Shown: positions 1-64,000 of the stretch, in pieces
Numbering within the stretch: the stretch's first letter is position 1
Layout: each line of letters starts with the position of its first letter
NCBI RefSeq assembly: GCF_008806775.1
Contig: NZ_WAEM01000002.1
Location: forward strand, 496,001 to 560,000
Source of the DNA: Flavobacterium luteum
Lineage (GTDB): Bacteria; Bacteroidota; Bacteroidia; Flavobacteriales; Flavobacteriaceae
Reading direction: 5' to 3'
Length of the DNA: 64,000 bases
Notes under the pieces: model-generated
Databases searched by the model: none
The model's input: the letters and a program-made list of their open reading frames with translations, nothing else
What the model was told of the DNA's origin: nothing
Translations under genes and position numbers: made by a program

Positions 1-317
1 CAAAAGATGTTTTTTTGAATATTACTGGAGGTATCTCCATAGATGACCCAGCAATTGACTTGGCTGTTGTTGCCGCTATTTTATCCTCAAATGAAGATAT
101 TCCAATAGGAGAAGGGTATTGTTTTGCCGGCGAAGTTGGACTTTCTGGTGAAATCCGTCCTATAAATCGTGTCGACCAGCGCATTCAAGAAGCAGAAAAA
201 TTAGGGTTTTCGACCATTTTTGTATCTAAGTACAATAAGATTTCTTTAAAAAATACGTTTATAAAAATTAGATTGGTTTCTAAAATTGAAGATGTAGCAA
301 GTGAATTGTTTGGGTAA
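1..317 (+). CDS. radA: DNA repair protein RadA, C-terminal fragment (5' end outside window)
   Basis: This is the tail of RadA/Sms, a RecA-like ATPase that processes recombination intermediates (branch migration). The reading frame is open to the left edge (codons in frame from base 3), so the TTG at base 15 is not a real start. The visible part is the Lon-protease-like C-terminal domain: the core ITGGISIDDPAIDLAVV followed by FAGEVGLSGEIRPI and the helix RIQEAEKLGF are characteristic of RadA. The zinc finger and Walker motifs lie outside the window. A Lon protease fragment is the alternative, but the GEVGLSGEIRPI spacing and the short tail fit RadA better. Confidence 0.9.
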   Translation, partial: KDVFLNITGGISIDDPAIDLAVVAAILSSNEDIPIGEGYCFAGEVGLSGEIRPINRVDQRIQEAEKLGFSTIFVSKYNKISLKNTFIKIRLVSKIEDVASELFG

Positions 318-346
318 ATTTTAATTATTGGATTACAAAACTATAA

Positions 347-2302
347 ATGAGAACTAAAAAACAAAAAATATTCCTAATCGCTAAAATCATTAGTGTCCTT
401 TTTGTTTTCATTATTATTGCGCTTTTTGTATTTCGTGATGCACTGTTGCAAAAAACAATAGTCCAAATATCTCATAAGATGGAAAGTGATTACGATAGTA
501 ATTTTTCAATCAGGAAAGCACATTTTGAAGGCATTACAGGAGTTGAAATGGAAGATGTTTTATTGGTTCCAAAAAAAGCAGATACACTTTTCCGAATAGA
601 AACTCTTAAAACAAAAATCAATTTTTGGCATTTACTCACAGGAACGATTCAAATTGAAAAATTAGAAGCAAAAAACGGATTTGTTCAATTAGTAAAAAAC
701 AAAAAAGGTCGCAATTTTGATGCTTTTTTACCCAAAAAGAAAGACACTGTTGATACAGGCGAAAAAACTAATTATGCTAGATTGGTCTATAAAATTCTAA
801 ACAGAACTTTAAATTTAGTACCAACCGACATGCATTTAGAGAATCTTACTTTGCGCATGGATGACATGGGCAAAAAAGCCACATTGAGTTTAAAAAAACT
901 TCAACTGGTAGATAAGCAACTCGAAAGTACAATTAGAGTTCAAACCAATACTTTTATTCAAAACTGGAGCATAAAAGGGTTCGCCGATCCTAGGAACAAA
1001 CAAACCGATATTCGTTTCTTTAATGTAGATACCGGGAAAATAAAAGTCCCGTATTTTGATGAACGATTCAACATCAAATCCAGCTTCGATTCTATTCGAT
1101 TGAATGTCAGCAAGATTGATATGGATAGTGGAGAATTGCATGTAGATGGTTTTACAACTATTACTAATTTTACGATTAATCATCCTAAAATTGCTAGTAA
1201 AGATGTTGTGATTAAAAACGCTCGATTTGATTACCAATTCCTATTTGGTGAAAATTTTATTGCCATAGATAGTAATTCCACAGCACAATTAAACGCATTA
1301 AAATTCAAACCCTATGTTTCTTATAACAACGAAACCGATAAAATTTATACCTTAAAAATTGCCATTCCTAAAATGAAAGCTCAAGATTTTATCTCTTCAT
1401 TGCCCGAAGGATTATTTACTCATTTTTATGGCATGGAAGCAGCTGGAACCTTCGATTATAAGTTGGATTTTATGTTTAATAAAAACAAACCAAATGCTAT
1501 AGTTTTTGACAGTAAATTGAATAAAGAAAATTTAAAAATCACAAAATATGGCGAAGCTAATTTGAACAAACTTAACGGAGAATTCATTTATCGCGCCATC
1601 ATTAAAAACGTTTTACAAAGACCTATATTAGTAGGTCAAGCCAATCCAAACTATACACCATTAAATGCAATTTCTCCCTATTTAAGAAAATCAGTACTCA
1701 CCACCGAAGATCCATCTTTCTTTTCGCATAAAGGATTTATTACGGAAGCATTCAGACAATCGATTGCGAAAAACATTCGAACCAAGAAATTTTCTAGAGG
1801 AGGCAGTACCATTAGTATGCAGCTGATAAAAAATGCCTTTTTAACTCGTGAAAAAACATTATCTCGAAAACTGGAAGAAATTTTACTCGTTTATATTCTT
1901 GAAAACAATAGAATTGTAAGTAAAGAGCGCATGCTAGAAGTGTATTTTAATATTATTGAATGGGGACCAAATGTATATGGAATTGGTGAAGCTTCTCAGT
2001 TTTATTTCGAAAAAAGCCCAGACCAATTAACCCTAAATGAGTGTTTGTTTTTAGCCAATATTATTCCGAGTCCTCGAAATTTTATGTATCAATTTAATTC
2101 AGAAGGAAACTTAAAATCGTTTGCTGTTAACAAGGAAAAATATCTAAAAAATATCATGATGCGACGCGGAATAATTATTCCTGATGACACAATCAATCAA
2201 ATGCCTATATATGTTTCGGGACGTGCTAATTCGTTTATAAAAACCGAAATAAAAGATACCATACAAATTGATTCTACTTCTATTGAGGAATTTTCTTTCT
2301 AA
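347..2302 (+). CDS. Membrane-anchored GT51 peptidoglycan transglycosylase with AsmA-like N-terminal region
   Basis: This 651-residue protein probably polymerises lipid II glycan strands at the outer face of the inner membrane. One membrane segment lies near residues 9-30. Residues 45-400 resemble AsmA-like beta-rich scaffolds rather than an enzyme. The GT51 domain occupies about 440-610 and shows the family motifs: EDPSFFSHKG with the catalytic Glu (about 454), GGSTISMQLIKN (about 484), RKLEE (about 506) and the YFNIIEWG segment (about 531). No SxxK transpeptidase domain follows, so it is monofunctional. It starts 29 bp after radA and is followed 18 bp later by the DUF4139 gene, suggesting cotranscription. 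Confidence 0.85.
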   Translation: MRTKKQKIFLIAKIISVLFVFIIIALFVFRDALLQKTIVQISHKMESDYDSNFSIRKAHFEGITGVEMEDVLLVPKKADTLFRIETLKTKINFWHLLTGTIQIEKLEAKNGFVQLVKNKKGRNFDAFLPKKKDTVDTGEKTNYARLVYKILNRTLNLVPTDMHLENLTLRMDDMGKKATLSLKKLQLVDKQLESTIRVQTNTFIQNWSIKGFADPRNKQTDIRFFNVDTGKIKVPYFDERFNIKSSFDSIRLNVSKIDMDSGELHVDGFTTITNFTINHPKIASKDVVIKNARFDYQFLFGENFIAIDSNSTAQLNALKFKPYVSYNNETDKIYTLKIAIPKMKAQDFISSLPEGLFTHFYGMEAAGTFDYKLDFMFNKNKPNAIVFDSKLNKENLKITKYGEANLNKLNGEFIYRAIIKNVLQRPILVGQANPNYTPLNAISPYLRKSVLTTEDPSFFSHKGFITEAFRQSIAKNIRTKKFSRGGSTISMQLIKNAFLTREKTLSRKLEEILLVYILENNRIVSKERMLEVYFNIIEWGPNVYGIGEASQFYFEKSPDQLTLNECLFLANIIPSPRNFMYQFNSEGNLKSFAVNKEKYLKNIMMRRGIIIPDDTINQMPIYVSGRANSFIKTEIKDTIQIDSTSIEEFSF

Positions 2303-2320
2303 TTTTTAAAAAACTGACTC

Positions 2321-3940
2321 ATGAAAACAACCGCTTTTTCATTACTTGTAATGCTTTTTATTTCGAATATTGTTTTTTCACAAAAATCAATTTTTACGAC
2401 GGCTAAAGTAAAAGCAGCAACGGTTTATTTTAATTCTGTTGAACTTTCACAATCTACATCAGTATTGTTACCAAAAGGAACTAGCGAAATTGTAGTGAAA
2501 AATGTAGCCGATTATTTGAATGAAAACACCATTCAAATTGGTGCTCCATCAAACATAACAGTACTTTCGGTTCAATTTACCAATAATTACATTTCAGAAT
2601 ATGAATTAAACGAAAACAATCCAGCCATAAAAAAAGTACGTGACAGTATTAATTTGGTAAAAAAGGAAATACAAAGAGTAGAAAACGCAAGAGACTCTGA
2701 AGCTAAAGCCATTGAATTATTAGATAAAAATCAGCAAATTTCTGGTCTGAATTCTGGGTTGAATGTAACTGAATTAATGAAAATGGTTGATTACTATAAA
2801 CCCAAACGAACCGAGGTAAGTAATACTTATGACACTTTAGACGAGAAGGCAATTAAACTTAATGAGCTGTTGGCTAAATTAAATGCTAGACTTGAGATTA
2901 ATACTAAAAACGAAGAAAAAACATCAAAAGGAAAATTAATTCTTCAGGTTATGAATGAATTGGCAGGACCAGTAGATTTAGATATAAATTACATCTCTGA
3001 CTATGCCTCATGGAGTCCGTTTTATGATTTGCGTGCCAACAGCATTTTAGAACCCATGAACATGATGTATAAAGCACAAGTAGTTCAGAATACTGGAATT
3101 GATTGGAAAAAAGTAAAATTAACATTGTCTAGTGGCAATCCGAATCAAAACAATCAAGTGCCAATTTTAAATGCGTGGTGGTTACAATACAGTTTTCAAA
3201 ATCAATATGAATACAAGCAAAAAAGTGTTATGAATCAGATTCAAGGTAATGCTCCTCGAACTGCTTTAGCTGTTGATGCTGTAAATGCTGATGTTTCTTC
3301 TGTTTCCAACTACACAACAATTTCAGAGAACCAACTTAATATTTCTTTCGATATTGATATTCCTTATGATATTTTATCAAACGGAAAAGCGCATAGTGTA
3401 GCCTTAAAAGAAATAAAATTGCCTGCAACCTACAAATATTATGCTGCGCCAAGAGTCGAAAAAGAAGCCTTTTTATTAGCCGAAATAAAAGACTATTCTA
3501 AATACAATTTACTTCAAGGTGAAGCCAATATTATATTTGAAGGTCTGTATGTAGGAAAAACGTTTATCAATCCTAATCAAACTTCTGACACTCTGAATTT
3601 AAGCATGGGAAGAGACAAGAAAATTTCCATTAAACGCGAGAAAGTAGTCGATAAATCAGGAACCAAATTTCTATCTTCAAAAAAAGAACAAACTTTTACC
3701 TATGATATTACAGTTAGAAACAACAAAAAAGAAGCGGTTCAAATGTTCTTAAAAGACCAATATCCTTTAAGCCCTGATAAAGAAATTGAAATAGAATTGC
3801 AAGAAAGTAGTTCGGCTAAAATAAATTCTGAAACAGGGATTTTAACTTGGGATTTAGATTTAAAACCCAATGAAACTAAAAAAATACGACTGAGTTACAA
3901 AGTTAAATATCCAAAAGACAAAAGCATAGGAAACTTATAA
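2321..3940 (+). CDS. DUF4139 domain-containing (MuiA-like) exported protein
   Basis: 539 residues. A signal peptide covers about residues 1-21 and ends in VFSQ. A DUF4140-like N-terminal beta domain (about 27-120) is followed by a charged coiled-coil region (about 120-200) and a DUF4139 beta domain (about 205-539) with the segment DYASWSPFYDLRANS typical of the family. Relatives are annotated as mucoidy inhibitor A homologues, but the biochemical function is unknown. No lipobox and no T9SS C-terminal domain are visible, so a periplasmic location is most likely. It lies 18 bp downstream of the GT51 gene. Confidence 0.8.
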   Translation: MKTTAFSLLVMLFISNIVFSQKSIFTTAKVKAATVYFNSVELSQSTSVLLPKGTSEIVVKNVADYLNENTIQIGAPSNITVLSVQFTNNYISEYELNENNPAIKKVRDSINLVKKEIQRVENARDSEAKAIELLDKNQQISGLNSGLNVTELMKMVDYYKPKRTEVSNTYDTLDEKAIKLNELLAKLNARLEINTKNEEKTSKGKLILQVMNELAGPVDLDINYISDYASWSPFYDLRANSILEPMNMMYKAQVVQNTGIDWKKVKLTLSSGNPNQNNQVPILNAWWLQYSFQNQYEYKQKSVMNQIQGNAPRTALAVDAVNADVSSVSNYTTISENQLNISFDIDIPYDILSNGKAHSVALKEIKLPATYKYYAAPRVEKEAFLLAEIKDYSKYNLLQGEANIIFEGLYVGKTFINPNQTSDTLNLSMGRDKKISIKREKVVDKSGTKFLSSKKEQTFTYDITVRNNKKEAVQMFLKDQYPLSPDKEIEIELQESSSAKINSETGILTWDLDLKPNETKKIRLSYKVKYPKDKSIGNL

Positions 3941-4012
3941 AGTATTATAATTTAGTTATTTACATTTATTTAAAATTTATTTTATACCTTTATGTGTATG
4001 AATCATAGAGTT

Positions 4013-5376
4013 ATGAAAACTATTTTTATATTTTTAATTTCTATCTTCTCTTTTTTTACGTATTCACAAAATATAGGTCTAACTTCTTTTGCAACGGGTT
4101 TTATTAGCCCAGTTGAAATTGCCCATCCTAATAATGACTCTCGATTATTTATTGTAGAACAAGGAGGTAAAATAAAGATTGTAAACCCAAACGGAATTAC
4201 TAATGCTACTCCTTTTCTAACACTAACTAATGCAACTATATCTACAGGCGGAGAAAGAGGATTGTTAGGATTAACTTTTCATCCTAACTATGATACTAAC
4301 GGCTTTTTTTCGTGAATTATACCAATACATCGGGTCATACCGTAATTGCTAGATATAGTGTTTCTGCTGATTCAAATGTTGCAGATGTTTCTAGCTCAAG
4401 TATCATATTAACAGTAAATCAGCCCTTTAACAACCACAATGGTGGCAGCATAAAGTTTGGTCCAGATGGTTTTTTGTATATAGGAATGGGAGATGGTGGA
4501 AGTTCAGGTGATCCTGGAAATAGATCGCAAAATCCGAATGAATTATTAGGAAAAATGCTCCGAATAGATGTCGACTCCACTTTGCCGTATGGAATTCCAT
4601 CTACCAATCCTTATGCTGGAGATCTGACTTTTCGGAAGGAGATTTGGGCTGTCGGTTTACGAAATCCTTGGAAATTTTCATTCGACAAAACAAATGGAGA
4701 TTTGTGGATTGCAGATGTGGGTCAAAAACAAATTGAGGAAATAAATAAAGTGAACTCAACTATTGCAGGTTTAAATTATGGTTGGAATTGTTTTGAAGGA
4801 AATTCAGTATATTCCGGTTGTTCAGCTCTACCGATAAACTACACTTTTCCTATTGCTCAATATGACCATACTTTAGGTTGTTCTATAACTGGCGGTTACG
4901 TTTATAACGGTTCTAAATTTTCTAATTTTAAAGGAAAATATTTCTTTGCCGATTATTGCAGCAACAAGATAGGACTATTGAATTCTGATGCCGTGATTAA
5001 ATGGACTCAAGCATTTGCGGGTGCAAATTTCAGTACTTTTGGCGAAGACAGTGATGGAGAACTATATGTAGCAAGTTTAAGTGCTGGCACAATCTATAAA
5101 ATAGAAGATACCTCTCTTGCAATTAATTTATTTGATAAAAATGATATAGAACTATATCCAAACCCTGCAAATAAAGAGTTTTATATAAAAACAAATTCAA
5201 TTCAATTTCCTTCAATGTTAAAAATAACTAATGTTTTAGGAAAAGTGGTTTTGAATATTACATTACAAAATAATTCAAAAACAATAAACACCGATTCTCT
5301 TCAAAAAGGAATGTATATTGTAACTATAAAAGAAAACTCAGGAATAAAACACAATGCTAAATTGCTAATTAACTAA
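4013..5376 (+). pseudogene. PQQ-dependent sugar dehydrogenase (GSDH family) with T9SS domain, frameshifted
   Basis: A secreted glucose/sorbosone dehydrogenase-type beta-propeller split by a -1 shift. The first part (4013-4315) has signal peptide MKTIFIFLISIFSFFTYSQ, then EQGGKIKIVNPNG and RGLLGLTFHPNYDTNG, and stops at TGA 4313. The rest continues in the next frame from about 4312 with NHNGGSIKFGPDGFLYIG, GDGGSSGDPGNRSQNP and GLRNPWKFSFD, ending in a T9SS domain with ELYPNPANKEF. The break is at a run of seven T (4304-4310). One extra T restores GFFFVNYT and a 454-residue protein. It is either a real inactivation or a homopolymer sequencing error. The start at 4013 is preferred over the ATG at 3992 because it begins the signal peptide. 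Confidence 0.85.
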
Positions 5377-5383
5377 GTTTTTT

Positions 5384-6433
5384 TTATGGTGCTGGATCAG
5401 GAATTGTATTATGAATAGCATTTATATCACTTATTATTTCATTAGAAAGCGTAACATCAATCGAATTAATGTTTTCTTCTAATTGTTCTAAATTAGTGGC
5501 TCCAATAATATTACTTGTTACAAAAAGCTGTTGGTTTACAAATGCTAAAGCCATTTGAGTTAATGATAAACCATTTTTATGAGCAACTTCTTGGTAAAGC
5601 TTAGTTGCCTGTGCACATTGAACACTATTGTATCTTGAAAATTGTGGAAACAAAGTAATCCTAGCTTTTGGATGGCTTTCACCCGTTAAGAATTTACCTG
5701 ATAATACTCCAAAAGCTAACGGAGAATAAGCCAGTAAACCAACATTTTCTCGCATACAAACTTCAGAAGAGCCATTTTCAAACAATCGGCTCAACAATGA
5801 ATACGGATTTTGAATGGTTTTTATTCTCGGCAAATTGTGGTATTTACTTTCTTCTAAATACCGCATGATTCCCCAAGGTGTCTCGTTTGAAATACCGATA
5901 TGATTTATTTTTCCTTGTTTTATAAAACCTTCTAATGTTTCTAAAACATTGTGAATATTATCTTCCCACCCATCATCTTGTACTTTAAAAACACGTTGTC
6001 CGAAAAAATTAGTTTTTCGTTCCGGCCAATGCAATTGATACAAATCGATATACTCTGTTTGCAAACGCGTTAAGCTTTTTTCTATAGATAAGGCAATACT
6101 TGCCGGAGAAAAATCCATGTTTTCTCTAATGTATGCTAGACCTGGATTAGGACCAGCGATTTTAGAAGCCAAGATTACTTTATCTCTATTTCCAGATTTT
6201 TTAAACCACGTACCTATTATTTTCTCTGTACTACCATAGGTTTCTTTTCTTCCAGGTACCGAATACATTTCGGCAGTATCAAAAAAATTAATGCCTTTTT
6301 CTAAAGCAAAATCCATTTGAGCATGTCCTTCGGCTTCGGTATTTTGTTCGCCAAAAGTCATGGTTCCTAAGCAAATTTTACTTACTTCTATATTCGTATT
6401 GGGTAGGGTTGTGTATATCATTTTGTTTTGCAA
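5384..6433 (-). CDS. tas: Tas-like NADP(H)-dependent aldo/keto reductase
   Basis: 349 residues, a cytoplasmic TIM-barrel oxidoreductase. The sequence follows E. coli Tas closely in my recollection: GLGTMTFGEQN-like start (here CLGTMTFGEQNTEAEGHAQ), FDTAEMYSVPGRKETYG, LHWPER, IQNPYSLLSRLFE and a C-terminus ending in PAP. The AKR tetrad is visible as Asp and Tyr in FDTAEMY, Lys in ILASKIAG and His in YQLHWPE. The physiological substrate is not defined. Two starts are possible, at 6433 and 6421; the second (MIYTTLP) matches the family N-terminus better. It is convergent with the sugar dehydrogenase, only 7 bp away. Confidence 0.9.
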   Translation of the reverse strand: MQNKMIYTTLPNTNIEVSKICLGTMTFGEQNTEAEGHAQMDFALEKGINFFDTAEMYSVPGRKETYGSTEKIIGTWFKKSGNRDKVILASKIAGPNPGLAYIRENMDFSPASIALSIEKSLTRLQTEYIDLYQLHWPERKTNFFGQRVFKVQDDGWEDNIHNVLETLEGFIKQGKINHIGISNETPWGIMRYLEESKYHNLPRIKTIQNPYSLLSRLFENGSSEVCMRENVGLLAYSPLAFGVLSGKFLTGESHPKARITLFPQFSRYNSVQCAQATKLYQEVAHKNGLSLTQMALAFVNQQLFVTSNIIGATNLEQLEENINSIDVTLSNEIISDINAIHNTIPDPAP

Positions 6434-6561
6434 TTAAATTTAGAACAGCAAATATAAAATTAAGTTAGAGGTTGTGTTTTTAGTTAACACTTTTTTTAGA
6501 GAAAAGAATTAAACTGATCCTTTTTTAAAAGAGTTTCATTCTATAGATTTTCTATTAATAT

Positions 6562-6597
6562 AAAAAGGTTTGACTGTTATGATCAAACCCTTTTTTT
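6562..6597. terminator. Bidirectional Rho-independent terminator candidate
   Basis: A-run, GGTTTGA, 9-base loop, TCAAACC, then T-run (6591-6597). The perfect 7-bp stem flanked by A and T runs can terminate in either direction. It lies downstream of the WQKCYGG-repeat operon, which reads leftwards and ends at 6687. Confidence 0.7.
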
Positions 6598-6686
6598 AAT
6601 CTATTATCATGTAGTAATGGTTTTAAAGCTAAATACATTTCTTTCAAAAGAATATTCTGTCACTCCTAATACCTTACATAGAATTT

Positions 6687-8216
6687 TTACTCTTTTATAA
6701 TTTTCTTAGTAAATCGTTTTCCGTCTGATACAATATCTAACAAATAAATACCAGCACTTAATGAACTAACATCAATGTCTTTGCTAGTAACATTCATTAA
6801 CGTTTTACCTGTTAAATCCATTATTTTTCCTGAAAATTCTTTTTCGATATCAATATGTAAAATATTTTGCATAGGGTTTGGATAATATTTAATGTCCTTA
6901 TTTGCAAAATTTTCTGTAGAAAGATTTTCTGCTGTTAGTTTAATGAGAAACCCATCTGAAGTAGTTGCATCATGATTCCCAGAAATGTCACCATTATTAG
7001 AGTAGGTTCCACCACCTACCACCATATAGGTTCCGTCAGTTAATTGAAAAATAACACCGCCATCGTTACCAGTGCCCCCAAAACATTTTTGCCACTGAAT
7101 GACACCTGTTGCGCTAAATTTAATTGTCCAAGCGTCATAACCTCCATGATTACCAGATACATTACCATCATTTGAATTAGTTCCAACAGACATAACCATC
7201 CCACCATCTAGGGTTTTAAGAATATAACCTCCTCCTTCACCGCCAGAGCCTCCATAGCAATTTTGTCCTAAAATTGTACCCGAAGCATCTAATTTTACAA
7301 GCCAACAATCCGAATTTCCGTGGTTACCAGACACATCACCATCATTAGACTCCGTTTGACTTGAAAAAATATAGCCTCCATCATTTGTTGCTACTAAGGC
7401 GTGCAAACCATCTTCAGCCCCAGAACCTCCATAACATTTTTGCCATTGAATGGTGCCTGTTTGATTCATTTTAGCAACCACAATATCAACAAAACCACCA
7501 TGAAATCCTGGAAAACTAGCCAACTGTGTAAATCCAGCTACAACATAACCTCCATCTGAATTTTGCAAAATTCTAGAAAATCTACTATTTTCGCTGTCTG
7601 TATCATAAACCTTTTGCCATTGAATTACTCCTAAATCATTGATTTTAATAACCCAAGCGCCAGCAGATGTATTTCCGAGCACATCAGCATTGTTGATTGA
7701 TGTTGTATATCCAACTCCAATGTAGCCCCCGTCTGAAGTTTGAATAATATTCTCTAAATAATCAGAACCATCACCACCGTAACATTTTTGCCATTGTATA
7801 GTTCCGATTGCATTTATTTTAATAACCCATAAATCAATCACCCCATGATTTCTAGATACATCTCCATTATTAGAAAATGTGTCACCAACAATTAAATACC
7901 CCCCATCAGCAGTTTGAATTAGGCTAGTAATATGTTCAATATCACTTCCTCCATAGCATTTTTGCCACTGCACAATTCCTGTCGCGTTTATTTTCATTAA
8001 TGATATATCCAAATTCCCATGATTTCCAGAAATATCACCATCATTTGAACTTGTCTGTAGTCCTATCATATATCCTCCATCAGGAGTACTTAATGAAAAC
8101 GCATCTATATAATCATCGCTAGTACCGCCATAACATTTTTGCCATATAGCAGTTGGCGCTTGTGCATTTGTAGATTGGATTACAAAAAGGGTAAGTAGTA
8201 GTAAAAGGTTTTTCAT
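6687..8216 (-). CDS. Secreted seven-repeat (probable beta-propeller) protein with T9SS domain, copy 2
   Basis: 509 residues with signal peptide MKNLLLLLTLFVIQSTNAQ. Seven repeats of about 50-55 residues each open with WQKCYGGSG..D, continue with TxDGGYIxxG and SNDGDVSGNHG, and close with a DxWxxKxxxxG strand. Seven such repeats suggest a seven-bladed propeller; this is inferred from repeat count and not demonstrated. The C-terminus is a T9SS type A sorting domain (KYYPNPMQNILHIDIEKEF to KKIIKE), predicting outer-membrane export and surface attachment or release. Function is unknown. The start lies 2 bp after the stop of its upstream paralogue, so the pair is an operon and probably a tandem duplication. 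Confidence 0.85.
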   Translation of the reverse strand: MKNLLLLLTLFVIQSTNAQAPTAIWQKCYGGTSDDYIDAFSLSTPDGGYMIGLQTSSNDGDISGNHGNLDISLMKINATGIVQWQKCYGGSDIEHITSLIQTADGGYLIVGDTFSNNGDVSRNHGVIDLWVIKINAIGTIQWQKCYGGDGSDYLENIIQTSDGGYIGVGYTTSINNADVLGNTSAGAWVIKINDLGVIQWQKVYDTDSENSRFSRILQNSDGGYVVAGFTQLASFPGFHGGFVDIVVAKMNQTGTIQWQKCYGGSGAEDGLHALVATNDGGYIFSSQTESNDGDVSGNHGNSDCWLVKLDASGTILGQNCYGGSGGEGGGYILKTLDGGMVMSVGTNSNDGNVSGNHGGYDAWTIKFSATGVIQWQKCFGGTGNDGGVIFQLTDGTYMVVGGGTYSNNGDISGNHDATTSDGFLIKLTAENLSTENFANKDIKYYPNPMQNILHIDIEKEFSGKIMDLTGKTLMNVTSKDIDVSSLSAGIYLLDIVSDGKRFTKKIIKE

Positions 8217-8218
8217 GA

Positions 8219-9730
8219 TTATTGTTTTATAATTTTTTGAGTATACTGTTTTGCATCTGAAACAATATCTAACAAATAAATTCCAGCACTTAATGAACTA
8301 ACATCAATGTCTTTAGTATTAATTGTCATTAACGTTTTACCTGTTAAATCCGTTATTTTTCCAGAAAATTCTTTTTCGATATCAATATGCAAAACATCTT
8401 TCATTGGATTGGGATACGTTGTAATGGTATTGAATGAGAAATTTTCATTATCAAGATTAGCTGCTGTTAGTTTGATAAGAAACATATCAGATGTTGCATT
8501 AGTGAGATTTGCAAAAGCATCTCCATAATTAGAATTTGTTCGTCCAGCAGCAAAATAAGTTCCATCTGCCAATTGCAATAGTCCACCAAACTCATCACCC
8601 GTGCCTCCATAACATTTTTGCCACTCTATTATATTTGTAGCACTAAATTTTATTGCAAACACATCGCCTCCTCCATTATTCCCTGTAATATTACCATCAT
8701 TTGAAGTTGACCATCCAAAAATTAAATACCCACCATCAATAGTTTGTTGAGTAGCACCATATTCGTCTCCACTACCCCCATAACAATTTTGACCTAATAT
8801 AACGCCAGTAGCACTAATTTTAAAAACCCATATATCAAAGTTTCCGTGATTTCCATATACATCTCCATCATTAGAATCTGAAATAGCATTAATCATATAT
8901 CCACCATCATTTGTCAAGATGACATTTAAACCACGGTCATTGTTAGAACCACCATAAGAATTTTGCCACTGAATATTACCTCCTTGATTAACTTTAATTA
9001 TTATAACATCATCATTATAATTAGCTAAAGACGAATTTTCTAAATCTCCACATAAAACATAACCTCCGTCTGCTGTTTGCAAAATACTTTGAATAACTTT
9101 GCAATCGTTATTATAAACCTTTTGCCATTGAATGACCCCTAAGTTATTTATTTTAATAACCCATCCGCCAGAATTTGTATTTCCTATTACATCTCCATTA
9201 TTAATTGAATCAGCATGACCGCAAGCTATATAACCACCATCTGAAGTTGGAATTATAGTAGATAGGGTTTCATAATAATCGCCCCCTAGACATTTTTGCC
9301 ATAATATTGTACCGACAGCATCTATTTTAACAACCCAAGCATCATTTAACAAACTATGATTACCTGATACATCACCATCATTAGAATCTGTGTAACCAGC
9401 AAGTAAATAACCCCCATCAGCGGTTGGTATAATTGAACTAATTTCATCATTTCCTGAACCACCATAACACCTTTGCCATTGAACGGTTCCTACATTATTT
9501 GTTTTTATGATCCACGCGTCGTTTTCGCCACCATGGTTTCCTATTACGATTCCGTTGTTTGAGTTTGTTCTAGAAAGAAGTATAAATCCTCCATCTGAAG
9601 TCGCAATTGGGAGACCTGAAAGGGTTTCATCATTAGACCCTCCGTAACATTTTTGCCATATAGCAGTTGGAGCTTGAGCATTTGTGAATTGAATTGCTGT
9701 AAGAGCAAGTAGTATTAAAAGTTTTTTCAT
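8219..9730 (-). CDS. Secreted seven-repeat (probable beta-propeller) protein with T9SS domain, copy 1
   Basis: 503 residues, first gene of the two-gene operon. Signal peptide MKKLLILLALTAIQFTNAQ is followed by seven repeats opening with WQKCYGG or variants (WQRCYGG, WQKCLGG, WQKVYNN, WQNSYGG, GQNCYGG, WQKCYGG) in the same order as in the neighbour: blade 4 is degenerate (WQKVY) and blade 6 has GQNCYGG in both. That shared order shows duplication of a whole gene. The T9SS domain (TTYPNPMKDVLHIDIEKEF) is almost identical to that of the neighbour, while the propellers have diverged. Function is unknown. Confidence 0.85.
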   Translation of the reverse strand: MKKLLILLALTAIQFTNAQAPTAIWQKCYGGSNDETLSGLPIATSDGGFILLSRTNSNNGIVIGNHGGENDAWIIKTNNVGTVQWQRCYGGSGNDEISSIIPTADGGYLLAGYTDSNDGDVSGNHSLLNDAWVVKIDAVGTILWQKCLGGDYYETLSTIIPTSDGGYIACGHADSINNGDVIGNTNSGGWVIKINNLGVIQWQKVYNNDCKVIQSILQTADGGYVLCGDLENSSLANYNDDVIIIKVNQGGNIQWQNSYGGSNNDRGLNVILTNDGGYMINAISDSNDGDVYGNHGNFDIWVFKISATGVILGQNCYGGSGDEYGATQQTIDGGYLIFGWSTSNDGNITGNNGGGDVFAIKFSATNIIEWQKCYGGTGDEFGGLLQLADGTYFAAGRTNSNYGDAFANLTNATSDMFLIKLTAANLDNENFSFNTITTYPNPMKDVLHIDIEKEFSGKITDLTGKTLMTINTKDIDVSSLSAGIYLLDIVSDAKQYTQKIIKQ

Positions 9731-9755
9731 GTTTTTTTATTTCTAAATATTTTCC

Positions 9756-9763
9756 CAAAAATA
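9756..9763 (-). promoter_or_regulatory. Candidate -7 element for the seven-repeat operon
   Basis: On the minus strand this reads TATTTTTG, an exact match to the Bacteroidota TAnnTTTG -7 consensus, about 26 bases upstream of the ATG at 9730. No TTG sits at the ideal -33 spacing, so support is moderate. Confidence 0.45.
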
Positions 9764-9789
9764 TCTCAAAAACAAACCCACTACTTAAA

Positions 9790-9808
9790 GCAAATAAAGG
9801 CAAATAAA
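9790..9808. repeat. 10-bp-spaced direct repeat between divergent genes
   Basis: GCAAATAAA occurs at 9790-9798 and 9800-9808, spaced one helical turn apart, in the 120-bp region between the divergent 9730 and 9851 genes. It could be an operator, but short AT-rich repeats also arise by chance. Confidence 0.35.
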
Positions 9809-9850
9809 ACAGTTGGTTGTTATTTCGGTAAATGTAACTATTTTCGTGTT

Positions 9851-11071
9851 ATGGCAAGACTCCTTCAAGAACCCAAAGAAGAATATTTAGCATATTTAAG
9901 AGAGCTCATTGTAAATGCGTTTTCTAAACCTATTGTCAGCACCAATGATTGCAAACTGTTAGAAGAGGCCATTCAAGCAACAATCAATCAACGCCTGTCA
10001 ATAGATACCATCGCTAGATTCTTTAATATTAAAAAGAGCAATACTTATCCTTCTATTTTTACGTTGGATACTTTTTCGTGCTACATAGGTTATTCGAGTT
10101 GGGAAGGACTAACAAAAAGTTATTCGGAGCAAAATGAATTATACCAAAAAGCCATTTTGTTTGACGTTATCCAAAACACTATTTCATTAGAGGATTTGTT
10201 TCGTAAACTCAATGCGTGTTCTAAAACAGCTCTTTTGCATGAAACCGTCAACCAAATTATACTGTGCAAAGTCCAACAAAAAGACGAGGCGTTCTTTAAA
10301 AGACTATTTGAATTGAAAATCGTTTTTGAATACCAAGAATCTTATAAATATGCTATTTATCACACCATCCATTTGTTAGGCAGTTTGTGTGAACAGCACC
10401 ATTGGCTTTCCGAAATTGCCATTAACCAATATTATAATTTACCATATGCCGAAAATTATTTTGTAGAATGGCTTGTTGTTCCTGAGCATCGCTATTACAT
10501 GCCTCTTTTAGAGAATTGCTATAAAGAGAACTCATTACATGCTGATTTTTATCATCTGATTCATTGCACTCATTTTGCAGAGACCAATCAATGGGATTTG
10601 TTTTTGATACATTATACTAAAATAGATGTTGCGCCAAAAAACAATATGCTTGAAATGCGTTGGTTAGGTGTTCAGCTTTACCATGACAAACAATTTGAAA
10701 ACAGTTGCCATAGAGAAAAATTAGTTACAAAGATTATAAAACACCCCTATACGAACACTAAAGACTCCGGTAATAGAGTAAGTAGTATTTTTATAATTTG
10801 TAATTATTTGTTTATCATTGGAGCTTATGATACTATTATCAGGCTTATGGAACATAACGCCTTAAAGTATGCTACAATATTAGGGTATTGGGCAGAACTG
10901 AATTTCAATCAACTGAAAGTGTATTATGCTTTTTCATTGGTTAACAGCCATCGAAAAGAAGAAGCCCTTATTGTTTTTAAAAACATCAAACCCGACCGCT
11001 TTGACTTGAATTATAAAACCAGGATGATTGCGGTATATTCATCGTTGCGCCCCATTTTAGAAAAGGAGTAG
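9851..11071 (+). CDS. Uncharacterised cytoplasmic protein with possible N-terminal DNA-binding domain
   Basis: 406 residues with no signal peptide or membrane segment. Residues about 20-90 (LEEAIQATINQRLSIDTIA, then STLD-like FTLDTFSCYIGYSSWEGL) resemble an N-terminal segment I associate with Bacteroidota proteins in which a compact helical domain ends in a LGYxSWExF pattern; a DNA-binding role is plausible but unproven. The remaining roughly 300 residues are helical and may form TPR-like repeats. It is divergent from the seven-repeat operon, so it could be its regulator (inference). Its 3' end overlaps the convergent permease gene by 15 bp. Confidence 0.7.
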   Translation: MARLLQEPKEEYLAYLRELIVNAFSKPIVSTNDCKLLEEAIQATINQRLSIDTIARFFNIKKSNTYPSIFTLDTFSCYIGYSSWEGLTKSYSEQNELYQKAILFDVIQNTISLEDLFRKLNACSKTALLHETVNQIILCKVQQKDEAFFKRLFELKIVFEYQESYKYAIYHTIHLLGSLCEQHHWLSEIAINQYYNLPYAENYFVEWLVVPEHRYYMPLLENCYKENSLHADFYHLIHCTHFAETNQWDLFLIHYTKIDVAPKNNMLEMRWLGVQLYHDKQFENSCHREKLVTKIIKHPYTNTKDSGNRVSSIFIICNYLFIIGAYDTIIRLMEHNALKYATILGYWAELNFNQLKVYYAFSLVNSHRKEEALIVFKNIKPDRFDLNYKTRMIAVYSSLRPILEKE

Positions 11072-11959
11072 AAATCCACCAATGGTCGCAAGTACAATCA
11101 ACAGCCAATCTTTAGTATTTAATTTTTCTCTGAAAAAGTAAAGTCCGATTGCTAAAACTAGTATCTCAAATAATAATCCTATTAAGATATTCAAACTTAC
11201 AGGAAATTGAGTTAAAGTAAAATTACTTAACAAACTACCACTAGCTACTAGAAAACCCATAAGCAAACAAAGCAACATACTTTGTTTGTCAATTTTTAAA
11301 GGTAGAAGTCTTTTTTCCTTGAAAAAAAGCAAGCCCACACAAGAAAGTAAAACACAGATTTCGAGAATAATGCTAAAATTAAGCACACCAAATTTCTGTA
11401 TTGGAATAAGATAAAACACAAAAGAAATACCCCAAAAGATACTGCATAATAAAACCAAAACAACTTCTTTAGACAATTGAAATTGCATTAATTTCTCTCG
11501 TTGGTGCAGCAACAATCCTAAAATAATTAGTGCTAAAGCGTAATATTTTGAATTGCTTAATGTTTCATCGTACACTATTAGTGACGTAATAAATGAAAAT
11601 ACGGATAAGAGTACTTGTAAAGACGATACAAAACTATATCTTCCTGTTTGCATCGCATTGGTATAAAAATAAAGTCCCCAGAAACTAAAAAGACAAATGG
11701 ATATACAAGTGATCCAATCTAGAACCGTAGGAGTAGAAAAAATTATCGCGCGGTTTTCGTGATCATAAATTTGGACATAAATGGAAGCAAGAACTAAAAA
11801 AAATATGGTTGCTAAAACCCTATAAAAAATATAATGGTAATTTTTGACTCCATTCATCAATACTTTTTTCCATACAATTCCCGAAATCAGGAAGAAAATT
11901 CCGGAAATAATTTTTAAAAAAATAGAGGTTTCGTATTTGAGCATATTAAAATTGAGCAA
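11057..11959 (-). CDS. EamA/DMT-family membrane transporter
   Basis: 300 residues with about ten hydrophobic segments arranged as two five-helix halves, the pattern of drug/metabolite transporters in the inner membrane. Features include ISGIFFLISGIVWKKVL at the N-terminus, ILGLLLHQREKL at the end of the first half, and a second half with SIFWGISFVFYLIPI and FPVSLNILIGLLFEILVL. The substrate cannot be told from sequence. A second possible start is MLKYETS at 11944. The gene stands alone and converges with 9851-11071, overlapping it by 15 bp. Confidence 0.8.
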   Translation of the reverse strand: MLNFNMLKYETSIFLKIISGIFFLISGIVWKKVLMNGVKNYHYIFYRVLATIFFLVLASIYVQIYDHENRAIIFSTPTVLDWITCISICLFSFWGLYFYTNAMQTGRYSFVSSLQVLLSVFSFITSLIVYDETLSNSKYYALALIILGLLLHQREKLMQFQLSKEVVLVLLCSIFWGISFVFYLIPIQKFGVLNFSIILEICVLLSCVGLLFFKEKRLLPLKIDKQSMLLCLLMGFLVASGSLLSNFTLTQFPVSLNILIGLLFEILVLAIGLYFFREKLNTKDWLLIVLATIGGFLLLF

Positions 11960-11974
11960 ATTTTATTTTGGAAC

Positions 11975-12006
11975 AAAAAAGGTTCAAAGTAATAACTCTG
12001 AACCTT
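11975..12006 (-). terminator. Rho-independent terminator after the ompA-like gene
   Basis: On the minus strand AAGGTTCA, a 12-base loop, TGAACCTT and a T-run (A-run 11975-11980 on plus) form a perfect 8-bp stem. It sits 32 bp beyond the stop of the xth-OmpA pair. Confidence 0.8.
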
Positions 12007-12037
12007 ATTAACCTATAATCTAAGTGACTTTTTCTTG

Positions 12038-12997
12038 TTACAATTCATTCAACATCTTAGAAATTTCATCCAATCTTGGAGTAAGAATAATTTCAATTCT
12101 TCTGTTTTTTGCTTTTCCATCAGCAGTAGAATTACTAGCTAAAGGCGCATACTCACTTCTGCCTGCAGCGGTAAGATTTTGCTTGTTGATGCTTTTATTT
12201 TCACCTAAAATAGTTACAATTGCCGTTGCTCTTTTGGTAGATAAATCCCAGTTATCTGCAATTGGACCCGAACCTCCATAAGCGTCATCATCTGTATGCC
12301 CTTCTATAAGTACCGAAATATCAGGATTAGCACCAAGCACTTTTCCAACTTCTACAACGGCTCTGCGACCTTCTGCTCCCACGGCCCAACTTCCTGAACT
12401 GAACAACAATTTGTTTTCCATTGAAACATACACTTTTCCATTTTTTTGTTGCACTGTCAAACCTTTTCCTTCAAAACTATTCAACGCTTTTGACAACGTT
12501 TCTTTAAGTTTTTGCATGCTTGCTTCTTTTGCCGCCATCAAAGCTTCTAGTTCTGCAAGTCGTTCGGATTTAGCTTGTAAATCGCCTTTTAATTTATTGA
12601 AACGGTCTTGTTCTGATGAAAGTGCTTTTTGTTTTGCTTCTAATTGCGATAATAATTCTCGATTTTTGTTCATATTCGTTTCTAAAGCTTCGTCGCTGTT
12701 TTTTTCTAATGCTTTGTAGGAAGCTTGCAATGTTTTTAAATTTTTATCCGCCGAATTAAAGTCAGACAACAATTTATCACGCTCAGATTTGGTTTTATCC
12801 AATTCCGATTTTAGTGTTGTATTAGCTAAATCGAGTTCGCTTTTGGCTTTCACGCAATCTTCACCATCATCTAAAAGTCGTCTGTTTTCCTTTTTTAAAT
12901 CGGAATATTTATTTTCTAATTCATTATACACTTTTTTAGAAACACAGGAAACCGTTACCGCAATTAAAACCGCTCCTAAAACTATCTTTTTCATCAT
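12038..12997 (-). CDS. OmpA-family outer-membrane lipoprotein with long coiled coil
   Basis: 319 residues. A lipoprotein signal peptide has its lipobox at VTVSC with Cys18. Residues about 22-165 form a long heptad-rich coiled coil (LENKYSDLKKENRRLL and similar). Residues about 190-315 are an OmpA C-terminal peptidoglycan-binding domain with LIEGHTDDDAY, NWDLSTKRATAIV, AAGRSEYAP and KNRRIEIIL. It probably links the outer membrane to the cell wall. It starts 16 bp after the exonuclease III stop and is followed by a clear terminator, so the two genes form one unit. Confidence 0.9.
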   Translation of the reverse strand: MMKKIVLGAVLIAVTVSCVSKKVYNELENKYSDLKKENRRLLDDGEDCVKAKSELDLANTTLKSELDKTKSERDKLLSDFNSADKNLKTLQASYKALEKNSDEALETNMNKNRELLSQLEAKQKALSSEQDRFNKLKGDLQAKSERLAELEALMAAKEASMQKLKETLSKALNSFEGKGLTVQQKNGKVYVSMENKLLFSSGSWAVGAEGRRAVVEVGKVLGANPDISVLIEGHTDDDAYGGSGPIADNWDLSTKRATAIVTILGENKSINKQNLTAAGRSEYAPLASNSTADGKAKNRRIEIILTPRLDEISKMLNEL

Positions 12998-13013
12998 TTT
13001 TTTGTTTTTTTAA

Positions 13014-13775
13014 TTAATCAATTTCTACAACCGTTGGGCAATGATCGGAATGCTTGGCTTCAGGCAATATAAAAGCTCTACTTATCCTATCTTTTAAAGG
13101 CTCACTTACTAAACAATAATCTATTCGCCATCCTTTATTATTTCCTCTTGCTCCTGCACGATAACTCCACCAGGTATAGTGATCTGGATTTTTATTTAAA
13201 GCTCTAAAACTATCTATGAATCCTGATTTTAAAAACCCATCTAACCAAGAACGTTCTTCTGGTAAAAATCCTGAAACTGTTTTGTTCCTAACGGGGTCGT
13301 GAATGTCTATAGCCTCATGACAAATATTGTAATCACCACAAATAATGAGATTCGGGATTTCTTTTTTTAATTCATTTATATAATTCTGGAAATCATCCAT
13401 AAACATAAATTTATGATCCAATCGTTCAATATTTGTTCCCGAAGGCAAATACAAACTCATTACCGAAAAATCATCAAAATCGATGCGAAGATTTCTGCCT
13501 TCAAAATCCATGTGTTCAATACCAGTCCCAAAAACAATAGTATTCGGTTTTACTTTAGACAAAATAGCAACACCGCTATACCCTTTTTTTGTGGCTGGAA
13601 ACCAATAATGATAGGGATACCCAGCAAGTTCAAAGTCTAAAGTTGGGATTTGTTCGGGAGTTGCTTTTATTTCTTGCAGACAAATTACATCAGGATTGGC
13701 ATGTTGCAACCAATCTATAAACCCTTTTGAAATTGCTGCCCGAATTCCGTTAACGTTGTATGAAATAATTCTCAT
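13014..13775 (-). CDS. xth: Exodeoxyribonuclease III (AP endonuclease)
   Basis: 253 residues, close to the usual 255-268. It belongs to the EEP superfamily and repairs abasic sites and 3' blocked ends in DNA. Recognisable motifs are ISYNVNGIRAA (Asn), VICLQEIKA (metal-binding Glu), SGVAILSK, MSLYLPSG (Tyr), ICGDYNICH (Asp and Asn), GWRIDYCLVS (Asp) and KHSDHCPTVV (Asp-His). The chain is complete, with all catalytic residues present. It is divergent from the olsF-like gene. Confidence 0.95.
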   Translation of the reverse strand: MRIISYNVNGIRAAISKGFIDWLQHANPDVICLQEIKATPEQIPTLDFELAGYPYHYWFPATKKGYSGVAILSKVKPNTIVFGTGIEHMDFEGRNLRIDFDDFSVMSLYLPSGTNIERLDHKFMFMDDFQNYINELKKEIPNLIICGDYNICHEAIDIHDPVRNKTVSGFLPEERSWLDGFLKSGFIDSFRALNKNPDHYTWWSYRAGARGNNKGWRIDYCLVSEPLKDRISRAFILPEAKHSDHCPTVVEID

Positions 13776-13791
13776 TGTAGTTTTTGAATCT

Positions 13792-13799
13792 CAAAAGTA
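13792..13799 (-). promoter_or_regulatory. Candidate -7 element for xth
   Basis: On the minus strand this reads TACTTTTG, an exact TAnnTTTG match 17 bases upstream of the ATG. No well-placed TTG -33 element is visible. Confidence 0.5.
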
Positions 13800-13856
13800 A
13801 TAAAAAAATGAAAAGCATTGGTTATAAAAAACACAAAAATTCAAATTGTGCAATAG

Positions 13857-13885
13857 TTGGTTAACAGAGTTTTTTTCTATCTTTG
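13857..13885 (+). promoter_or_regulatory. Promoter for the olsF-like gene
   Basis: TTG at 13857-13859 and TATCTTTG at 13878-13885, separated by 18 bases, fit the flavobacterial -33/-7 consensus exactly. The predicted transcript starts about 20 bases before the ATG at 13913. Confidence 0.7.
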
Positions 13886-13912
13886 TTTATCGTACTTTAA
13901 ACAAAAAACTAG

Positions 13913-15715
13913 ATGGGTTTAGTTACCGCTAAAGAAGTTGCAAAAGCAATAAACACTGATAAATACGGAGTTTTAGGAACTTTTTCGGGTTGGTTATTGA
14001 TGAAGGTTTTAAAAATTTCTACCTTAAACAAAGTATACGACCGCAACAAGCATTTAGAAGATGTCAACTTTTTGAATGGCATTTTAGAAGATTTACAAAT
14101 AAAATTTGAGATTCCTGAAGAAGATTTAAAACGATTGCCTAAAGAAGGGGCTTATATTACTATATCCAACCATCCTTTAGGGGGAATTGATGGGGTTTTG
14201 TTGCTTAAATTAATGTTAGAAAGAGAGCCTAATTTTAAAATAATTGCTAATTTTCTTCTGCACCGAATTGAGCCTCTAAAAAAATATATCATGCCAGTTA
14301 ATCCTTTCGAAAATCACAAAGATGCTAAATCTAGTGTCGTTGGAATCAAGGAGACCCTTAGGCACTTAAGCGATGGAAAACCCTTAGGCATGTTTCCCGC
14401 AGGAGAAGTTTCGACATATAAAGACGGGAAATTAATGGTTGACAAACCTTGGGAAGAAGGAGCAATAAAAGTGATTAGAAAAGCGCAAGTTCCTGTAGTT
14501 CCTATTTATTTTCATGCTAAAAACAGTCGGTTGTTTTACTTGCTTTCTAAAATTGGAGGAACACTTAGAACGGCAAAATTACCATCGGAAGTCTTTAGTC
14601 AAAAACATAGGGTTATAAAAGTTCGAGTTGGAAAACCGATTTCTGTAAACGAACAAAACGAATACAAATCTATCGAAGACTATTCGGAATTTTTAAGAAA
14701 GAAAACCTATATGCTTGCCAATCCTTTTGAAAAGGAAAGCAAACTACTAACAACCCCAAATTTAAGTTTCCCTAAAAGTCCAAAAAAAATTGTTACTGCC
14801 GCTAGTATTGACAATATGATTCATGAAATAGAACTTTTGCGAAGTTCCGATTCTAGATTATTACAGAGCAAGAACTACGAAGTTTTTTTTACCGATGCTT
14901 CTAAAATTCCTAATATTCTTCACGAAATTGGACGATTACGAGAAATAACTTTTAGAGAGGTAGGAGAAGGCACGAATGAGTCTATTGATTTAGATGATTT
15001 TGATCAATACTACCACCATATGTTTCTGTGGGACGATGACACTAAAAAAATTGCAGGGGCTTATAGAATGGGATTGGGTGCTAAAATATTTCCAAAATAT
15101 GGAATTGAAGGTTTTTATTTGAATGATCTTTTTAGATTTGAACCTGAGTTGCATGACATGATGCACAAATCTATAGAAATGGGTCGTGCCTTTATTACTA
15201 AAGAATACCAACAAAAACCAATGCCCCTTTTCCTACTTTGGAAAGGAATTATTCACACCACTTTACGCTATCCTGAACATAAATTCTTGCTTGGCGGGGT
15301 TAGTATTAGCAATCAATTTTCTGATTTTTCGAAATCGTTAATGATTGAATTTATGAAATCAAATTATTACGATCCGTATATTGCACAATATATCCATCCT
15401 AAAAAAGAATACAAAGTAAAACTGAAAGATGCCGATAAGGATTTTATTTTTGATGAAGCGGAATCCGATTTAAATAAATTCGACAAAATTATAGACGAAC
15501 TCGAACCAGGTAGTTTGCGTTTGCCCGTTTTGATAAAAAAATACATCAAACAAAATGCGAGAGTCGTTGCTTTTAATGTAGACCCTCTATTCAATAACGC
15601 CATCGACGGCTTAATGTACATTCGTATTGCCGACATACCCGAAAGCACGATGAAACCTGTAATGGAAGAATTTCAAGCGGAATTGGAACGCAAATTAGCC
15701 GAAAAAGAACAGTAG
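13913..15715 (+). CDS. olsF: Bifunctional acyltransferase, probable ornithine lipid synthase OlsF
   Basis: 600 residues. The N-terminal half (about 75-270) is a PlsC-like lysophospholipid acyltransferase with NHPLGGIDG (about 86; catalytic His and Asp, spaced HX5D) and FPAGEVSTYKDG (about 160; equivalent of the FPEGT motif). The C-terminal half (about 310-590) is an OlsB/hemolysin-type N-acyltransferase, with IGRLREITFREVGEGT and YRMGLGAKIF. From the literature as I recall it, fusions of this order in Serratia and Flavobacterium johnsoniae make ornithine lipids, the C-terminal part N-acylating ornithine and the N-terminal part adding the O-linked chain. The amino acid substrate here is inferred. 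Monocistronic with its own promoter. Confidence 0.75.
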   Translation: MGLVTAKEVAKAINTDKYGVLGTFSGWLLMKVLKISTLNKVYDRNKHLEDVNFLNGILEDLQIKFEIPEEDLKRLPKEGAYITISNHPLGGIDGVLLLKLMLEREPNFKIIANFLLHRIEPLKKYIMPVNPFENHKDAKSSVVGIKETLRHLSDGKPLGMFPAGEVSTYKDGKLMVDKPWEEGAIKVIRKAQVPVVPIYFHAKNSRLFYLLSKIGGTLRTAKLPSEVFSQKHRVIKVRVGKPISVNEQNEYKSIEDYSEFLRKKTYMLANPFEKESKLLTTPNLSFPKSPKKIVTAASIDNMIHEIELLRSSDSRLLQSKNYEVFFTDASKIPNILHEIGRLREITFREVGEGTNESIDLDDFDQYYHHMFLWDDDTKKIAGAYRMGLGAKIFPKYGIEGFYLNDLFRFEPELHDMMHKSIEMGRAFITKEYQQKPMPLFLLWKGIIHTTLRYPEHKFLLGGVSISNQFSDFSKSLMIEFMKSNYYDPYIAQYIHPKKEYKVKLKDADKDFIFDEAESDLNKFDKIIDELEPGSLRLPVLIKKYIKQNARVVAFNVDPLFNNAIDGLMYIRIADIPESTMKPVMEEFQAELERKLAEKEQ

Positions 15716-15719
15716 CATT

Positions 15720-16001
15720 TTAAAACCAACCTCTTTTATTGAGTTGGTACGTGTTATAAAACTCCTCATCCGTTTTTGTTAAATAAATGATTCCTTCTAT
15801 AAAAGGAACTATTCCTGCTATTCCGCAAGTAATGATGCTTAACACAATTTGGATAATTCCTTCAGTAGTATAGCCCAAAATAAATTTATGAATTCCTAAA
15901 TACCCCACAAGGATAGCTAAAATACCTGCAACCACTTTTTTGTTTTCAGGCTGTGCATTAGGTTGTGGCGTATTCCAATATTCTGTTTTTGAATTTTCCA
16001 T
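15720..16001 (-). CDS. TM2 domain-containing membrane protein
   Basis: 93 residues. A polar N-terminus is followed by the TM2 pattern of two membrane helices (about 25-70): VAGILAILVGYLGIHKFILG, then GIIQIVLSIITCGIAGIVPF. The conserved GxxGxHxFYxG-like turn is present as GYLGIHKFILGY and the tail reads IIYLTKTDEEF. The family function is not established. It converges with the olsF-like gene 4 bp away. Confidence 0.85.
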   Translation of the reverse strand: MENSKTEYWNTPQPNAQPENKKVVAGILAILVGYLGIHKFILGYTTEGIIQIVLSIITCGIAGIVPFIEGIIYLTKTDEEFYNTYQLNKRGWF

Positions 16002-16102
16002 AGTTTTATTTTTTGATGTTATAAAAATAAGAAAATATTGGAAGAATTGATTACTAGAAGTTTAAAAATATATTTCTCAAAGTCAGGTTGTGTATTTTTT
16101 TG

Positions 16103-16110
16103 TATTTTTG
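16103..16110 (+). promoter_or_regulatory. Candidate -7 element for the toxin-antitoxin module
   Basis: TATTTTTG, an exact TAnnTTTG match, lies 23 bases before the antitoxin ATG at 16134. The nearest upstream TTG (16088) is too close (12 bases), so only the -7 element is supported. Confidence 0.4.
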
Positions 16111-16133
16111 TTATAAAATTAATTTTTACCATC

Positions 16134-16367
16134 ATGAATACTACAGCTATTGACTTACTAACTGAAAAACTGAAAAACGCCCCTCAAAGTGTTTTAGAGC
16201 GTGTTATTGGATATATTGATGCGCTTGTAGAACCTCAAAATTCTAAACCTTACAGCTTATCTAAAGAGCAGCAACAAATTTTAGACAGCCAGCTCGATTC
16301 CAGCAAAGATGCTTATACAGATGCGGAAACACTGTATGACGATTTGAAAAAGAAGTATGAATTATAA
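16134..16367 (+). CDS. Putative antitoxin of a RelE/ParE-type module
   Basis: 77 residues, acidic and helical: an N-terminal helix pair (AIDLLTEKLKNAPQSVLERV) and a C-terminal region with YSLSKEQQQILDSQL and ending DLKKKYEL. This size and shape fit Bacteroidota antitoxins paired with RelE/ParE toxins. The start at 16134 is preferred over an in-frame ATG at 16038, which would add a hydrophobic extension overlapping the promoter. Its stop overlaps the toxin start by 11 bp, the usual translational coupling. The toxin carries a nonsense codon, so the antitoxin may be an orphan. Confidence 0.65.
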   Translation: MNTTAIDLLTEKLKNAPQSVLERVIGYIDALVEPQNSKPYSLSKEQQQILDSQLDSSKDAYTDAETLYDDLKKKYEL

Positions 16368-16656
16368 GATTATTATTTCTCCCATTGCTTCACAAAACAT
16401 TGAAGATACTCTTTAGTATTACATTTACAAAGTCAGTAAAAAAGTAGCTTTAGATTTTTTGAAAAATTACAGAAAGACTTATAAAGCCATACAAACAAAC
16501 CCTTTTTACCAATTTCACGATAACAATTACCGTTTTTTACCTTCTGATAAATTTCCTTACATCGCCTTTTTTATTGTTGATGAATCCAGTAAAACTGTTT
16601 TTTTAAACGCTGTATTTCATACTTCACAAGACCCTAGCAAATATCCTGTTAAATAA
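16357..16656 (+). pseudogene. RelE/ParE-like toxin interrupted by a TAG codon
   Basis: The frame beginning at ATG 16357 reads MNYKIIISPIASQNIEDTL, meets TAG at 16414-16416, then continues without a shift as YYIYKVSKKVALDFLKNYRK to FLNAVFHTSQDPSKYPVK, ending at 16656. A 99-residue product is typical of RelE/ParE toxins. The pattern is theirs: an early IxxAxxDIxExxxYY helix (here IEDTL-stop-YYIY), the NYRFLPSDKFPY strand and the FLNAVFHTSQDPSKY end. A single C to T change (CAG to TAG) explains the stop. Re-initiation is unlikely to give a working toxin. It is inactive unless the stop is suppressed or is a sequencing error. Confidence 0.75.
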
Positions 16657-16730
16657 CAACAAAAAGCTTCGCTCAAAATTTATGGAACGAGATTATTTTT
16701 GTTATACGCCATCGGTTTGTTTTGTGATAG

Positions 16731-16890
16731 AACTTTTAAAATTTTATTTTTTATCACAACTTTGTGATAATTTTTTTAATTCTATTTTTTTTATCACAAA
16801 CTTGTGAGCGTTTTTTTAAAAATTTATTTTTGCTCACAACTTTGTGAGCAATTTTCTAAAAATTTATTTTTGCTCACAAGATTGCAATTT
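16731..16890. repeat. Four tandem 40-bp units, each with an inverted repeat
   Basis: Units are 16731-16770, 16771-16810, 16811-16850 and 16851-16890, with a partial right end at 16721-16730. Each holds a T/A-rich stretch and a hairpin. The arms are TATCACAA/TTGTGATA in unit 1, TATCACAA/TTGTGAGC in unit 2, GCTCACAA/TTGTGAGC in unit 3 and GCTCACAA/ATTGC in unit 4. There are no unique spacers, so this is not CRISPR. It lies just downstream of the broken toxin gene. Confidence 0.85.
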
Positions 16891-16944
16891 TAAAAAAATG
16901 TGCAAAGTCAGTAGCCGTTTGCGGAGCCAGCTATACTCGGAAAC

Positions 16945-16981
16945 AAAAAAAGCTATATCATTTTATTGACATAGCTTTTAT
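16945..16981. terminator. Bidirectional terminator candidate
   Basis: A-run, AAAAGCTAT, 14-base loop, ATAGCTTTT: a 9-bp perfect stem with A and T runs. It could end transcription of the toxin-antitoxin module from the left and of the secreted-protein gene set from the right. Confidence 0.7.
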
Positions 16982-16996
16982 TGAATTATTGTCGTT

Positions 16997-17037
16997 ACTC
17001 TAGTTTGTGGGCACGGAAAACATTTCCGCGCTAGAGT
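16997..17037. repeat. REP-like palindromic element
   Basis: ACTCTAG (16997-17003) pairs with CTAGAGT (17031-17037), enclosing an inner CGGAAA (17014-17019) / TTTCCG (17023-17028) stem. It is more GC-rich than its surroundings. The GGGCACGGAAA ... TTTCCGCGCTAGAG layout resembles dispersed palindromes I recall from other Bacteroidota; dispersal in this genome is untested. The rest of the gap between the toxin remnant and the next ORF shows nothing else I can support. Confidence 0.5.
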
Positions 17038-17092
17038 TCACGAATTTATTTTGTCATATCCGAGCCATCGGGGTATCGTTAACGAATGTCTA

Positions 17093-17269
17093 TTAGTTAT
17101 ACATATAACCAAGTATCCCAAATATTAAAAAAAGTATAATATTTATAAAAGCAATAATTTCATACTTTCTTTTTGTCTTTAAATTATTTAGTCTTTTGTG
17201 TTTTTTAACTTGTGTCCACAAGTAAACAAATGAATTACAAAGAAAGAAAAGGACATAGGGATATATCAT
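17093..17269 (-). CDS. Small 58-residue membrane protein
   Basis: ATG at 17269 opens a 58-codon frame ending at TAA 17093-17095. The product has a hydrophobic N-terminus (MIYPYVLFFLCNSFVYLW), a basic linker (VKKHKRLNNLKTKRK) and a second hydrophobic helix (FINIILFLIFGILGYM): a two-helix hairpin membrane protein. It starts 35 bp after the stop of the secreted Cys-rich protein in the same direction, with no terminator between them. Its size, topology and position fit an immunity or accessory protein for its neighbour, but that is inference. It could be a chance ORF, although two well-formed helices separated by a basic loop argue against this. Confidence 0.5.
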   Translation of the reverse strand: MIYPYVLFFLCNSFVYLWTQVKKHKRLNNLKTKRKYEIIAFINIILFLIFGILGYMYN

Positions 17270-17304
17270 TGTTATATATTTTGGATTAAAATATTTTTTT
17301 TTAA

Positions 17305-18594
17305 TTAACGATTAGGACTAGGACGAGTATCGCGAATATACACAGTAAATTTGCGAGGGGTGTTAAAAATATTTTTTGTAATAATTATCGGGCGCGGAAT
17401 AAGAAGTGAAATAGGCAATAATATGAAAGAACTCGATGGATTTAGACAAATAGATAAATAATCTTGACATACAACTATTTCTTCATTATATATATTTAGA
17501 GCTGCTGCAGAACAAAGGAAAGCAACAGCAGGACCGGCACAACCTGCACAAAAAAATGTTGCTCCGCCAAATGCTGCGCCAGCTGTACCACATGCAATTA
17601 AACCCGCAAAATAATATGCAAATTTACGACTTTTACATGAACTATATCTTTCAACACAAGAGCGTACTCTTGAAAAGTAATTATTATTATTTAAATATTT
17701 TAGTGCCGAAGAAATAACCATATATTTTTCTGTATCTTTTAAATTTTTAATACCAAATTCATTATTAATTGCTACCAGATCATTGTTCATGTTTAATTCA
17801 AAGTAATAGGCTTGCTCAATACTTTGAAACCCTAAACTATTAGCTAACTCAAGTTTTTCAATTTCATTAAGATTCTCTTTTGATATTAAATAATCTATTT
17901 TTACTGTATCCTTTGAACTATTTAAAAATCCAACTATTATGTTTTTTATACTAATAAAATTTTGACTTTTAGATAAATTGAAAGCCATTTTTTTTAAATA
18001 AACATAATGAGAAAAGCGATTATCGATGTCTCCCATAATTACTGCAACTCCTAAAGTATTAGCATGATTTGTTAAAGTTGCTGTTACTGCTTTTGAAAGA
18101 AGATTTATGCTTTCTGAATTGCTATCTACCATCCCAAAAGGGTTACATCCAACAGTATTACAAACTTCAACGGCACATTGCCAAATGTCTTGATAAGATA
18201 GCCCACCTGTTGTATCACTCTCAATCAAATCCCCATTTTCATCAATTAACGTACTCGGAGTAAAGCTACTTAAAAAAATCTTTTCTGCATCAGTAGTGGC
18301 AATTAAATTTTTTGTTGTGGCAAACTGGGTTCCATAGGTCTTTAAAGGTTCGGCATAAGTAAGTATGCTGGCTTGCGCTGTGCTAGAGAGTGTGAGTTCG
18401 CCGTTTACAATCTTCTTTTTAAATTGGTCTATGGTTATGCCTTGTGGTAATTCGGCAGTAAGCACTGTGTTTAGGTTTGTTGCATATTCGTTCATCATGA
18501 TACGGTGGTCTTCATCGCTCATTAACCCCGTTTGCGCCATAGCAATAGTAGAGCATAGTAAGAATACAAAAAAGCTATATATTATTTTTTTCAT
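17305..18594 (-). CDS. Secreted protein with C-terminal Cys-rich hydrophobic, bacteriocin-like segment
   Basis: 429 residues with signal peptide MKKIIYSFFVFLLCSTIAMAQ. Residues 22-310 are polar and helical without a family I recognise. About residues 315-395 change character: CVERYSSCKSRKF, then a Gly/Ala/Cys-rich hydrophobic core (CGTAGAAFGGATFFCAGC, AVAFLCSAAALN) and CQDYLSIC, giving eight Cys within about 75 residues. That spacing recalls halocin C8-like peptide bacteriocins, which are released from the C-terminus of a larger precursor. A short Arg/Pro-rich tail follows. There is no T9SS sorting domain. A small two-helix membrane ORF lies 35 bp downstream and could confer immunity. Bacteriocin function is a hypothesis only. 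Confidence 0.6.
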   Translation of the reverse strand: MKKIIYSFFVFLLCSTIAMAQTGLMSDEDHRIMMNEYATNLNTVLTAELPQGITIDQFKKKIVNGELTLSSTAQASILTYAEPLKTYGTQFATTKNLIATTDAEKIFLSSFTPSTLIDENGDLIESDTTGGLSYQDIWQCAVEVCNTVGCNPFGMVDSNSESINLLSKAVTATLTNHANTLGVAVIMGDIDNRFSHYVYLKKMAFNLSKSQNFISIKNIIVGFLNSSKDTVKIDYLISKENLNEIEKLELANSLGFQSIEQAYYFELNMNNDLVAINNEFGIKNLKDTEKYMVISSALKYLNNNNYFSRVRSCVERYSSCKSRKFAYYFAGLIACGTAGAAFGGATFFCAGCAGPAVAFLCSAAALNIYNEEIVVCQDYLSICLNPSSSFILLPISLLIPRPIIITKNIFNTPRKFTVYIRDTRPSPNR

Positions 18595-18624
18595 GGGTAT
18601 CGTTATTTAAAATTAGTGGTGTTA

Positions 18625-20588
18625 TTATTTTTTTATCAATTGAAATGTTTTGCTCTCGTTACTGCTTGAGACTCTTGCCATATAGTACCCACTTGGAGCA
18701 TTTGATAAATCGATAGGGTTTGATGCTTTTGGTACTAGACTATCTTGATACATGGTTTGTCCTAAAAGGTTGTGTATTATAATTGTGTTGTACTCGCCGT
18801 TTGTACCCGTTAAATCAATAGTAAAAATTGCGGTACTTGGGTTAGGATAAACCGTAATTTTTTCTGTTAGCTGGCTTTGGGTTGATTCACCTTTTGCTTT
18901 TGATTTTGCTTTTCTTGCCGCACTTGTAGTAGTTACATTAATTGTAGCTGTTGCAGAATCGTTGTTTAACGGACAAGCTATAGATGTAATTTTGTAATCA
19001 ACACTATATGTTCCCGCTGGAGTATTTCTAGGTATAGTAATAGTTCCGTCAGGATTTATTGTTAGTGTAGCAGTTGGCGTTACAGCAAGTAGAGCAACGG
19101 TTGCATTTGTGCTTGTAACAACATCAGTAAAATTAATTTCATCATTAGTAAACACTGATGGGGTTTGTCCTCCTGTGTTTCCGTTTATAGCAGTATCAGT
19201 AAAATCTTCATCAAATGCGAGTATTGTTTTTGGTTTTAAAACCATAAAAGAAATCGTGATTGGGTTAGCACATTGCCCTGAGTTTGGCGTAAACGTATAA
19301 TCTTGTTCTCCTTCTGCAAGAGTATTAGGATTCCAAGTACCAGCTATTCCGTTTGATGAAGTTAATGGTAATTGATAGGTTACTGATCCGTTACCGATAA
19401 TCCCAACGTTTTCGAATATAGGCTCTTTACAAGATTCAAATAATTGCAAATCAATAATTTGAGAATTTATATGATTCATAGAAAAATCAACTTTTAAACT
19501 CGTGTTAGTATAAAAAGTTGAAGAAACATAAATAAGATTTTCATCACAAAAGTATTTTACTCTTCCGCCTTGATACATTATCTTCAATACACTTGTTGTT
19601 GTATAGGCTTTTATTATTCCGGATTTGTCCGTTCCATTTTCATACACATAAATGTTATTATCACTACGGGTGTATAATGCATTTTCTATTGTGGTATAAT
19701 TATAATCAGTATCAGCAACAGATAACCCAACAAATACTCCATTATTATTTTTAACTTTATAAGTTAAATATCCTCCATCTGAAAGGGTAAGACCACTGTT
19801 CAAGCTACCTGCATTACCCCAAGTAGATGATGCTGTTTTTGTAATAGTTGTTCCTGATACACTTACACCAATAGTATTTGCAAGAGTGTACGGTTTACTA
19901 TTGATAGTTGAAGCTGTGTCACAACTATCAGGAATTCCGTTTTGATTAGCATCTTGGCTATTATTTCCTACACATTGATCCTCTGAATCGCAAACGCCAT
20001 CTCCATCGGCATCAGCAGTACAACATTTAAAAATTTGCAAATCTATAATTTGAGAATCTTTATCATTCATAGAAAAATCAACTACTAATTGAGATGAAGT
20101 TAAACTAGAAACCCTTTGATAGAGGAAGTTTCCATTACAATAATACTTTACTTTATTGTCTTCAATTAAAATTTTAAAGACGCTACTGGAGTTGTAAGTG
20201 ATGTTAGTAGCTAGTTTGTTAACTCCATTTTCATAGATGTAAATCTTATTATCAAATCTGGTATATAAACCATTTTCTATTGTTGAGAGATTAAATCTCT
20301 GTCTGAAACTGATAAGCCTACAACAACTCCTTTACCAGGTAAAACCTTATATGTTATATAATGTCCTTCTGAAAGTATTAAATTAGTAGAACCACCTGCA
20401 TTCTTCCAACCTAATTCTGAAGTTTTTGTTAGTGTTGTTCCTGATTGGCTCGCTCCAACAAGGTTTACTAGTGCATATTGCTTGCTAGTTGGAGTACAAG
20501 ATTGAGCGTAAATTGAATTGATAGTTAATAATGATAGTACTGTGCACAAAAAATGTACTACTATTTGTTTAGTTGGTTTAATTTTCAT
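18625..20588 (-). pseudogene. T9SS protein with duplicated 150-residue domain and TSP3 repeat, frameshifted
   Basis: Signal peptide (MKIKPTKQIVVHFLCTVLSL to IYAQ) and the first domain are encoded from 20588 until a stop at 20277-20279. The remaining frame continues to 18625. One extra T near 20288-20296 restores SDRDFNLSTIENGLYTRFDN, which matches the second domain (ADTDYNYTTIENALYTRSDN). The repaired product is 654 residues: domain 1, a thrombospondin type 3-like calcium-binding stretch (DADGDGVCDSEDQCVGN), domain 2, beta-rich regions and a T9SS domain (VYPNPSTAIFTIDLTG to FQLIKK). The two domains are internal duplicates with a lectin-like beta pattern. Whether the shift is real or a sequencing error is undecided. 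Its 3' end lies 30 bp before the Cys-rich gene. Confidence 0.8.
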
Positions 20589-20659
20589 GTTTAATTGCGT
20601 TGAGTGTAGAACTGGTTAATCATTAATCAAACTTATGTTAAGTGCTAAAAACAAGACGA

Positions 20660-20698
20660 GTACAAAATCGTTTTTTTAGGGGTACGAATTCGTTTTTT
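20660..20698. promoter_or_regulatory. 22-bp-spaced direct repeat, candidate operator
   Basis: GTACAAAATCGTTTTTT (20660-20676) and GTACGAATTCGTTTTTT (20682-20698) match at 15 of 17 positions and are spaced 22 bp, about two helical turns. They lie 72-110 bp upstream of the minus-strand start at 20588. Paired sites with this geometry are typical of dimeric activators such as LytTR regulators; the binding protein is unknown. The rest of 20589-20867 holds nothing else I can support. Confidence 0.4.
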
Positions 20699-20867
20699 AT
20701 CATAATACAAATTCTAAAAATTTGAAGAGGAATAGCACTTATTGCACATTTAGTACATTTTCCTTTCAGGTTTTAAAAACTTTAACCAGAGATTTGCAAA
20801 TTTTTTCAAAGTTTATATTAAATCTGTGACACGAGCTTTCGACTGGCGAAGCAATATCAAATAGTAC

Positions 20868-21151
20868 ATGAACATCTCTCCATCAACTTATTCCAGAATG
20901 AAAAAAAAGGAAACAGCCACTTGGACTTCAATGATTGATAAAATATGGACTATATATAAAAAATTGAACCTGAATAATTATTGCTTTCAGAAGAGAAATA
21001 TGTTCTCATTAGTAGTAAACAAAAAGGAGGTTCAACAAGTAGTATTGTAATTAATAACCTTTTTGAAGAAGCTATCGAACTGTATGAAAGAATGATTGTT
21101 GAGAAAGATAAAAAAATTGCAGATTTGGAGAAAAAAGTGAAAGTGGTTTAA
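20868..21151 (+). pseudogene. Decayed helix-turn-helix (XRE-like) regulator
   Basis: Remnant of a short HTH protein. MNISPSTYSRMKKKETATW (20868 on) matches the recognition-helix region of XRE regulators, with a TAG just upstream at 20862. Near 20970 the frame shifts: the next frame, after a TAA, reads LLLSEEKYVLISSKQKGG, then VINNLFEEAIELYERMI and a coiled-coil tail DKKIADLEKKVKVV ending at 21151. The combination of HTH, IYK.E-E.LLLSEE linker and C-terminal coiled coil is a form I recall from flavobacterial regulators. It has at least three lesions (missing N-terminus, stop, frameshift), so it is a true relic. Confidence 0.65.
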
Positions 21152-21235
21152 GATGAACTCGCTGTAACAAATTCAACGCTCTGAAAAATCACGTGCCTTT
21201 GTGTATTTATAGAATTACCCTTGAATAATTTAGTA

Positions 21236-22270
21236 TTAGCAATACATTCCTTTAATTTTATCCACAATAACCTGCGCTAATTTCTCATGGCTTTCGAATG
21301 TCCAGCCTGCGATGTGTGGAGTGAGAATAACATTATTTGCATTAATTAAATATTGAAAAGCTTCAGGGAGATCCCTCTGCTGCGCTCGGGATGACAAAAA
21401 GAGGCTTTCAAACGAAAGTTCTTCATATTCTAAAACATCTAAACCTGCTCCTAAAATTTTTTTGCATTGTAATGCAGCAACTAAATCAGCAGTCACTACA
21501 TTTTTCCCACGTGATGTATTTATAAGCCAAAACGGTTTTGCAAAAGCATTGATGAAAGCAGTATTTACCATTTTATCGGTTTCGGGTGTCCAAGGAATAT
21601 GAAGACTTAGCACATCTGCTTTTTCTTGTAATTCTTTCAGAGAAACTTGTTTGGCATTAGCATCGCCAACATGTTCTAGAATGTCATAACACAAAACTTC
21701 AACATCAAAACCTCGGAGTTTTTTTGCAAATGCTTTTCCCATGTTGCCATAACCAATGATTCCAACTGTTTTTCCATCGAGTTCATGTCCGCGGTTACTT
21801 TCGCGGTTCCAATGCCCTGACTTGATTTCGCTATGGGCTTGATTCAAATGATTAAAAAGGGACAATAGCATTGCTAATGTATGCTCGCCAACGGCATTGC
21901 TATTGCCCTCTGGTGCGGCAATGAGTTGAATGTTTTTACTTGTGGCATAATCGCAATCGATACTTTCTAAACCCGCACCTACTCTAGCTATAAATTGCAA
22001 ATTAGTAGCTTTATCTAAAAATGTTTTATCAATTTTAAATCGACTCCGAATAACAATTCCTTGATAATCTTGAATTTTGGCTTCGATTACTTCTTTAGAG
22101 GAAGTGAAATCATCATGATTCACAAATCCAGCCTCTTGCAATTGCTGCCAAAGTAAAGGATGATTGCTGTCGATGTGGAGGATTTTTATTTCGGGTGTTG
22201 GGTGTTGGGTACTGGGTGTTGGCATGAATTCATTGGGATTTAATGTTTTGCAAATACATAAATTTGACAC
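21236..22270 (-). CDS. D-isomer 2-hydroxyacid dehydrogenase (SerA-like) with repeat-derived insert
   Basis: 344 residues, a cytoplasmic NAD-dependent dehydrogenase resembling D-3-phosphoglycerate dehydrogenase without the ACT domain. The NAD fold shows VGIIGYGNMGKAFAKKL; catalytic residues are Arg in INTSRGKNVV, Glu in LDVLEYEELS and His in TPHIAGWTFES. Between LSFESLF and PEAFQYL lies LSSRAQQRDL, the in-frame translation of a dispersed DNA repeat (21367-21404). The N-terminus MPTPSTQHPTPEIK is encoded by a G-rich heptamer repeat (22193-22222), after which the conserved ILHIDSNHPLL begins. The start is therefore uncertain: 22270 or 22225. Whether the enzyme tolerates the insert is unknown; it sits on the surface-loop side before the last NAD-domain helix. 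Confidence 0.8.
   Translation of the reverse strand: MSNLCICKTLNPNEFMPTPSTQHPTPEIKILHIDSNHPLLWQQLQEAGFVNHDDFTSSKEVIEAKIQDYQGIVIRSRFKIDKTFLDKATNLQFIARVGAGLESIDCDYATSKNIQLIAAPEGNSNAVGEHTLAMLLSLFNHLNQAHSEIKSGHWNRESNRGHELDGKTVGIIGYGNMGKAFAKKLRGFDVEVLCYDILEHVGDANAKQVSLKELQEKADVLSLHIPWTPETDKMVNTAFINAFAKPFWLINTSRGKNVVTADLVAALQCKKILGAGLDVLEYEELSFESLFLSSRAQQRDLPEAFQYLINANNVILTPHIAGWTFESHEKLAQVIVDKIKGMYC
21367..21404 (-). repeat. Dispersed GTCATCCCGAGCGCAGC-type repeat inside a gene
   Basis: On the minus strand this reads TTTTGTCATCCCGAGCGCAG followed by CAGAGGGATCTC. I recognise it as a short repeat frequent in Bacteroidota intergenic regions. Here it lies in frame within the 2-hydroxyacid dehydrogenase and adds about ten residues (SSRAQQRDL). 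Its GC content exceeds that of the host gene. Confidence 0.65.
22193..22222. repeat. G-rich heptamer repeat (GGGTGTT)n
   Basis: Units GGGTGTT, GGGTGTT, GGGTACT and GGGTGTT run from 22193 to 22220, followed by GG. It lies at the 5' end of the dehydrogenase gene and encodes TPSTQHPTP on the minus strand. Heptamer copy-number change would shift the frame, since 7 is not a multiple of 3. Confidence 0.75.
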
Positions 22271-22279
22271 GGAATTGCA

Positions 22280-22369
22280 TTAGGGATGGCAGTGGAGCTC
22301 TTTTTTGAGGCGATTTTTTTCGCCTCAAAAAAAGCGGGAACGTACAGCCCGACCGAAGGGAATGCCCAA
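22280..22369 (+). repeat. Hairpin-containing dispersed intergenic element
   Basis: TTAGGGATGGCAGTGGAGC, then a strong hairpin (TTTTTTGAGGCG 22301-22312 / CGCCTCAAAAAA 22321-22332), then GCGGGAACGTACAGCCCGAC and GGGAATGCCC. The AGGGATGGCAGTGG ... AGCCCGACC layout is one I recall recurring between genes of flavobacteria. The hairpin could also end transcription in either direction. Confidence 0.6.
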
Positions 22370-22370
22370 A

Positions 22371-23147
22371 TTATCCTTTGATTTTCTTTAAGGCGGCTTT
22401 AATTCCGCGAACTAAAGAAGAGCTGAATCCGTGAGTTTCCATTTCGCTCAAACCTGCAATAGTACAACCCTGCGGCGTGGTAACTCGGTCTATTAATTGT
22501 TCTGGATGTATGTTTTCTTCCATAATCATTTCAGCAGCACCTTTTACGGTTTGAGCAGAAATGGCTAAGGCGGTTTGCCAGTCAAATCCTATTTCGATTC
22601 CGGCTTGCATAGAAGCACGTATGTAACGTAAGGCAAAAGCCGTTCCGCTTGCTGCCAAAACCGTGGCTGCATCCATTAATTTTTCGTCAATGATAGGTGC
22701 TGTACCTAAATCTTGAAAAAGAGCGACTACATTTTGGGCTTTTTCTTTATGCTGCTCGTTAAACGCTATACAAGTGGCTGAGGCGCCGAATTGTGAAGCA
22801 ATATTAGGCATGATTCGAATAGCACTATTTGAATTGCCTATCTTTTTCTGTAAATTTTCGATGGAAACGCCACTTACAGCGGAAGCTATAACTTTATTGG
22901 AAATTACAGGTAAAATTTCGTTTAAAACGGTATCTATTTGATATGGTTTTATGGTAAGAATAATAATATCCGCTTCTTGAATTCCGTGTTTATTGTCTGT
23001 AGAGACGGTAACACCCAATTGTTCTAAATGTAAAATACTTGTAGTGTTTCTTCTGGTTATAGTTACTTGATTGCCTTTAGAATATTTTGCAATTCCAATG
23101 GCTATGGCAACTCCAAGATTTCCTCCTCCTATAATATGTACGTTCAT
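22371..23147 (-). CDS. proC: Pyrroline-5-carboxylate reductase
   Basis: 258 residues, near the family length. It catalyses the last step of proline synthesis, NAD(P)H reduction of pyrroline-5-carboxylate. The N-terminal Rossmann motif is VHIIGGGNLGVAIAIG; the family core follows as ILTIKPYQID, VSGVSIENLQKK, IRIMPNIASQFGASATC and AASGTAFALRYI. The C-terminal dimerisation helices include HPEQLIDRVTTPQGCTIAGL, the ProC signature. It starts 10 bp after the mgtE stop, so it belongs to the leftward housekeeping cluster. Confidence 0.95.
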   Translation of the reverse strand: MNVHIIGGGNLGVAIAIGIAKYSKGNQVTITRRNTTSILHLEQLGVTVSTDNKHGIQEADIIILTIKPYQIDTVLNEILPVISNKVIASAVSGVSIENLQKKIGNSNSAIRIMPNIASQFGASATCIAFNEQHKEKAQNVVALFQDLGTAPIIDEKLMDAATVLAASGTAFALRYIRASMQAGIEIGFDWQTALAISAQTVKGAAEMIMEENIHPEQLIDRVTTPQGCTIAGLSEMETHGFSSSLVRGIKAALKKIKG

Positions 23148-23157
23148 GTTTAAAAAT

Positions 23158-24510
23158 TTAAAATCCTAAAATTAATTTGGCAATCGAAAAATAAATTAAA
23201 ATTCCACAAATATCATTGCTGGTTGTAATAAATGGTCCCGTAGCTAACGCCGGATCGATTCCGAATTTATCGAGCAATAATGGAATAAATGTTCCTATGA
23301 GTGAAGCAATAATAATTACTGAAACCAATGCTATGGTTACTATAATTCCAATAATAATTTCAACATTTAATAGAAAATGACTTCCTAAAAACAATATAAT
23401 GGCCAGAATTAATCCGTTCAAAAGACTTAGCGAAACTTCCTTTATTAATCGATTAAACAAGGAACCACTCAAAGTATCGTTTGCCAAACCTTGAACAATA
23501 ATTGCTGACGATTGTACGCCAACATTACCTGCCATCGCGGCTATAAGTGGTGTAAAAAAGAATAATTTTCCGTGTTCTAGCATGGCGCCTTCGAACAATC
23601 CTAAAACCTTAACAGTAATAAAACCGCCTAGTAAAGCTAAAACCAACCAGGGTAATCGGGCTCTAGTTAATTCAAAAATACTATCATCGGCTTCTACGTC
23701 TTGAGAAATACCCGCCGCCAATTGATAATCTTTATCGGCTTCGTCTTTTATTACATCTACGATATCATCAATAGTAATTCTACCAACTAGTCTTCCTAAT
23801 TCATCAATAACCGGAATGGCTTCTAAATCGTATTTTTGCATGATACGTGCCACTTCTACATCTTCGGTATCTACTTTAACCGAATTTAATTTTCGGATAT
23901 AAACTTCGCTAATTGGAGTTTTGGTAGAAGTTGTCAATAAATCTTTTAATGACAAACGTCCTTTAAGCCTATCTTCGTCATCAACCACATAAATAGAATG
24001 TACTCTAGAAATGTTTTCAGCCTGAATACGCATTTCTTTTACACAGGTTAATACATTCCAGTTTTCGTTGACTTTTACCAGTTCTTTATGCATGATTCCT
24101 CCTGCAGTATCTTCATCATATCGAAGTAATTCAACGATGTCCTTGGCATGTTCTACATCTTGAAGTTCAGAAATTACTTCTTCCTTTCTGTCTTTTGAAA
24201 GTTCGGCAATAATATCGGCAGCATCATTGGTTTCTAGCTCATCGAGCTCTTCTGCAATTTCTTTTGGCGATAGTCGGCTTAATATATTTTCCCGTAAATC
24301 GTCTTCTAATTCCAGAAGGATTTCGGCTGTTTTTTCGCTATCTAATACTTTAAAAATATAGGTTGCTTCGTCAAAATCAAGTTCGTCAAGGATTTCGGCA
24401 ATATCAGCATGATGCAAATCATTCAATAAGATTTCCAATTGTTGGTCGTCTTTATTTTGAATGAGTTGCTCTAATTGTTGAATTAGTTCTTTGCTGATTT
24501 TAAACTCCAT
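23158..24510 (-). CDS. mgtE: Magnesium transporter MgtE
   Basis: 450 residues with complete MgtE architecture: N-terminal helical superhelix domain (about 1-130, with [15 protein letters not shown] and [15 protein letters not shown]), two CBS domains (about 135-255, including [20 protein letters not shown]), a plug helix and five membrane helices (about 275-450). The conserved pore segments are [20 protein letters not shown] and [18 protein letters not shown]. It imports Mg2+ and is gated by Mg2+ binding to the cytoplasmic domains. Its start overlaps the rsmA end by 11 bp, so the two are translationally coupled. Confidence 0.95.
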
Positions 24511-25285
24511 CGGCTTCTATTTTTTGTGTCAATCCTATAAATTGTTCAACAGACAATTGTTCTGGTCTAAGGTCAAAGATACTATCTTCTCTTAAATTAT
24601 CAGATAAATTTAATGTTTTTAAACTGTTACGCAATGTTTTTCTTCTTTGTTGAAAAGCGGTTTTAACGACAGTAAAAAATAATTTTTCGCCACAAGGCAA
24701 ACTGTAATTTTCTTTTCTGCGCAAACGCAATACACCCGATTTTACTTTTGGTGGCGGAATAAATACATTTTCATCTACCGTGAATAAATACTCTGCATCG
24801 TAAAATGCTTGCGCCAAAACTGATAGAATTCCGTAGGCTTTGCTTCCTTTTTTCTCGCAAATTCTTTGGGCTACTTCTTTTTGAAACATGCCTGCAAATT
24901 CTGGAATTTGGTTGCGATATTCTAATGCTCGAAAAACAATTTGAGTAGAAATATTATACGGGAAATTTCCAATAATGGCGAATTGCTTGCCTTCAAAAAT
25001 TTCGTTGATATTGTATTTCAAAAAATCTTTAGAGATGATTTTGTCTTTCAATTTGGGATAATTCTCCTCTAAATAGGTAACCGACTCGGTATCAATTTCG
25101 ATAACATAAGTATTGATTGGCTTGTCTATTAAATACTTGGTAAGCACACCCATTCCTGGTCCAATTTCTAAAACAGCATCATAGCCTTCAAGATTTAAAG
25201 TATCAGCAATATCTTTAGCTATACTTTCATCTTTAAGAAAATGTTGTCCGAGATGTTTTTTGGCTTTTACTTTTTCCATTGTCAT
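24500..25285 (-). CDS. rsmA: 16S rRNA (adenine1518-N6/adenine1519-N6)-dimethyltransferase RsmA
   Basis: 261 residues. It dimethylates two adenines in the loop of helix 45 during 30S maturation (KsgA). Motifs: [11 protein letters not shown] at the N-terminus, [15 protein letters not shown] (SAM binding), YVIEIDTES, and [10 protein letters not shown] (catalytic N-x-P-Y variant of the family). The C-terminal helical domain has [17 protein letters not shown] and [13 protein letters not shown]. The ATG at 25279 ([11 protein letters not shown]) is an alternative start. It overlaps mgtE by 11 bp. Confidence 0.95.
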
Positions 25286-25353
25286 TGGGAGGTACGAGTT
25301 AATCTCGCTTTATTTTGTAAATTATCTTGCCTCAACGGCATATTTGGAAATTC

Positions 25354-25686
25354 TTATTGAGCGCTCACCAAAGAATAATGTTCACTTACATATTCTAGTT
25401 CTGTTCTGAAAGAAAGTGCTTTATCAGCAAATAATTTCATCGCTTCTTCGCGCAATCTTGGCGCATCCTCCTTATAATATTTTTGTAACAACTCTTTGCT
25501 TTTTGTAGAATACTGAACGGCATAAGTCATCCCTCCCATTTCCTCTTCGATTAGAACGCGAACCATTCGAGCTGAAGTAAACTTACCAGTTGCTAAAACC
25601 TCTGGAATATGCTTTTCCTGCATCCAAGTTAACCATTGGTCGTGAACGCTTTCGTGTATATTAGTGGTTACATTATATATTATCAT
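25354..25686 (-). CDS. DUF4286 family protein
   Basis: 110 residues, a small soluble alpha/beta protein of the DUF4286 type: IIYNVTTNIHESVHDQWLTW at the N-terminus, HIPEVLATGKF in the middle and YSTKSKELLQKYY followed by a basic/acidic helix. Members form a ferredoxin-like dimeric fold and have no assigned function. It lies between rsmA and a TPR gene in a leftward cluster, an arrangement I recall from flavobacteria. Confidence 0.85.
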   Translation of the reverse strand: MIIYNVTTNIHESVHDQWLTWMQEKHIPEVLATGKFTSARMVRVLIEEEMGGMTYAVQYSTKSKELLQKYYKEDAPRLREEAMKLFADKALSFRTELEYVSEHYSLVSAQ

Positions 25687-25727
25687 GTTGATTCGGTTTC
25701 GAATTATAAAATTTGTGTTCTATATTT

Positions 25728-27506
25728 TTAAAGATTTGTATCGCCTCGCAATTGTCGGTATTTTTTCCTAGAATCTGTAAAGTAAATACTGTCTTCGTGA
25801 TGAAAAATAATTTGTTCGTATAACGACTTTGCTTTCTCAACGTCTTTGATTTGTTTATTATAAATTTCCGCCGAAAAATAATAGGCCTCGTCGATATAAA
25901 TTTCGTCTTTATGATGATTGATAATTTCTTGGTATTGGCTTAAAGCCGAAAGATAATCGCCTTGCTTTTCATATACTTTTCCTAATCGAAACAAGGTTAC
26001 ACTTTCTATGTCTTTACCTTTGAAACTTTGCAGAATTGCCTGAAATTCTGCTAATGCTTCCGTGTTTTTATTCTGATAGAGTAAATAATCGGCATGCGCA
26101 AAACGCTTCAAAGCCGTTTGAGTCGAATCGGCAACGGTGTTATCATTAATTAAAAGGAAATATTCAAGTGCATCATTGGCTATTAATTGACTAGAAGCTG
26201 ATTTGAGTGCCGCAAATTGTTTTTGAGCCCATTCAAAATCAGTTTTAAAATAACTGGTTTTAGCCGCTTTCAAACTAGCTTCGTGGCCTACAACATCATT
26301 TTTTAAATCTTCTTCAATTTGAGAATAATAAATTAAAGCTTGATTGAATTTTTCTTCAAAAAGCAAAATATCAGCCAATTCCATTTTTATATCTGCTTTT
26401 TGATATTCATTTAATGGTAATTCTAAAGCGTTTTTTAAAATTGCCTTTCCTTGCTCTGAACGGTTTAAATTAAAGGTAAGGAAATGCGCTTGAAGCGTTT
26501 GTAAAGATAAAGAATACGGGCTAATTCCAAATTCTTTCAGCAACAAATCGAGATCGGTTTCTATCGATTTATAGTCTGCTTCCTTTGCTGCATCCATTCG
26601 CATTTGAATTAAAAAAGTGTGTGCTTGAATTAATAATTCTAAATCCTTAGTATTCTCTAAAACAAAAGTCAGAATTTCTTTTGCTGTTTCTAGTTCGTTT
26701 TCTTCTTTAGCCAATTGCGCCAAGTTTACAATATTAGAAAACGTTTCAGGATTGCGTTTGTAAATGGCTTTTTCCTGAATAAATGCCTTACCGTATTCTT
26801 TTTGTTGCACATAAAACCAACTCAAATATTCATTCCAAAAAACATCTTGATTTTTCTGAGCTCTTATTAGTAAAGCTTTTCGAAGTGTTTCATTAAAAGT
26901 AACACTAGCGTCTTCGGTCATAAAATGAGACAATTGATTTTGAATCATAATAGAGCTTTGCTGATTTGTGTATGCTTCTGTCAAGAATTTTTCAATCATC
27001 ATATCGGTATTGCCTAATTGACCATAGAGCATCGCCATTTGATAATTGAAATTGAAATGAGGTTCTATTACAATTGCCAATTCGTAGGATTGCAATGCAT
27101 AATTTATCAATGCTTTTCGCTCGAAAGTCGAGGCAACTCCGTATACTTCATTTGGGTTTTTCTTGATTTTATCTAATGCCTGATCGTAATATTTCTTGGC
27201 GTTGATTTCGTTTTTTTGCAACTGAAAATTATACCCCAATTCTACCAAAAGGCTGGCTTGATTGTATTTGCTTAATCTATCTTGAATGGTTTTTTCGGCA
27301 AGTGCATATTGTTGCAATTGCTGGTAACAATCGATGACTTTTTGAAAATAATTCCCGTTTCCTGATTGCGATTTTAGTAATTCTTCGTAACTTATTTTTG
27401 CTTTTTCAAAATCGCCTTTGTCAAAATAATTCTGGGCCAATTGCTCGTTTTGAGAAAAAACAATTAGAGAGAAAAATAAGGCAGTATGTAGAAAAAGTTT
27501 TTTCAT
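25728..27506 (-). CDS. Exported tetratricopeptide repeat protein
   Basis: 592 residues with signal peptide MKKLFLHTALFFSLIVFSQ. The mature part is a chain of TPR helix pairs from about residue 25 (NYFDKGDFEKAKISYEELLK) to the C-terminus (AEIYNKQIKDVEKAKSLYEQ), covering about fifteen repeats. It is probably a periplasmic scaffold. The last repeats resemble the TPR type found in outer-membrane assembly and tol-pal accessory proteins, but no specific role can be assigned. It lies 41 bp upstream of the DUF4286 gene. Confidence 0.8.
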   Translation of the reverse strand: MKKLFLHTALFFSLIVFSQNEQLAQNYFDKGDFEKAKISYEELLKSQSGNGNYFQKVIDCYQQLQQYALAEKTIQDRLSKYNQASLLVELGYNFQLQKNEINAKKYYDQALDKIKKNPNEVYGVASTFERKALINYALQSYELAIVIEPHFNFNYQMAMLYGQLGNTDMMIEKFLTEAYTNQQSSIMIQNQLSHFMTEDASVTFNETLRKALLIRAQKNQDVFWNEYLSWFYVQQKEYGKAFIQEKAIYKRNPETFSNIVNLAQLAKEENELETAKEILTFVLENTKDLELLIQAHTFLIQMRMDAAKEADYKSIETDLDLLLKEFGISPYSLSLQTLQAHFLTFNLNRSEQGKAILKNALELPLNEYQKADIKMELADILLFEEKFNQALIYYSQIEEDLKNDVVGHEASLKAAKTSYFKTDFEWAQKQFAALKSASSQLIANDALEYFLLINDNTVADSTQTALKRFAHADYLLYQNKNTEALAEFQAILQSFKGKDIESVTLFRLGKVYEKQGDYLSALSQYQEIINHHKDEIYIDEAYYFSAEIYNKQIKDVEKAKSLYEQIIFHHEDSIYFTDSRKKYRQLRGDTNL

Positions 27507-27629
27507 TTATTTAGATAACAACGACAATGTACTAAAGTAACACTTTTGTGATAAATTAGTACATCGTTTTAAAAAGATTGACTTTTTAATTGATATGACT
27601 ATTCTTGCTTAGAACCGAAAATTTATTTT

Positions 27630-27752
27630 AACCGCATAGAGGCATCGATTTTAAGTTTTGCGTTTAAAATGCTCCGCTTCTTTATCGACATCATAAGCTA
27701 TCTTAAAAAAATATTTTCTGTCTTCTACTCTTTTCTATGTTTCTATGTGGTT
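27630..27752. repeat. MITE-like element with about 19-bp inverted ends
   Basis: Left end AACCGCATAGAGGCATCGA (27630-27648) and right end TCTATGTTTCTATGTGGTT (27734-27752) are imperfect inverted repeats; the inverted right end reads AACCACATAGAAACATAGA, identical at 15 of 19 positions. The 123-bp unit has no ORF and fills the gap between serS and the TPR gene. Sequences of this form are, to my recollection, dispersed in Flavobacterium genomes. Confidence 0.55.
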
Positions 27753-27768
27753 TTCTTTTCTCGCCCTT

Positions 27769-29040
27769 TTAGTCAATAATATCAAACCCACAATAACTTC
27801 TCAATACCTCAGGAATTACAATGCCTTCTGGGGTTTGATAATTTTCTAAAATTCCAGCTAACACTCTCGGTAAAGCCAATGAACTTCCGTTAAGCGTATG
27901 CGCCAACTGATTTTTTCCGTCTTTGTCCTTGAAACGCAATTTCAAACGATTGGCTTGAAAGGTCTCGAAATTAGATACCGAACTAATTTCTAACCAACGG
28001 TCTTGAGCGGTCGAAAACACTTCGAAATCATAAGTCAATGCTGAAGTAAAACCCATATCTCCGCCACACAAACGCAAAATTCGGTAGGGCAATTTCAGTT
28101 CTTGAAGTATTTGTTTTACATGTTCTACCATACCTTCTAGCGCTTCATAGGATTTTTCAGGATGCTCCACACGAACGATTTCTACTTTATCAAATTGATG
28201 CAAACGATTCAATCCGCGCACGTGAGCACCGTATGAACCCGCTTCTCTTCTGAAACATGGTGTGTAAGCAGTATATAAAACTGGTAATTCACTTTCGTTT
28301 AAAATAACATCTCGAAATAAGTTAGTCACTGGAACTTCCGCAGTCGGAATCAGATACAAATCATCAATGGTAGAATGGTACATTTGTCCTTCTTTATCAG
28401 GCAATTGCCCTGTCCCGTATCCTGAAGCTTCATTGACCAAATGGGGCACTTGTACTTCATTGTACCCTGCTGCTGTATTTTTGTCTAAAAAATAATTAAT
28501 TAAAGCACGTTGAAGTTTAGCACCTTTTCCTTTATAGACTGGGAATCCCGCACCAGTAATTTTTACGCCCAATTCAAAATCGATAATGTCATATTTTTTT
28601 ACCAATTCCCAATGCGGTTGCGCGCCTTCGTGTAAAACTGGAATAGTACCTTCTTGAAAAACAGTTAGGTTTTCTTCTGGTGTTTTCCCCTCTGGAACAA
28701 TGTCGGCAGGAAGATTAGGTAAAGTGTATAATTTTTGATTCAATTCATGAGCTAAAGCATCTGCTTTTTCAGCTAATCCTTTGCTTTTTTCTTTTAATTG
28801 AACTGTTTTTTGTTTTAAAATTGTCGCTTTTTCTTTTTCACCACTTTTCATCAAATCGCCAATGGATGCTGATAATTTATTAGATTCAGATAAAATAGTG
28901 TCCAACTCTACTTGTGTAGCGCGACGTTTTTCATCCAGTTGTACCACCTCAGCCACTATCGAAGCAGCATCGATATTTCTTTTAGCCAAAGCTTTGATTA
29001 CTTTTTCTTGATTCTCTCTAATAAATGCGATTTGTAACAT
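27769..29040 (-). CDS. serS: Serine--tRNA ligase
   Basis: 423 residues, the standard length. A class II synthetase that charges tRNA-Ser. Residues about 28-105 form the two-helix coiled-coil arm that grips the long variable arm of the tRNA. The catalytic domain shows ITGAGFPVYKGKGAKLQRAL (motif 1 region), TPCFRREAGSYG with LNRLHQFDKVEIV (motif 2) and HTLNGSSLALPRVLAGILEN (motif 3, with the conserved Arg). It is the leftmost-reading head of the housekeeping cluster, with its own -7 element. Confidence 0.97.
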   Translation of the reverse strand: MLQIAFIRENQEKVIKALAKRNIDAASIVAEVVQLDEKRRATQVELDTILSESNKLSASIGDLMKSGEKEKATILKQKTVQLKEKSKGLAEKADALAHELNQKLYTLPNLPADIVPEGKTPEENLTVFQEGTIPVLHEGAQPHWELVKKYDIIDFELGVKITGAGFPVYKGKGAKLQRALINYFLDKNTAAGYNEVQVPHLVNEASGYGTGQLPDKEGQMYHSTIDDLYLIPTAEVPVTNLFRDVILNESELPVLYTAYTPCFRREAGSYGAHVRGLNRLHQFDKVEIVRVEHPEKSYEALEGMVEHVKQILQELKLPYRILRLCGGDMGFTSALTYDFEVFSTAQDRWLEISSVSNFETFQANRLKLRFKDKDGKNQLAHTLNGSSLALPRVLAGILENYQTPEGIVIPEVLRSYCGFDIID

Positions 29041-29060
29041 ATATCTATTTTTAATGTTCG

Positions 29061-29068
29061 CAAATTTA
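29061..29068 (-). promoter_or_regulatory. Candidate -7 element for serS
   Basis: On the minus strand this reads TAAATTTG, an exact TAnnTTTG match 21 bases before the ATG. A TTG lies 25 bases further upstream, slightly beyond the usual 17-23 spacing. Confidence 0.5.
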
Positions 29069-29211
29069 AGGAATTCCTTTTTATTAAAACCAGCAAAAGA
29101 AAAAAGTTGAGTATCCTATAAATGCATGACTTTGAACTCAATATTTGCCCTTTACGTCTTAATTAACATTTAGATATTCAAATATTAGTTAAATTCGCAG
29201 AAACCTTCAAC

Positions 29212-31137
29212 TTGATGAAAAAATTAATGCTTTTTTATTTACTGCTTTCTTTTACATTAATCTATGCTCAAGATTCTGAGAATGATTTTGATGCTATTGT
29301 AAAAAATGAGAGAAAATCGGCGCTAAAAAGAATGTCTTTTGTTACCAATCCCAATACTGAAAATTACGATATTGTATACCATCGCTTGCGCTTAAAAGTG
29401 GATCCTTCTGTCCAATATATTGATGGCGAAGTCACTACAAAATATATTGCCAAACAAAATCTAAATTCAGTAACATTTGATTTGGCCAATGAATTAGTTG
29501 TAAGCAGCGTTAAACAAAGAAATGCTACTTTAACTTTTACAAGAAGTGGCAATAATGAATTAATCATTAATTTGCCCCTACAACAAAATGAAAATGTTCT
29601 TGACTCTGTGAGCATTACCTATTCTGGAATGCCTCCTACCTCTGGATTTGGTTCGTTTATTACCAGCCAACACAACTCAACTCCTGTTTTATGGACATTA
29701 TCCGAACCATTTGGCGCTTTAGAATGGTGGCCTTGCAAACAAGATTTAAATGATAAAGTAGATAGTATTGATGTTTTTATTACCGCTCCATCGAGCTATG
29801 TTTCCGTTTCGAATGGTGTAGAGCAATCCCAAAAAAACAACACTGACGGAACCAAAACGACTCGTTTTCATCATGGCTATCCAATTCCTGCTTATCTTAT
29901 TGCTATTGCTGTAACTAATTATAGCATCTATACCCAACAAGCGGGAAAAGTTCCGAATCAGTTTCCAATAGTTAATTATTTGTATCCAGAAGCCTTAAAT
30001 GCTAATTTAACGAATTTAGATCAAACGCCTCTACTTATAGACTTTTTCGAATCGATTGTTACTCCGTATCCTTTTAGAAAGGAGAAATACGGTCACGCGC
30101 AATTTGGTTGGGGAGGCGGAATGGAACATACTACCGTATCATTCATGGTTAGCTTTGGAAGAAGTTTAATTGCTCACGAGTTAGCGCATCAATGGTTTGG
30201 CGATAAAGTAACTTGTGGCTCTTGGAATGACATTTGGTTGAACGAAGGATTCGCTACTTATTTGGCTTCATTGTCCATAGAACATTTTGATGGTGAAGCA
30301 GCATTTATTTCTGACAAAAGCAACATGATAAATAGCATTACTGCTGTTAATTACGGTTCGGTTTATTTAACTAATGATGAAGCTACTGACGTGAATCGAA
30401 TATTTAGCAGTCGATTAAGCTATCAGAAAGGGGCTATGGTTTTGAACATGCTCCGATTAAAATTAGGCACGACCAATTTCTATCAAGCATTAAAAAATTA
30501 TTTAAACGATCCTGATTTGGCTTATGGATATGCCAAAACTCCTGATTTAAAAAGGCATCTTGAAGCAGTTTCAGGAATAAATTTAACGGAGTTTTTTAAC
30601 GATTGGGTATACAATCAAGGGTATCCTTCCTATTCTATTAGTTCGAAAAATCTTGCGCCAGGAAAGGCTGAAATTACAATCAATCAAACACAATCGCATC
30701 CTTCGGTTTCTTTTTTTGAAATGAATGTTCCAATTCGAATAATTGGTGCAAATGGAGAACAAAAAGATGTAATTTTAGATCACAAAACCAATGGGCAGGT
30801 ATTTGTTGTTGATGTTCCTTTTACGGTTACTGAAGTACAATTTGACCCTAAAAAGGAGCTTATTTCGAGAAACAATACTGCTAATTTAAAAACTGGTTCT
30901 TTTGATTTAAAAAACGATATCACTTTATATCCAAATCCTGCAATGAATCAACTCACATTAAGCTTGCCTCAAGGAATTACTATTAATAAAACCACTATTT
31001 ATAATAATTTAGGACAAAAAGTAATGGAATCGACCTCTGAAACAAATTGGGATATTTCTTCTTTAGCAACAGGCGTTTATTATTTTAATACTATTACTAA
31101 TTTAGGAATGCAACAACTGAGTTTCATCAAAAATTAG
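29212..31137 (+). CDS. Secreted M1 family zinc aminopeptidase with T9SS domain
   Basis: 641 residues. Signal peptide MMKKLMLFYLLLSFTLIYAQ, with a second in-frame Met at 29215. The aminopeptidase N-like domain (about 35-470) has the exopeptidase motif GGMEHTTVSF, the zinc site HELAHQWFGD (about residue 320) and the third ligand in WLNEGFATYLA. A catalytic Tyr region is present at LSYQKGAMVLNML. A C-terminal beta segment and T9SS domain (TLYPNPAMNQLTLSLPQG) send it to the surface or medium, where it would trim peptides for nutrition. It stands alone, divergent from serS. Confidence 0.9.
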   Translation: MMKKLMLFYLLLSFTLIYAQDSENDFDAIVKNERKSALKRMSFVTNPNTENYDIVYHRLRLKVDPSVQYIDGEVTTKYIAKQNLNSVTFDLANELVVSSVKQRNATLTFTRSGNNELIINLPLQQNENVLDSVSITYSGMPPTSGFGSFITSQHNSTPVLWTLSEPFGALEWWPCKQDLNDKVDSIDVFITAPSSYVSVSNGVEQSQKNNTDGTKTTRFHHGYPIPAYLIAIAVTNYSIYTQQAGKVPNQFPIVNYLYPEALNANLTNLDQTPLLIDFFESIVTPYPFRKEKYGHAQFGWGGGMEHTTVSFMVSFGRSLIAHELAHQWFGDKVTCGSWNDIWLNEGFATYLASLSIEHFDGEAAFISDKSNMINSITAVNYGSVYLTNDEATDVNRIFSSRLSYQKGAMVLNMLRLKLGTTNFYQALKNYLNDPDLAYGYAKTPDLKRHLEAVSGINLTEFFNDWVYNQGYPSYSISSKNLAPGKAEITINQTQSHPSVSFFEMNVPIRIIGANGEQKDVILDHKTNGQVFVVDVPFTVTEVQFDPKKELISRNNTANLKTGSFDLKNDITLYPNPAMNQLTLSLPQGITINKTTIYNNLGQKVMESTSETNWDISSLATGVYYFNTITNLGMQQLSFIKN

Positions 31138-31335
31138 ATGAAAATCATGCAATTGCTTCGTCTGTTCGTCCCGATAATTATCAAAGTTATCAGGTCAAAT
31201 GTGCAAGACCCATAAAATCTCTGAAATCTTATTTACTAACACAAAAATCTGAAAATTAATTCATTCAACGCTTACTAATTGTTATAGGGATGACGTAGCA
31301 CTTTTTGAAACAAATTACCCTTTGTTCTACACCCA

Positions 31336-33084
31336 TCACTCCCTCACAAACTTCCCGTTCCAATCGCCTTTATCCGTTTTTAAAACTAAAATATAAATGC
31401 CTTTTTTTAACGCACTTACATCTATGTTTTGGTGTTTTTTGATGTTGTCTATAACCGTTTGACCCAGTATATTGATAATGGTAATTTTCTGAATAGTATA
31501 CTTTTCGTTTTCAGGTAAATGTATAGCTATACTGTTTTTGGTTGGGTTTGGATACAATGCAATAGCGTTTTTATCGGCTACAATTGGATCAATCCCCAAA
31601 CAATCTACATTTAGGTTCAGAGCCATGGTGGTGGTAATGCCGCACTCGTTAGTCATGGTGCACGTATAAACACCAGTATCTGATGCTAACGCATTGTTTA
31701 TCGTTAAAACCCCTGTAGTTTGCAATGGTACAACAACCTCATTTTTTTTCCAGACATAAGTAGCCGCATTGGTGTTTTGCACATCAAAGGTAAAGGCGTC
31801 CCCTACACAAGGATTAAAGGTGTTAGTAGTAAACTCATGGTAGGACGGCTTACGGCATATTTCGATGAGGTTTTCAGGACTCAAAAGTTTGCGGATACCA
31901 GAGCGGTCATTATCAGAATAATCATAATAAAGCGATTTTGCTGTATTGGTAGTGGCATCATACTTAAATATGCCCGAATCTCGGGTTACAGTACCCATAA
32001 AATCACCGTTACTGGTTCTCATTAACGAGGTTGGGTATTGTAAAGGACCACTGCTATTTTCGGGACAACTAGTAAAATTTTGTTTTACTTCTAGCACATT
32101 AGTGGCAGGGGTATATTCAAACAGGGTACCATAATTAGTCGCTGCTGGGTTGCTGCACCCTTGTGGTGGTACTCCACTTTCATGACACACACCATATAGT
32201 TTGCCGTTATCGCCTTTTACTAAATTCGTAGGATGACCACCTGTGGTAAGTCCCTCAAAATCTATTTTTTTTGTAAAAACATTGGTAGTAATATCAAACT
32301 CGAATAATGTTCCTGCTGGAGGGGAACCAGCACTTCCATAAATCCCACCGTTGTTAGTTACACCCATCAATTTGCCTGGCGTTACCTCAATTAATTGACC
32401 CACGGGAGCAGCCCCAAAAACATCTGCATTGCACCCAAATTGAAACACAATACTCCATTTGTTTGTAGTGGTATTGATCTTGAAGATTACTCCTAGGGTG
32501 GTTTTATCAAGAGGGGTCTGGCAATATCTATAAGACGCAGTACCATATAGGTTTCCATCGGAGGCTTTCATTAACTCGCTGTTAAAACTAAAACCGGCAT
32601 CCAATTTACCACCCAATATTGTAGTGGTTTCTGTGGCTATATCATATTTATAAATATATTGATTAGTTGCCCCATAGAGTTGTCCTGGCACAGGCTCTAT
32701 AACTCCAATGCGGGGAAATACTGCATTAACTGCAATGCCAAATTCAAAATACTTAACCACCCTGTATTTGTCTAAAACCAAGTCGTATTCAAACAAAACT
32801 CCACCTGTTGTATCGGAGCCTTGAGGTCCCAAGTTACCCCCAAGTTGAGTAGTACCATACAGCTTCCCGTTACTAGCAAGAAACAATTTTCCCTCTGGTT
32901 CATAACCGTGTATGGAGTCGAACTCGTGCATCAGCATAGGGTTTAAACCATTTATATCATATTTAGCGATGGTGCCGTAAGTGCCATAGTATTTTTTGCT
33001 ACTCGCATTTACACTCCACAATTCTTTTTGGGCATAACTCGTTACTAGGGTGAATAAAGTGAGTAGTATAAGGATTTTTTTCAT
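31336..33084 (-). CDS. Secreted GloVer-repeat protein with Ig-like and T9SS domains
   Basis: About 582 residues from the ATG at 33084 (MKKILILLTLFTLVTSYAQ, a good signal peptide); an in-frame ATG at 33144 would add a non-signal extension. Residues about 30-400 carry tandem repeats with LYGTTQLGGN, GVLFEYD and GKLYGVCHE patterns, which fit the GloVer tandem-repeat family and predict a beta-propeller. An Ig-like domain follows (YVWKKNEVVVPLQTTGVL ... DTGVYTCTMTNECG), then a T9SS domain (ALYPNPTKNSIAIHLPENE). Likely surface-attached binding protein of unknown ligand. It follows the 33182-34339 gene closely and is probably cotranscribed. Confidence 0.8.
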   Translation of the reverse strand: MKKILILLTLFTLVTSYAQKELWSVNASSKKYYGTYGTIAKYDINGLNPMLMHEFDSIHGYEPEGKLFLASNGKLYGTTQLGGNLGPQGSDTTGGVLFEYDLVLDKYRVVKYFEFGIAVNAVFPRIGVIEPVPGQLYGATNQYIYKYDIATETTTILGGKLDAGFSFNSELMKASDGNLYGTASYRYCQTPLDKTTLGVIFKINTTTNKWSIVFQFGCNADVFGAAPVGQLIEVTPGKLMGVTNNGGIYGSAGSPPAGTLFEFDITTNVFTKKIDFEGLTTGGHPTNLVKGDNGKLYGVCHESGVPPQGCSNPAATNYGTLFEYTPATNVLEVKQNFTSCPENSSGPLQYPTSLMRTSNGDFMGTVTRDSGIFKYDATTNTAKSLYYDYSDNDRSGIRKLLSPENLIEICRKPSYHEFTTNTFNPCVGDAFTFDVQNTNAATYVWKKNEVVVPLQTTGVLTINNALASDTGVYTCTMTNECGITTTMALNLNVDCLGIDPIVADKNAIALYPNPTKNSIAIHLPENEKYTIQKITIINILGQTVIDNIKKHQNIDVSALKKGIYILVLKTDKGDWNGKFVRE

Positions 33085-33181
33085 AATTTTTGTTGTGTAA
33101 ATAGATAATAGACGGATAGATGATAAACTAAATGTTGATACCAAGTAAAATACGCTGTTTTTATTTCTACTTATATTCTCG

Positions 33182-34339
33182 TTACTTTACTAAATTTCGG
33201 TTAATTTGATAATTAAAAAGAGTATCCTCACAACTGCCACTAATGGTTAAGGTTAATAATCCAAGGTTATTGTTACCATTTGCCACTTTCGTTGTGGTAA
33301 CCGTTAACTTAGTACTCTCTGAAGCCGAACTGGTGCTAAAAGTCCAACCGGTGTTGGGTGCTGTCCAAGTATAGGTAAATCCTGAAGGAGGATTAGGATA
33401 CGTTATTGTAAAGGTATTTTGCCCTGTAGGCAAGCATGCTGCCGGTGCTAAAGGAGCATTTAAAGTAGCAAGTGTTGTTAGCGTAGTTGATATAAATTCT
33501 GGTGCTAAAGGAGCTCCTACAAGACTTTTTGTAACACAGGTAGAGTGAGAGCCCGGAGGAAAAGCGACCGTAGATACCCCTCCATCTGCGGTATTAGGAT
33601 TTAACCTGCCATAGCAACATTGTAGGGTAATAGGAGTAACTAAATCTCCTGTTGTAAAAGTAATCGAGCTAGTGTCTGCTGAAACGTAGAAGCTTGATGA
33701 TGAAATAATACTATTAGGTATACCACTCCAATAATAGCTGTCAAACCCTATGGCATCATTAGCATTGTCACTCACAATTTGATCTACAGAGTAAGTGTAT
33801 TGCGTGTTTGGTTTTAAGCAGGTAGGGCCTACAATTATAGGTAATGCTGTAGTGAAGGTTTTAAAAACATCAAAAGTTATAGAGCTGCCAGAACCGCTTT
33901 GGTTATAAATTATTTCAACCTGGCCTTTGCTACGAGCATAACTAGAGTTGGTTTGTTCAGTAGAGGTTGGTCGGTATTTTTTATTATAGGTAATAATGTT
34001 TGCTGTTAAGCCATCAGCAGGCTGTGTAGGGCTGTTATAATTGTCAGGAGTTGTTGTACTGTTAGAAAGATCACCTTTCAGAGTCCAACTAGGAGTAGTA
34101 GCCCCCGCTGGCGGATTAAAAGTAAACGTACCGCCACCACCAGGGTCTGGCATGGCCACCATACCGCCATCACCTACTTTACCAGTTGGGCCTGTACCGA
34201 GTACACCGCCTATTCCTGCTACTACAACGGTACATCCCTCAGGTACGGATACGGTTTGAGCATGACTGGCGGTCATGACTAATACTAAAACTGCCAAGGC
34301 GAGTTGTGTGTTCTTGAAAAATTGTTTTATGTTTATCAT
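33182..34339 (-). CDS. Secreted Gly/Thr/Ser-rich protein with PKD-like domain, unknown function
   Basis: 385 residues with signal peptide ending SHAQ. A Gly-rich stretch (GIGGVLGTGPTGKVGDGG) leads into beta-rich, Thr/Ser/Pro-rich sequence. Residues about 300-380 look like the PKD-like domain of Bacteroidota surface proteins (YTWTAPNTGWTFSTSSASES). No YPNP-type T9SS sorting domain is visible, so it may be periplasmic, released, or attached through a partner. It precedes the GloVer-repeat gene by about 100 bp. A poly-A/poly-G tract and an inverted repeat lie upstream. I do not recognise a specific function. Confidence 0.65.
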   Translation of the reverse strand: MINIKQFFKNTQLALAVLVLVMTASHAQTVSVPEGCTVVVAGIGGVLGTGPTGKVGDGGMVAMPDPGGGGTFTFNPPAGATTPSWTLKGDLSNSTTTPDNYNSPTQPADGLTANIITYNKKYRPTSTEQTNSSYARSKGQVEIIYNQSGSGSSITFDVFKTFTTALPIIVGPTCLKPNTQYTYSVDQIVSDNANDAIGFDSYYWSGIPNSIISSSSFYVSADTSSITFTTGDLVTPITLQCCYGRLNPNTADGGVSTVAFPPGSHSTCVTKSLVGAPLAPEFISTTLTTLATLNAPLAPAACLPTGQNTFTITYPNPPSGFTYTWTAPNTGWTFSTSSASESTKLTVTTTKVANGNNNLGLLTLTISGSCEDTLFNYQINRNLVK

Positions 34340-34357
34340 GTTTGTTTTTTATAAATT

Positions 34358-34445
34358 GTTAAAGAAACTAAAATAAGCGTTTAAGAAGAGCTATTTAGAT
34401 TTACGGGAGTTTGTTGCTTCGTTTCCCACTGTGAGTTTCTTTAAC
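34358..34445. repeat. 12-bp inverted repeat upstream of a secreted protein gene
   Basis: GTTAAAGAAACT (34358-34369) and AGTTTCTTTAAC (34434-34445) are perfect inverted repeats 64 bases apart. They span the leader of the minus-strand gene starting at 34339. They could form an mRNA stem or mark a small invertible segment. Confidence 0.55.
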
Positions 34446-34450
34446 CTTCT

Positions 34451-34469
34451 AAAAAAAAAGGGGGGGGGG
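34451..34469. repeat. Homopolymer tract: nine A followed by ten G
   Basis: A9 (34451-34459) and G10 (34460-34469) lie 112-130 bp upstream of the minus-strand gene starting at 34339. G runs of ten are striking in AT-rich DNA and are prone to slippage, a common basis of phase variation. The remaining gap to 34659 is AT-rich and shows nothing else I can support. Confidence 0.8.
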
Positions 34470-34659
34470 TAAATCTCATATAGCAATTTGTATTTGAGCA
34501 TGTTATAAACATTTGAAATCAAAGTTATAAAAAAAATCGTGTTAAAATTATTTTTTTTATTAACAAATTGTAATTTTTAGGAAAGTTTTAAAATAGCTGT
34601 GAATCAGTAGTAAAAGATGAAGTGTGTAGATAACCGTTGGCGAAAATTTTCGAAAAAAA

Positions 34660-35841
34660 TCACGCAATTGCTTTAATTCTTGAAACCATAAAAGCAATTA
34701 GAATTCCAAAAATGCCTATAAAGGCAAATGAATATCGCAAACCAAACCATTCGGCTATATAGCCAATAACGGGTGGCCCCATTAAAAAACCTAAAAAACT
34801 CACGCTTGATACTATAGTAAGTGCTTCGCCTGGAGGTACCGAAGGATTTTTACCCGCTAGGCTATAAACAGTAGGCACAATAGCTGAAACGCCTAGTCCA
34901 ACAACCATAAAGGACAATGTACATGGAACAATATATGGAAAAATCACAGCAATAAATAAACCTGTTGAAATCATTACACCACTGATTTGAATCACTAATT
35001 TTCTTCCAAATTTATGAATGAATACATCTCCTAAAAATCGTCCGCTAGCCATCATAATCATATAGGAAGCATACCCTAAAACCACCAATGATCCTTGAAC
35101 TTTAACTACATCTTTAAAATATATACCACTCCAATCAAACATTACTCCTTCGCTGGCCATGCAACAAAATCCTATTACACCCAGCCAAATAAGATTTTTA
35201 TCTGGTTTTGAGAAAAACTTTTTACTTTCAGGCTTGATTTTATCTTTAGTACGAATCAGAAAACGATAGTTAAAAGCAATTAAAAGTAAGGCAATTGCCG
35301 CAACTATTAAAAAATGGATATAAGGCGATAAACCTAATGCTATCATTCCTAATCCAAGAATTGCTCCTGAAAACCCTGAAATACTCCATGCTCCGTGAAA
35401 AGAACCCATAATAGTTCTTTTAAAAAGCAATTCAGTATATACTCCCTGCGTATTTACTGCTATGTTAGAAAGATTAGCAAACATTCCAAACAAGAATAAC
35501 CCTAAAGCGAGATGCCAAGGCTGGGTTGCTAAACCAATATTTGTTAGACTAAAAACATATAGCAATAGTGAAAAAATTAAAACCTTATAGCTACTAAATC
35601 GAGTGACTAATTTACCTGAAAAAGGCATCACAATTAACTGTCCCAATGGCAAAGCAAAGAGAATGGTTCCTAAATCACCGTCTGTTAAATGAAGTGCCGT
35701 TTTTAAATCTGGAATTCTACTGGCCCATGAAGCAAAAGTCAAGCCCATTGCGCAATAAAATAGAGATACCGCCCATCGAATCCGATTCAAATAAGAAGCC
35801 TTTGCGTTTTTAAAGCTCTTCTCGTATCTGGTTTTGGTCAT
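34660..35841 (-). CDS. MFS transporter (YbjJ-like)
   Basis: About 393 residues from the ATG at 35841 (MTKTRYEKSF); an in-frame ATG at 35871 is possible. Twelve membrane helices are predicted. The segment ASWASRIPDLKTALHLTDGD followed by LGTILFALPLGQLIVMP resembles E. coli YbjJ and related major facilitator proteins, and GSFHGAWSISGFSGA follows in helix 5. The substrate is unknown. It follows the Gfo/Idh/MocA gene in the same direction, about 100 bp apart. Confidence 0.8.
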   Translation of the reverse strand: MTKTRYEKSFKNAKASYLNRIRWAVSLFYCAMGLTFASWASRIPDLKTALHLTDGDLGTILFALPLGQLIVMPFSGKLVTRFSSYKVLIFSLLLYVFSLTNIGLATQPWHLALGLFLFGMFANLSNIAVNTQGVYTELLFKRTIMGSFHGAWSISGFSGAILGLGMIALGLSPYIHFLIVAAIALLLIAFNYRFLIRTKDKIKPESKKFFSKPDKNLIWLGVIGFCCMASEGVMFDWSGIYFKDVVKVQGSLVVLGYASYMIMMASGRFLGDVFIHKFGRKLVIQISGVMISTGLFIAVIFPYIVPCTLSFMVVGLGVSAIVPTVYSLAGKNPSVPPGEALTIVSSVSFLGFLMGPPVIGYIAEWFGLRYSFAFIGIFGILIAFMVSRIKAIA

Positions 35842-35946
35842 GAAACGAGTACTACTATTTAATTCTATCAAATCAGATTAGTTTAAAATTTTGGTTGTTC
35901 AAAAAACACATAAAGTAAATCATCTCTCTTTTTCAAGTGTTTTATC

Positions 35947-36987
35947 TTACAAAGAAACAACTTTTTTTTCTGCATTACTTAGGATAGCCGCATCAATAAT
36001 ACGCATTACTTTTATTCCTTCTTCAGCGGTTACCGGTTCTGGTTTATTGTAAACTATTGAATGATACATTGCATCAAAAAAATCATAATAATTTCCTGAT
36101 TGTGTTGGTACTTTTTCCCGAATAACTACTCCCTCTTTTTCGGTATGCAAAATGCCTTCATTTTCCTTGGCTTCATTTCCCCAATGGCTCGTGTTAGGCT
36201 TTAATCCGGCTTTTAGATGGTCTTCTTGAACATCGCCTCTTGGTTTTAAAAACGAACCTTTTTTGCCATGAAGCACATAGGACGGAATAGCTTCTCGAAC
36301 AAAGAATCCCGCTTTTAATCGAGCACTGAAATTAGAATAATACAATGTAATATCTATCCAATCATCGACCACAGAATGCTCGCGTGTTATCCTAATATCA
36401 GCAAAAACCGCTTGGGGAAATCCAAACAAATGCAATGCTTGGTCTATAATATGTGGGCCTAAATCTTTTAAAACACCTGCTCCAGCATTGGGGGTTTCTT
36501 TATGCGTTTTTGGACTTAAAATCGGATTGTATCGGTCAAAATGAAACTCAGCTTCTACAATATCACCTAAAATTCCTTGATTGTAAACGGCTTTTACCGT
36601 TTTAAAATCGCTGTCCCACCTCCTGTTCTGAAAAACAGCTAATTTTAATCCTCTTGCTTTTGCTAAAACATTCAATTCCTGCGCTTCTACAGCATTGGTT
36701 GTAAATGCTTTTTCAACCAAAACATGTTTGCCTGCTAGCAATGCTTTCTTAGTATATTCAAAATGAGTATTGACTGGCGTGTTAACAATTATCAAATCAA
36801 TATCATCTTCTAATAACCTATCTAGAGAAGAATAACTTTTGGCATAAGGATAATCCTGTTGTATTTTTAGTCGATTCCTTTCCCAAGCTCCAATCAATTC
36901 AAATCCAGAATGAAGGTTCAAAAAAGGTGAATGAAAAACTTTTCCAGACATTCCGTAAGAAAGCAATGCCGTTTTTATTTGCTGCAT
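35947..36987 (-). CDS. Gfo/Idh/MocA family NAD(P)-dependent oxidoreductase
   Basis: 346 residues. The N-terminal Rossmann domain (about 1-120) has TALLSYGMSGKVFHSPFLN with the YGMSGKVFH variant found in one branch of the family, followed by NTPVNTHFEYTKKALLAGKH and VLVEKAFTTN (the EKP-type motif, here EKA). The C-terminal alpha/beta domain includes DLGPHIIDQALHLFG with the catalytic-type His. It probably oxidises or reduces a sugar or inositol derivative; the substrate is not evident. Its -7 element is at 37016-37023. Confidence 0.85.
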   Translation of the reverse strand: MQQIKTALLSYGMSGKVFHSPFLNLHSGFELIGAWERNRLKIQQDYPYAKSYSSLDRLLEDDIDLIIVNTPVNTHFEYTKKALLAGKHVLVEKAFTTNAVEAQELNVLAKARGLKLAVFQNRRWDSDFKTVKAVYNQGILGDIVEAEFHFDRYNPILSPKTHKETPNAGAGVLKDLGPHIIDQALHLFGFPQAVFADIRITREHSVVDDWIDITLYYSNFSARLKAGFFVREAIPSYVLHGKKGSFLKPRGDVQEDHLKAGLKPNTSHWGNEAKENEGILHTEKEGVVIREKVPTQSGNYYDFFDAMYHSIVYNKPEPVTAEEGIKVMRIIDAAILSNAEKKVVSL

Positions 36988-37015
36988 TTTATTAGAATAT
37001 TTTTTAAATAAAAGT

Positions 37016-37023
37016 CAAATTTA
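37016..37023 (-). promoter_or_regulatory. Candidate -7 element for the Gfo/Idh/MocA gene
   Basis: On the minus strand this reads TAAATTTG, an exact TAnnTTTG match 29 bases before the ATG at 36987. No well-placed TTG is seen. Confidence 0.45.
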
Positions 37024-37087
37024 CATATTTAACAAACATTTAAAACCATACCGAAATATTATACTGCAATAAATAAATAGAAAACCT

Positions 37088-37095
37088 TACTTTTG
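37088..37095 (+). promoter_or_regulatory. Candidate -7 element for rseP
   Basis: TACTTTTG, an exact TAnnTTTG match, lies 30 bases before the rseP ATG at 37125. It is followed by GTGCG and an AT-rich leader. No clear TTG is positioned upstream. Confidence 0.5.
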
Positions 37096-37124
37096 TGCGT
37101 TATTTAAAATCTGAAAATTAAAAA

Positions 37125-38471
37125 ATGGAAATAGTTATCAAGTTATCTCAATTTTTATTGAGTTTATCATTACTTATTATATTGCATGAATTAGGTCATT
37201 TTATTCCTGCTAAACTATTTAAAACTAGAGTTGAAAAATTTTACTTGTTCTTTGATATTAAATTTTCTTTACTAAAAAAGAAAATCGGAGAAACGGAATA
37301 CGGAATTGGTTGGCTACCCCTAGGTGGATATGTAAAAATATCTGGAATGATAGACGAAAGTATGGACAAAGAGCAAATGGCATTACCGCCTCAACCGTGG
37401 GAATTTCGTTCTAAACCAGCTTGGCAGCGATTAATTATAATGTTAGGAGGGGTTACGGTAAATTTTATTTTAGCTTTCATTATTTATATAGGAATGACCT
37501 TTACTTACGGCGATTTTTACATTAATAATTCAGAGGTTAAAGACGGTGTTTGGGTTTCTAATCCAGTTGTGGAACAAATTGGTATAAAAACAGGCGACAA
37601 AATTATTGCTGTTGATGGAGTTAAAATTGATAAATTTGATCAAATTAATGAAAAAATACTTTTAGGAAAAGAAGTAACAGTTGAACGAAATGGGGCTATT
37701 CAAAAAATTGCATTACCTATTGATTTTATAGATAAATTGATGCAAGGCGGAAAAATATCAATTGTTGATTTAAGAGTTCCATTTGTAATTACGGGTGCTG
37801 AAGATAATTCTCCAAATAAAAAAACGGTACAGCCAAAAGACATCGTTACCAGTTTTAACGGAACCCCTGTAAAATATGCGGATGAATTATTTGCATTGAT
37901 AAAAAATGTAAAAGGCAAAACGGTTCCAGCTTTAATCAAAAGAGATGACAAAGAAATTGCGGTTTCCTTAATTGTTAGTGATAGCAGCAAAATGGGAATA
38001 GGATATGCCGGTAGATTGCCTTATGATAATTTAGAAAAATTAGGTTTATATCATGTTAGCAAGCAAGAATATGGTTTCTTCGAATCTTTTCCAATTGGTT
38101 TAGAAAAAGGAAAAAATCAACTTATAGGATATGGAAAACAATTGAAAATGATTTTTAATCCAAGTACAGGAGCCTATAAAGGTGTTGGTGGATTTGCTGC
38201 TATTTTTAATATTTTTCCAAATACTTGGAGTTGGGAAGTTTTTTGGAGCATCACGGCTTTGCTATCAATTATGCTTGGTGTAATGAATTTATTGCCTATT
38301 CCAGCTCTAGATGGTGGTCATGTTATGTTTTTATTATACGAAATGATTACTGGCAAAAAGCCAAGCGATAAGTTTATGGAAAATGCGCAGATGGTTGGTT
38401 TTGTATTGCTTATAAGCCTTCTTCTGTTTGCAAACGGAAATGATATTTATAAAGCAATCGTAGGTAAATAA
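37125..38471 (+). CDS. rseP: RIP metalloprotease RseP (site-2 protease)
   Basis: 448 residues, typical for the family. The intramembrane zinc site HELGH is at residues 21-25 in the first helix, and the third ligand is in PALDGGHV (about 394-399). Two PDZ domains lie between (about 125-290), with GIKTGDKIIAVDG and VQPKDIVTSFNG. Additional helices are at about 105-125, 370-390 and 425-445. It cleaves anti-sigma factors and remnant signal peptides within the inner membrane. It starts alone after its own promoter and is followed by tRNA-Asn. Confidence 0.95.
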   Translation: MEIVIKLSQFLLSLSLLIILHELGHFIPAKLFKTRVEKFYLFFDIKFSLLKKKIGETEYGIGWLPLGGYVKISGMIDESMDKEQMALPPQPWEFRSKPAWQRLIIMLGGVTVNFILAFIIYIGMTFTYGDFYINNSEVKDGVWVSNPVVEQIGIKTGDKIIAVDGVKIDKFDQINEKILLGKEVTVERNGAIQKIALPIDFIDKLMQGGKISIVDLRVPFVITGAEDNSPNKKTVQPKDIVTSFNGTPVKYADELFALIKNVKGKTVPALIKRDDKEIAVSLIVSDSSKMGIGYAGRLPYDNLEKLGLYHVSKQEYGFFESFPIGLEKGKNQLIGYGKQLKMIFNPSTGAYKGVGGFAAIFNIFPNTWSWEVFWSITALLSIMLGVMNLLPIPALDGGHVMFLLYEMITGKKPSDKFMENAQMVGFVLLISLLLFANGNDIYKAIVGK

Positions 38472-38499
38472 TTTTTTTTAAATTTTAATTGATTTTTGT

Positions 38500-38529
38500 T
38501 TGCTAAAAATAAAAATCTCATTATATTTG
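38500..38529 (+). promoter_or_regulatory. Promoter for tRNA-Asn
   Basis: TTG (38500-38502) and TATATTTG (38522-38529), separated by 19 bases, match the flavobacterial consensus. The tRNA begins 27 bases further on. Confidence 0.7.
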
Positions 38530-38555
38530 CACCGCTTTAAAAGTGAAATACACTT

Positions 38556-38629
38556 TCCTTCTTAGCTCAGTTGGTTAGAGCATCTGACTGTTAATCAGAG
38601 GGTCCTTGGTTCGAGCCCAAGAGAGGGAG
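38556..38629 (+). tRNA. tRNA-Asn (anticodon GTT)
   Basis: 74 bases fold as a complete cloverleaf. The acceptor stem TCCTTCT/AGAGGGA pairs over 7 bp (one G-U), the D arm contains AGCTCAGTTGGTTAGAGC, the anticodon stem TCTGA/TCAGA encloses loop CTGTTAA with anticodon GTT, the variable loop is GGGTC and the T arm is CTTGG TTCGAGC CCAAG. The discriminator base is G and CCA is not encoded. It is the only intact tRNA in the window; decayed copies lie at about 48.7, 49.1 and 54.6 kb. Confidence 0.97.
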
Positions 38630-38640
38630 CTACTAAAGAA

Positions 38641-38672
38641 AAGCCTTTACAGAAATGTAAGGGCTTTTTTGT
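38641..38672 (+). terminator. Rho-independent terminator after tRNA-Asn
   Basis: AAGCCTTTACA, loop GAAA, TGTAAGGGCTT then TTTTT. The 11-bp stem (one mismatch or wobble) with a U-run starts 11 bases past the tRNA. The following stretch to 38904 is AT-rich and shows nothing else I can support. Confidence 0.85.
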
Positions 38673-38904
38673 TTTTTTGGTCGAATAATTATTTTTCTTA
38701 TTTTAGTAGAATGGAAGTAATACTCCATCTAGAATGTAGAATTTAGCATTATTATTGACTGCATATATTAATCAAAACCACAATCAACACCTGTTTTTAT
38801 TCGATTTTTTAATACTAACAAAAATAATTTCGAAAAAATTTAACGCTTGATTAAACCTTTTTAAAAGATAAAAGTCATAAGGAGATATTTTAAAAATAAT
38901 TTCT

Positions 38905-40575
38905 ATGCACAATTTGTTTTTTAAAGGTTCAATTACATCCTTTTACAAATCAGGACTTATACTATTTTTTATTACTAATTGTATAAGCATAACCGCTCAA
39001 GAAAAGTTCATTATTTTAGGAAGACCTACCGATACTTCTATAACAGCAAGTATATTATTTGAAGTTGCAACGGAATATTATATCGAGTATGGAACTGTTT
39101 CTGGGGTTTATTCATTGGTTACAAACAGCTTTACAAATACCCCAAAAACTCCCGACGAAATTGACCTTATCAATTTAGCACCAAACACAAAATATTTTTA
39201 CAGATTAGTTTATAAAAACGGTGGTTCTGCAAATTATAATACGACTCCAGAATATAATTTTCAAACTCAGCGTGCTCCTGGAAGTTCTTTTACATTTACC
39301 ATTGAATCAGACGAACATCTTTATGATAAGAAAGGAATTGTATCGATGTACCAAGTTACTTTGGCCAATCAAGAAGCAGACAAACCTGATTTTATGTTGT
39401 CTTTAGGGGATATTTTTGGAGATGACCACACTCCAACCACCACCACAAGTGCCGATATGGATGCATTACACAAAGATTACAGGCAATATTTAGGTCAAAT
39501 TTGTCATTCCATTCCGTTTTATGTTTGCCTTGGTAATCACGAAGGAGAAAACGATTATTATCTTAATCAAAATCCTCCATTTAACATAGGGGTTTGGGGA
39601 ACGCAATGGCGAAAATTTTATTATCCAAATCCGTTCCCAAATGCCTTTTATACCGGAAATACAACGGTAGAATCTTACGGAATTAATACTCCTGAAAATT
39701 ATTTTTCTTGGACTTGGGGCGATGCTCTTTTTGTGGTTTTAGATGTTTATAGAACCGAAATTGCTCCGGGAGCAACACCAGCAGATCCCGCAAAACCAAC
39801 AAACTGGGATTGGACATTGGGACAAACACAATACAATTGGATGCGTAACGTATTAGAAAACAGTAGTGCCAAACATAAATTTGTCTTTGCACACCATACT
39901 CGGGGTCAAGGTAGAGGAGGAATTGCTACTGCTACTCAATTTGAATGGGGAGGAATAGACGGAAATCAATACAAATTTGATCAATACCGACCAGGTTGGG
40001 GAAAACCAATTCATCAGGTTTTTGTAGATACTGGTGTAGATGTTTTCTTTCAAGGACACGATCATTTGTTTGCTAAAGAAGAACTTAATGGCGTCGTTTA
40101 TCAAGAAGTACCCATGCCAAGCGATATAAGTTACAATATTGGTTATACTGCAAATGCAGGAGCTTATCCAAACGGAAATGCAATGAATGGAACGGGTCAT
40201 ATTAGAGTCAATGTAACTCCAAGTTGTGTAAAAGTAGATTATGTAAAAGCTTATATGCCTGCAGATGCCACTATTGCGCATCCAAATGGTGAAGTAGCTT
40301 TTAGTTATACTATTGGAACTTGTAATTTAGGAGTTAATAGTTCAAAGCAAGATGAAATCATTAAAACATATCCAAACCCAGCAAATGAAAATTTACATAT
40401 TGAATTTGCGGATACCACAACAAATAGAAGAGGTGTTTTGATTAATACTCTAGGCAAAACTGTTTTAGAATTTGACTCAAATAACATCAACACTGTTAAT
40501 ATACCTGATGGGATTTACTTTTTGAAATTAGATTCTATTAAAAACGCTACTCAAAAAATCATTATTAAGCACTAA
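38905..40575 (+). CDS. Secreted metallophosphoesterase with T9SS domain (copy 1)
   Basis: 556 residues. A hydrophobic signal sequence (SGLILFFITNCISITAQ) precedes a purple-acid-phosphatase-like N-terminal beta domain (about 35-130). The catalytic calcineurin-like domain has SDEHLY, SLGDIFGDD (about 167), LGNHEGEND (about 210), AHHTRGQG and FQGHDHLFAKE (about 383), giving the Asp/His/Asn dinuclear metal ligands. The C-terminus is a T9SS domain (YPNPANENLHIEFADTTT). It probably releases phosphate from organic esters at the cell surface. First gene of a seven-gene run; the second starts 10 bp later and encodes a diverged paralogue. Confidence 0.85.
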   Translation: MHNLFFKGSITSFYKSGLILFFITNCISITAQEKFIILGRPTDTSITASILFEVATEYYIEYGTVSGVYSLVTNSFTNTPKTPDEIDLINLAPNTKYFYRLVYKNGGSANYNTTPEYNFQTQRAPGSSFTFTIESDEHLYDKKGIVSMYQVTLANQEADKPDFMLSLGDIFGDDHTPTTTTSADMDALHKDYRQYLGQICHSIPFYVCLGNHEGENDYYLNQNPPFNIGVWGTQWRKFYYPNPFPNAFYTGNTTVESYGINTPENYFSWTWGDALFVVLDVYRTEIAPGATPADPAKPTNWDWTLGQTQYNWMRNVLENSSAKHKFVFAHHTRGQGRGGIATATQFEWGGIDGNQYKFDQYRPGWGKPIHQVFVDTGVDVFFQGHDHLFAKEELNGVVYQEVPMPSDISYNIGYTANAGAYPNGNAMNGTGHIRVNVTPSCVKVDYVKAYMPADATIAHPNGEVAFSYTIGTCNLGVNSSKQDEIIKTYPNPANENLHIEFADTTTNRRGVLINTLGKTVLEFDSNNINTVNIPDGIYFLKLDSIKNATQKIIIKH

Positions 40576-40585
40576 TTCCAGTAAG

Positions 40586-42301
40586 ATGAAAAAAAATCTA
40601 TTCTTAATTTTTATATTGATTTCAGGTTTATTTGAAATTAATGCACAAAATTGTACACAAGCAGAAATTTTAGGTCGTCCAACCAATAATAGCATCACCG
40701 TTCAAGCATTTTTTGATGCTCCGGTAGAAGTTTGCATACAATATGGCGTAATTTCTGGAAATTATCCAAACCAAACCGCTTGGCAAGTCTTTGCAGCCAA
40801 TGAACCTGCAGAAGTCATCGTTACAAATCTGCAAGCAGATACCAAATATTATTATAGAATGTGTTACCGCCAGCCTAGCGCCGCAAGTTTTATAACAAGA
40901 GCAGAGCATACTTTTCATACGCAACGAGCTGTAGGAAGCAGTTTTTCATTTGTGGTGCAAGCTGATCCGCATATGGACGAACAGAGTTCAATAGCGGTTT
41001 ATGAACGATGTTTACAAAATCAGCTAGAAGACAATCCTGATTTTATGATTGATTTGGGCGATTTTTTAATGACGGATAAATTAAAAAACCTAACAACCAA
41101 TAAAATTCCAAAAGATACTATTCCATATCGTTGCAAATTGTTGCGGTCTAAATATGAGATTTCCTCTCATTCCGTTCCGTTGTTTATTGCCTTAGGAAAT
41201 CACGAAGGAGAATCCGGTTGGAATTTGAATGGAACTGCCGAAAACATTGCCGTTTGGGATTCAAATGAACGAAAAAAATATTTTATGAATCCAGCTCCAG
41301 ATAGTTTTTATACCGGTGATTTGACTAACCATAATTTTATCGGTCAACGCGAAAATTACTATGCTTGGCAATGGGGTGATGCCTTATTTATTGTCATTGA
41401 CCCTTATTGGTACACTTCTCTCAAACCTAACGCTACCACAGGATGGCGATGGACTTTGGGTTTAACCCAGTACAATTGGCTTAAAACAACATTGGAAAAC
41501 AGCACAGCCAAATTTAAATTTGTTTTTTCCCATCAAATAATTGGAGGTGATCCTGACGGTCGCGGTGGCGTAGAATTTGCCGATTTATACGAATGGGGCG
41601 GTAAAAACCTAGACGGAACAGATGGTTTTTCAGCCAATAGACCCGGATGGTACACTCCCATCAATGACCTTTTGACAGAAAATAAAGTGACAATCTTCTT
41701 CCACGGTCACGATCATTTTTTTGGAAAACAGGAAAAAGACTGTTTGATTTACCAAGAAACACCTCAGCCAAGTCATCCCAACTTTACAAGCGCAAATTAT
41801 GCAGCAACTTATGGGTATTTGGAAGGAACAATATTACCCAATTCTGGACATATTCGGGTAACAGTTGGGCCTTCTGGAGTTCAAACAGACTATGTTCGAA
41901 CGTATCTGCCCGCAACCGAAACTGCGACACGACATAATAAAGATGTTTCCTCCAGTTATTTTATTGGAACTAACAATTGTTATAATTTAGGCACCAATTT
42001 TCCTGTAATTTGGAATAGTAATTATGCTGATGAAATTGTGTATCCAAATCCTTTTTCAAAAGAAACTACAATTGAATTTTTAATGGAAAAACCTGAAAAA
42101 TTGAATCTATCAATATACAATCAGCTGGGGCAAAATGTAAGGCAGCTCATTAATGGAAATGTTGTCAATGAAGGCAAACAACAAATTATTTGGGACGGAA
42201 AAGATGACTCAGGAAACGATCTTGCCGATGGTGTTTATATTTATAAAATTAAAACAGAATCGAAAGAATTAAAATCTGGAAAAATGATTCTTAAAAGATA
42301 A
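40586..42301 (+). CDS. Secreted metallophosphoesterase with FlgD-like T9SS domain (copy 2)
   Basis: 571 residues with a signal peptide (NLFLIFILISGLFEINAQ). The N-terminal beta domain (GRPTNNSITVQAFFDAPVEV) parallels that of the preceding gene. Metal ligands: QADPHMDE, DLGDFLMTD (about 157), ALGNHEGESG (about 204), SHQIIGGDP and FHGHDHFFGKQ (about 373). The end is a FlgD-type T9SS domain (WDGKDDSGNDLADGVYIYKI ... KMILKR). The two phosphoesterases are clearly paralogous but differ in sorting domain and active-site loops, suggesting different substrates. It lies 10 bp after copy 1 and 27 bp before the YHYH gene. Confidence 0.85.
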   Translation: MKKNLFLIFILISGLFEINAQNCTQAEILGRPTNNSITVQAFFDAPVEVCIQYGVISGNYPNQTAWQVFAANEPAEVIVTNLQADTKYYYRMCYRQPSAASFITRAEHTFHTQRAVGSSFSFVVQADPHMDEQSSIAVYERCLQNQLEDNPDFMIDLGDFLMTDKLKNLTTNKIPKDTIPYRCKLLRSKYEISSHSVPLFIALGNHEGESGWNLNGTAENIAVWDSNERKKYFMNPAPDSFYTGDLTNHNFIGQRENYYAWQWGDALFIVIDPYWYTSLKPNATTGWRWTLGLTQYNWLKTTLENSTAKFKFVFSHQIIGGDPDGRGGVEFADLYEWGGKNLDGTDGFSANRPGWYTPINDLLTENKVTIFFHGHDHFFGKQEKDCLIYQETPQPSHPNFTSANYAATYGYLEGTILPNSGHIRVTVGPSGVQTDYVRTYLPATETATRHNKDVSSSYFIGTNNCYNLGTNFPVIWNSNYADEIVYPNPFSKETTIEFLMEKPEKLNLSIYNQLGQNVRQLINGNVVNEGKQQIIWDGKDDSGNDLADGVYIYKIKTESKELKSGKMILKR

Positions 42302-42328
42302 TTTCTATAACCATAAACCTTTGACAAA

Positions 42329-43981
42329 ATGAAAAAATTACTGCTTATTTTACTTTGTGTTTTTAGCAATTATACCTTTTCGCACACGATCAATTATGAC
42401 AAAGTAGTGTTGCGCCATTGGACATTAGTAAAAGAACATCAGTTTGTGGATGGAAGTTTTTATATGCTCAAAAACGGAAATGTTTACATCGAAGAGGCTA
42501 ATGACAAAATTGTTCACTTTCCGATTTCCTCTTTTTCTAAAGAAGACCAAACATTCGCTACAAAAAAAGACCAATGGGTTAAAAATTTAAATAATGATTT
42601 TGTAGCAAAAAACACAACATCTCAAGCAGAAATTCAATCAACTTGGAACAAAAAGTTGTGGATCATTGCCCTTTTTATAGTTTTACTTGGTGTTTCCGTT
42701 TTCGCTCATACCGACAAAGAGAAAATAAAATATTTGATTCCAATAATTTCGGTTGGTGGCCTTATGGTTTTGTACGGTTTTGCAAAAAAAACAACAACCA
42801 CCGACCCCGCTTTTGTAAACTCGGCATTTGCACCTTTCAAATCGACCGTTAGCACATCTTACGATGCAACTTATTTCTATGTAAATTCTAAAGGCGTGCC
42901 CAATCACACCATGATGGTAGGAATAGCAAGTGGTGGTTGGCAACAACAAGTGCCTATCCCGCAATGCTATCTAAGTTCTTTTATCAATAAATCCGGCAAT
43001 CAAAACGCTTGGAGTATTCCACTAAACCCCGTAATAGCAGCAACTCCTGTACCAGTAAATAAAGACCATTTTGGTATTGGCGCTATTGCTATTGCTGCAA
43101 ATGGAGTGGCAATTTTTAACCTTTATACTACATCTGGACAAGATTCTTATGCTACAGGACAATTGGATAATTTTGGAGGCCATTGTGGCAAAGGTGATGA
43201 TTATCATTATCATACTGCTCCTTTGCATCTGATTTCATCTGGACAAACAACTGCAAACTTACCTATTGCTTTTGGTTTAGACGGATTTGCTGTTTATGGA
43301 AGTTTGGAACCCGACGGCTCAGCAATGGCAAACCTTGATGCTAATCACGGTCATAACGGGACCAATGGTGTTTATCACTATCACGGAACTCAAAACTCAA
43401 ATGGGAGCAATCCTCTTATGATTGTCAATATGGTAGGTGAAGTTACAGAAGATGCTAATAAACAACTTATACCTCAACCGCAAGCAAGTCCATTGAGAGG
43501 TGGAAATTTAACGCCCTTGGCAGGAGCTTTAATCACCTCTTGTGTGCCGAACACAAACAATAATGGTTATAATTTAGCTTATAGCTTAAACGGTGTGCCG
43601 GGTTATGCCACTAATTTTAGCTGGAACGGAACCACCTATACATTTGACTATGTTACGCCAACTGGAACAACAACCACAAATTACAAAGGCTTTTCGCAAT
43701 GTACAGTTCCAAATTTGACTGTATCTGATTTTACAATTAGCGATAAAAACATTTCCATTTATCCAAATCCAGCTGATGATATATTAAATGTTAAGTTGAA
43801 CTTCGGTATTTCAGAAGGCGATGTTCAATCCATTTCGATTTACGGAATAAAAGGCGAATTGATATCGAAAATAGTGCATTACAAACCAACAATTGATATA
43901 AAAAAGCTTCCTTCAGGCGTGTATTTTGTTAAAATTCAGTTTCCAAATTATCTGATAACTAAAAAAGTTTTGGTTAATTAA
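42329..43981 (+). CDS. YHYH-domain protein with two membrane segments and a T9SS domain
   Basis: 550 residues. After a signal peptide (MKKLLLILLCVFSNYTFSHT) come about 80 polar residues, then two hydrophobic helices (about 108-127, LWIIALFIVLLGVSVFAHT; about 133-152, IKYLIPIISVGGLMVLYGFA). The YHYH domain follows, with GDDYHYHTAPL (about 290), GLDGFAVYG, and VYHYHGTQ (about 347); its paired His/Tyr residues are likely metal ligands. The end is a T9SS domain (SIYPNPADDILNVKLN). Membrane helices upstream of a T9SS sorting signal are unexpected in one chain. YHYH biochemical function is unknown. Third gene of the operon. Confidence 0.8.
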   Translation: MKKLLLILLCVFSNYTFSHTINYDKVVLRHWTLVKEHQFVDGSFYMLKNGNVYIEEANDKIVHFPISSFSKEDQTFATKKDQWVKNLNNDFVAKNTTSQAEIQSTWNKKLWIIALFIVLLGVSVFAHTDKEKIKYLIPIISVGGLMVLYGFAKKTTTTDPAFVNSAFAPFKSTVSTSYDATYFYVNSKGVPNHTMMVGIASGGWQQQVPIPQCYLSSFINKSGNQNAWSIPLNPVIAATPVPVNKDHFGIGAIAIAANGVAIFNLYTTSGQDSYATGQLDNFGGHCGKGDDYHYHTAPLHLISSGQTTANLPIAFGLDGFAVYGSLEPDGSAMANLDANHGHNGTNGVYHYHGTQNSNGSNPLMIVNMVGEVTEDANKQLIPQPQASPLRGGNLTPLAGALITSCVPNTNNNGYNLAYSLNGVPGYATNFSWNGTTYTFDYVTPTGTTTTNYKGFSQCTVPNLTVSDFTISDKNISIYPNPADDILNVKLNFGISEGDVQSISIYGIKGELISKIVHYKPTIDIKKLPSGVYFVKIQFPNYLITKKVLVN

Positions 43982-43993
43982 TAGAACATTTTT

Positions 43994-45214
43994 ATGATAA
44001 AACTTCTCTTCTTTTTGCTGGTTTTACCATTAGTATCGATAGCACAATATTCCGGTTCAGCTTCGGTTACGCGCGGTTTGGCAACTACAACAACTTCTAA
44101 TCTATACAGTTGTACTGGAGGAAGAATCGCTGCCGTTGGAACCATCACCGCCACTGATAATTCAGTTTGGACTGTTCCATCAGTTGTCAATTATACTAAT
44201 GCCTCATTTCCATTTGCTTCTAATTTATATAACGATTGTGATGGAGCAACTTATGCCAATTCTGTTGCAGCGATAGCGGCTTTGAATGGTTCTGATATTG
44301 TAACTATTGATGCTGGTGGCGAAGTGATTACAGCTTATGTTTTTGCAGACAATTATTTTGAAATGTATATTAATGGAATACCCGTTGGCAAAGACAACGT
44401 TCCTTTTACAACATTCAATTCCAGTATTGTCCGTTTTAGAGTTAATCGTCCTTTTACTATCGCAATGCTTCTTGTAGATTGGGAAGAACGTTTAGGTGTT
44501 GGTGGGGAAACCAACGGTGGTTTTAACTATCATTGTGGAGATGGTGGAATGGTGGCGGTTTTCAAAGACACCAGCAACAATATCATCGCTAAAACCGGAA
44601 GTGACTGGAAAGCACAAACTTTTTACACATCACCAATCAAAGATTTAACTTGTCCTTCTGAAAATGGAACTGCCCGACTTTCTTCTGCTTGTAGCACCAC
44701 AGATTCTAATGCTGGAACTACTTATTATGGATTGCATTGGGCGAGGCCATCGAATTGGACTAGTGCATCTTTTGATGATGCTTCTTGGCCAACGGCTTCA
44801 ACTTATACAAACGCCACAATTGGGGTGGATAATAAACCCGCTTATACTAATTTTACGAATATTTTTGACGATGTTGCCAATGATGCCCAATTTATTTGGA
44901 GTAAAAATGTAATATTGGACAATGAAGTAATTGTGAGGAAAACAGTTGGAAGTTTGTCCGTTTCGGACAATGATATTTTTAATAATAAGGTGTCTATTTA
45001 TCCAAATCCTGCCAAGACTGAATTTCATTTATCAATTGACAAATCGATTAATGGCATAAACAAAATTCAAATTTTTAATGTTTTGGGAGAAAAAGTATTT
45101 GAAACCAAAACGATATCGGAGACCATCAATTTTGGGCCTATTCCTTCAGGAACTTATTTTGTTAAAATATGTTCCAATCAAATTCAGATTACTAAAAAAT
45201 TAATAGTAGAATAA
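43994..45214 (+). CDS. Secreted protein of unknown function with T9SS domain
   Basis: 406 residues with signal peptide MIKLLFFLLVLPLVSIAQ. The mature region is beta-rich: repeated short aromatic strands, GEVITAYVFADNYFEMYING and a WARPSNWTSASFDDASWPTA pattern recall carbohydrate-binding, galactose-binding-like jelly rolls, but I cannot name the family. Four or more Cys (CTGG, CDGAT, CPSEN, CSTT) may form disulfides. The end is a T9SS domain (SIYPNPAKTEFHLSIDKSI). It lies 12 bp after the YHYH gene and 18 bp before the DUF1566 gene. Confidence 0.75.
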   Translation: MIKLLFFLLVLPLVSIAQYSGSASVTRGLATTTTSNLYSCTGGRIAAVGTITATDNSVWTVPSVVNYTNASFPFASNLYNDCDGATYANSVAAIAALNGSDIVTIDAGGEVITAYVFADNYFEMYINGIPVGKDNVPFTTFNSSIVRFRVNRPFTIAMLLVDWEERLGVGGETNGGFNYHCGDGGMVAVFKDTSNNIIAKTGSDWKAQTFYTSPIKDLTCPSENGTARLSSACSTTDSNAGTTYYGLHWARPSNWTSASFDDASWPTASTYTNATIGVDNKPAYTNFTNIFDDVANDAQFIWSKNVILDNEVIVRKTVGSLSVSDNDIFNNKVSIYPNPAKTEFHLSIDKSINGINKIQIFNVLGEKVFETKTISETINFGPIPSGTYFVKICSNQIQITKKLIVE

Positions 45215-45232
45215 TTTTAGAATCTTATTTTA

Positions 45233-46441
45233 ATGAAAAAAACACTTCTTTTCGGATTACTACTTTTCAATGTTGTTTTCGTTTTTGGACAAAGCATTTC
45301 AAAAACGATACAATTATTGCCCGATACAGGACAAACAATAAGTTATACCCCCACCTTTGGCGAGGACAATGACTATTTGATTAATACACCTTCCTACACG
45401 AATAATGGCGATGGAACAATTACAGATAATGTTTCGGGATTGATGTGGCAACAAGTGGATGGAGGAGAAATGACCATTGAAAATGCTAAAACCTATTGTG
45501 ATAATTTGGTTTTGGGAGGGCATTCAGATTGGAGGTTGCCAGTTTCTATTGAGGCATTTAGCATTCTGAACCATCAAAATAACAATCCTGCAATGAACAC
45601 CACCTATTTTCCTTCGAGCGGTGCGGAATATTGGTGGACCAGCGTTTTTGAATTGAATTCGACTACCAAAGTTTGGTGTACCAATGCGGGAGGCGGCATT
45701 GGAAATCATCCAAAAACAGAAACGATAAGTGCTGGAGGAACTAAAAAATTTCACGCTCGTGCTGTAAGAAATACAAATACACCACCAACACTTACCATCC
45801 ATTTTACCGATAATGGCGATGGAACTATCACGGATAATTTAACCCAATTGATTTGGCAAAAAGTTCCCAATACTTCGGCTTTAACTTGGGAAAACGCTTT
45901 GAAATACGCCGAAGGACTTTCGTTAGGGAATTCAACCGATTGGCGTTTGCCAAACATCAAGGAATTACAATCTTTAAATAATGAATTGGCAACAAATCCG
46001 TCTGTTTTTTCTCCCTACTTTGGAAATTTGGGAGTTTATTTTTATTGGTCTTCTACTTCACTCCCCAATCAAACCACAAAGGCTTGGTATTGGAGTACAC
46101 AATTTGGAATTACAACCTATGACACAAAAACAAATGCTAATTATGTAATTTGTGTTAGAGGAAATCCTACCTTGACAGTACAAAATGAAGCGGTGCATAA
46201 TTCTATCAAGGTCTATCCAAATCCGGCTTCAAATTATATTGTAATCTCCTTTGTAGAAAATCCTGAAAGTCCTGTATTCGAATTTTCAAATTCCTTAGGT
46301 CAAATTGTTTTAAGGAAAGAAATGAAAGTAACGTCTAATGAATATCGATTAAATACGGAAAAACTTTCGAATGGATTTTATGTATTAACAGTGATTAATG
46401 GAAAAAAAAGAGATTCATTTAAAATAGTAATTACTAAATAA
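45233..46441 (+). CDS. Secreted DUF1566 (Lcl-type) protein with T9SS domain
   Basis: 402 residues with signal peptide MKKTLLFGLLLFNVVFVFGQ. Two DUF1566/Lcl C-terminal-type domains occur in tandem: TDNVSGLMWQQV ... CDNLVLGGHSDWRLP (about 60-185) and TDNLTQLIWQKV ... EGLSLGNSTDWRLP (about 190-310). The second half of each carries the W-T/S-S-T pattern typical of C-type-lectin-like folds (WWTSVFE, YWSSTSL). The T9SS domain is VYPNPASNYIVISFVENPE. A surface binding role, perhaps to glycans or matrix, is plausible but unproven. It lies 18 bp after the preceding gene, with the sulfatase 2 bp behind. Confidence 0.85.
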   Translation: MKKTLLFGLLLFNVVFVFGQSISKTIQLLPDTGQTISYTPTFGEDNDYLINTPSYTNNGDGTITDNVSGLMWQQVDGGEMTIENAKTYCDNLVLGGHSDWRLPVSIEAFSILNHQNNNPAMNTTYFPSSGAEYWWTSVFELNSTTKVWCTNAGGGIGNHPKTETISAGGTKKFHARAVRNTNTPPTLTIHFTDNGDGTITDNLTQLIWQKVPNTSALTWENALKYAEGLSLGNSTDWRLPNIKELQSLNNELATNPSVFSPYFGNLGVYFYWSSTSLPNQTTKAWYWSTQFGITTYDTKTNANYVICVRGNPTLTVQNEAVHNSIKVYPNPASNYIVISFVENPESPVFEFSNSLGQIVLRKEMKVTSNEYRLNTEKLSNGFYVLTVINGKKRDSFKIVITK

Positions 46442-46443
46442 TT

Positions 46444-48030
46444 ATGGTGAAAAAAGCAGCAATCATAGTGTTATTATTGGCAACTTTTGCTAATTATGCG
46501 CAACGAAATGTAGTTTTAATAATTGCAGATGATTTAGGAAAAGATTATTGCGAAATGTATCCCGATCATTCGCCTAAAGTAGTTAAATTGACCAATATAG
46601 AACGGCTTAAAGATAGAGGTGTTGTTTTTAGTAATGCTTGGTCAAGTCCTTTGTGTTCGCCTACTCGCGCTGGAATACTTACCGGTAGATATAGTTTTAG
46701 AACTGGAGTAGGGGATGTTGTCGACGGAACGAATACAAAATTAAGTCTTGCCGCGACTATTATCCCGAAAGTTTTAAATCTTTATGCTCCAAATGGGATA
46801 TCTAAAGCCCTGATAGGGAAATGGCATCTGACTAGTTTTGGTCAAAGTGCATATAATGACCCAACTATAATGGGATTTGATCATTTTGAAGGAAGCCTTA
46901 CAGGTGGTTTAGGTCAAACTATTAGTGACTTCTTCACTTGGACAAAAATAACGAATGGCGTTAAGAGTATATGCACAAATTATGCAACAACCGAAAATGT
47001 AAATAATGCCATTTCATACATAAATAGTCAGCCTTCGACAAAACCATTTTATTTGCATTTGGCTTTTAATGCTCCCCACACGCCTTATCATTTACCTCCT
47101 TCTAATTTGATTGCTGCCACAACTTTATTAGGAACCCAAACTGATGTTGATGCTAATCCAGTACCATATTTTCAAGCGATGGTAGAGGCAATGGATACAG
47201 AAATAGGACGTTTTTTTGACTATTTAATTAGTTCTGGAAAATGGAATAATACCGATATTATTTTTATGGGTGATAACGGAGATGATTCTAAAGTAGCTCA
47301 GGTCACTCCATCAAAGGGAAGTATCTATCAAGGAGGCGTAAATATTCCTTTTATTATTTCGGGTCCAGATGTAGTAAATCCAAACAGAACCAGTGATGCC
47401 TTGGTGAATACTGTAGATTTATTTGCTACAATATTAGAATTATTTGGAGACACAAATTGGCAAAGCCAAATTCCTACTACGGTTGTAGATAGTAAAAGTT
47501 TATTACCGATACTTAAAAACACCGCCTCATCAATTCGATCAGTTGCATTTTCAGAGGTCTTTAAGGATCCGACAATTTCAGGCGATGGAAAAACAATAAG
47601 AAACAGTGATTACAAATTGTTAAAATTCGATAACGGTACCGAAAAATTTTTCAATCTAATAACGGATCCAACTGAAAAATCCAATTTGCTTTTAGGAACT
47701 TTAAATACGATTCAAACCTCCAATTATAATTCATTATGCAATCAAATGACAACATTGATTGGGGGTTCAAATTATTGCAATCCAATATTTTTGAATAATG
47801 AAAGTTTTGAGGCCAATCAAAACCAGGTTTATCCCAATCCATTTCAATCGACGGTTCATTTCAAATCCTATTCAGGTAACGAAAAGTACCAATTATTTTC
47901 AAGTTCAGGACAATTGATTTTTGATGGTGCAAGGATCGAAAAACAAGATTTCTCGGCTTTGGCAAAAGGCGTTTATTTCCTGCAAATAACCGATAAATCA
48001 ACAACTACAGTTAAGCTTCTAAAAGAATAA
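46444..48030 (+). CDS. Secreted sulfatase (formylglycine-dependent) with T9SS domain
   Basis: 528 residues with signal peptide MVKKAAIIVLLLATFANYAQ. The alkaline-phosphatase-superfamily sulfatase domain has LIIADDLGKDY (metal Asp pair), the modification motif CSPTRAGILTGR with Cys71 (converted to formylglycine), IGKWHLT and IFMGDNGDD. The CxPxR motif needs a formylglycine-generating or radical SAM maturase, which is not in this window. The C-terminal T9SS domain is VYPNPFQSTVHFKSYSGNE. It would cleave sulfate esters, for example of algal polysaccharides, outside the cell. It begins 2 bp after the DUF1566 gene and abuts the HupE/UreJ-like gene directly. Confidence 0.9.
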   Translation: MVKKAAIIVLLLATFANYAQRNVVLIIADDLGKDYCEMYPDHSPKVVKLTNIERLKDRGVVFSNAWSSPLCSPTRAGILTGRYSFRTGVGDVVDGTNTKLSLAATIIPKVLNLYAPNGISKALIGKWHLTSFGQSAYNDPTIMGFDHFEGSLTGGLGQTISDFFTWTKITNGVKSICTNYATTENVNNAISYINSQPSTKPFYLHLAFNAPHTPYHLPPSNLIAATTLLGTQTDVDANPVPYFQAMVEAMDTEIGRFFDYLISSGKWNNTDIIFMGDNGDDSKVAQVTPSKGSIYQGGVNIPFIISGPDVVNPNRTSDALVNTVDLFATILELFGDTNWQSQIPTTVVDSKSLLPILKNTASSIRSVAFSEVFKDPTISGDGKTIRNSDYKLLKFDNGTEKFFNLITDPTEKSNLLLGTLNTIQTSNYNSLCNQMTTLIGGSNYCNPIFLNNESFEANQNQVYPNPFQSTVHFKSYSGNEKYQLFSSSGQLIFDGARIEKQDFSALAKGVYFLQITDKSTTTVKLLKE

Positions 48031-48603
48031 ATGTCATATTTTGAAACTATAACTCTATATGTCCAGCTTGGGTTTACTCACGTAATTCCTTATGGTTATG
48101 ACCATATTTTATTTATTTTAAGCTTATTTTTTTTAAGCTCTCAATTAAAAACGGTGCTTATTCAATGTTCTGTTTTTACTTTGGCTCATAGTATATCTTT
48201 GGGTATAGCAACTTTAGGTTTTATTCTACCCGACGCTGCTGTTATTGAACCATTAATTGCTGCTTCTATACTATTTACGGCAATTGAAAATATTGTACAT
48301 AGCAAATTATATACTTGGAGAATTATCTTAATTTTTGGATTTGGATTAATTCACGGTCTAGGATTTGCCAATGCCTTGAATAAAATTGGCTTGCCTAAAA
48401 ATCAATTTTTCACTTCGTTGTTGTCTTTTAATTTGGGTGTCGAGTTAGGGCAAATAGCAGTTATTCTTGCTGCTTATTTCTTGGTCAGCAAATGGTTTAG
48501 TACTAAAGTTTGGTATAAAGAGCGGTTGGTTTACCCAATTTCAAGCATTATTGGATGTATTGCCCTCTATTGGACAATTGAAAGAATATTGTTTGTAAAT
48601 TAA
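48031..48603 (+). CDS. HupE/UreJ-like membrane protein
   Basis: 190 residues, about six membrane helices. The family pattern is FTHVIPYGYDHILFILSLFF at the start, TLAHSISLGIATLG in the next helix and GFGLIHGLGFANAL, with conserved His residues suited to metal binding. HupE/UreJ proteins are linked elsewhere to nickel or cobalt handling, but no hydrogenase or urease gene is present here. In Bacteroidota such proteins recur beside secreted enzymes (recollection). The start codon follows the sulfatase stop with no gap. It is the only integral membrane gene at the end of the run, possibly supplying or sensing a metal used by the metallophosphoesterases. Confidence 0.85.
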   Translation: MSYFETITLYVQLGFTHVIPYGYDHILFILSLFFLSSQLKTVLIQCSVFTLAHSISLGIATLGFILPDAAVIEPLIAASILFTAIENIVHSKLYTWRIILIFGFGLIHGLGFANALNKIGLPKNQFFTSLLSFNLGVELGQIAVILAAYFLVSKWFSTKVWYKERLVYPISSIIGCIALYWTIERILFVN

Positions 48604-48733
48604 ACTTTTCCTGATTAGTATAAATTGAATTACACCAAATAGGACTTCTTAAATTAAGTATTCAATCCTATCTATTTGATTTTAATATAATTGAATAGTC
48701 AATTATTGAGACAAAAATGCAACTTTCTTCAAT

Positions 48734-48743
48734 AGAGGGAGCT
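48734..48743 (+). other. Remnant of tRNA-Asn 3' end (copy B)
   Basis: AGAGGGAGC here matches the acceptor 3' strand of the intact tRNA-Asn (38622-38630), and ACTTTCTTC just upstream resembles its 5' edge, so an internal deletion of the tRNA is likely. A terminator follows at once, as it does after the intact tRNA. It is a short match; it counts mainly because of the matching surroundings. Confidence 0.45.
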
Positions 48744-48746
48744 TTT

Positions 48747-48776
48747 AAAAAGCCAGTCATTTGATTGGCTTTTTTG
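48747..48776 (+). terminator. Rho-independent terminator after the phosphoesterase/sulfatase operon
   Basis: AAAAAGCCAGTCA, loop TT, TGATTGGCTTTTTT: 9 or more paired bases with one G-T and a T-run. It lies 143 bp past the HupE/UreJ gene. The stretch 48604-48733 holds no other feature I can support. Confidence 0.75.
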
Positions 48777-48800
48777 TTTTCGAAAAACTTCTAAAATAGG

Positions 48801-49079
48801 CCTTGTATCTTTATTCTTCATTCTACTAAACTAGGCCGGTTTTATATTGGCTTTACTTCAGATTTTGATAAAAGATTTGATTTTCATTTAAACTCAGACG
48901 AAAAAAGAAAATTTACACATAATGCAAACGACTGGATTACTTTTCTAATAATCAAATGCCAATCAAAATCTCAAGCGTTAGCGATTGAAAAGCATATCAA
49001 AAAAATGAAAAGCAAAATTTATATTCAAAACCTTATCTTGTATCCTGAAATGATAGACAAGTTATTACAAAACACTTGA
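48801..49079 (+). pseudogene. GIY-YIG nuclease remnant
   Basis: A continuous frame from 48819 to TGA 49077-49079 reads STKLGRFYIGFTSDFDKRFD, then HLNSDEKRKFTHNANDW, CQSKSQALAIEKHIKKMKSK and ends YPEMIDKLLQNT. FYIGFT is the YIG half of the GIY-YIG motif and the IEKHIKKMKS helix is typical of the short stand-alone family. The GIY half (LYSS, from about 48801) is in another frame and there is no start codon, so the gene is broken. It lies immediately after a tRNA-Asn remnant, a setting in which these nucleases are common in flavobacteria. Confidence 0.8.
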
Positions 49080-49098
49080 ACTCATAATCAAAGCCCCA
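49002..49098. repeat. Direct repeat, copy 1 (GIY-YIG 3' end plus flank)
   Basis: From AAAATGAAAA to AAGCCCCA this 97-bp stretch recurs at 54454-54547 with few changes and one lost codon. It includes the last codons of the GIY-YIG relic and the flank ACTCATAATCAAAGCCCCA. The two copies bracket the 1648-residue gene. Confidence 0.85.
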
Positions 49099-49103
49099 CT
49101 ATC

Positions 49104-49180
49104 GGGTTAGATTGAGCCCATTTCTTGAGCCAATAACTATCAGTAATAAGGATTCAAGCAAAGAAAGCCATTACAGAAAT
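49104..49180 (+). other. Degenerate tRNA-Asn 3' end and terminator (copy D), within a gene-free stretch
   Basis: GGGTTAGATTGAGCCCA (49104-49120) resembles the T arm of tRNA-Asn, and CAAAGAAAGCCATTACAGAAAT (split at 49159-49180) resembles the terminator after the intact tRNA. Both are weak alone but lie in the same order. The remaining bases to 49454 are very AT-rich leader DNA with no feature I can support. Confidence 0.35.
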
Positions 49181-49454
49181 ATTGAGACTTCTTTTAGTTG
49201 CATACAAATTTTATAATCTGTAGTGAATTACCCCGATGAAAAAAACGAAAAACTATTTTGACTAAAACTAAATCGTTTTATTTGTGTATATATGCTTACA
49301 AAAATTTAATTTATGTGTCTTTAATCGATTTTTTAAGTGTTTAATCAGTTTATTTTTAAATAATTAAATAATTTTAAAAGTGAAACAAAATGAGTTTGTG
49401 CCCCAAATTTATTTTTCCAAAAACTAATTAAAAACGATTATTGATGATAACGTT

Positions 49455-52400
49455 ATGGAAAAAACTATCCTACTAGCTAAAAAAAACTGTCTTTTTACAA
49501 CTAAAAACAACATAATATATTTAGTGTTTTTAATACTATTATTTTTCGTAACTATTCACGTTAAGGCGCAAACACAGGTAACACCACAAGTTAACTTTTC
49601 TCAAAGAACTTCCTCGGCCTCACCAACTCAAAAAATATATAATATTAAAGGTGACTTTACATTAATTGGAAATACTAATCTATCCCTTGCAAATTACTCC
49701 AACACCACAAACAATCAAAGAAATACAATGGAATACATTGATATTGATGGTGATCCCGCTACTCTTAATTCTTCAATGGCAACTCTAGAACTTTCTAATT
49801 CCGGAGAAAATGGAGCCAATCAAAACTGTTCAAATATTCTTTATGCAGGACTTTATTGGACTGGGAAATCAGATGACCTTGATTCCTTTACCGCTTCAAA
49901 AAAGGTTCAAAATGGAACAAAAACAACTACTGATAATTTGACCGTAATTGACAATCAAAATATAGTTAACACAAATTATAATTTAAATATAACTAGAAAT
50001 AATCCGAGTAACACTAATCGTAGCCCTATTTATACCTTTTCAGGAAATGGTAATAGCTATGTTTTTAAGTACACCAATAATACAGACCCTAATACAGTAA
50101 CACTTTCCGTAAATGGTGCCGCTGCTACAAATATTCCTGTAACCATAATTGTATCAGGAACCACAGCAACTGCAACTCTTACGACACCCTATATTATTAC
50201 AGATGGAACGGCAACATTAACCATCAATCAACTAATCAGAGACACCGCAACAAATTTAAGTTCTATGAATACTCGAAATAGTTCTTCAGCAACGGTAATT
50301 GTATCAGGTACTGTTCCTATATATACAACTTTAACTAAAAAGTATGACAAAAAAGTAGTTTCACTAAAAGGACCAGGTGATGAATCTTACATCACAATCA
50401 CTGCAAAACCTAATGGTGGAAATTCTGATATCTGGTTTCCTGGAGCTGCCCAAAGTGGAATTTTTGTTGGCTACCAAGAAATAACAGATTATGTGAAAGC
50501 ACATGGAACTGGAGCTTACACTGTTGCCGATATAGCTTTAAAAGAAGGAATCGACACATCCCCTGGTTATTCGGGAGGTTGGGGAATGGTAGTAATTTAT
50601 TCAAATCCTATGATGAAAAGTCGTGCCGTTACACTTTTTGATGGATATGCTAATATAAATGGACAAGCTAGCAGAGGTCAATATGGCCTCATCCCTATTT
50701 CAGGATTTACAACAGTTGGTTCAGGCCCTGTAAATATGAAACTGGGGGTAATGGCAAGCGAAGGAGATGTTGCATTAACTGGTGATTATTTAGCTGTGCA
50801 AAAACTAAATGCCAATTCAACGGTTTATCCTGCGAACTATTTGGTATTAAGTCATTCAGGCAATTCAACAACAAACTTCTTTAATTCTTCAATATTCCCA
50901 TTCCCTGCGGCTGGAATTAGTAATCCTAATTTAGTAAACAATACAGGAGTTGATTTTAGTATGTTCACAATCCCAAATGCAGGAAATTCAATCATAGCTA
51001 ACAATCAAACTTCTACTACTTTTAGGTTTGGCTCCAATTCTGATATCTATACCATATTTGGATTTGCCATGTCAGTGGATTCATATTTGCCTGAACCGAA
51101 GGGACTAATAAGCGTGAATTCTATTAATAATGTTACAAACCCTCCCATACTAAATGCATTGCCAGGTCAAACAATTAATTATTCCCTCGACATCACTAAT
51201 GAAGGTACCGATGCTACAAACAATACCATAATTTCAATTCCCATTCCGGCAACCTCAATTTTTCATACAGGAACTATTGTATATCACACCTACCATGGTT
51301 TTGCACCCAACACTGCTCCATATTTCGATCCATTGTTGAATAAAATCATTTGGAAATTGGGTACATTGCCCATAACTCCTGGTCATCCTGAATATATATA
51401 TGCAGATGTAAGCTTCGACCTTGATGTTACAACTGATTGTGATATTATACTAAATGCAGGTTGTAATCCTTTGGTTTCTTTAGATGCTGGAAACATAACA
51501 GGTCAAGGTGCTATTTCAGGAATTTCTTTCACAAAGAATTTTTTTCAAGGATATGATACATCTGATTGCCATTTACCTATTGAGGGTGCAATTCAAGTAA
51601 CCATTGATAAAAGTTTATGCTTGGAAGGTATGGCGGGTCCAGATCAGATATCAGCTTGTGGTGGCGATAATGTTACCTTAGCAGCAAAATCAGGAACAAC
51701 AGGGTCTTGGTCTATCATTAGTGGTCCGTCAGGTGGTGGAGAAATATTTTCGGATAGCACAAGTTCAACTTCAGAATTTTACAGCCCAAATATTGGAATT
51801 TATACCTTAAGATGGACAACAAGTTGCGACAATACTGACGAAGCTCTTATAACACTTTCGCTTTGTAATGTTATCAATTTTGATGGAATTGACGACAATG
51901 TTAACTTTAAAAATAACTTTAATTTAAATAGTGGAAATTTTAGTATTGAAGCATGGATAAAACCGAATACTACCAATGAAAATACACAAACAATTCTCTC
52001 AAAACATCTCACCCCAACTTCGACTGATGGATATGATTTAAAATTGGTTAACAATTTTGTTTCATTCAATTGGAATAACAATTCCTTAATCGCCACACAT
52101 GCCATTGACACTAATAGATGGTATCATATTGCGGTTACTTTCGACGGTACAAACTATCAATTATACATCGATGGAATATTAGATAATACCGCTACTGGCG
52201 AAAACCCAACAGGGAATAATGTGGATTTTATTTTGGGTGCAATGAGTCAAAACAAGTCCATTCCTCATAATTTTTATAACGGCTATGCAGACGAACTGCG
52301 CATATGGAATACTTGTTTGACAGTAGATCAAATTCGTCAAACGATGAATCAGGAAATCACAGATGATGGGAATGGCAATGTAAAAGGAGTAATTATTCCC

Positions 52401-54401
52401 AAAAATACAAATGACTTAAGTTGGACTAATTTGTTAGGTTATTATCAAATGAATCGTGCAAGCGACATCAATAATGGCTATTTAGTAGATAAATCTGGCA
52501 ACTCTAAAAATGGTAAATTGAAAGGCATTTATATTCAAGAACCAGATACGGCACCAATTCCTTATACTTCAGTAGCTGATGGAAATTGGGAAACGGACAA
52601 TACTTGGACCAATTATCCAGTTTGGGATGTTCCTAATAGTATTGGTATTGATGCCTCAACAAGAATTGATTGGAATATAGTTCAAACCTCACATAATATC
52701 TCATCTAATGGTAATAAAACCGTATTGGGATTATTAGTAGACAGCAACACATTAACGGCAGCAAATGATTCAAAAATAGAAGTTTCTAGTTACCTAAAAT
52801 TAGATGGTAAAATAGATTTACAAGGAAAATCACAATTGATTCAAACCATAAATAGTGATTTGGAAGTTACAAGTGCTGGATATATTGAAAGAGACCAACA
52901 AGGACAATCAAATAAATTCAACTATAATTATTGGTCATCTCCTGTGGGGTCAATAAACACTACTAGCAACAATAATTCCTTTACGGTTGCTGGTATTATG
53001 AAAGACGGAACATATCCCGAAAATATTCAGGATATCGTTTGGACATCTGGATATGACGGTAGTCCCACAAACCCAATTACATTAAGTACATATTGGATAA
53101 ATAAATTCCAAAATCTAACTCCTATTTATGCCAATTGGACAAGAGTATCCCAAACAGGAACTTTACTTCCGGCTCAAGGATTTACCTTAAAAGGAAGTGG
53201 TGCGGCTACAGAAACTCAAAACTATACTTTTGTAGGAAAACCAAATAACGGGAATATTACTAGTACAATTGCAGCCAACAACATCAATTTGTGCGGAAAT
53301 CCATACGCATCTGCTTTAGATTCCTATGCTTTTATCAATGCAAATATTGATTCTATAACTGGAACATTATATTTCTGGGAACATTATAATACAAATAGCT
53401 CTCACGTATTGGCTCAATACCAAGGAGGATATGCAACTAGAAACCTTGTTGGAGGAACGGCTGCAGTTGCTCCAGCTGGGATTAGTGGTTTAGGTTCAAG
53501 CAACAGAGTTCCTGGAAGATACATTCCCGTAGGACAAGGTTTTATTTTATATGGAAGTAGTACAGGCGGAATCATAAATTTTGACAACAGCCAGAGAGCT
53601 TTTATAAAAGAATATGATGAAACAAATCCCAATCCCTTGTTCAGAAAATCTGCTTCTACTGTTGTTGAAAATGTATTCAATAACAAAAATGATGTAATTC
53701 CGTCAAAAACTGAATTCCCTAAAATTAGATTAGGATTCATAGCTGCAAATAATCTCCACAGGCAATTACTTCTTGGATTCATGGACAAAAACGCAACTAG
53801 TGGGATTGATACTGGCTATGATGCAAATATGATTGATGTTCAGCCAAACGATATGTATTTCTTAAATACCAATACAAAACTAGTAATTCAAGGTGATGGC
53901 TATTTTAATACTTCAAATGTGTATCCTATAGGAGTTGTTACCGCGGTGGAAGGAAATGTGAAATTTAATCTTGATAATCTTGAAGAATTTGATTCGAATC
54001 AAAACATATATATTTTTGATAATGTTACTAATTTATATCATGACATTCGCAAAGAAGCTTTCGAAATTTATCTTCCTGTAGGAACTGTAAATAATCGTTT
54101 TTCTTTACGATTTAAAAATACAGCTGCTATAGAGGAAAATATCTTAGTCTCAAACGAAAACATTATGGTAGCATTTACAAAAAATGACAAAATGATAAAT
54201 GTAAATAACAACGTTATAGATACAAAAGTAAAATCAGTTATTCTATTCAATATTCTTGGTCAATTTTTAAGTGCTTGGGAGGTTAAAAATGAAGATCAAA
54301 CAAAAATTAAAATCCCAGTTAATAACATAAGTTCTGGAACATATATTATAAAAGTACAAACATCAAAAGGTCATATTAATAAAAAGATTATCATTAATTA
54401 A
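49455..54401 (+). CDS. Giant 1648-residue LamG/DUF11-type T9SS protein
   Basis: Signal region about 18-38 (IIYLVFLILLFFVTIHVKAQ). The N-terminal half (about 40-560) is beta-rich, with NILYAGLYWTGKSD and WGMVVIYSNPMMKSRAVTLF motifs; similar regions are found in large Bacteroidota surface proteins. A DUF11-like repeat (about 575-690; INYSLDITNEGTDATNNTII) and an Ig-like segment follow. A LamG/concanavalin-A-like domain spans about 810-970 (INFDGIDDNVNFKNN ... FSIEAWIKPNT ... WYHIAVTFDGTNYQLYIDG). A further beta-rich module (about 1100-1500) leads to the T9SS-like C-terminus ending VQTSKGHINKKIIIN. Likely a surface adhesin or matrix protein; function unknown. It stands alone between duplicated tRNA/GIY-YIG remnants. 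Confidence 0.8.
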   Translation: MEKTILLAKKNCLFTTKNNIIYLVFLILLFFVTIHVKAQTQVTPQVNFSQRTSSASPTQKIYNIKGDFTLIGNTNLSLANYSNTTNNQRNTMEYIDIDGDPATLNSSMATLELSNSGENGANQNCSNILYAGLYWTGKSDDLDSFTASKKVQNGTKTTTDNLTVIDNQNIVNTNYNLNITRNNPSNTNRSPIYTFSGNGNSYVFKYTNNTDPNTVTLSVNGAAATNIPVTIIVSGTTATATLTTPYIITDGTATLTINQLIRDTATNLSSMNTRNSSSATVIVSGTVPIYTTLTKKYDKKVVSLKGPGDESYITITAKPNGGNSDIWFPGAAQSGIFVGYQEITDYVKAHGTGAYTVADIALKEGIDTSPGYSGGWGMVVIYSNPMMKSRAVTLFDGYANINGQASRGQYGLIPISGFTTVGSGPVNMKLGVMASEGDVALTGDYLAVQKLNANSTVYPANYLVLSHSGNSTTNFFNSSIFPFPAAGISNPNLVNNTGVDFSMFTIPNAGNSIIANNQTSTTFRFGSNSDIYTIFGFAMSVDSYLPEPKGLISVNSINNVTNPPILNALPGQTINYSLDITNEGTDATNNTIISIPIPATSIFHTGTIVYHTYHGFAPNTAPYFDPLLNKIIWKLGTLPITPGHPEYIYADVSFDLDVTTDCDIILNAGCNPLVSLDAGNITGQGAISGISFTKNFFQGYDTSDCHLPIEGAIQVTIDKSLCLEGMAGPDQISACGGDNVTLAAKSGTTGSWSIISGPSGGGEIFSDSTSSTSEFYSPNIGIYTLRWTTSCDNTDEALITLSLCNVINFDGIDDNVNFKNNFNLNSGNFSIEAWIKPNTTNENTQTILSKHLTPTSTDGYDLKLVNNFVSFNWNNNSLIATHAIDTNRWYHIAVTFDGTNYQLYIDGILDNTATGENPTGNNVDFILGAMSQNKSIPHNFYNGYADELRIWNTCLTVDQIRQTMNQEITDDGNGNVKGVIIPKNTNDLSWTNLLGYYQMNRASDINNGYLVDKSGNSKNGKLKGIYIQEPDTAPIPYTSVADGNWETDNTWTNYPVWDVPNSIGIDASTRIDWNIVQTSHNISSNGNKTVLGLLVDSNTLTAANDSKIEVSSYLKLDGKIDLQGKSQLIQTINSDLEVTSAGYIERDQQGQSNKFNYNYWSSPVGSINTTSNNNSFTVAGIMKDGTYPENIQDIVWTSGYDGSPTNPITLSTYWINKFQNLTPIYANWTRVSQTGTLLPAQGFTLKGSGAATETQNYTFVGKPNNGNITSTIAANNINLCGNPYASALDSYAFINANIDSITGTLYFWEHYNTNSSHVLAQYQGGYATRNLVGGTAAVAPAGISGLGSSNRVPGRYIPVGQGFILYGSSTGGIINFDNSQRAFIKEYDETNPNPLFRKSASTVVENVFNNKNDVIPSKTEFPKIRLGFIAANNLHRQLLLGFMDKNATSGIDTGYDANMIDVQPNDMYFLNTNTKLVIQGDGYFNTSNVYPIGVVTAVEGNVKFNLDNLEEFDSNQNIYIFDNVTNLYHDIRKEAFEIYLPVGTVNNRFSLRFKNTAAIEENILVSNENIMVAFTKNDKMINVNNNVIDTKVKSVILFNILGQFLSAWEVKNEDQTKIKIPVNNISSGTYIIKVQTSKGHINKKIIIN

Positions 54402-54453
54402 AAAATCCCTTGCTCCTATTTCCTACCAATTAATTATTTCCTGCAGATGAAAT

Positions 54454-54528
54454 AAAATGAAAAATAAAATTTATAAAAACCTTATGGTATATCCAGAAAT
54501 GATAGACAAGTTATTACAAAACACTTGA
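54454..54528 (+). pseudogene. GIY-YIG nuclease 3' remnant, second copy
   Basis: Only the last 24 codons remain: KMKNKIYKNLMVYPEMIDKL ending LQNT and TGA 54526-54528. It matches the end of the relic at 48819-49079 but lacks one codon. No upstream part is present, so recombination or deletion between copies is likely. Confidence 0.75.
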
Positions 54529-54547
54529 ACTCATAATCAAAGCCCCA
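54454..54547. repeat. Direct repeat, copy 2
   Basis: 94 bp matching 49002-49098, ending AATCAAAGCCCCA. It is followed by a tRNA-Asn 3' remnant rather than the diverged flank of copy 1. Confidence 0.85.
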
Positions 54548-54557
54548 ATAGATATAG

Positions 54558-54584
54558 GGATTGGTTCGAGCCCAAGATAGGTAG
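54558..54584 (+). other. tRNA-Asn 3' remnant (copy C)
   Basis: GGATTGGTTCGAGCCCAAGA followed by TAGGTAG matches the T arm and acceptor 3' strand of tRNA-Asn (38602-38629) with a few changes. No D arm or anticodon arm is present, so no tRNA is made. The sequence after it (AAAGCCATTCATTTGACTGG then T-run) is a diverged copy of the terminator at 48747-48776. Confidence 0.75.
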
Positions 54585-54678
54585 CTAAAGCAGAAAGCCA
54601 TTCATTTGACTGGGTTTTTTGTTTTCCATAACGATGGATTTTTTATATCGCTATTTAAGGATAAGACATTCTAATAAT

Positions 54679-54711
54679 AAAAAAACTCAAAATTTCTTTA
54701 GAGTTTTTTTT
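54679..54711. terminator. Terminator candidate between the giant gene and the fructan locus
   Basis: AAAAAAACTC, 12-base loop, GAGTTTTTTTT. The stem is A/T-heavy but runs of A and T on both sides suit bidirectional use. The rest of 54402-54781 beyond this and the tRNA/GIY-YIG relics is AT-rich with no other feature. Confidence 0.55.
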
Positions 54712-54741
54712 GATTTCTAACAATTACTATATGTATATTGT

Positions 54742-54772
54742 AAAAAGCTATATATATCTGAATCGCTTTTTT
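54742..54772 (-). terminator. Terminator candidate after the fructokinase gene
   Basis: On the minus strand AAAAAGC, 16-base loop, GCTTTTT. It lies just past the stop of the last gene of the fructan locus (54782). The stem is only 7 bp and mostly A-T. Confidence 0.5.
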
Positions 54773-54781
54773 ATATACTAT

Positions 54782-55681
54782 TTATTTTAACATCATAAAC
54801 TTTACAATCTCCTTTTCTAAAATCTTAGGATTAGCTCCCTCATGACCTGCTACTAATGCTCCTAAAGCACAAGCGTAATTTAAAGATTTTTGAGGTGACT
54901 TCCCTCTTAGTAATCTAATTATTAATGAAGCTAGAAATGAATCTCCTGCGCCAACAGTATCAACCACTTTTATAAAATAACCACTATTATAATAAAACCT
55001 TTCATTATAGTACAAAACAGCTCCAAATGCACCTTTAGTAACGCATACTTGTTTTGTATTTGTTTTATCAGCAATGAATTTAATATTCTGCTCAAAAGAA
55101 TTATATGGGGAATTCAATTTTCTGCTTATTTCAAATAATTCTTCATCATTAAGCTTTATGAAATCTGCTTTCAGCATCAAATCTATTAATACCTCTTGTG
55201 TATAATAGGGTGCTCTTAAATTGGCATCAAAAACTTTATATTTTGCTATTTCCAATAAAGCATTTAAAGTAGATCTTGATTCTTCATCTCTACAAATTAA
55301 ACTTCCAAAAATAAAAACATCTGCATCCGCAACTATATCTTTAATATCTTCATTTAGAACTATTTTATCCCAAGCAGATGGGTACAAAATATCATATGAT
55401 GCATTTCCTTTTTCATTAATCATTACATTAACTACTCCGGATTTATACTCTTCGCTTATTTGAATTATATCAGTATCAATCCCGTTCTCAGATAGAAAAG
55501 AAAGAATTTCTTTACCATCAACATCGGAACCAACTTTACTAATAATTGTTGATTCAGCTCCAAACGATTTCATTCTAAGCGCTACATTCAATGGTGCACC
55601 TCCAATTTTCTTGTGAGTTGGAAAAACATCCCATAATACTTCGCCATAGGTAACGGCCTTAACCTTAAATAATTTAATCAT
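54782..55681 (-). CDS. PfkB-family sugar kinase, probable fructokinase
   Basis: 299 residues from the ATG at 55681 (MIKLFKVKAVTYGEVLWDVF); an upstream in-frame ATG at 55720 gives an unusual extension. Ribokinase-fold signature 1 appears as KIGGAPLNVALRMKSFGAES and signature 2 as VDTVGAGDSFLASLI with the catalytic Asp. The GEVLWDVFP start is typical of Bacteroidota fructokinases of fructan loci. It would phosphorylate fructose to fructose-6-phosphate. As last gene of the locus, 88 bp after the DUF4960 gene, it links sugar release outside to glycolysis inside. Confidence 0.85.
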   Translation of the reverse strand: MIKLFKVKAVTYGEVLWDVFPTHKKIGGAPLNVALRMKSFGAESTIISKVGSDVDGKEILSFLSENGIDTDIIQISEEYKSGVVNVMINEKGNASYDILYPSAWDKIVLNEDIKDIVADADVFIFGSLICRDEESRSTLNALLEIAKYKVFDANLRAPYYTQEVLIDLMLKADFIKLNDEELFEISRKLNSPYNSFEQNIKFIADKTNTKQVCVTKGAFGAVLYYNERFYYNSGYFIKVVDTVGAGDSFLASLIIRLLRGKSPQKSLNYACALGALVAGHEGANPKILEKEIVKFMMLK

Positions 55682-55769
55682 TTTTTCTAATTTTAATAAA
55701 TTTAAATAATTAAAGGGCAAGTAAAACTTGCCCGATAAAATTACTAACCAAAAAATTATTATTGAATTA

Positions 55770-56924
55770 CTATTTTGTATTTAAATAATCTATCGAATTA
55801 CGGTAGATTCCTTGAATGTTGGATGCATAAGCATTTGTTCTACCATCATTCATAGCCCATTCCATACCCCCAACGCCTATTGCAATAATAGTTCCAGCAT
55901 AAACGGAATTCGATTTAAACTCAATAATACCAGGACAACATTCATCTGATACACCAGACCAAACAGCGAGAACTTTTCCTCCGTATAAATTTTCGAATTC
56001 TGCGAACTGCCCTTTTTGATGTCCTGGCCCCAATAATGGTGCTATATCCCATAAATTATTATGATCTTCTTTGTATCCTCCACTAATTATAGGAAAATAA
56101 CCATTAGAATCTGTAGTAATTACTTGAGTAAAGTTGTAAATAGGATTACTTCTTTGATCATTTTGGAAATTCACACCACCATCAATGCCCCAAGTTTCAG
56201 AATTAACAAATCCAATGCCGTTTCCTTTTATTGTTAAAAGACCACTTTTATCACGACCTACTACTTCAGCATAACTAGTCGCCATACCTCCTAAAAGCAT
56301 CTTACCACCTTCAACAAGATATTGAGTTAATATGTTTTTCTTGTCTAAACTTACTTGTGGTAGAGCCGATGTTCCCTCAGTATCATAAAAGAAGAAAACA
56401 ACATTCACTGTTTTTAAAGAATTTAGCGTTAAATCAGAGAAAGGAATAAAAACAAATCTACTTCCATAAGTATCTTTTGCCCATTGAGCAGCTGCTTTTA
56501 CATCTTCATCAACAATTGTTGCAATCGAGCTGGCATCACTAACAAAAGCTATTTGATTTGGTAACACACGAGCATTTATTATATATCGTCTCGTTTTATC
56601 CCCTGATGTAGCAGTTAGTTCAAGTGGGGTTGTTAAATTTACCGTTGACCCAGTTGCTGGAGAAACAGTTACACCTTCTGGACTTTGTATATCTAATACT
56701 ACTGCCGCTAAATTGGTATCTGAAGGCAAAACAAAATTAACAACTCCAGACAAATTATCTATCGTAGCACTGGTTTGACCTATTTTAATGGATTCGATTA
56801 CATTCAATGTACTTGTCAATTCATCGTCATAATTGAGACGTTCTTCACAAGAGTATGTTATTGTTGCTATTACTAGCAACAATACATAATTCAATTGAAA
56901 TGAGTTTATAAATTTATTTTTCAT
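55770..56924 (-). CDS. DUF4960 surface lipoprotein (fructan-binding candidate), shorter copy
   Basis: 384 residues. The lipoprotein signal ends at ATITYSCEERLNY with Cys26. One DUF5018-like beta domain (about 40-120; VSPATGSTVNLTTPLELTA) precedes a DUF4960 domain (about 125-380) with QWAKDTYGSRFVFIPFSDL, NVVFFFYDTEGTSALPQVSL and GVGGMEWAMNDGRTNAYASN. In the Bacteroides levan locus the corresponding surface protein carries this type of domain (recollection). It probably captures fructan at the cell surface. It lies 17 bp after its longer paralogue. Confidence 0.85.
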   Translation of the reverse strand: MKNKFINSFQLNYVLLLVIATITYSCEERLNYDDELTSTLNVIESIKIGQTSATIDNLSGVVNFVLPSDTNLAAVVLDIQSPEGVTVSPATGSTVNLTTPLELTATSGDKTRRYIINARVLPNQIAFVSDASSIATIVDEDVKAAAQWAKDTYGSRFVFIPFSDLTLNSLKTVNVVFFFYDTEGTSALPQVSLDKKNILTQYLVEGGKMLLGGMATSYAEVVGRDKSGLLTIKGNGIGFVNSETWGIDGGVNFQNDQRSNPIYNFTQVITTDSNGYFPIISGGYKEDHNNLWDIAPLLGPGHQKGQFAEFENLYGGKVLAVWSGVSDECCPGIIEFKSNSVYAGTIIAIGVGGMEWAMNDGRTNAYASNIQGIYRNSIDYLNTK

Positions 56925-56941
56925 AGTAATAATTATTTAAT

Positions 56942-58657
56942 TTATTGAAGTAAATAGTCAATTGCGTTTTGAGTCAATTTAGTCACATTCTTTTGGAATT
57001 GGTTTGTTCTACCATCGTTCATTTCCCATTCATAAGAAGCTGCGCCAACTGAAATAATTTTTCCCTGCCAAACACCTGTAGGATGCCATTCTGCTGCAGC
57101 TACAACACACATGTCTGGAATAAATTGCCAATCACCAAGAATAGTACAATGTGTAAGTGCTTCAAATTCTGCTCCTCTCGAGACACTACAATGTTGAAGT
57201 GTTAAGTCAGCAATTGGTCCTAAATCCCAAACTGCATTATGATCCTCTTTGTACCCATTATCGATTAATGGAATAAATGTCCAAGAAAATGTTTCTCCTA
57301 TAGAATTTTTAACACTCGTACTAGTGATGCCTGCAAAAATTGGATGAGTCGTTACATTAGTAGGCTTGCCAGCAGAATTATTTAATCCCCAATAATCACT
57401 ATTTGGACCACCTGCTCCAGCACCTAAAACATTTGGATTATATGGTATTCTTCCCATATCATCAATATATGTATTTGCTAGACCCGCCATAAACATATTT
57501 CTACCGCTTTTAACAAAATCAGCTAAAACGCTGACCTTTGCGCTTGGAATTGCACCTCCGTCAGGAAGTTCAGACGAATCAGTATTATCATAATAGAAGA
57601 ATACAACTTTTACATCTGCTAGTTCAGCAGGAGTTAAATTTGCAATAGAGATATATTTGAACAAAGATCCGTAATGAGTTTCTGTCCATAGTGCAGCAGC
57701 TTTTGTATCTGGTTCACTAATGGCTCCAATAGTTGTAGCGTTTCCAATAAAAGCTACTTTTGTTGGAGTGATAGATTGAATGGTAACCGAATATGTTTTA
57801 GTTAATTTTTCAGAATTTGTTACTGTATAATTTACCGAACCAATTGAAAAATTTTGTGCTATACCAGAAGTTGGATTTACCGATTGTCCCGATGGAATAG
57901 TAATTGTTGGTGAAATAGACGTTAAGTTTGCACTAGGAGGCAATACGACTAAAATAGTATTTGTTGAATTATCGATGATACCATTTACACCATTTACACT
58001 AAAACCTGTAATAGCTGGCGCACTAATTTGAGTTACCGTTACTGTATATTGTTTTGCAGTATATCCATTATTTGATAAAACTGTATATACTACTGGAGAA
58101 GTAAAATTTCTCGCCACTCCAGAAGCAACATCTACAGTTGTTCCTCCAGCAATAACAAAAGAGGGCGCTAAATTATTTAAATTACCATCTTGACTACCAA
58201 TTTCAACTGCAATAGTATTATTAGTTTCATTAATAACGCCTGTTTTACCAGCAATAGAAAATGATAATATTTTAGGATCACCATATGCAGCTAGGCTTAC
58301 TGTATAGGTTCTGTGAGCTCCATTTGTAGAAACCACTTCAAATGTTACTGGACCTGCACTAAAATCTATAGTTGAACCTGAAGCAGGTGTTACAGTTGCA
58401 GATTCTGGAAGTCTAATTTCAGGGGTAACATTTTTCAAATCAGTTCCTGAAGGTAATGTCATTGTGATAGTTCCGATGGTATGATTTATATCTGCAAACT
58501 TAGTTCCTACTTTAAAAGATTGAATTATGGATTGTGTATAATCTGGAACATTATCCGAAAAATTATCGTCTTTTGAACAAGAGATTACAGCAAAGATAAG
58601 CGTCATAAGGGCTAACGCCATTTTATAAATAGACAGTTGATTATTTATTGTTTTCAT
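56942..58657 (-). CDS. DUF4960 surface lipoprotein (fructan-binding candidate), longer copy
   Basis: 571 residues with lipobox MTLIFAVISCSKDD (Cys near 27). Three DUF5018-like beta repeats of about 85 residues follow (IIQSFKVGTKFADINHTIG; KILSFSIAGKTGVINETNN; AITGFSVNGVNGIIDNSTN), then a DUF4960 domain (about 300-571) with LWTETHYGSLFKYISIANL, VVFFYYDNTDSSELPDGG and GAASYEWEMNDGRTNQFQKN. The shorter neighbour has only one such repeat, so the pair arose by duplication with change in stalk length. It lies 27 bp after susD. Confidence 0.85.
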   Translation of the reverse strand: MKTINNQLSIYKMALALMTLIFAVISCSKDDNFSDNVPDYTQSIIQSFKVGTKFADINHTIGTITMTLPSGTDLKNVTPEIRLPESATVTPASGSTIDFSAGPVTFEVVSTNGAHRTYTVSLAAYGDPKILSFSIAGKTGVINETNNTIAVEIGSQDGNLNNLAPSFVIAGGTTVDVASGVARNFTSPVVYTVLSNNGYTAKQYTVTVTQISAPAITGFSVNGVNGIIDNSTNTILVVLPPSANLTSISPTITIPSGQSVNPTSGIAQNFSIGSVNYTVTNSEKLTKTYSVTIQSITPTKVAFIGNATTIGAISEPDTKAAALWTETHYGSLFKYISIANLTPAELADVKVVFFYYDNTDSSELPDGGAIPSAKVSVLADFVKSGRNMFMAGLANTYIDDMGRIPYNPNVLGAGAGGPNSDYWGLNNSAGKPTNVTTHPIFAGITSTSVKNSIGETFSWTFIPLIDNGYKEDHNAVWDLGPIADLTLQHCSVSRGAEFEALTHCTILGDWQFIPDMCVVAAAEWHPTGVWQGKIISVGAASYEWEMNDGRTNQFQKNVTKLTQNAIDYLLQ

Positions 58658-58684
58658 ATTTTTTAATATTTAGTTTATTTTTAA

Positions 58685-60391
58685 TTAGTATCCAGCTCTT
58701 TGTTTATATACTCCTGAACTCGCATCAATTTCAATTTGTGGTATGGGTAAATATTGTTCGTGAGCTTGTAATGAAGCACTTTGTAAATAGGTACGACGTG
58801 TTTTTTCAACCTGAATGTAGTTGTTGACATATTGTTCGGCAATACCCCATCTTACCAGGTCATAAAAACCATGTCCTTCATTTGCCAACTCTAATCGACG
58901 CTCCATTCTAAGAGCTTTTCTTGCAGCATCTTGAGACAAACTCAAAGGATAAGGATTTATTAAATAATTTGCAGCATTTTGAGATGGATTGTTGAAATCT
59001 TTAACATAAGGAGCATTTTTGGCTCTGTTTCTAATATCATTAATCAAAGTAATACCTTCAGACATATTTGCTCCAGATTCAATTAAAGCTTCTGCTTTCC
59101 ATAACAACAAATCGCTGTATTTAATGATCGGGAAGTCTAAATTACCAAGTGCCCAAGGGAACCCTGTAGGATTTGAAGCCAAACCGTTTGAATTTGGAGA
59201 AATTACATTTTTCTTACCTTCAAAATAACCATAAGTGGCAGGATCTCTACTCCAATCATTTTGCTGTGGTCTTGCAGCCCAATCTTTCCAAGTTATGCCT
59301 AGTCTTCCAACTTCATGATCTAGTCTTGGATCTACTAAGTCTGTTGAAGTTACATTTGCATTATTATAACTGTCAAAAAGAGGAAGTCCATCTGCTCCAA
59401 CTTTAAAAGCGTTTACCAAGTTTTGCGAAGGTTTATCAAAATCATCCCCATTCAAATAAGGGTTTTTAGTGTCGTCTCCTGGGCTATCAGGTGCATTTAA
59501 TAAATTACCAAAGTTTAAATTACCAAATTCTGACCCGTCATTTATTGAATATTGAACTGCAAAAATGTTTTCACGATTTCCATAACCTGGGATTGAATAT
59601 AATTTTTCGATATCATCTACTAATCCATATTTTCCTGAATTAATAACATAGTTTGCACTTACAATTGTCTCAGGCCATTTTTTTTGAAATACTTGCGCTT
59701 TACATAAGTACGCATAAGCTACCACTTTATTTGCTCTACCTAAATCTGTTTGTGTATCAGGTAAAAGAGCAATCGCATCGTTCAAATCGCCTTCCACTTT
59801 AGACCACATAAAGCTAGTATCAAAAGTATTTGTGATTTTATTAATATCTGCAATTGGAGTGTTTTCATCGTACCAAACTATAGATCCAAAATTTTTAATG
59901 GCTTCAAAATAAAAATGAGCTCTTAAAACTTTTAATTCTCCAATTCTTCTTTTCTTATTAGGAAATTTAGCTTCATCTATTGTGCTAATTGCTCTTAAAG
60001 CCGAATCCACCCTTTTAATTCCAAAATAAATCGCTCTCCAAACATTGTACGCATTTTCACTTGAAGGGAATAAATCGTGTGTTTCCAGTTGATGCATGCC
60101 TCCTCCAGGATTATCACCAGTTCCACCACCTCCTTTATAGGAATCGCCACAACGTATGTCGCTTGTAGCCCAATTGGATGGAGCATGGTCAAAAGGCCAT
60201 AAGTCTCTAAATTCACCCGTATTATAGCGATAATCAAGTGCGCTATAAGCCGCAATGACTAATTGCTCTGGGTCAATATTATCTGCCGATAAAACATAAT
60301 TTTCTTTTACATCTAAATCGCTGTCATTTACACAGGAAAGCAATTGCATGCTTATCATAAGAGTAAATACTATTTTAAATTTTGTTTTCAT
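58685..60391 (-). CDS. RagB/SusD family nutrient-uptake lipoprotein
   Basis: 568 residues with lipobox MISMQLLSCVNDSD. The SusD fold has the N-terminal TPR-like helices (NVWRAIYFGIKRVDSALRAI, RRIGELKVLRAHFYFEAIKN) and the C-terminal RagB segment (FPIIKYSDLLLWKAEALIES, LINDIRNRAKNAPY, RKALRMERRLELANEGHGF, YLPIPQIEI). It caps the SusC channel and binds oligosaccharide, here presumably fructan. It begins 11 bp after the susC stop; both are always paired. Confidence 0.95.
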   Translation of the reverse strand: MKTKFKIVFTLMISMQLLSCVNDSDLDVKENYVLSADNIDPEQLVIAAYSALDYRYNTGEFRDLWPFDHAPSNWATSDIRCGDSYKGGGGTGDNPGGGMHQLETHDLFPSSENAYNVWRAIYFGIKRVDSALRAISTIDEAKFPNKKRRIGELKVLRAHFYFEAIKNFGSIVWYDENTPIADINKITNTFDTSFMWSKVEGDLNDAIALLPDTQTDLGRANKVVAYAYLCKAQVFQKKWPETIVSANYVINSGKYGLVDDIEKLYSIPGYGNRENIFAVQYSINDGSEFGNLNFGNLLNAPDSPGDDTKNPYLNGDDFDKPSQNLVNAFKVGADGLPLFDSYNNANVTSTDLVDPRLDHEVGRLGITWKDWAARPQQNDWSRDPATYGYFEGKKNVISPNSNGLASNPTGFPWALGNLDFPIIKYSDLLLWKAEALIESGANMSEGITLINDIRNRAKNAPYVKDFNNPSQNAANYLINPYPLSLSQDAARKALRMERRLELANEGHGFYDLVRWGIAEQYVNNYIQVEKTRRTYLQSASLQAHEQYLPIPQIEIDASSGVYKQRAGY

Positions 60392-60402
60392 ATTTTAAGA
60401 TT

Positions 60403-63400
60403 TTAAAAATTTGCGTTAATTCCAAAAGTCATCGATTTTGTATGAGGAATTCCATAACCTGCCACACCAATTCCTCCAGCACTTAAACCAGAAACTTCAT
60501 AGTCAAAGCCCGTAAAAGAAGTTAGAGAAAACAAATTTTGTCCCACTAGGTAAAATCTCAATTTATTGATTCCCAACTTTTTTGTGAAGCCATTATCAAA
60601 ATTGTATCCTAATGATATTGTTTTCAGTCTGATATACGAACCGTCTTCAACAAAATAACTTGAAGGTTGCAATTCATTATTACTATTCAAAGTAGATAAA
60701 GCTGGAATATTGGAATTTGCGTTACTTGGTGTCCAAGCGTCTAAAGTATTTGTATTATGATTGAAACTAAAATAATTGAAATCACCAATAGCACGTTGTG
60801 CATTATACAAATCATTTCCTTGTTTTCCGTCAAAAAATAAAGTTAAATCAAATCCTTTAAATGAAGAATATAAGTTTATTCCATATATAAAATCGGGATG
60901 TGGGTTGCCAATAATTGTTCTGTCAAATTGGTCAATTTTTCCGTCAAAATTAATATCTCTGTATCTAATTTTACCCAATGCTTTTCCGGGTTGATCGGCG
61001 TGAACAGCAACTTCTTCAGGAGTTCTAAATAATCCGTCAGCAATTAATCCGTAAAATGATGCTATTGGCGATCCTTTTTTTGTTATTGACACTCCGTTGA
61101 GTAAAAAATTAGACTCTGTATCTAAACTTTCTACGTTATTTTTATAGGTTGAGAAATTCAAATCAACACCATATTTGAAATCATTTTTAGGATTGCTTTT
61201 GTAGCTCAACACCGCTTCAAAACCTTTGTTACTTACTGAACCTGCATTAATTAATGGCGGTTGACTTTCTCCGTTAATAGATAAAGCAATAGGTCTTAAA
61301 ATTAGATCATTGGTAGTTTTTACATAGAAATCGGTTTGTAACGAGATTCTTTCGTTTAAAAATCCTAAATCAAACCCTACATTGTATTGTTCTGTTGACT
61401 CCCATTTAAGATCAGGATTCGCCTGACGAGATTGCAATATACCACTTGCAGTACCTAAACCTGTTCCACTAATGTTGTAATCAGAAAACTCAACTACTCT
61501 ACCAACAGTATTGTCTACATAACTCGAAAGATAGGAGTAGTCGGCGATTTGATCATTACCATTTACACCCCAAGATGCTCTTAGTTTGAAATTGGAAATA
61601 TACTTATTGTTCGTTAAAAATTTCTCGTTTTTTGCATTCCAAGCAACAGAAGCTGATGGAAAAATACCGTATTTATTGTTTTCTCCAAAACGTGAAGATC
61701 CATCTCGTCTTAGGGTCCCTGAAACAATATATTTTTCATCAAAAACATATTTAAGTGACCCAAATTGTGAAATCTTAAATGTTTCCACTTTTCCAACTAA
61801 AGTTTTATATTGCGCATTATCATTAATTACATAACCAGCAGGGTCAGTAATATTAACCCCATTAATTTGGTTATTATGAAAGTTTTCTTCTCTAGCCGAA
61901 TTTTCTATACCTCCTAATAATGATATCCTATGTTTTCCAAAACTTTTATCATATTTTAAAGTATTGGTAAAAATGGTTGCCAGGTAATCATTATCTACAT
62001 CATCTGTAGTGATTTTTTGGAATACGGATGGGATTACGCCATTTGCAGAAAAGGCTTGGGTTGCCGTGTTAAATTTATAGGTGCCTTTATCAAAATTTAA
62101 AGTCGTATTGAATACTAATCCTTCAATAATTTTAAAATCTAAATAAGCATTTCCTAAAAATCGTTGATTCTTTTGTTCATTTTTTCTATTACTCCATAAA
62201 TTAGCTACTGAGTTAGGTTTATCTTGCATACCCCCAGTTATTATAGTGGCGTAATCTCCAAGATTAGAATATACCGGGAGCAATGGGTTTTGAAGAATTG
62301 CATTTTCAAATTCATTTGCTTTTACCTCATTAAATTTAGAATACAAGAAATTTTCTCCGATAGTCACTCTATCCTTAAATAGTTTATATGAAGTATTTAT
62401 TCTCGCATTGAAACGGTCATAACCAGTATATCTTTGAATACCATTATCTTCTGAATAGCTCAATTGAGTGTATAAACTAAGATTTTCAGTTCCTTTTCTG
62501 TACCCAAAATCGGTGTTGTTTGAATAGGTATCGTTTGTAATTTCATTTACCCAATTCGTATTTGCCGATGTTTGCAAGCCATTTGGATCTAAATATTGGG
62601 GTATGGTAAAACCAGAACCATTATTAATTAAAACTGGATGAGTTGGAGATGCTATTCCAGCACCTTGTTGCGCTTGATATTCTACATCCGCCCATTGTTG
62701 CGAATTAAGCAAACTGATTTTATCTCTTAACTTATTCATTGTTATTTCGGATTTGAAACTAAATTCAGAAACTCCTTTTTTACCTTTCTTAGTTGTAACA
62801 ACAATTACTCCGTTTGCGGCAGAAGTTCCATAAATAGCTGCTGATGCTCCATCTTTTAATACTTGAATAGTTTCAATTTCTTCAGGATTTAACGAGGATG
62901 AACTTGTTGTTTGAACACCGTCGATAACCCACAAAGGTGCAGATCCACTAGTCACAGTTGTTAATCCTCTAATAATAATTTGAGAATCATTCCCGCCAGG
63001 TGTTCCGCCAGAGTTGATTTGTAAACCAGCGACTCTGCCCTGTAAGGCAGTTAAAACATTAGGACTAGATTCTTGAGCTATATCAGCAATTTTAACAACA
63101 GAAATAGCTCCTGCAATATCTGATTTTTTCTCTTTTGTATATCCTACAACTATAACTTCTGAAAGATTGTTTGAACTAGATTGCAATTTAATATTGTACG
63201 TTATTTTTGAAGTTACTTTAATTTTAGCTTCTAAGTAACCAATATAACTAACTATCAAAGTAGCCCCCTCATCGGCATAAATTTTAAACTTCCCATCTAT
63301 ATCTGTAGTAGTTCCATTTTTCGAACCCTCTACAAGAATATTAGCCCCTGGTAAAGGCTGACCATCGTCTGCCAAGACAGACCCATTAATTTGTCTTTGT

Positions 63401-63480
63401 TGCCCTGAAGCAATAAACACCAAGAAAAACAAGCATATTGACAATATGTTTTTCTTGTTTTTAAAATACTTAATTTTCAT
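60403..63480 (-). CDS. SusC/RagA family TonB-dependent outer-membrane transporter
   Basis: 1025 residues. Signal peptide about 1-28, a carboxypeptidase-regulatory-like domain (about 30-110; INGSVLADDGQPLPGANILV), a TonB-dependent plug (about 115-230; VLTALQGRVAGLQINSGGTP, IIIRGLTTVTSGSAPLWVID with GVQ) and a C-terminal beta barrel. A TonB-box-like stretch is near EVIVVGYTKEKK. It imports fructo-oligosaccharides through the outer membrane with SusD as lid. It begins about 50 bp after the GH32 gene stop. Confidence 0.95.
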   Translation of the reverse strand: MKIKYFKNKKNILSICLFFLVFIASGQQRQINGSVLADDGQPLPGANILVEGSKNGTTTDIDGKFKIYADEGATLIVSYIGYLEAKIKVTSKITYNIKLQSSSNNLSEVIVVGYTKEKKSDIAGAISVVKIADIAQESSPNVLTALQGRVAGLQINSGGTPGGNDSQIIIRGLTTVTSGSAPLWVIDGVQTTSSSSLNPEEIETIQVLKDGASAAIYGTSAANGVIVVTTKKGKKGVSEFSFKSEITMNKLRDKISLLNSQQWADVEYQAQQGAGIASPTHPVLINNGSGFTIPQYLDPNGLQTSANTNWVNEITNDTYSNNTDFGYRKGTENLSLYTQLSYSEDNGIQRYTGYDRFNARINTSYKLFKDRVTIGENFLYSKFNEVKANEFENAILQNPLLPVYSNLGDYATIITGGMQDKPNSVANLWSNRKNEQKNQRFLGNAYLDFKIIEGLVFNTTLNFDKGTYKFNTATQAFSANGVIPSVFQKITTDDVDNDYLATIFTNTLKYDKSFGKHRISLLGGIENSAREENFHNNQINGVNITDPAGYVINDNAQYKTLVGKVETFKISQFGSLKYVFDEKYIVSGTLRRDGSSRFGENNKYGIFPSASVAWNAKNEKFLTNNKYISNFKLRASWGVNGNDQIADYSYLSSYVDNTVGRVVEFSDYNISGTGLGTASGILQSRQANPDLKWESTEQYNVGFDLGFLNERISLQTDFYVKTTNDLILRPIALSINGESQPPLINAGSVSNKGFEAVLSYKSNPKNDFKYGVDLNFSTYKNNVESLDTESNFLLNGVSITKKGSPIASFYGLIADGLFRTPEEVAVHADQPGKALGKIRYRDINFDGKIDQFDRTIIGNPHPDFIYGINLYSSFKGFDLTLFFDGKQGNDLYNAQRAIGDFNYFSFNHNTNTLDAWTPSNANSNIPALSTLNSNNELQPSSYFVEDGSYIRLKTISLGYNFDNGFTKKLGINKLRFYLVGQNLFSLTSFTGFDYEVSGLSAGGIGVAGYGIPHTKSMTFGINANF

Positions 63481-63530
63481 ACATTTATAGTTTTTGGTTA
63501 TTAGTCAATTTGTTTTTGTACATCTTTTAT

Positions 63531-64000
63531 TTAAAATTTTAGTTGGTTTATAAATACATTTTTAAGTTCGAAATCAGAATTTGCTTTAGCTATTGAAAAA
63601 GATTCCATTGGTTTATCTGAAAAATAAATTTCAGTCATAACCGTTTTTCCATTATCATAAAACACTTCGATAGAGGTTTTATCGATAACCACTATCACTT
63701 CGATGGAATTAAAATCGGATGTAATAGGTGCTTTTGATATTTTCTTGGCAAATTCATCAGAGAAAGAGGTTTGACTTATATTCTTTCTATCCATATAGAA
63801 ATACTTGTCCTTTTTATTAATTCCAAAATGAATAGCATTGTTTTCTTTGTTGGAAAGGATAAAATCATAGTTGTCGTCCTTTAAACCATTCAATGTAAAA
63901 CGAATTTCCAATCTTGACATATTTACGGTAGATTTGTCAACAACCAAGGTTGTTTTATCAATAATGAGAAGCTCCTTTTTTATAGTTTTTGAAATATATT
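63531..64000 (-). CDS. Glycoside hydrolase family 32 enzyme, C-terminal part (start outside window)
   Basis: The frame is open to the right edge (reading from base 64000), so the TTG at 63947 is not a start. The visible 155 residues are the beta-sandwich of GH32 enzymes: LEIRFTLNGLKDDNYDFIL, YFYMDRKNIS, then SIEVIVVIDKTSIEVFYDNG and KTVMTEIYFSDKPMESFSIA, the SIEVF-NDG-xTxMT pattern of levanases and inulinases. The catalytic WMNDPNG, RDP and EC motifs lie outside the window. With the SusCD and fructokinase neighbours it would hydrolyse fructan. Confidence 0.85.
   Translation of the reverse strand, partial: YISKTIKKELLIIDKTTLVVDKSTVNMSRLEIRFTLNGLKDDNYDFILSNKENNAIHFGINKKDKYFYMDRKNISQTSFSDEFAKKISKAPITSDFNSIEVIVVIDKTSIEVFYDNGKTVMTEIYFSDKPMESFSIAKANSDFELKNVFINQLKF

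Follow-up and report, generated by a model that had tools for sequence, protein, structure and literature searches.

A recurrent, modular seven-gene set with YHYH and HupE/UreJ proteins behind a tRNA-Asn gene of Flavobacterium luteum, a candidate metal-capture system

Domains bearing an N-terminal histidine and fused to HupE/UreJ-2, the so-called anglerases, bind copper with Kd values of 62 and 74 nM, and the gene neighbors of Ang-2 include metallophosphatases, as given in the accessible part of PMC12537917. The YHYH domain (PF14240) of jumbo phages has been predicted to be a Zn-dependent hydrolase in the accessible part of PMC7824862, and YHYH also appears in a diatom context in that of PMC11992049. 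Beyond the papers cited in this work, matches to YHYH in the open-access literature look like chance, and no paper was found there on its combination with DUF1566 or on cassettes at tRNA-Asn. To our knowledge, copper uptake in Bacteroidota is poorly known.

We analyzed a 64,000-nucleotide stretch of the Flavobacterium luteum genome (the window; contig NZ_WAEM01000002.1) containing seven plus-strand ORFs, whose intergenic gaps of 10, 27, 12, 18, 2 and 0 bp are exactly those given in an earlier note on this DNA (Table 1). A single transcript for the seven genes is plausible from this spacing. The earlier note had also ascribed type IX secretion (T9SS) C-termini to genes 1-6, and all six exceed the Por_Secre_tail cut-off (27 bits) and likewise that of TIGR04183; the tail fold is present in the predicted models of genes 3 and 4. 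Sec signal peptides of these T9SS cargo genes were read by eye. With moderate confidence, we regard the operon as a capture and handling system for a transition metal, most likely copper, which has here been inserted as cargo behind tRNA-Asn.

Table 1. Features of the operon and its flanks (window positions).
Feature	Position	Strand	Evidence
tRNA-Asn(gtt), presumed insertion point	38556..38630	+	ARAGORN; Rfam tRNA
Terminator-like hairpin behind tRNA	38637..38670	+	position
Gene 1: secreted metallophosphoesterase, T9SS tail	38905..40575	+	Pfam; motifs DEH136, LGD167, GNHE210, FVFAH326, GHDH384
Gene 2: second metallophosphoesterase, T9SS tail	40586..42301	+	Pfam; motifs DPH127, LGD157, GNHE204, FVFSH312, GHDH374
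Gene 3: signal peptide (by eye), N-terminal His, SHD1-like barrel, hydrophobic helices, YHYH domain, T9SS tail	42329..43981	+	
Codon of predicted mature N-terminal histidine (gene 3, residue 19)	42383..42385	+	
SHD1-like barrel (gene 3, residues 27-80)	42407..42568	+	PF03983, 2hbp fold match
Two hydrophobic helices (gene 3, residues about 99-127 and 133-152)	42623..42784	+	AlphaFold model, hydropathy
YHYH domain core (gene 3, residues 228-326)	43010..43306	+	PF14240; invariant H, C, D positions
Gene 4: galactose-binding-like beta-sandwich (predicted), T9SS tail; optional module	43994..45214	+	AlphaFold core; remote homologs beside YHYH
Gene 5: Lcl_C/DUF1566 protein, T9SS tail; most constant partner of gene 3 in closest group	45233..46441	+	PF07603, E 1.5e-48
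Gene 6: S1-type sulfatase CSPTR, T9SS tail; optional module	46444..48030	+	PF00884, CSPTR71, PDB sulfatases
Gene 7: stand-alone HupE/UreJ_2 membrane protein with His/Asp/Glu motifs	48031..48603	+	PF13795, 153.3 bits; alignment
Presumed cassette right end: conserved site ending in tRNA-Asn 3' end copy	48665..48742	+	
Terminator behind site, interpreted as having belonged to a former tRNA 3' end	48747..48774	+	
GIY-YIG nuclease remnant	48837..49076	+	PF01541, E 1e-10; inside 448-bp repeat 48643-49089

The gene set is conserved but modular. A search with short gene 3 peptides gave 102 matches, from which 78 loci were kept, mostly from metagenome-assembled genomes and not independent of one another; a second set of 15 loci may share species with the first. 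A simple gene caller recovered the YHYH gene in 91 of these 93 loci (L056 and L106 dropped out). The closest group comprises 33 loci (L031-L063; gene 3 identity 52-82%), whose titles are mostly Flavobacteriaceae, Flavobacterium and Bacteroidetes, with a few Nitrotoga, Rhizobium and Chitinophaga that are probably misnamed bins. In this group, YHYH is followed by an Lcl_C gene in all 29 assessable loci, HupE is present in 20 and missing in 7 of 27, the phosphoesterase pair occurs in 17 of 25, and the sulfatase in 13 of 27. The YHYH-Lcl_C pair also occurs in loci lacking the sulfatase or the phosphoesterases. The earlier note had named missing co-occurrence outside this strain as grounds for dropping the grouping, which instead recurs in tens of loci. 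Across the 91 loci, metallophosphoesterase is the commonest neighbor of YHYH, with 56 genes within five genes of it.

Gene 3 matches YHYH at 49.8 bits (cut-off 25), the best stretch covering positions 2-110 of the 193-position model; the earlier note had missed its predicted N-terminal histidine, SHD1-like barrel and hydrophobic helices. In an alignment of 82 sequences, 5 of which have gaps at the position straight after the signal peptide, each of the 76 genuine rows covering that position has a histidine, and the residues that follow it vary. It was also found in 11 of 15 further gene 3 loci, the remaining four having no callable N-terminus, and among homologs outside the closest group the histidine-led tail reads HxGGH[YF] in 33 of 43. 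Some other YHYH proteins, among them the second YHYH of this genome and paralogs in two further loci (L064 and L066), do not have this histidine. Mature residues 1-6 of gene 3 are modeled at pLDDT under 50. The SHD1 match (PF03983) scores 19.9 bits in gene 3, under the cut-off of 23.7, and 44 bits in one homolog (L106); three of five tails tried gave a match and two did not. In the predicted structure, the barrel superposes on 2hbp with a TM score of 0.70 on the target (rmsd 1.4, Z 7.5). Against PDB sequences, the gene 3 profile matched designed 'Cake' proteins in eight rows, as well as SLA1 (E 0.24) and one further entry. The two helices have hydropathies of 2.34 and 1.71, and of 82 family sequences, 45 have two stretches above the hydropathy limit, 25 have one and 12 have none; it is odd for a protein with such helices to end in a T9SS tail. 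The invariant residues of the YHYH subfamily of gene 3 include Met and Cys besides His. No known fold for the YHYH domain emerged from the gene 3 structure searches, whose matches were filled by the T9SS tail, and a Zn-dependent hydrolase is possible by analogy with the phage prediction (PMC7824862).

The description of gene 7 as a HupE/UreJ-like, metal-linked membrane protein is borne out by HupE_UreJ_2 at 153.3 bits (cut-off 24.5). The protein has 190 residues and no extra domain, the N-terminal histidine being located on gene 3, and had no PDB relative by sequence at E 1. In an alignment it retains the DH, AHS, HGLGF and ELGQ motifs, of which the second HupE of this genome has lost DH and AHS. 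Three of six HupE loci that were examined (L136, L137 and L138, the three chosen for longer ORFs) have an N-terminal histidine of their own.

Metallophos was identified in genes 1 and 2 at 37.8 and 38.0 bits (cut-off 21.5). The earlier note called both diverged, which holds by sequence distance (gene 1 has no relative in the PDB at E 0.01) but not for the active-site motifs, which are kept; the DxH, GD, GNHE and GHDH motifs occur in 56, 56, 52 and 56 of 56 homologs longer than 400 residues, DxH and GD being loose patterns. Purple acid phosphatase identity was rejected for both genes, with Pur_ac_phosph_N at 23.7 and 19.3 bits against 30, and with GDIFG and GDFLM in place of the Tyr-bearing GDxxY motif that we take to be the criterion for that family. 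Gene 6 was correctly named a CxPxR sulfatase (Sulfatase, 159.3 bits against 25; CSPTR at residue 71). Gene 4 has Pfam matches to secretion-tail domains only, and its remote homologs were found beside YHYH. Its AlphaFold core (mean pLDDT 62) is predicted to be a galactose-binding-like sandwich by comparison with 3w5m (Z 10.4, rmsd 3.1, 123 residues aligned), and its tail resembles 8glk (Z 10.5, rmsd 2.0, 74 aligned). The Pfam match of gene 5, Lcl_C, is what we assume to be DUF1566.

Metal genes recur near the homologs. Within five genes of YHYH, HupE filled 25, multicopper oxidases 7 and CnrX/CpxP-like genes 11 of 766 slots, and further out each filled 0 of 421. Fisher p values were 0.046 for multicopper oxidases, 0.008 for CnrX-like genes and 0.23 for redoxins, with relatedness ignored and the multicopper oxidase and CnrX-like counts coming from few lineages. 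The CnrX/CpxP-like gene lies below Pfam cut-offs. CueO is the closest PDB relative of the multicopper oxidase near YHYH, and the last copper motif, HCH-x3-H-x4-M, was seen by eye in two (L054 and L152) of the seven multicopper oxidases in the set. Some loci have a redoxin and a multicopper oxidase upstream of YHYH, and neighbors of homologs also include SCO1, NRAMP, DtxR and ArsR. The most similar operon (L057) is flanked by SCO1-FeoB and DtxR-NRAMP cluster genes, NRAMP/DtxR lie downstream and an HMA protein upstream in another locus (L034), and two ArsR regulators are present in a third (L123). The other YHYH of this genome ends a run of ECF sigma factor, CpxP-like, MbnP, MauG, multicopper oxidase and redoxin genes, in which the CpxP-like gene has no such Pfam match and was named from BLAST similarity only. 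Just 17 of 60 family genomes have a Cu-oxidase_3; the present genome has a single copy, located two genes away from its other YHYH.

The operon seems to be mobile cargo plugged in behind tRNA-Asn. It is absent from this locus in all eight assessable close relatives, and the rseP-tRNA-Asn order is retained in nine of nine relatives examined. The tRNA-Asn on the left and the relic on the right reported earlier are both present, the relic being TCAATAGAGGGAGC, which agrees with the tRNA 3' end at 12 of 14 bases and forms the 3' end of a conserved site of about 78 bp. This site matched the site model with an E value of 1.3e-18, the window site itself being part of the model; of 21 sites, one duplicate was dropped to leave 20 in the underlying alignment (A3), and the model was run on genomes containing those sites. 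In related genomes the site occurs in tandem, often behind tRNA-Asn, and no known RNA was found at it at Rfam gathering thresholds in four scanned stretches. The right-hand terminator of the earlier note corresponds to a hairpin behind the site. Under the cassette model, the left-hand terminator was presumably brought in by the cassette; a similar one lies behind the tRNA in three relatives bearing other cargo (L109, L110 and L113). Terminator-like hairpins were found at nine sites against 8.0 expected in shuffles, and therefore the weight of the two terminators comes from their position. A second copy of the 448-bp repeat (95% identical) lies about 24 kb on. As in additive tRNA islands, tRNA 3' end repeats bound variable cargo behind an intact tRNA, and no tyrosine recombinase, a criterion for tycheposons, was detected by Pfam among the seven operon genes.

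In the earlier note, the surface proteins were proposed to liberate phosphate and sulfate bound in organic matter while the membrane protein of gene 7 handles a metal they need, which would be the enzyme cofactor. This role is favored by the CSPTR sulfatase and the two phosphoesterases, which keep the motifs expected of them, by the secretion tails on all three and by the frequency of metallophosphoesterases beside YHYH, but we consider it unlikely as the main one because the sulfatase and phosphoesterases are optional next to the constant YHYH-Lcl_C pair; the recurrent metal genes also count against it. The neighbor evidence is a positive case for metals rather than one against phosphate.

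A further reading is a copper (or other metal) tolerance module, in which surplus extracellular metal would be bound, oxidized or sequestered by the exported proteins, with gene 7 exporting or sensing it. Such a module, which we find rather doubtful, is suggested by the CueO-like oxidase, by the MbnP/MauG-type pair, by RND efflux genes (by eye) near YHYH homologs, and by the short N-terminal-histidine HupE of L138 adjoining RND-type genes (by eye). However, HupE proteins are termed nickel permeases after Rhizobium HupE in the accessible part of PMC12537917, and the FeoB/NRAMP genes beside the L057 operon and a TonB-receptor-like gene in L123 fit uptake. Nickel uptake for urease, suggested by the family of gene 7, known from hydrogenase and urease systems, retains a small probability because the genome has a urease alpha gene. 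That gene lies on a different contig (C11) from the operon, no NiFe hydrogenase match was found in the genome, which led us to reject a hydrogenase-linked role, and the metal genes near homologs are of copper, manganese and iron type; nickel uptake is therefore very improbable.

For the capture system that we prefer, we infer metal binding, copper as the metal, uptake over detoxification and a hand-over of the metal by the gene 3 protein to gene 7. The products of genes 1-6 would be exported and then placed at the cell surface via their type IX tails. A metal ion would be bound by the N-terminal histidine of the gene 3 protein together with conserved His, Met and Cys residues in the YHYH domain of that protein. 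Gene 7, a HupE/UreJ-type carrier that has no capture domain itself, would then move the ion across the inner membrane; components that an anglerase combines in one chain would thus be encoded here by separate genes. Genes 1, 2 and 6 may release metal from phosphate or sulfate ligands or be metal-dependent surface enzymes, and genes 4 and 5 may anchor the assembly on glycans. NRAMP, DtxR and FeoB near homologs point to manganese or iron rather than copper. More tentatively, and with low confidence, the gene 3 family could be a new class of N-terminal-histidine metalloprotein (SHD1-type barrel, then YHYH) acting in trans with a HupE/UreJ carrier. Type IX secretion would bring such a split anglerase to the cell surface, where interchangeable enzymes (phosphoesterases, sulfatase or CueO-like oxidase) would strip copper from different ligands, and the whole would be mobile between strains as a cassette behind tRNA-Asn. 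The gene set provides proteins to test and a conserved residue to mutate, and it suggests what YHYH might do, as might those HupE copies that are not located with urease or hydrogenase. In addition, the tRNA-Asn site is a simple marker for cargo exchange among genomes of the genus.

Compared with additive flexible genomic islands, as described in the accessible part of PMC10872708, the cassette is similarly inserted behind a tRNA and bounded by copies of its 3' end, but differs in using tRNA-Asn, in the conserved site of about 78 bp that ends in the repeat, and in the terminator behind each site. The MbnP/MbnH-type and AhpC_TSA copper operons (accessible parts of PMC3621798 and PMC9426467) resemble the run of the second YHYH, with its MbnP, MauG-type cytochrome, multicopper oxidase and AhpC/TSA redoxin, none of which is present in the window operon itself. 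YHYH of jumbo phages, in the accessible part of PMC7824862, shares the Pfam domain with its conserved His and Asp, whereas the protein here is a secreted cellular one with an N-terminal histidine, an SHD1-like barrel and a T9SS tail. In its parts the operon resembles Ang-1 and Ang-2, as far as the accessible part of PMC12537917 describes them: a histidine right after the signal peptide, a HupE/UreJ-2 carrier and, for Ang-2, metallophosphatase genes nearby. Unlike in anglerases, the histidine and the carrier are on separate genes rather than in one fused chain, and the histidine precedes a predicted SHD1-type barrel plus YHYH instead of an Ig-like beta-sandwich. Type IX tails are added here, and copper binding, measured in anglerases, is putative in this system.

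Seven co-directional ORFs (genes 1 to 7), separated by gaps of 10, 27, 12, 18, 2 and 0 bp, make up the operon as the earlier note had described it, and judged from this spacing they likely lie on a single predicted transcript. Pfam and NCBIfam agreed with the families that had been proposed, namely two metallophosphoesterases (genes 1 and 2, both with the phosphoesterase motifs kept), YHYH (gene 3), Lcl_C (DUF1566; gene 5), a sulfatase (gene 6) and HupE_UreJ_2 (gene 7), and both the type IX sorting domain, above the curated cut-off in each of genes 1-6, and the flanking tRNA-Asn and terminator-like hairpins were confirmed. For gene 4, this tail is the only domain recognised by Pfam and NCBIfam. 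In its low-confidence structural model (mean pLDDT 62), the tail matches T9SS tails, and the core is similar to a rhamnosidase's sugar-binding domain (3w5m; Z 10.4, rmsd 3.1, 123 aligned) and to a fungal lectin (6li7; Z 10.0, rmsd 2.9, 115 aligned). The window also carries an Rfam Flavo-1 RNA.

The grouping, which the earlier note had seen in this strain, was found to be conserved outside it. Scanning with gene 3 turned up 102 encoded relatives, from which 78 loci were retained, and neighbourhood BLAST recovered the gene order 1-2-3-(4)-5-(6)-7, complete or in part, throughout the closest group (33 loci, L031-L063, gene 3 52-82% identical), which consists mostly of MAGs. Two members are isolates, namely F. 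aciduliphilum DSM 25663 (L049) and Flavobacterium sp. CYK-55 (L061), and in L061 no HupE gene adjoins the operon. When only contigs reaching far enough were counted, Lcl_C follows YHYH in 29/29 loci of this group, HupE in 20/27, the sulfatase in 13/27 and gene 4 in 10/27; upstream of YHYH, metallophosphoesterase (MPE) genes are present in 17 of 25 loci, a CnrX/CpxP-like gene in 7/25 and a multicopper oxidase (MCO) in 2/25. HupE also stands directly after YHYH in the loci titled Chitinophagaceae (L068-L070), and in L068 and L070 a divergent MPE pair adjoins. Relatives of gene 4 with 26-28% identity lie near YHYH in L100, L101, L106 and L108, which are titled with Roseiflexaceae or Planctomycetota names. 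In an even draw of the phylum, the gene 3 type (E 1e-30) is patchy, since only 9/395 genomes, the source genome counted in, have it. Several members of a second set (15 loci, from the even draw and a further search) share the same pattern, such as sigma-CnrX-like-YHYH-MPE-MPE-Lcl_C in L119, MCO-redoxin-gene 4-YHYH-HupE-Lcl_C in L120 and MCO-redoxin-gene 4-YHYH-Lcl_C in L121; no such partners were seen within five genes of YHYH in L118, L126 and L130-L132. We regard the gene set as real, being both conserved and modular.

The mature gene 3 protein is predicted to start with His as residue 1. The N-terminal column of an 82-sequence alignment contains 77 His and five gaps, and the His is genuine in 76/76 sequences once that of L101, which belongs to a spurious N-terminal extension, is left out; the five gaps fall in a truncated gene (L060), in two homologues resembling lipoproteins (L100 and L108) and in the second paralogues of L064 and L066. 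Residues after this His are variable among homologues. Invariant residues further on include H175, M178, H267, C268, H275 and H277, numbered on the mature protein. In the second set, His lies directly behind the signal peptide in 11/15 proteins, the N-terminus being not callable in 4/15, and the N-terminal tail reads HxGGH[YF] in 33 of the 43 homologues outside the closest group. Behind the His is an SHD1-like barrel, whose Pfam match is below cut-off in gene 3 (E 6.7e-4), strong in L106 (1.9e-11) and absent in two of five tails tried. In an AlphaFold model of gene 3 (mean pLDDT 83.6, 61 sequences), the barrel superposes on 2hbp, the SHD1 structure of SLA1, with an rmsd of 1.4; residues 1-6 are poorly modelled, and therefore no binding site is readable from the model. 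Past the barrel, a pair of hydrophobic helices leads to the YHYH domain and then to the T9SS tail, so that hydrophobic helices and a T9SS sorting tail occur within one protein. Outside the closest group, many relatives have ~80 aa less and match no further than ~residue 451.

Neighbouring genes were counted in those 91 of the 93 loci examined where a YHYH gene was present, comprising 766 slots within five genes of YHYH and 421 slots beyond. Near and far counts were 56/0 for MPE, 37/0 for Lcl_C, 25/0 for HupE, 22/0 for gene 4, 21/0 for PEBP, 16/1 for sulfatase, 11/0 for CnrX-like, 7/0 for MCO and 6/1 for redoxin genes. The corresponding Fisher p values, uncorrected for relatedness, were 1e-11 for MPE, 1.5e-5 for HupE, 0.006 for sulfatase, 0.008 for CnrX-like, 0.046 for MCO and 0.23 for redoxin. 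Among solved structures, the MCO is nearest to CueO. SCO1 occurs in the neighbourhood of L057, HMA proteins in those of L046 and L034, and two ArsR regulators together with a TonB-receptor-like gene in L123; RND-type genes near YHYH homologues were read by eye. Of these metal-gene neighbours and the NRAMP, DtxR-type and FeoB genes named below, some reflect a common chromosomal position inside a clade. The PEBP gene (PF01161 in the one member tested) adjoins YHYH in its 21 loci.

The source genome has two YHYH genes and a single member of Cu-oxidase_3, which occurs in 17/60 family genomes, and the second YHYH gene lies two genes from this Cu-oxidase_3 gene in a same-strand run of copper-type genes. 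Within this run, MbnP (E 4.3e-45) and the MauG-type cytochrome (E 5.1e-57) were matched, and the CpxP-like protein was recognised by BLAST only. Both YHYH types, Lcl_C and a MauG-type protein are consecutive on one strand in L124. MbnP/MbnH-like pairs, with AhpC_TSA genes, are described in copper operons (PMC3621798, PMC9426467); the former report stated in 2013 that there were no data linking close MbnP homologues to copper. We consider the run with the second YHYH gene the strongest single point for metals.

Judged from sequence, the most likely role of the operon is metal capture, with copper as the first candidate. Nickel is possible, because the source genome has urease. Manganese or iron would be favoured by genes near homologues: an NRAMP cluster downstream of the operon in nine loci, a DtxR-type cluster in four (one member of each checked by Pfam) and FeoB near the L057 operon. 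Against metal capture, the second YHYH protein of the source genome is without an N-terminal His, and HupE is missing in 7/27 assessable loci of the closest group. Metal capture, copper first, is nevertheless the reading we prefer.

The order rseP-tRNA-Asn is kept in all nine close relatives fetched, and the operon is absent behind tRNA-Asn in 8/8 with enough DNA there (the ninth, L116, stops ~100 bp past the tRNA). One of them, L109 (RseP 97% identical), is like the window as far as the tRNA and terminator and diverges beyond that point, and the genome with contig G866:C1 has the operon at another place on that contig. In L112, a direct repeat of the tRNA-Asn 3' half (98%) lies ~12 kb from the tRNA, a trace as left by an integrated element. 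A second relic of the tRNA-Asn 3' end was observed in the window beside repeat remnants, and the 1648-aa LamG gene may be a further insert.

The tRNA-Asn relic that had been noted on the right of the operon proved to be the end of a conserved site. Its 20-base core was found 23 times in 13/150 genus genomes (reversed control pattern, 0), and alignment showed conservation over ~78 bases, the last of which form the tRNA 3' end, with a hairpin and T run behind each site. Tandem sites spaced by 1.1-2.7 kb occur in L140-L143. tRNA-Asn or its 3' end lies ahead of the sites in 5/13 fetched stretches (L143, L146, L148, L149 and L150), plus L115; the other eight have no tRNA-Asn inside, several of them stopping at contig ends. 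A site model matched 70 places in 32/199 genus genomes, a set that includes sites it was built from; of the four in the source genome, two are on other contigs. By eye, one ORF start lies directly behind tRNA-Asn in L109 and inside the array in L140, and another ORF likewise recurs in L115 and L149.

Such arrays look like an integron-like cassette array. In the simplest model, a cassette would consist of terminator, cargo and site and would enter at the tRNA 3' end, older cassettes being pushed downstream, and the operon (about 38622-48742) would be the latest one. As a weak point of this model, the terminator behind the tRNA may be native, since it is similar in L109, L110 and L113 despite other cargo. 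Islands bearing repeats of a tRNA 3' end have been reported (PMC10872708). No recombinase was seen among the seven genes. Scanning of 27 other operon-bearing loci gave no strong site (best E 0.099), and the operon is therefore not tied to this route. In the source genome, it is probably tRNA-cassette cargo.

Positions of features in the window, the source genome (G000) and fetched loci (L)
Feature	Location	Strand	Details
Seven-gene operon	window 38905-48603	+	genes 1-7
tRNA-Asn	window 38556-38630		left of operon
Terminator-like hairpins	window 38637-38670; 48747-48774
Hydrophobic helices of gene 3	window 42623-42784	
Copies of ~78-bp site	window 48665-48742; G000:C22:568971-569046; also L140, L141, L142, L143
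Second tRNA-Asn 3'-end relic	window 54568-54585		GAGCCCAAGATAGGTAGC, 2/18 mismatches
Repeat remnants	window 54443-54538
Flavo-1 RNA	window 22275-22358	+	RF01705, 53.8 bits
Repeat of tRNA-Asn 3' half	L112:2115-2162		48 bp
Copper-type run	L152:8409-15245 (G000:C11)	one strand	ECF sigma, small protein, CpxP-like, MbnP, MauG-type cytochrome, MCO, redoxin, YHYH
PEBP gene adjoining YHYH	L064:8712-9266		example
Other HupE_UreJ_2 of source genome	L133:5663-6247 (G000:C33)

HupE_UreJ_2 is present in 109/120 family genomes, with ORFs mostly of ~200 aa. Six loci were opened; three copies stand alone and three, picked for their longer ORFs (L136, L137 and L138), have their own N-terminal His. Gene 7 and its aligned operon homologues keep the DH, AHS, HGLGF/HGMGF and ELGQ-type motifs, except for a shortened copy in L049, and the source genome's other copy, unlike other aligned copies, has lost DH and AHS while keeping HGLGF. 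In the anglerases (Ang-1 and Ang-2), N-terminal-His domains fused to HupE/UreJ-2 carriers are reported to bind Cu with Kd values of 62 and 74 nM, and the neighbours described for Ang-2 include metallophosphatase genes (PMC12537917, a 2025 report on signal-strapping). Compared with the anglerases as described there, the carrier stands alone here (gene 7, 190 aa), and a separate protein (gene 3) bears the His; the N-terminal-His/HupE theme would take a new form in this operon.
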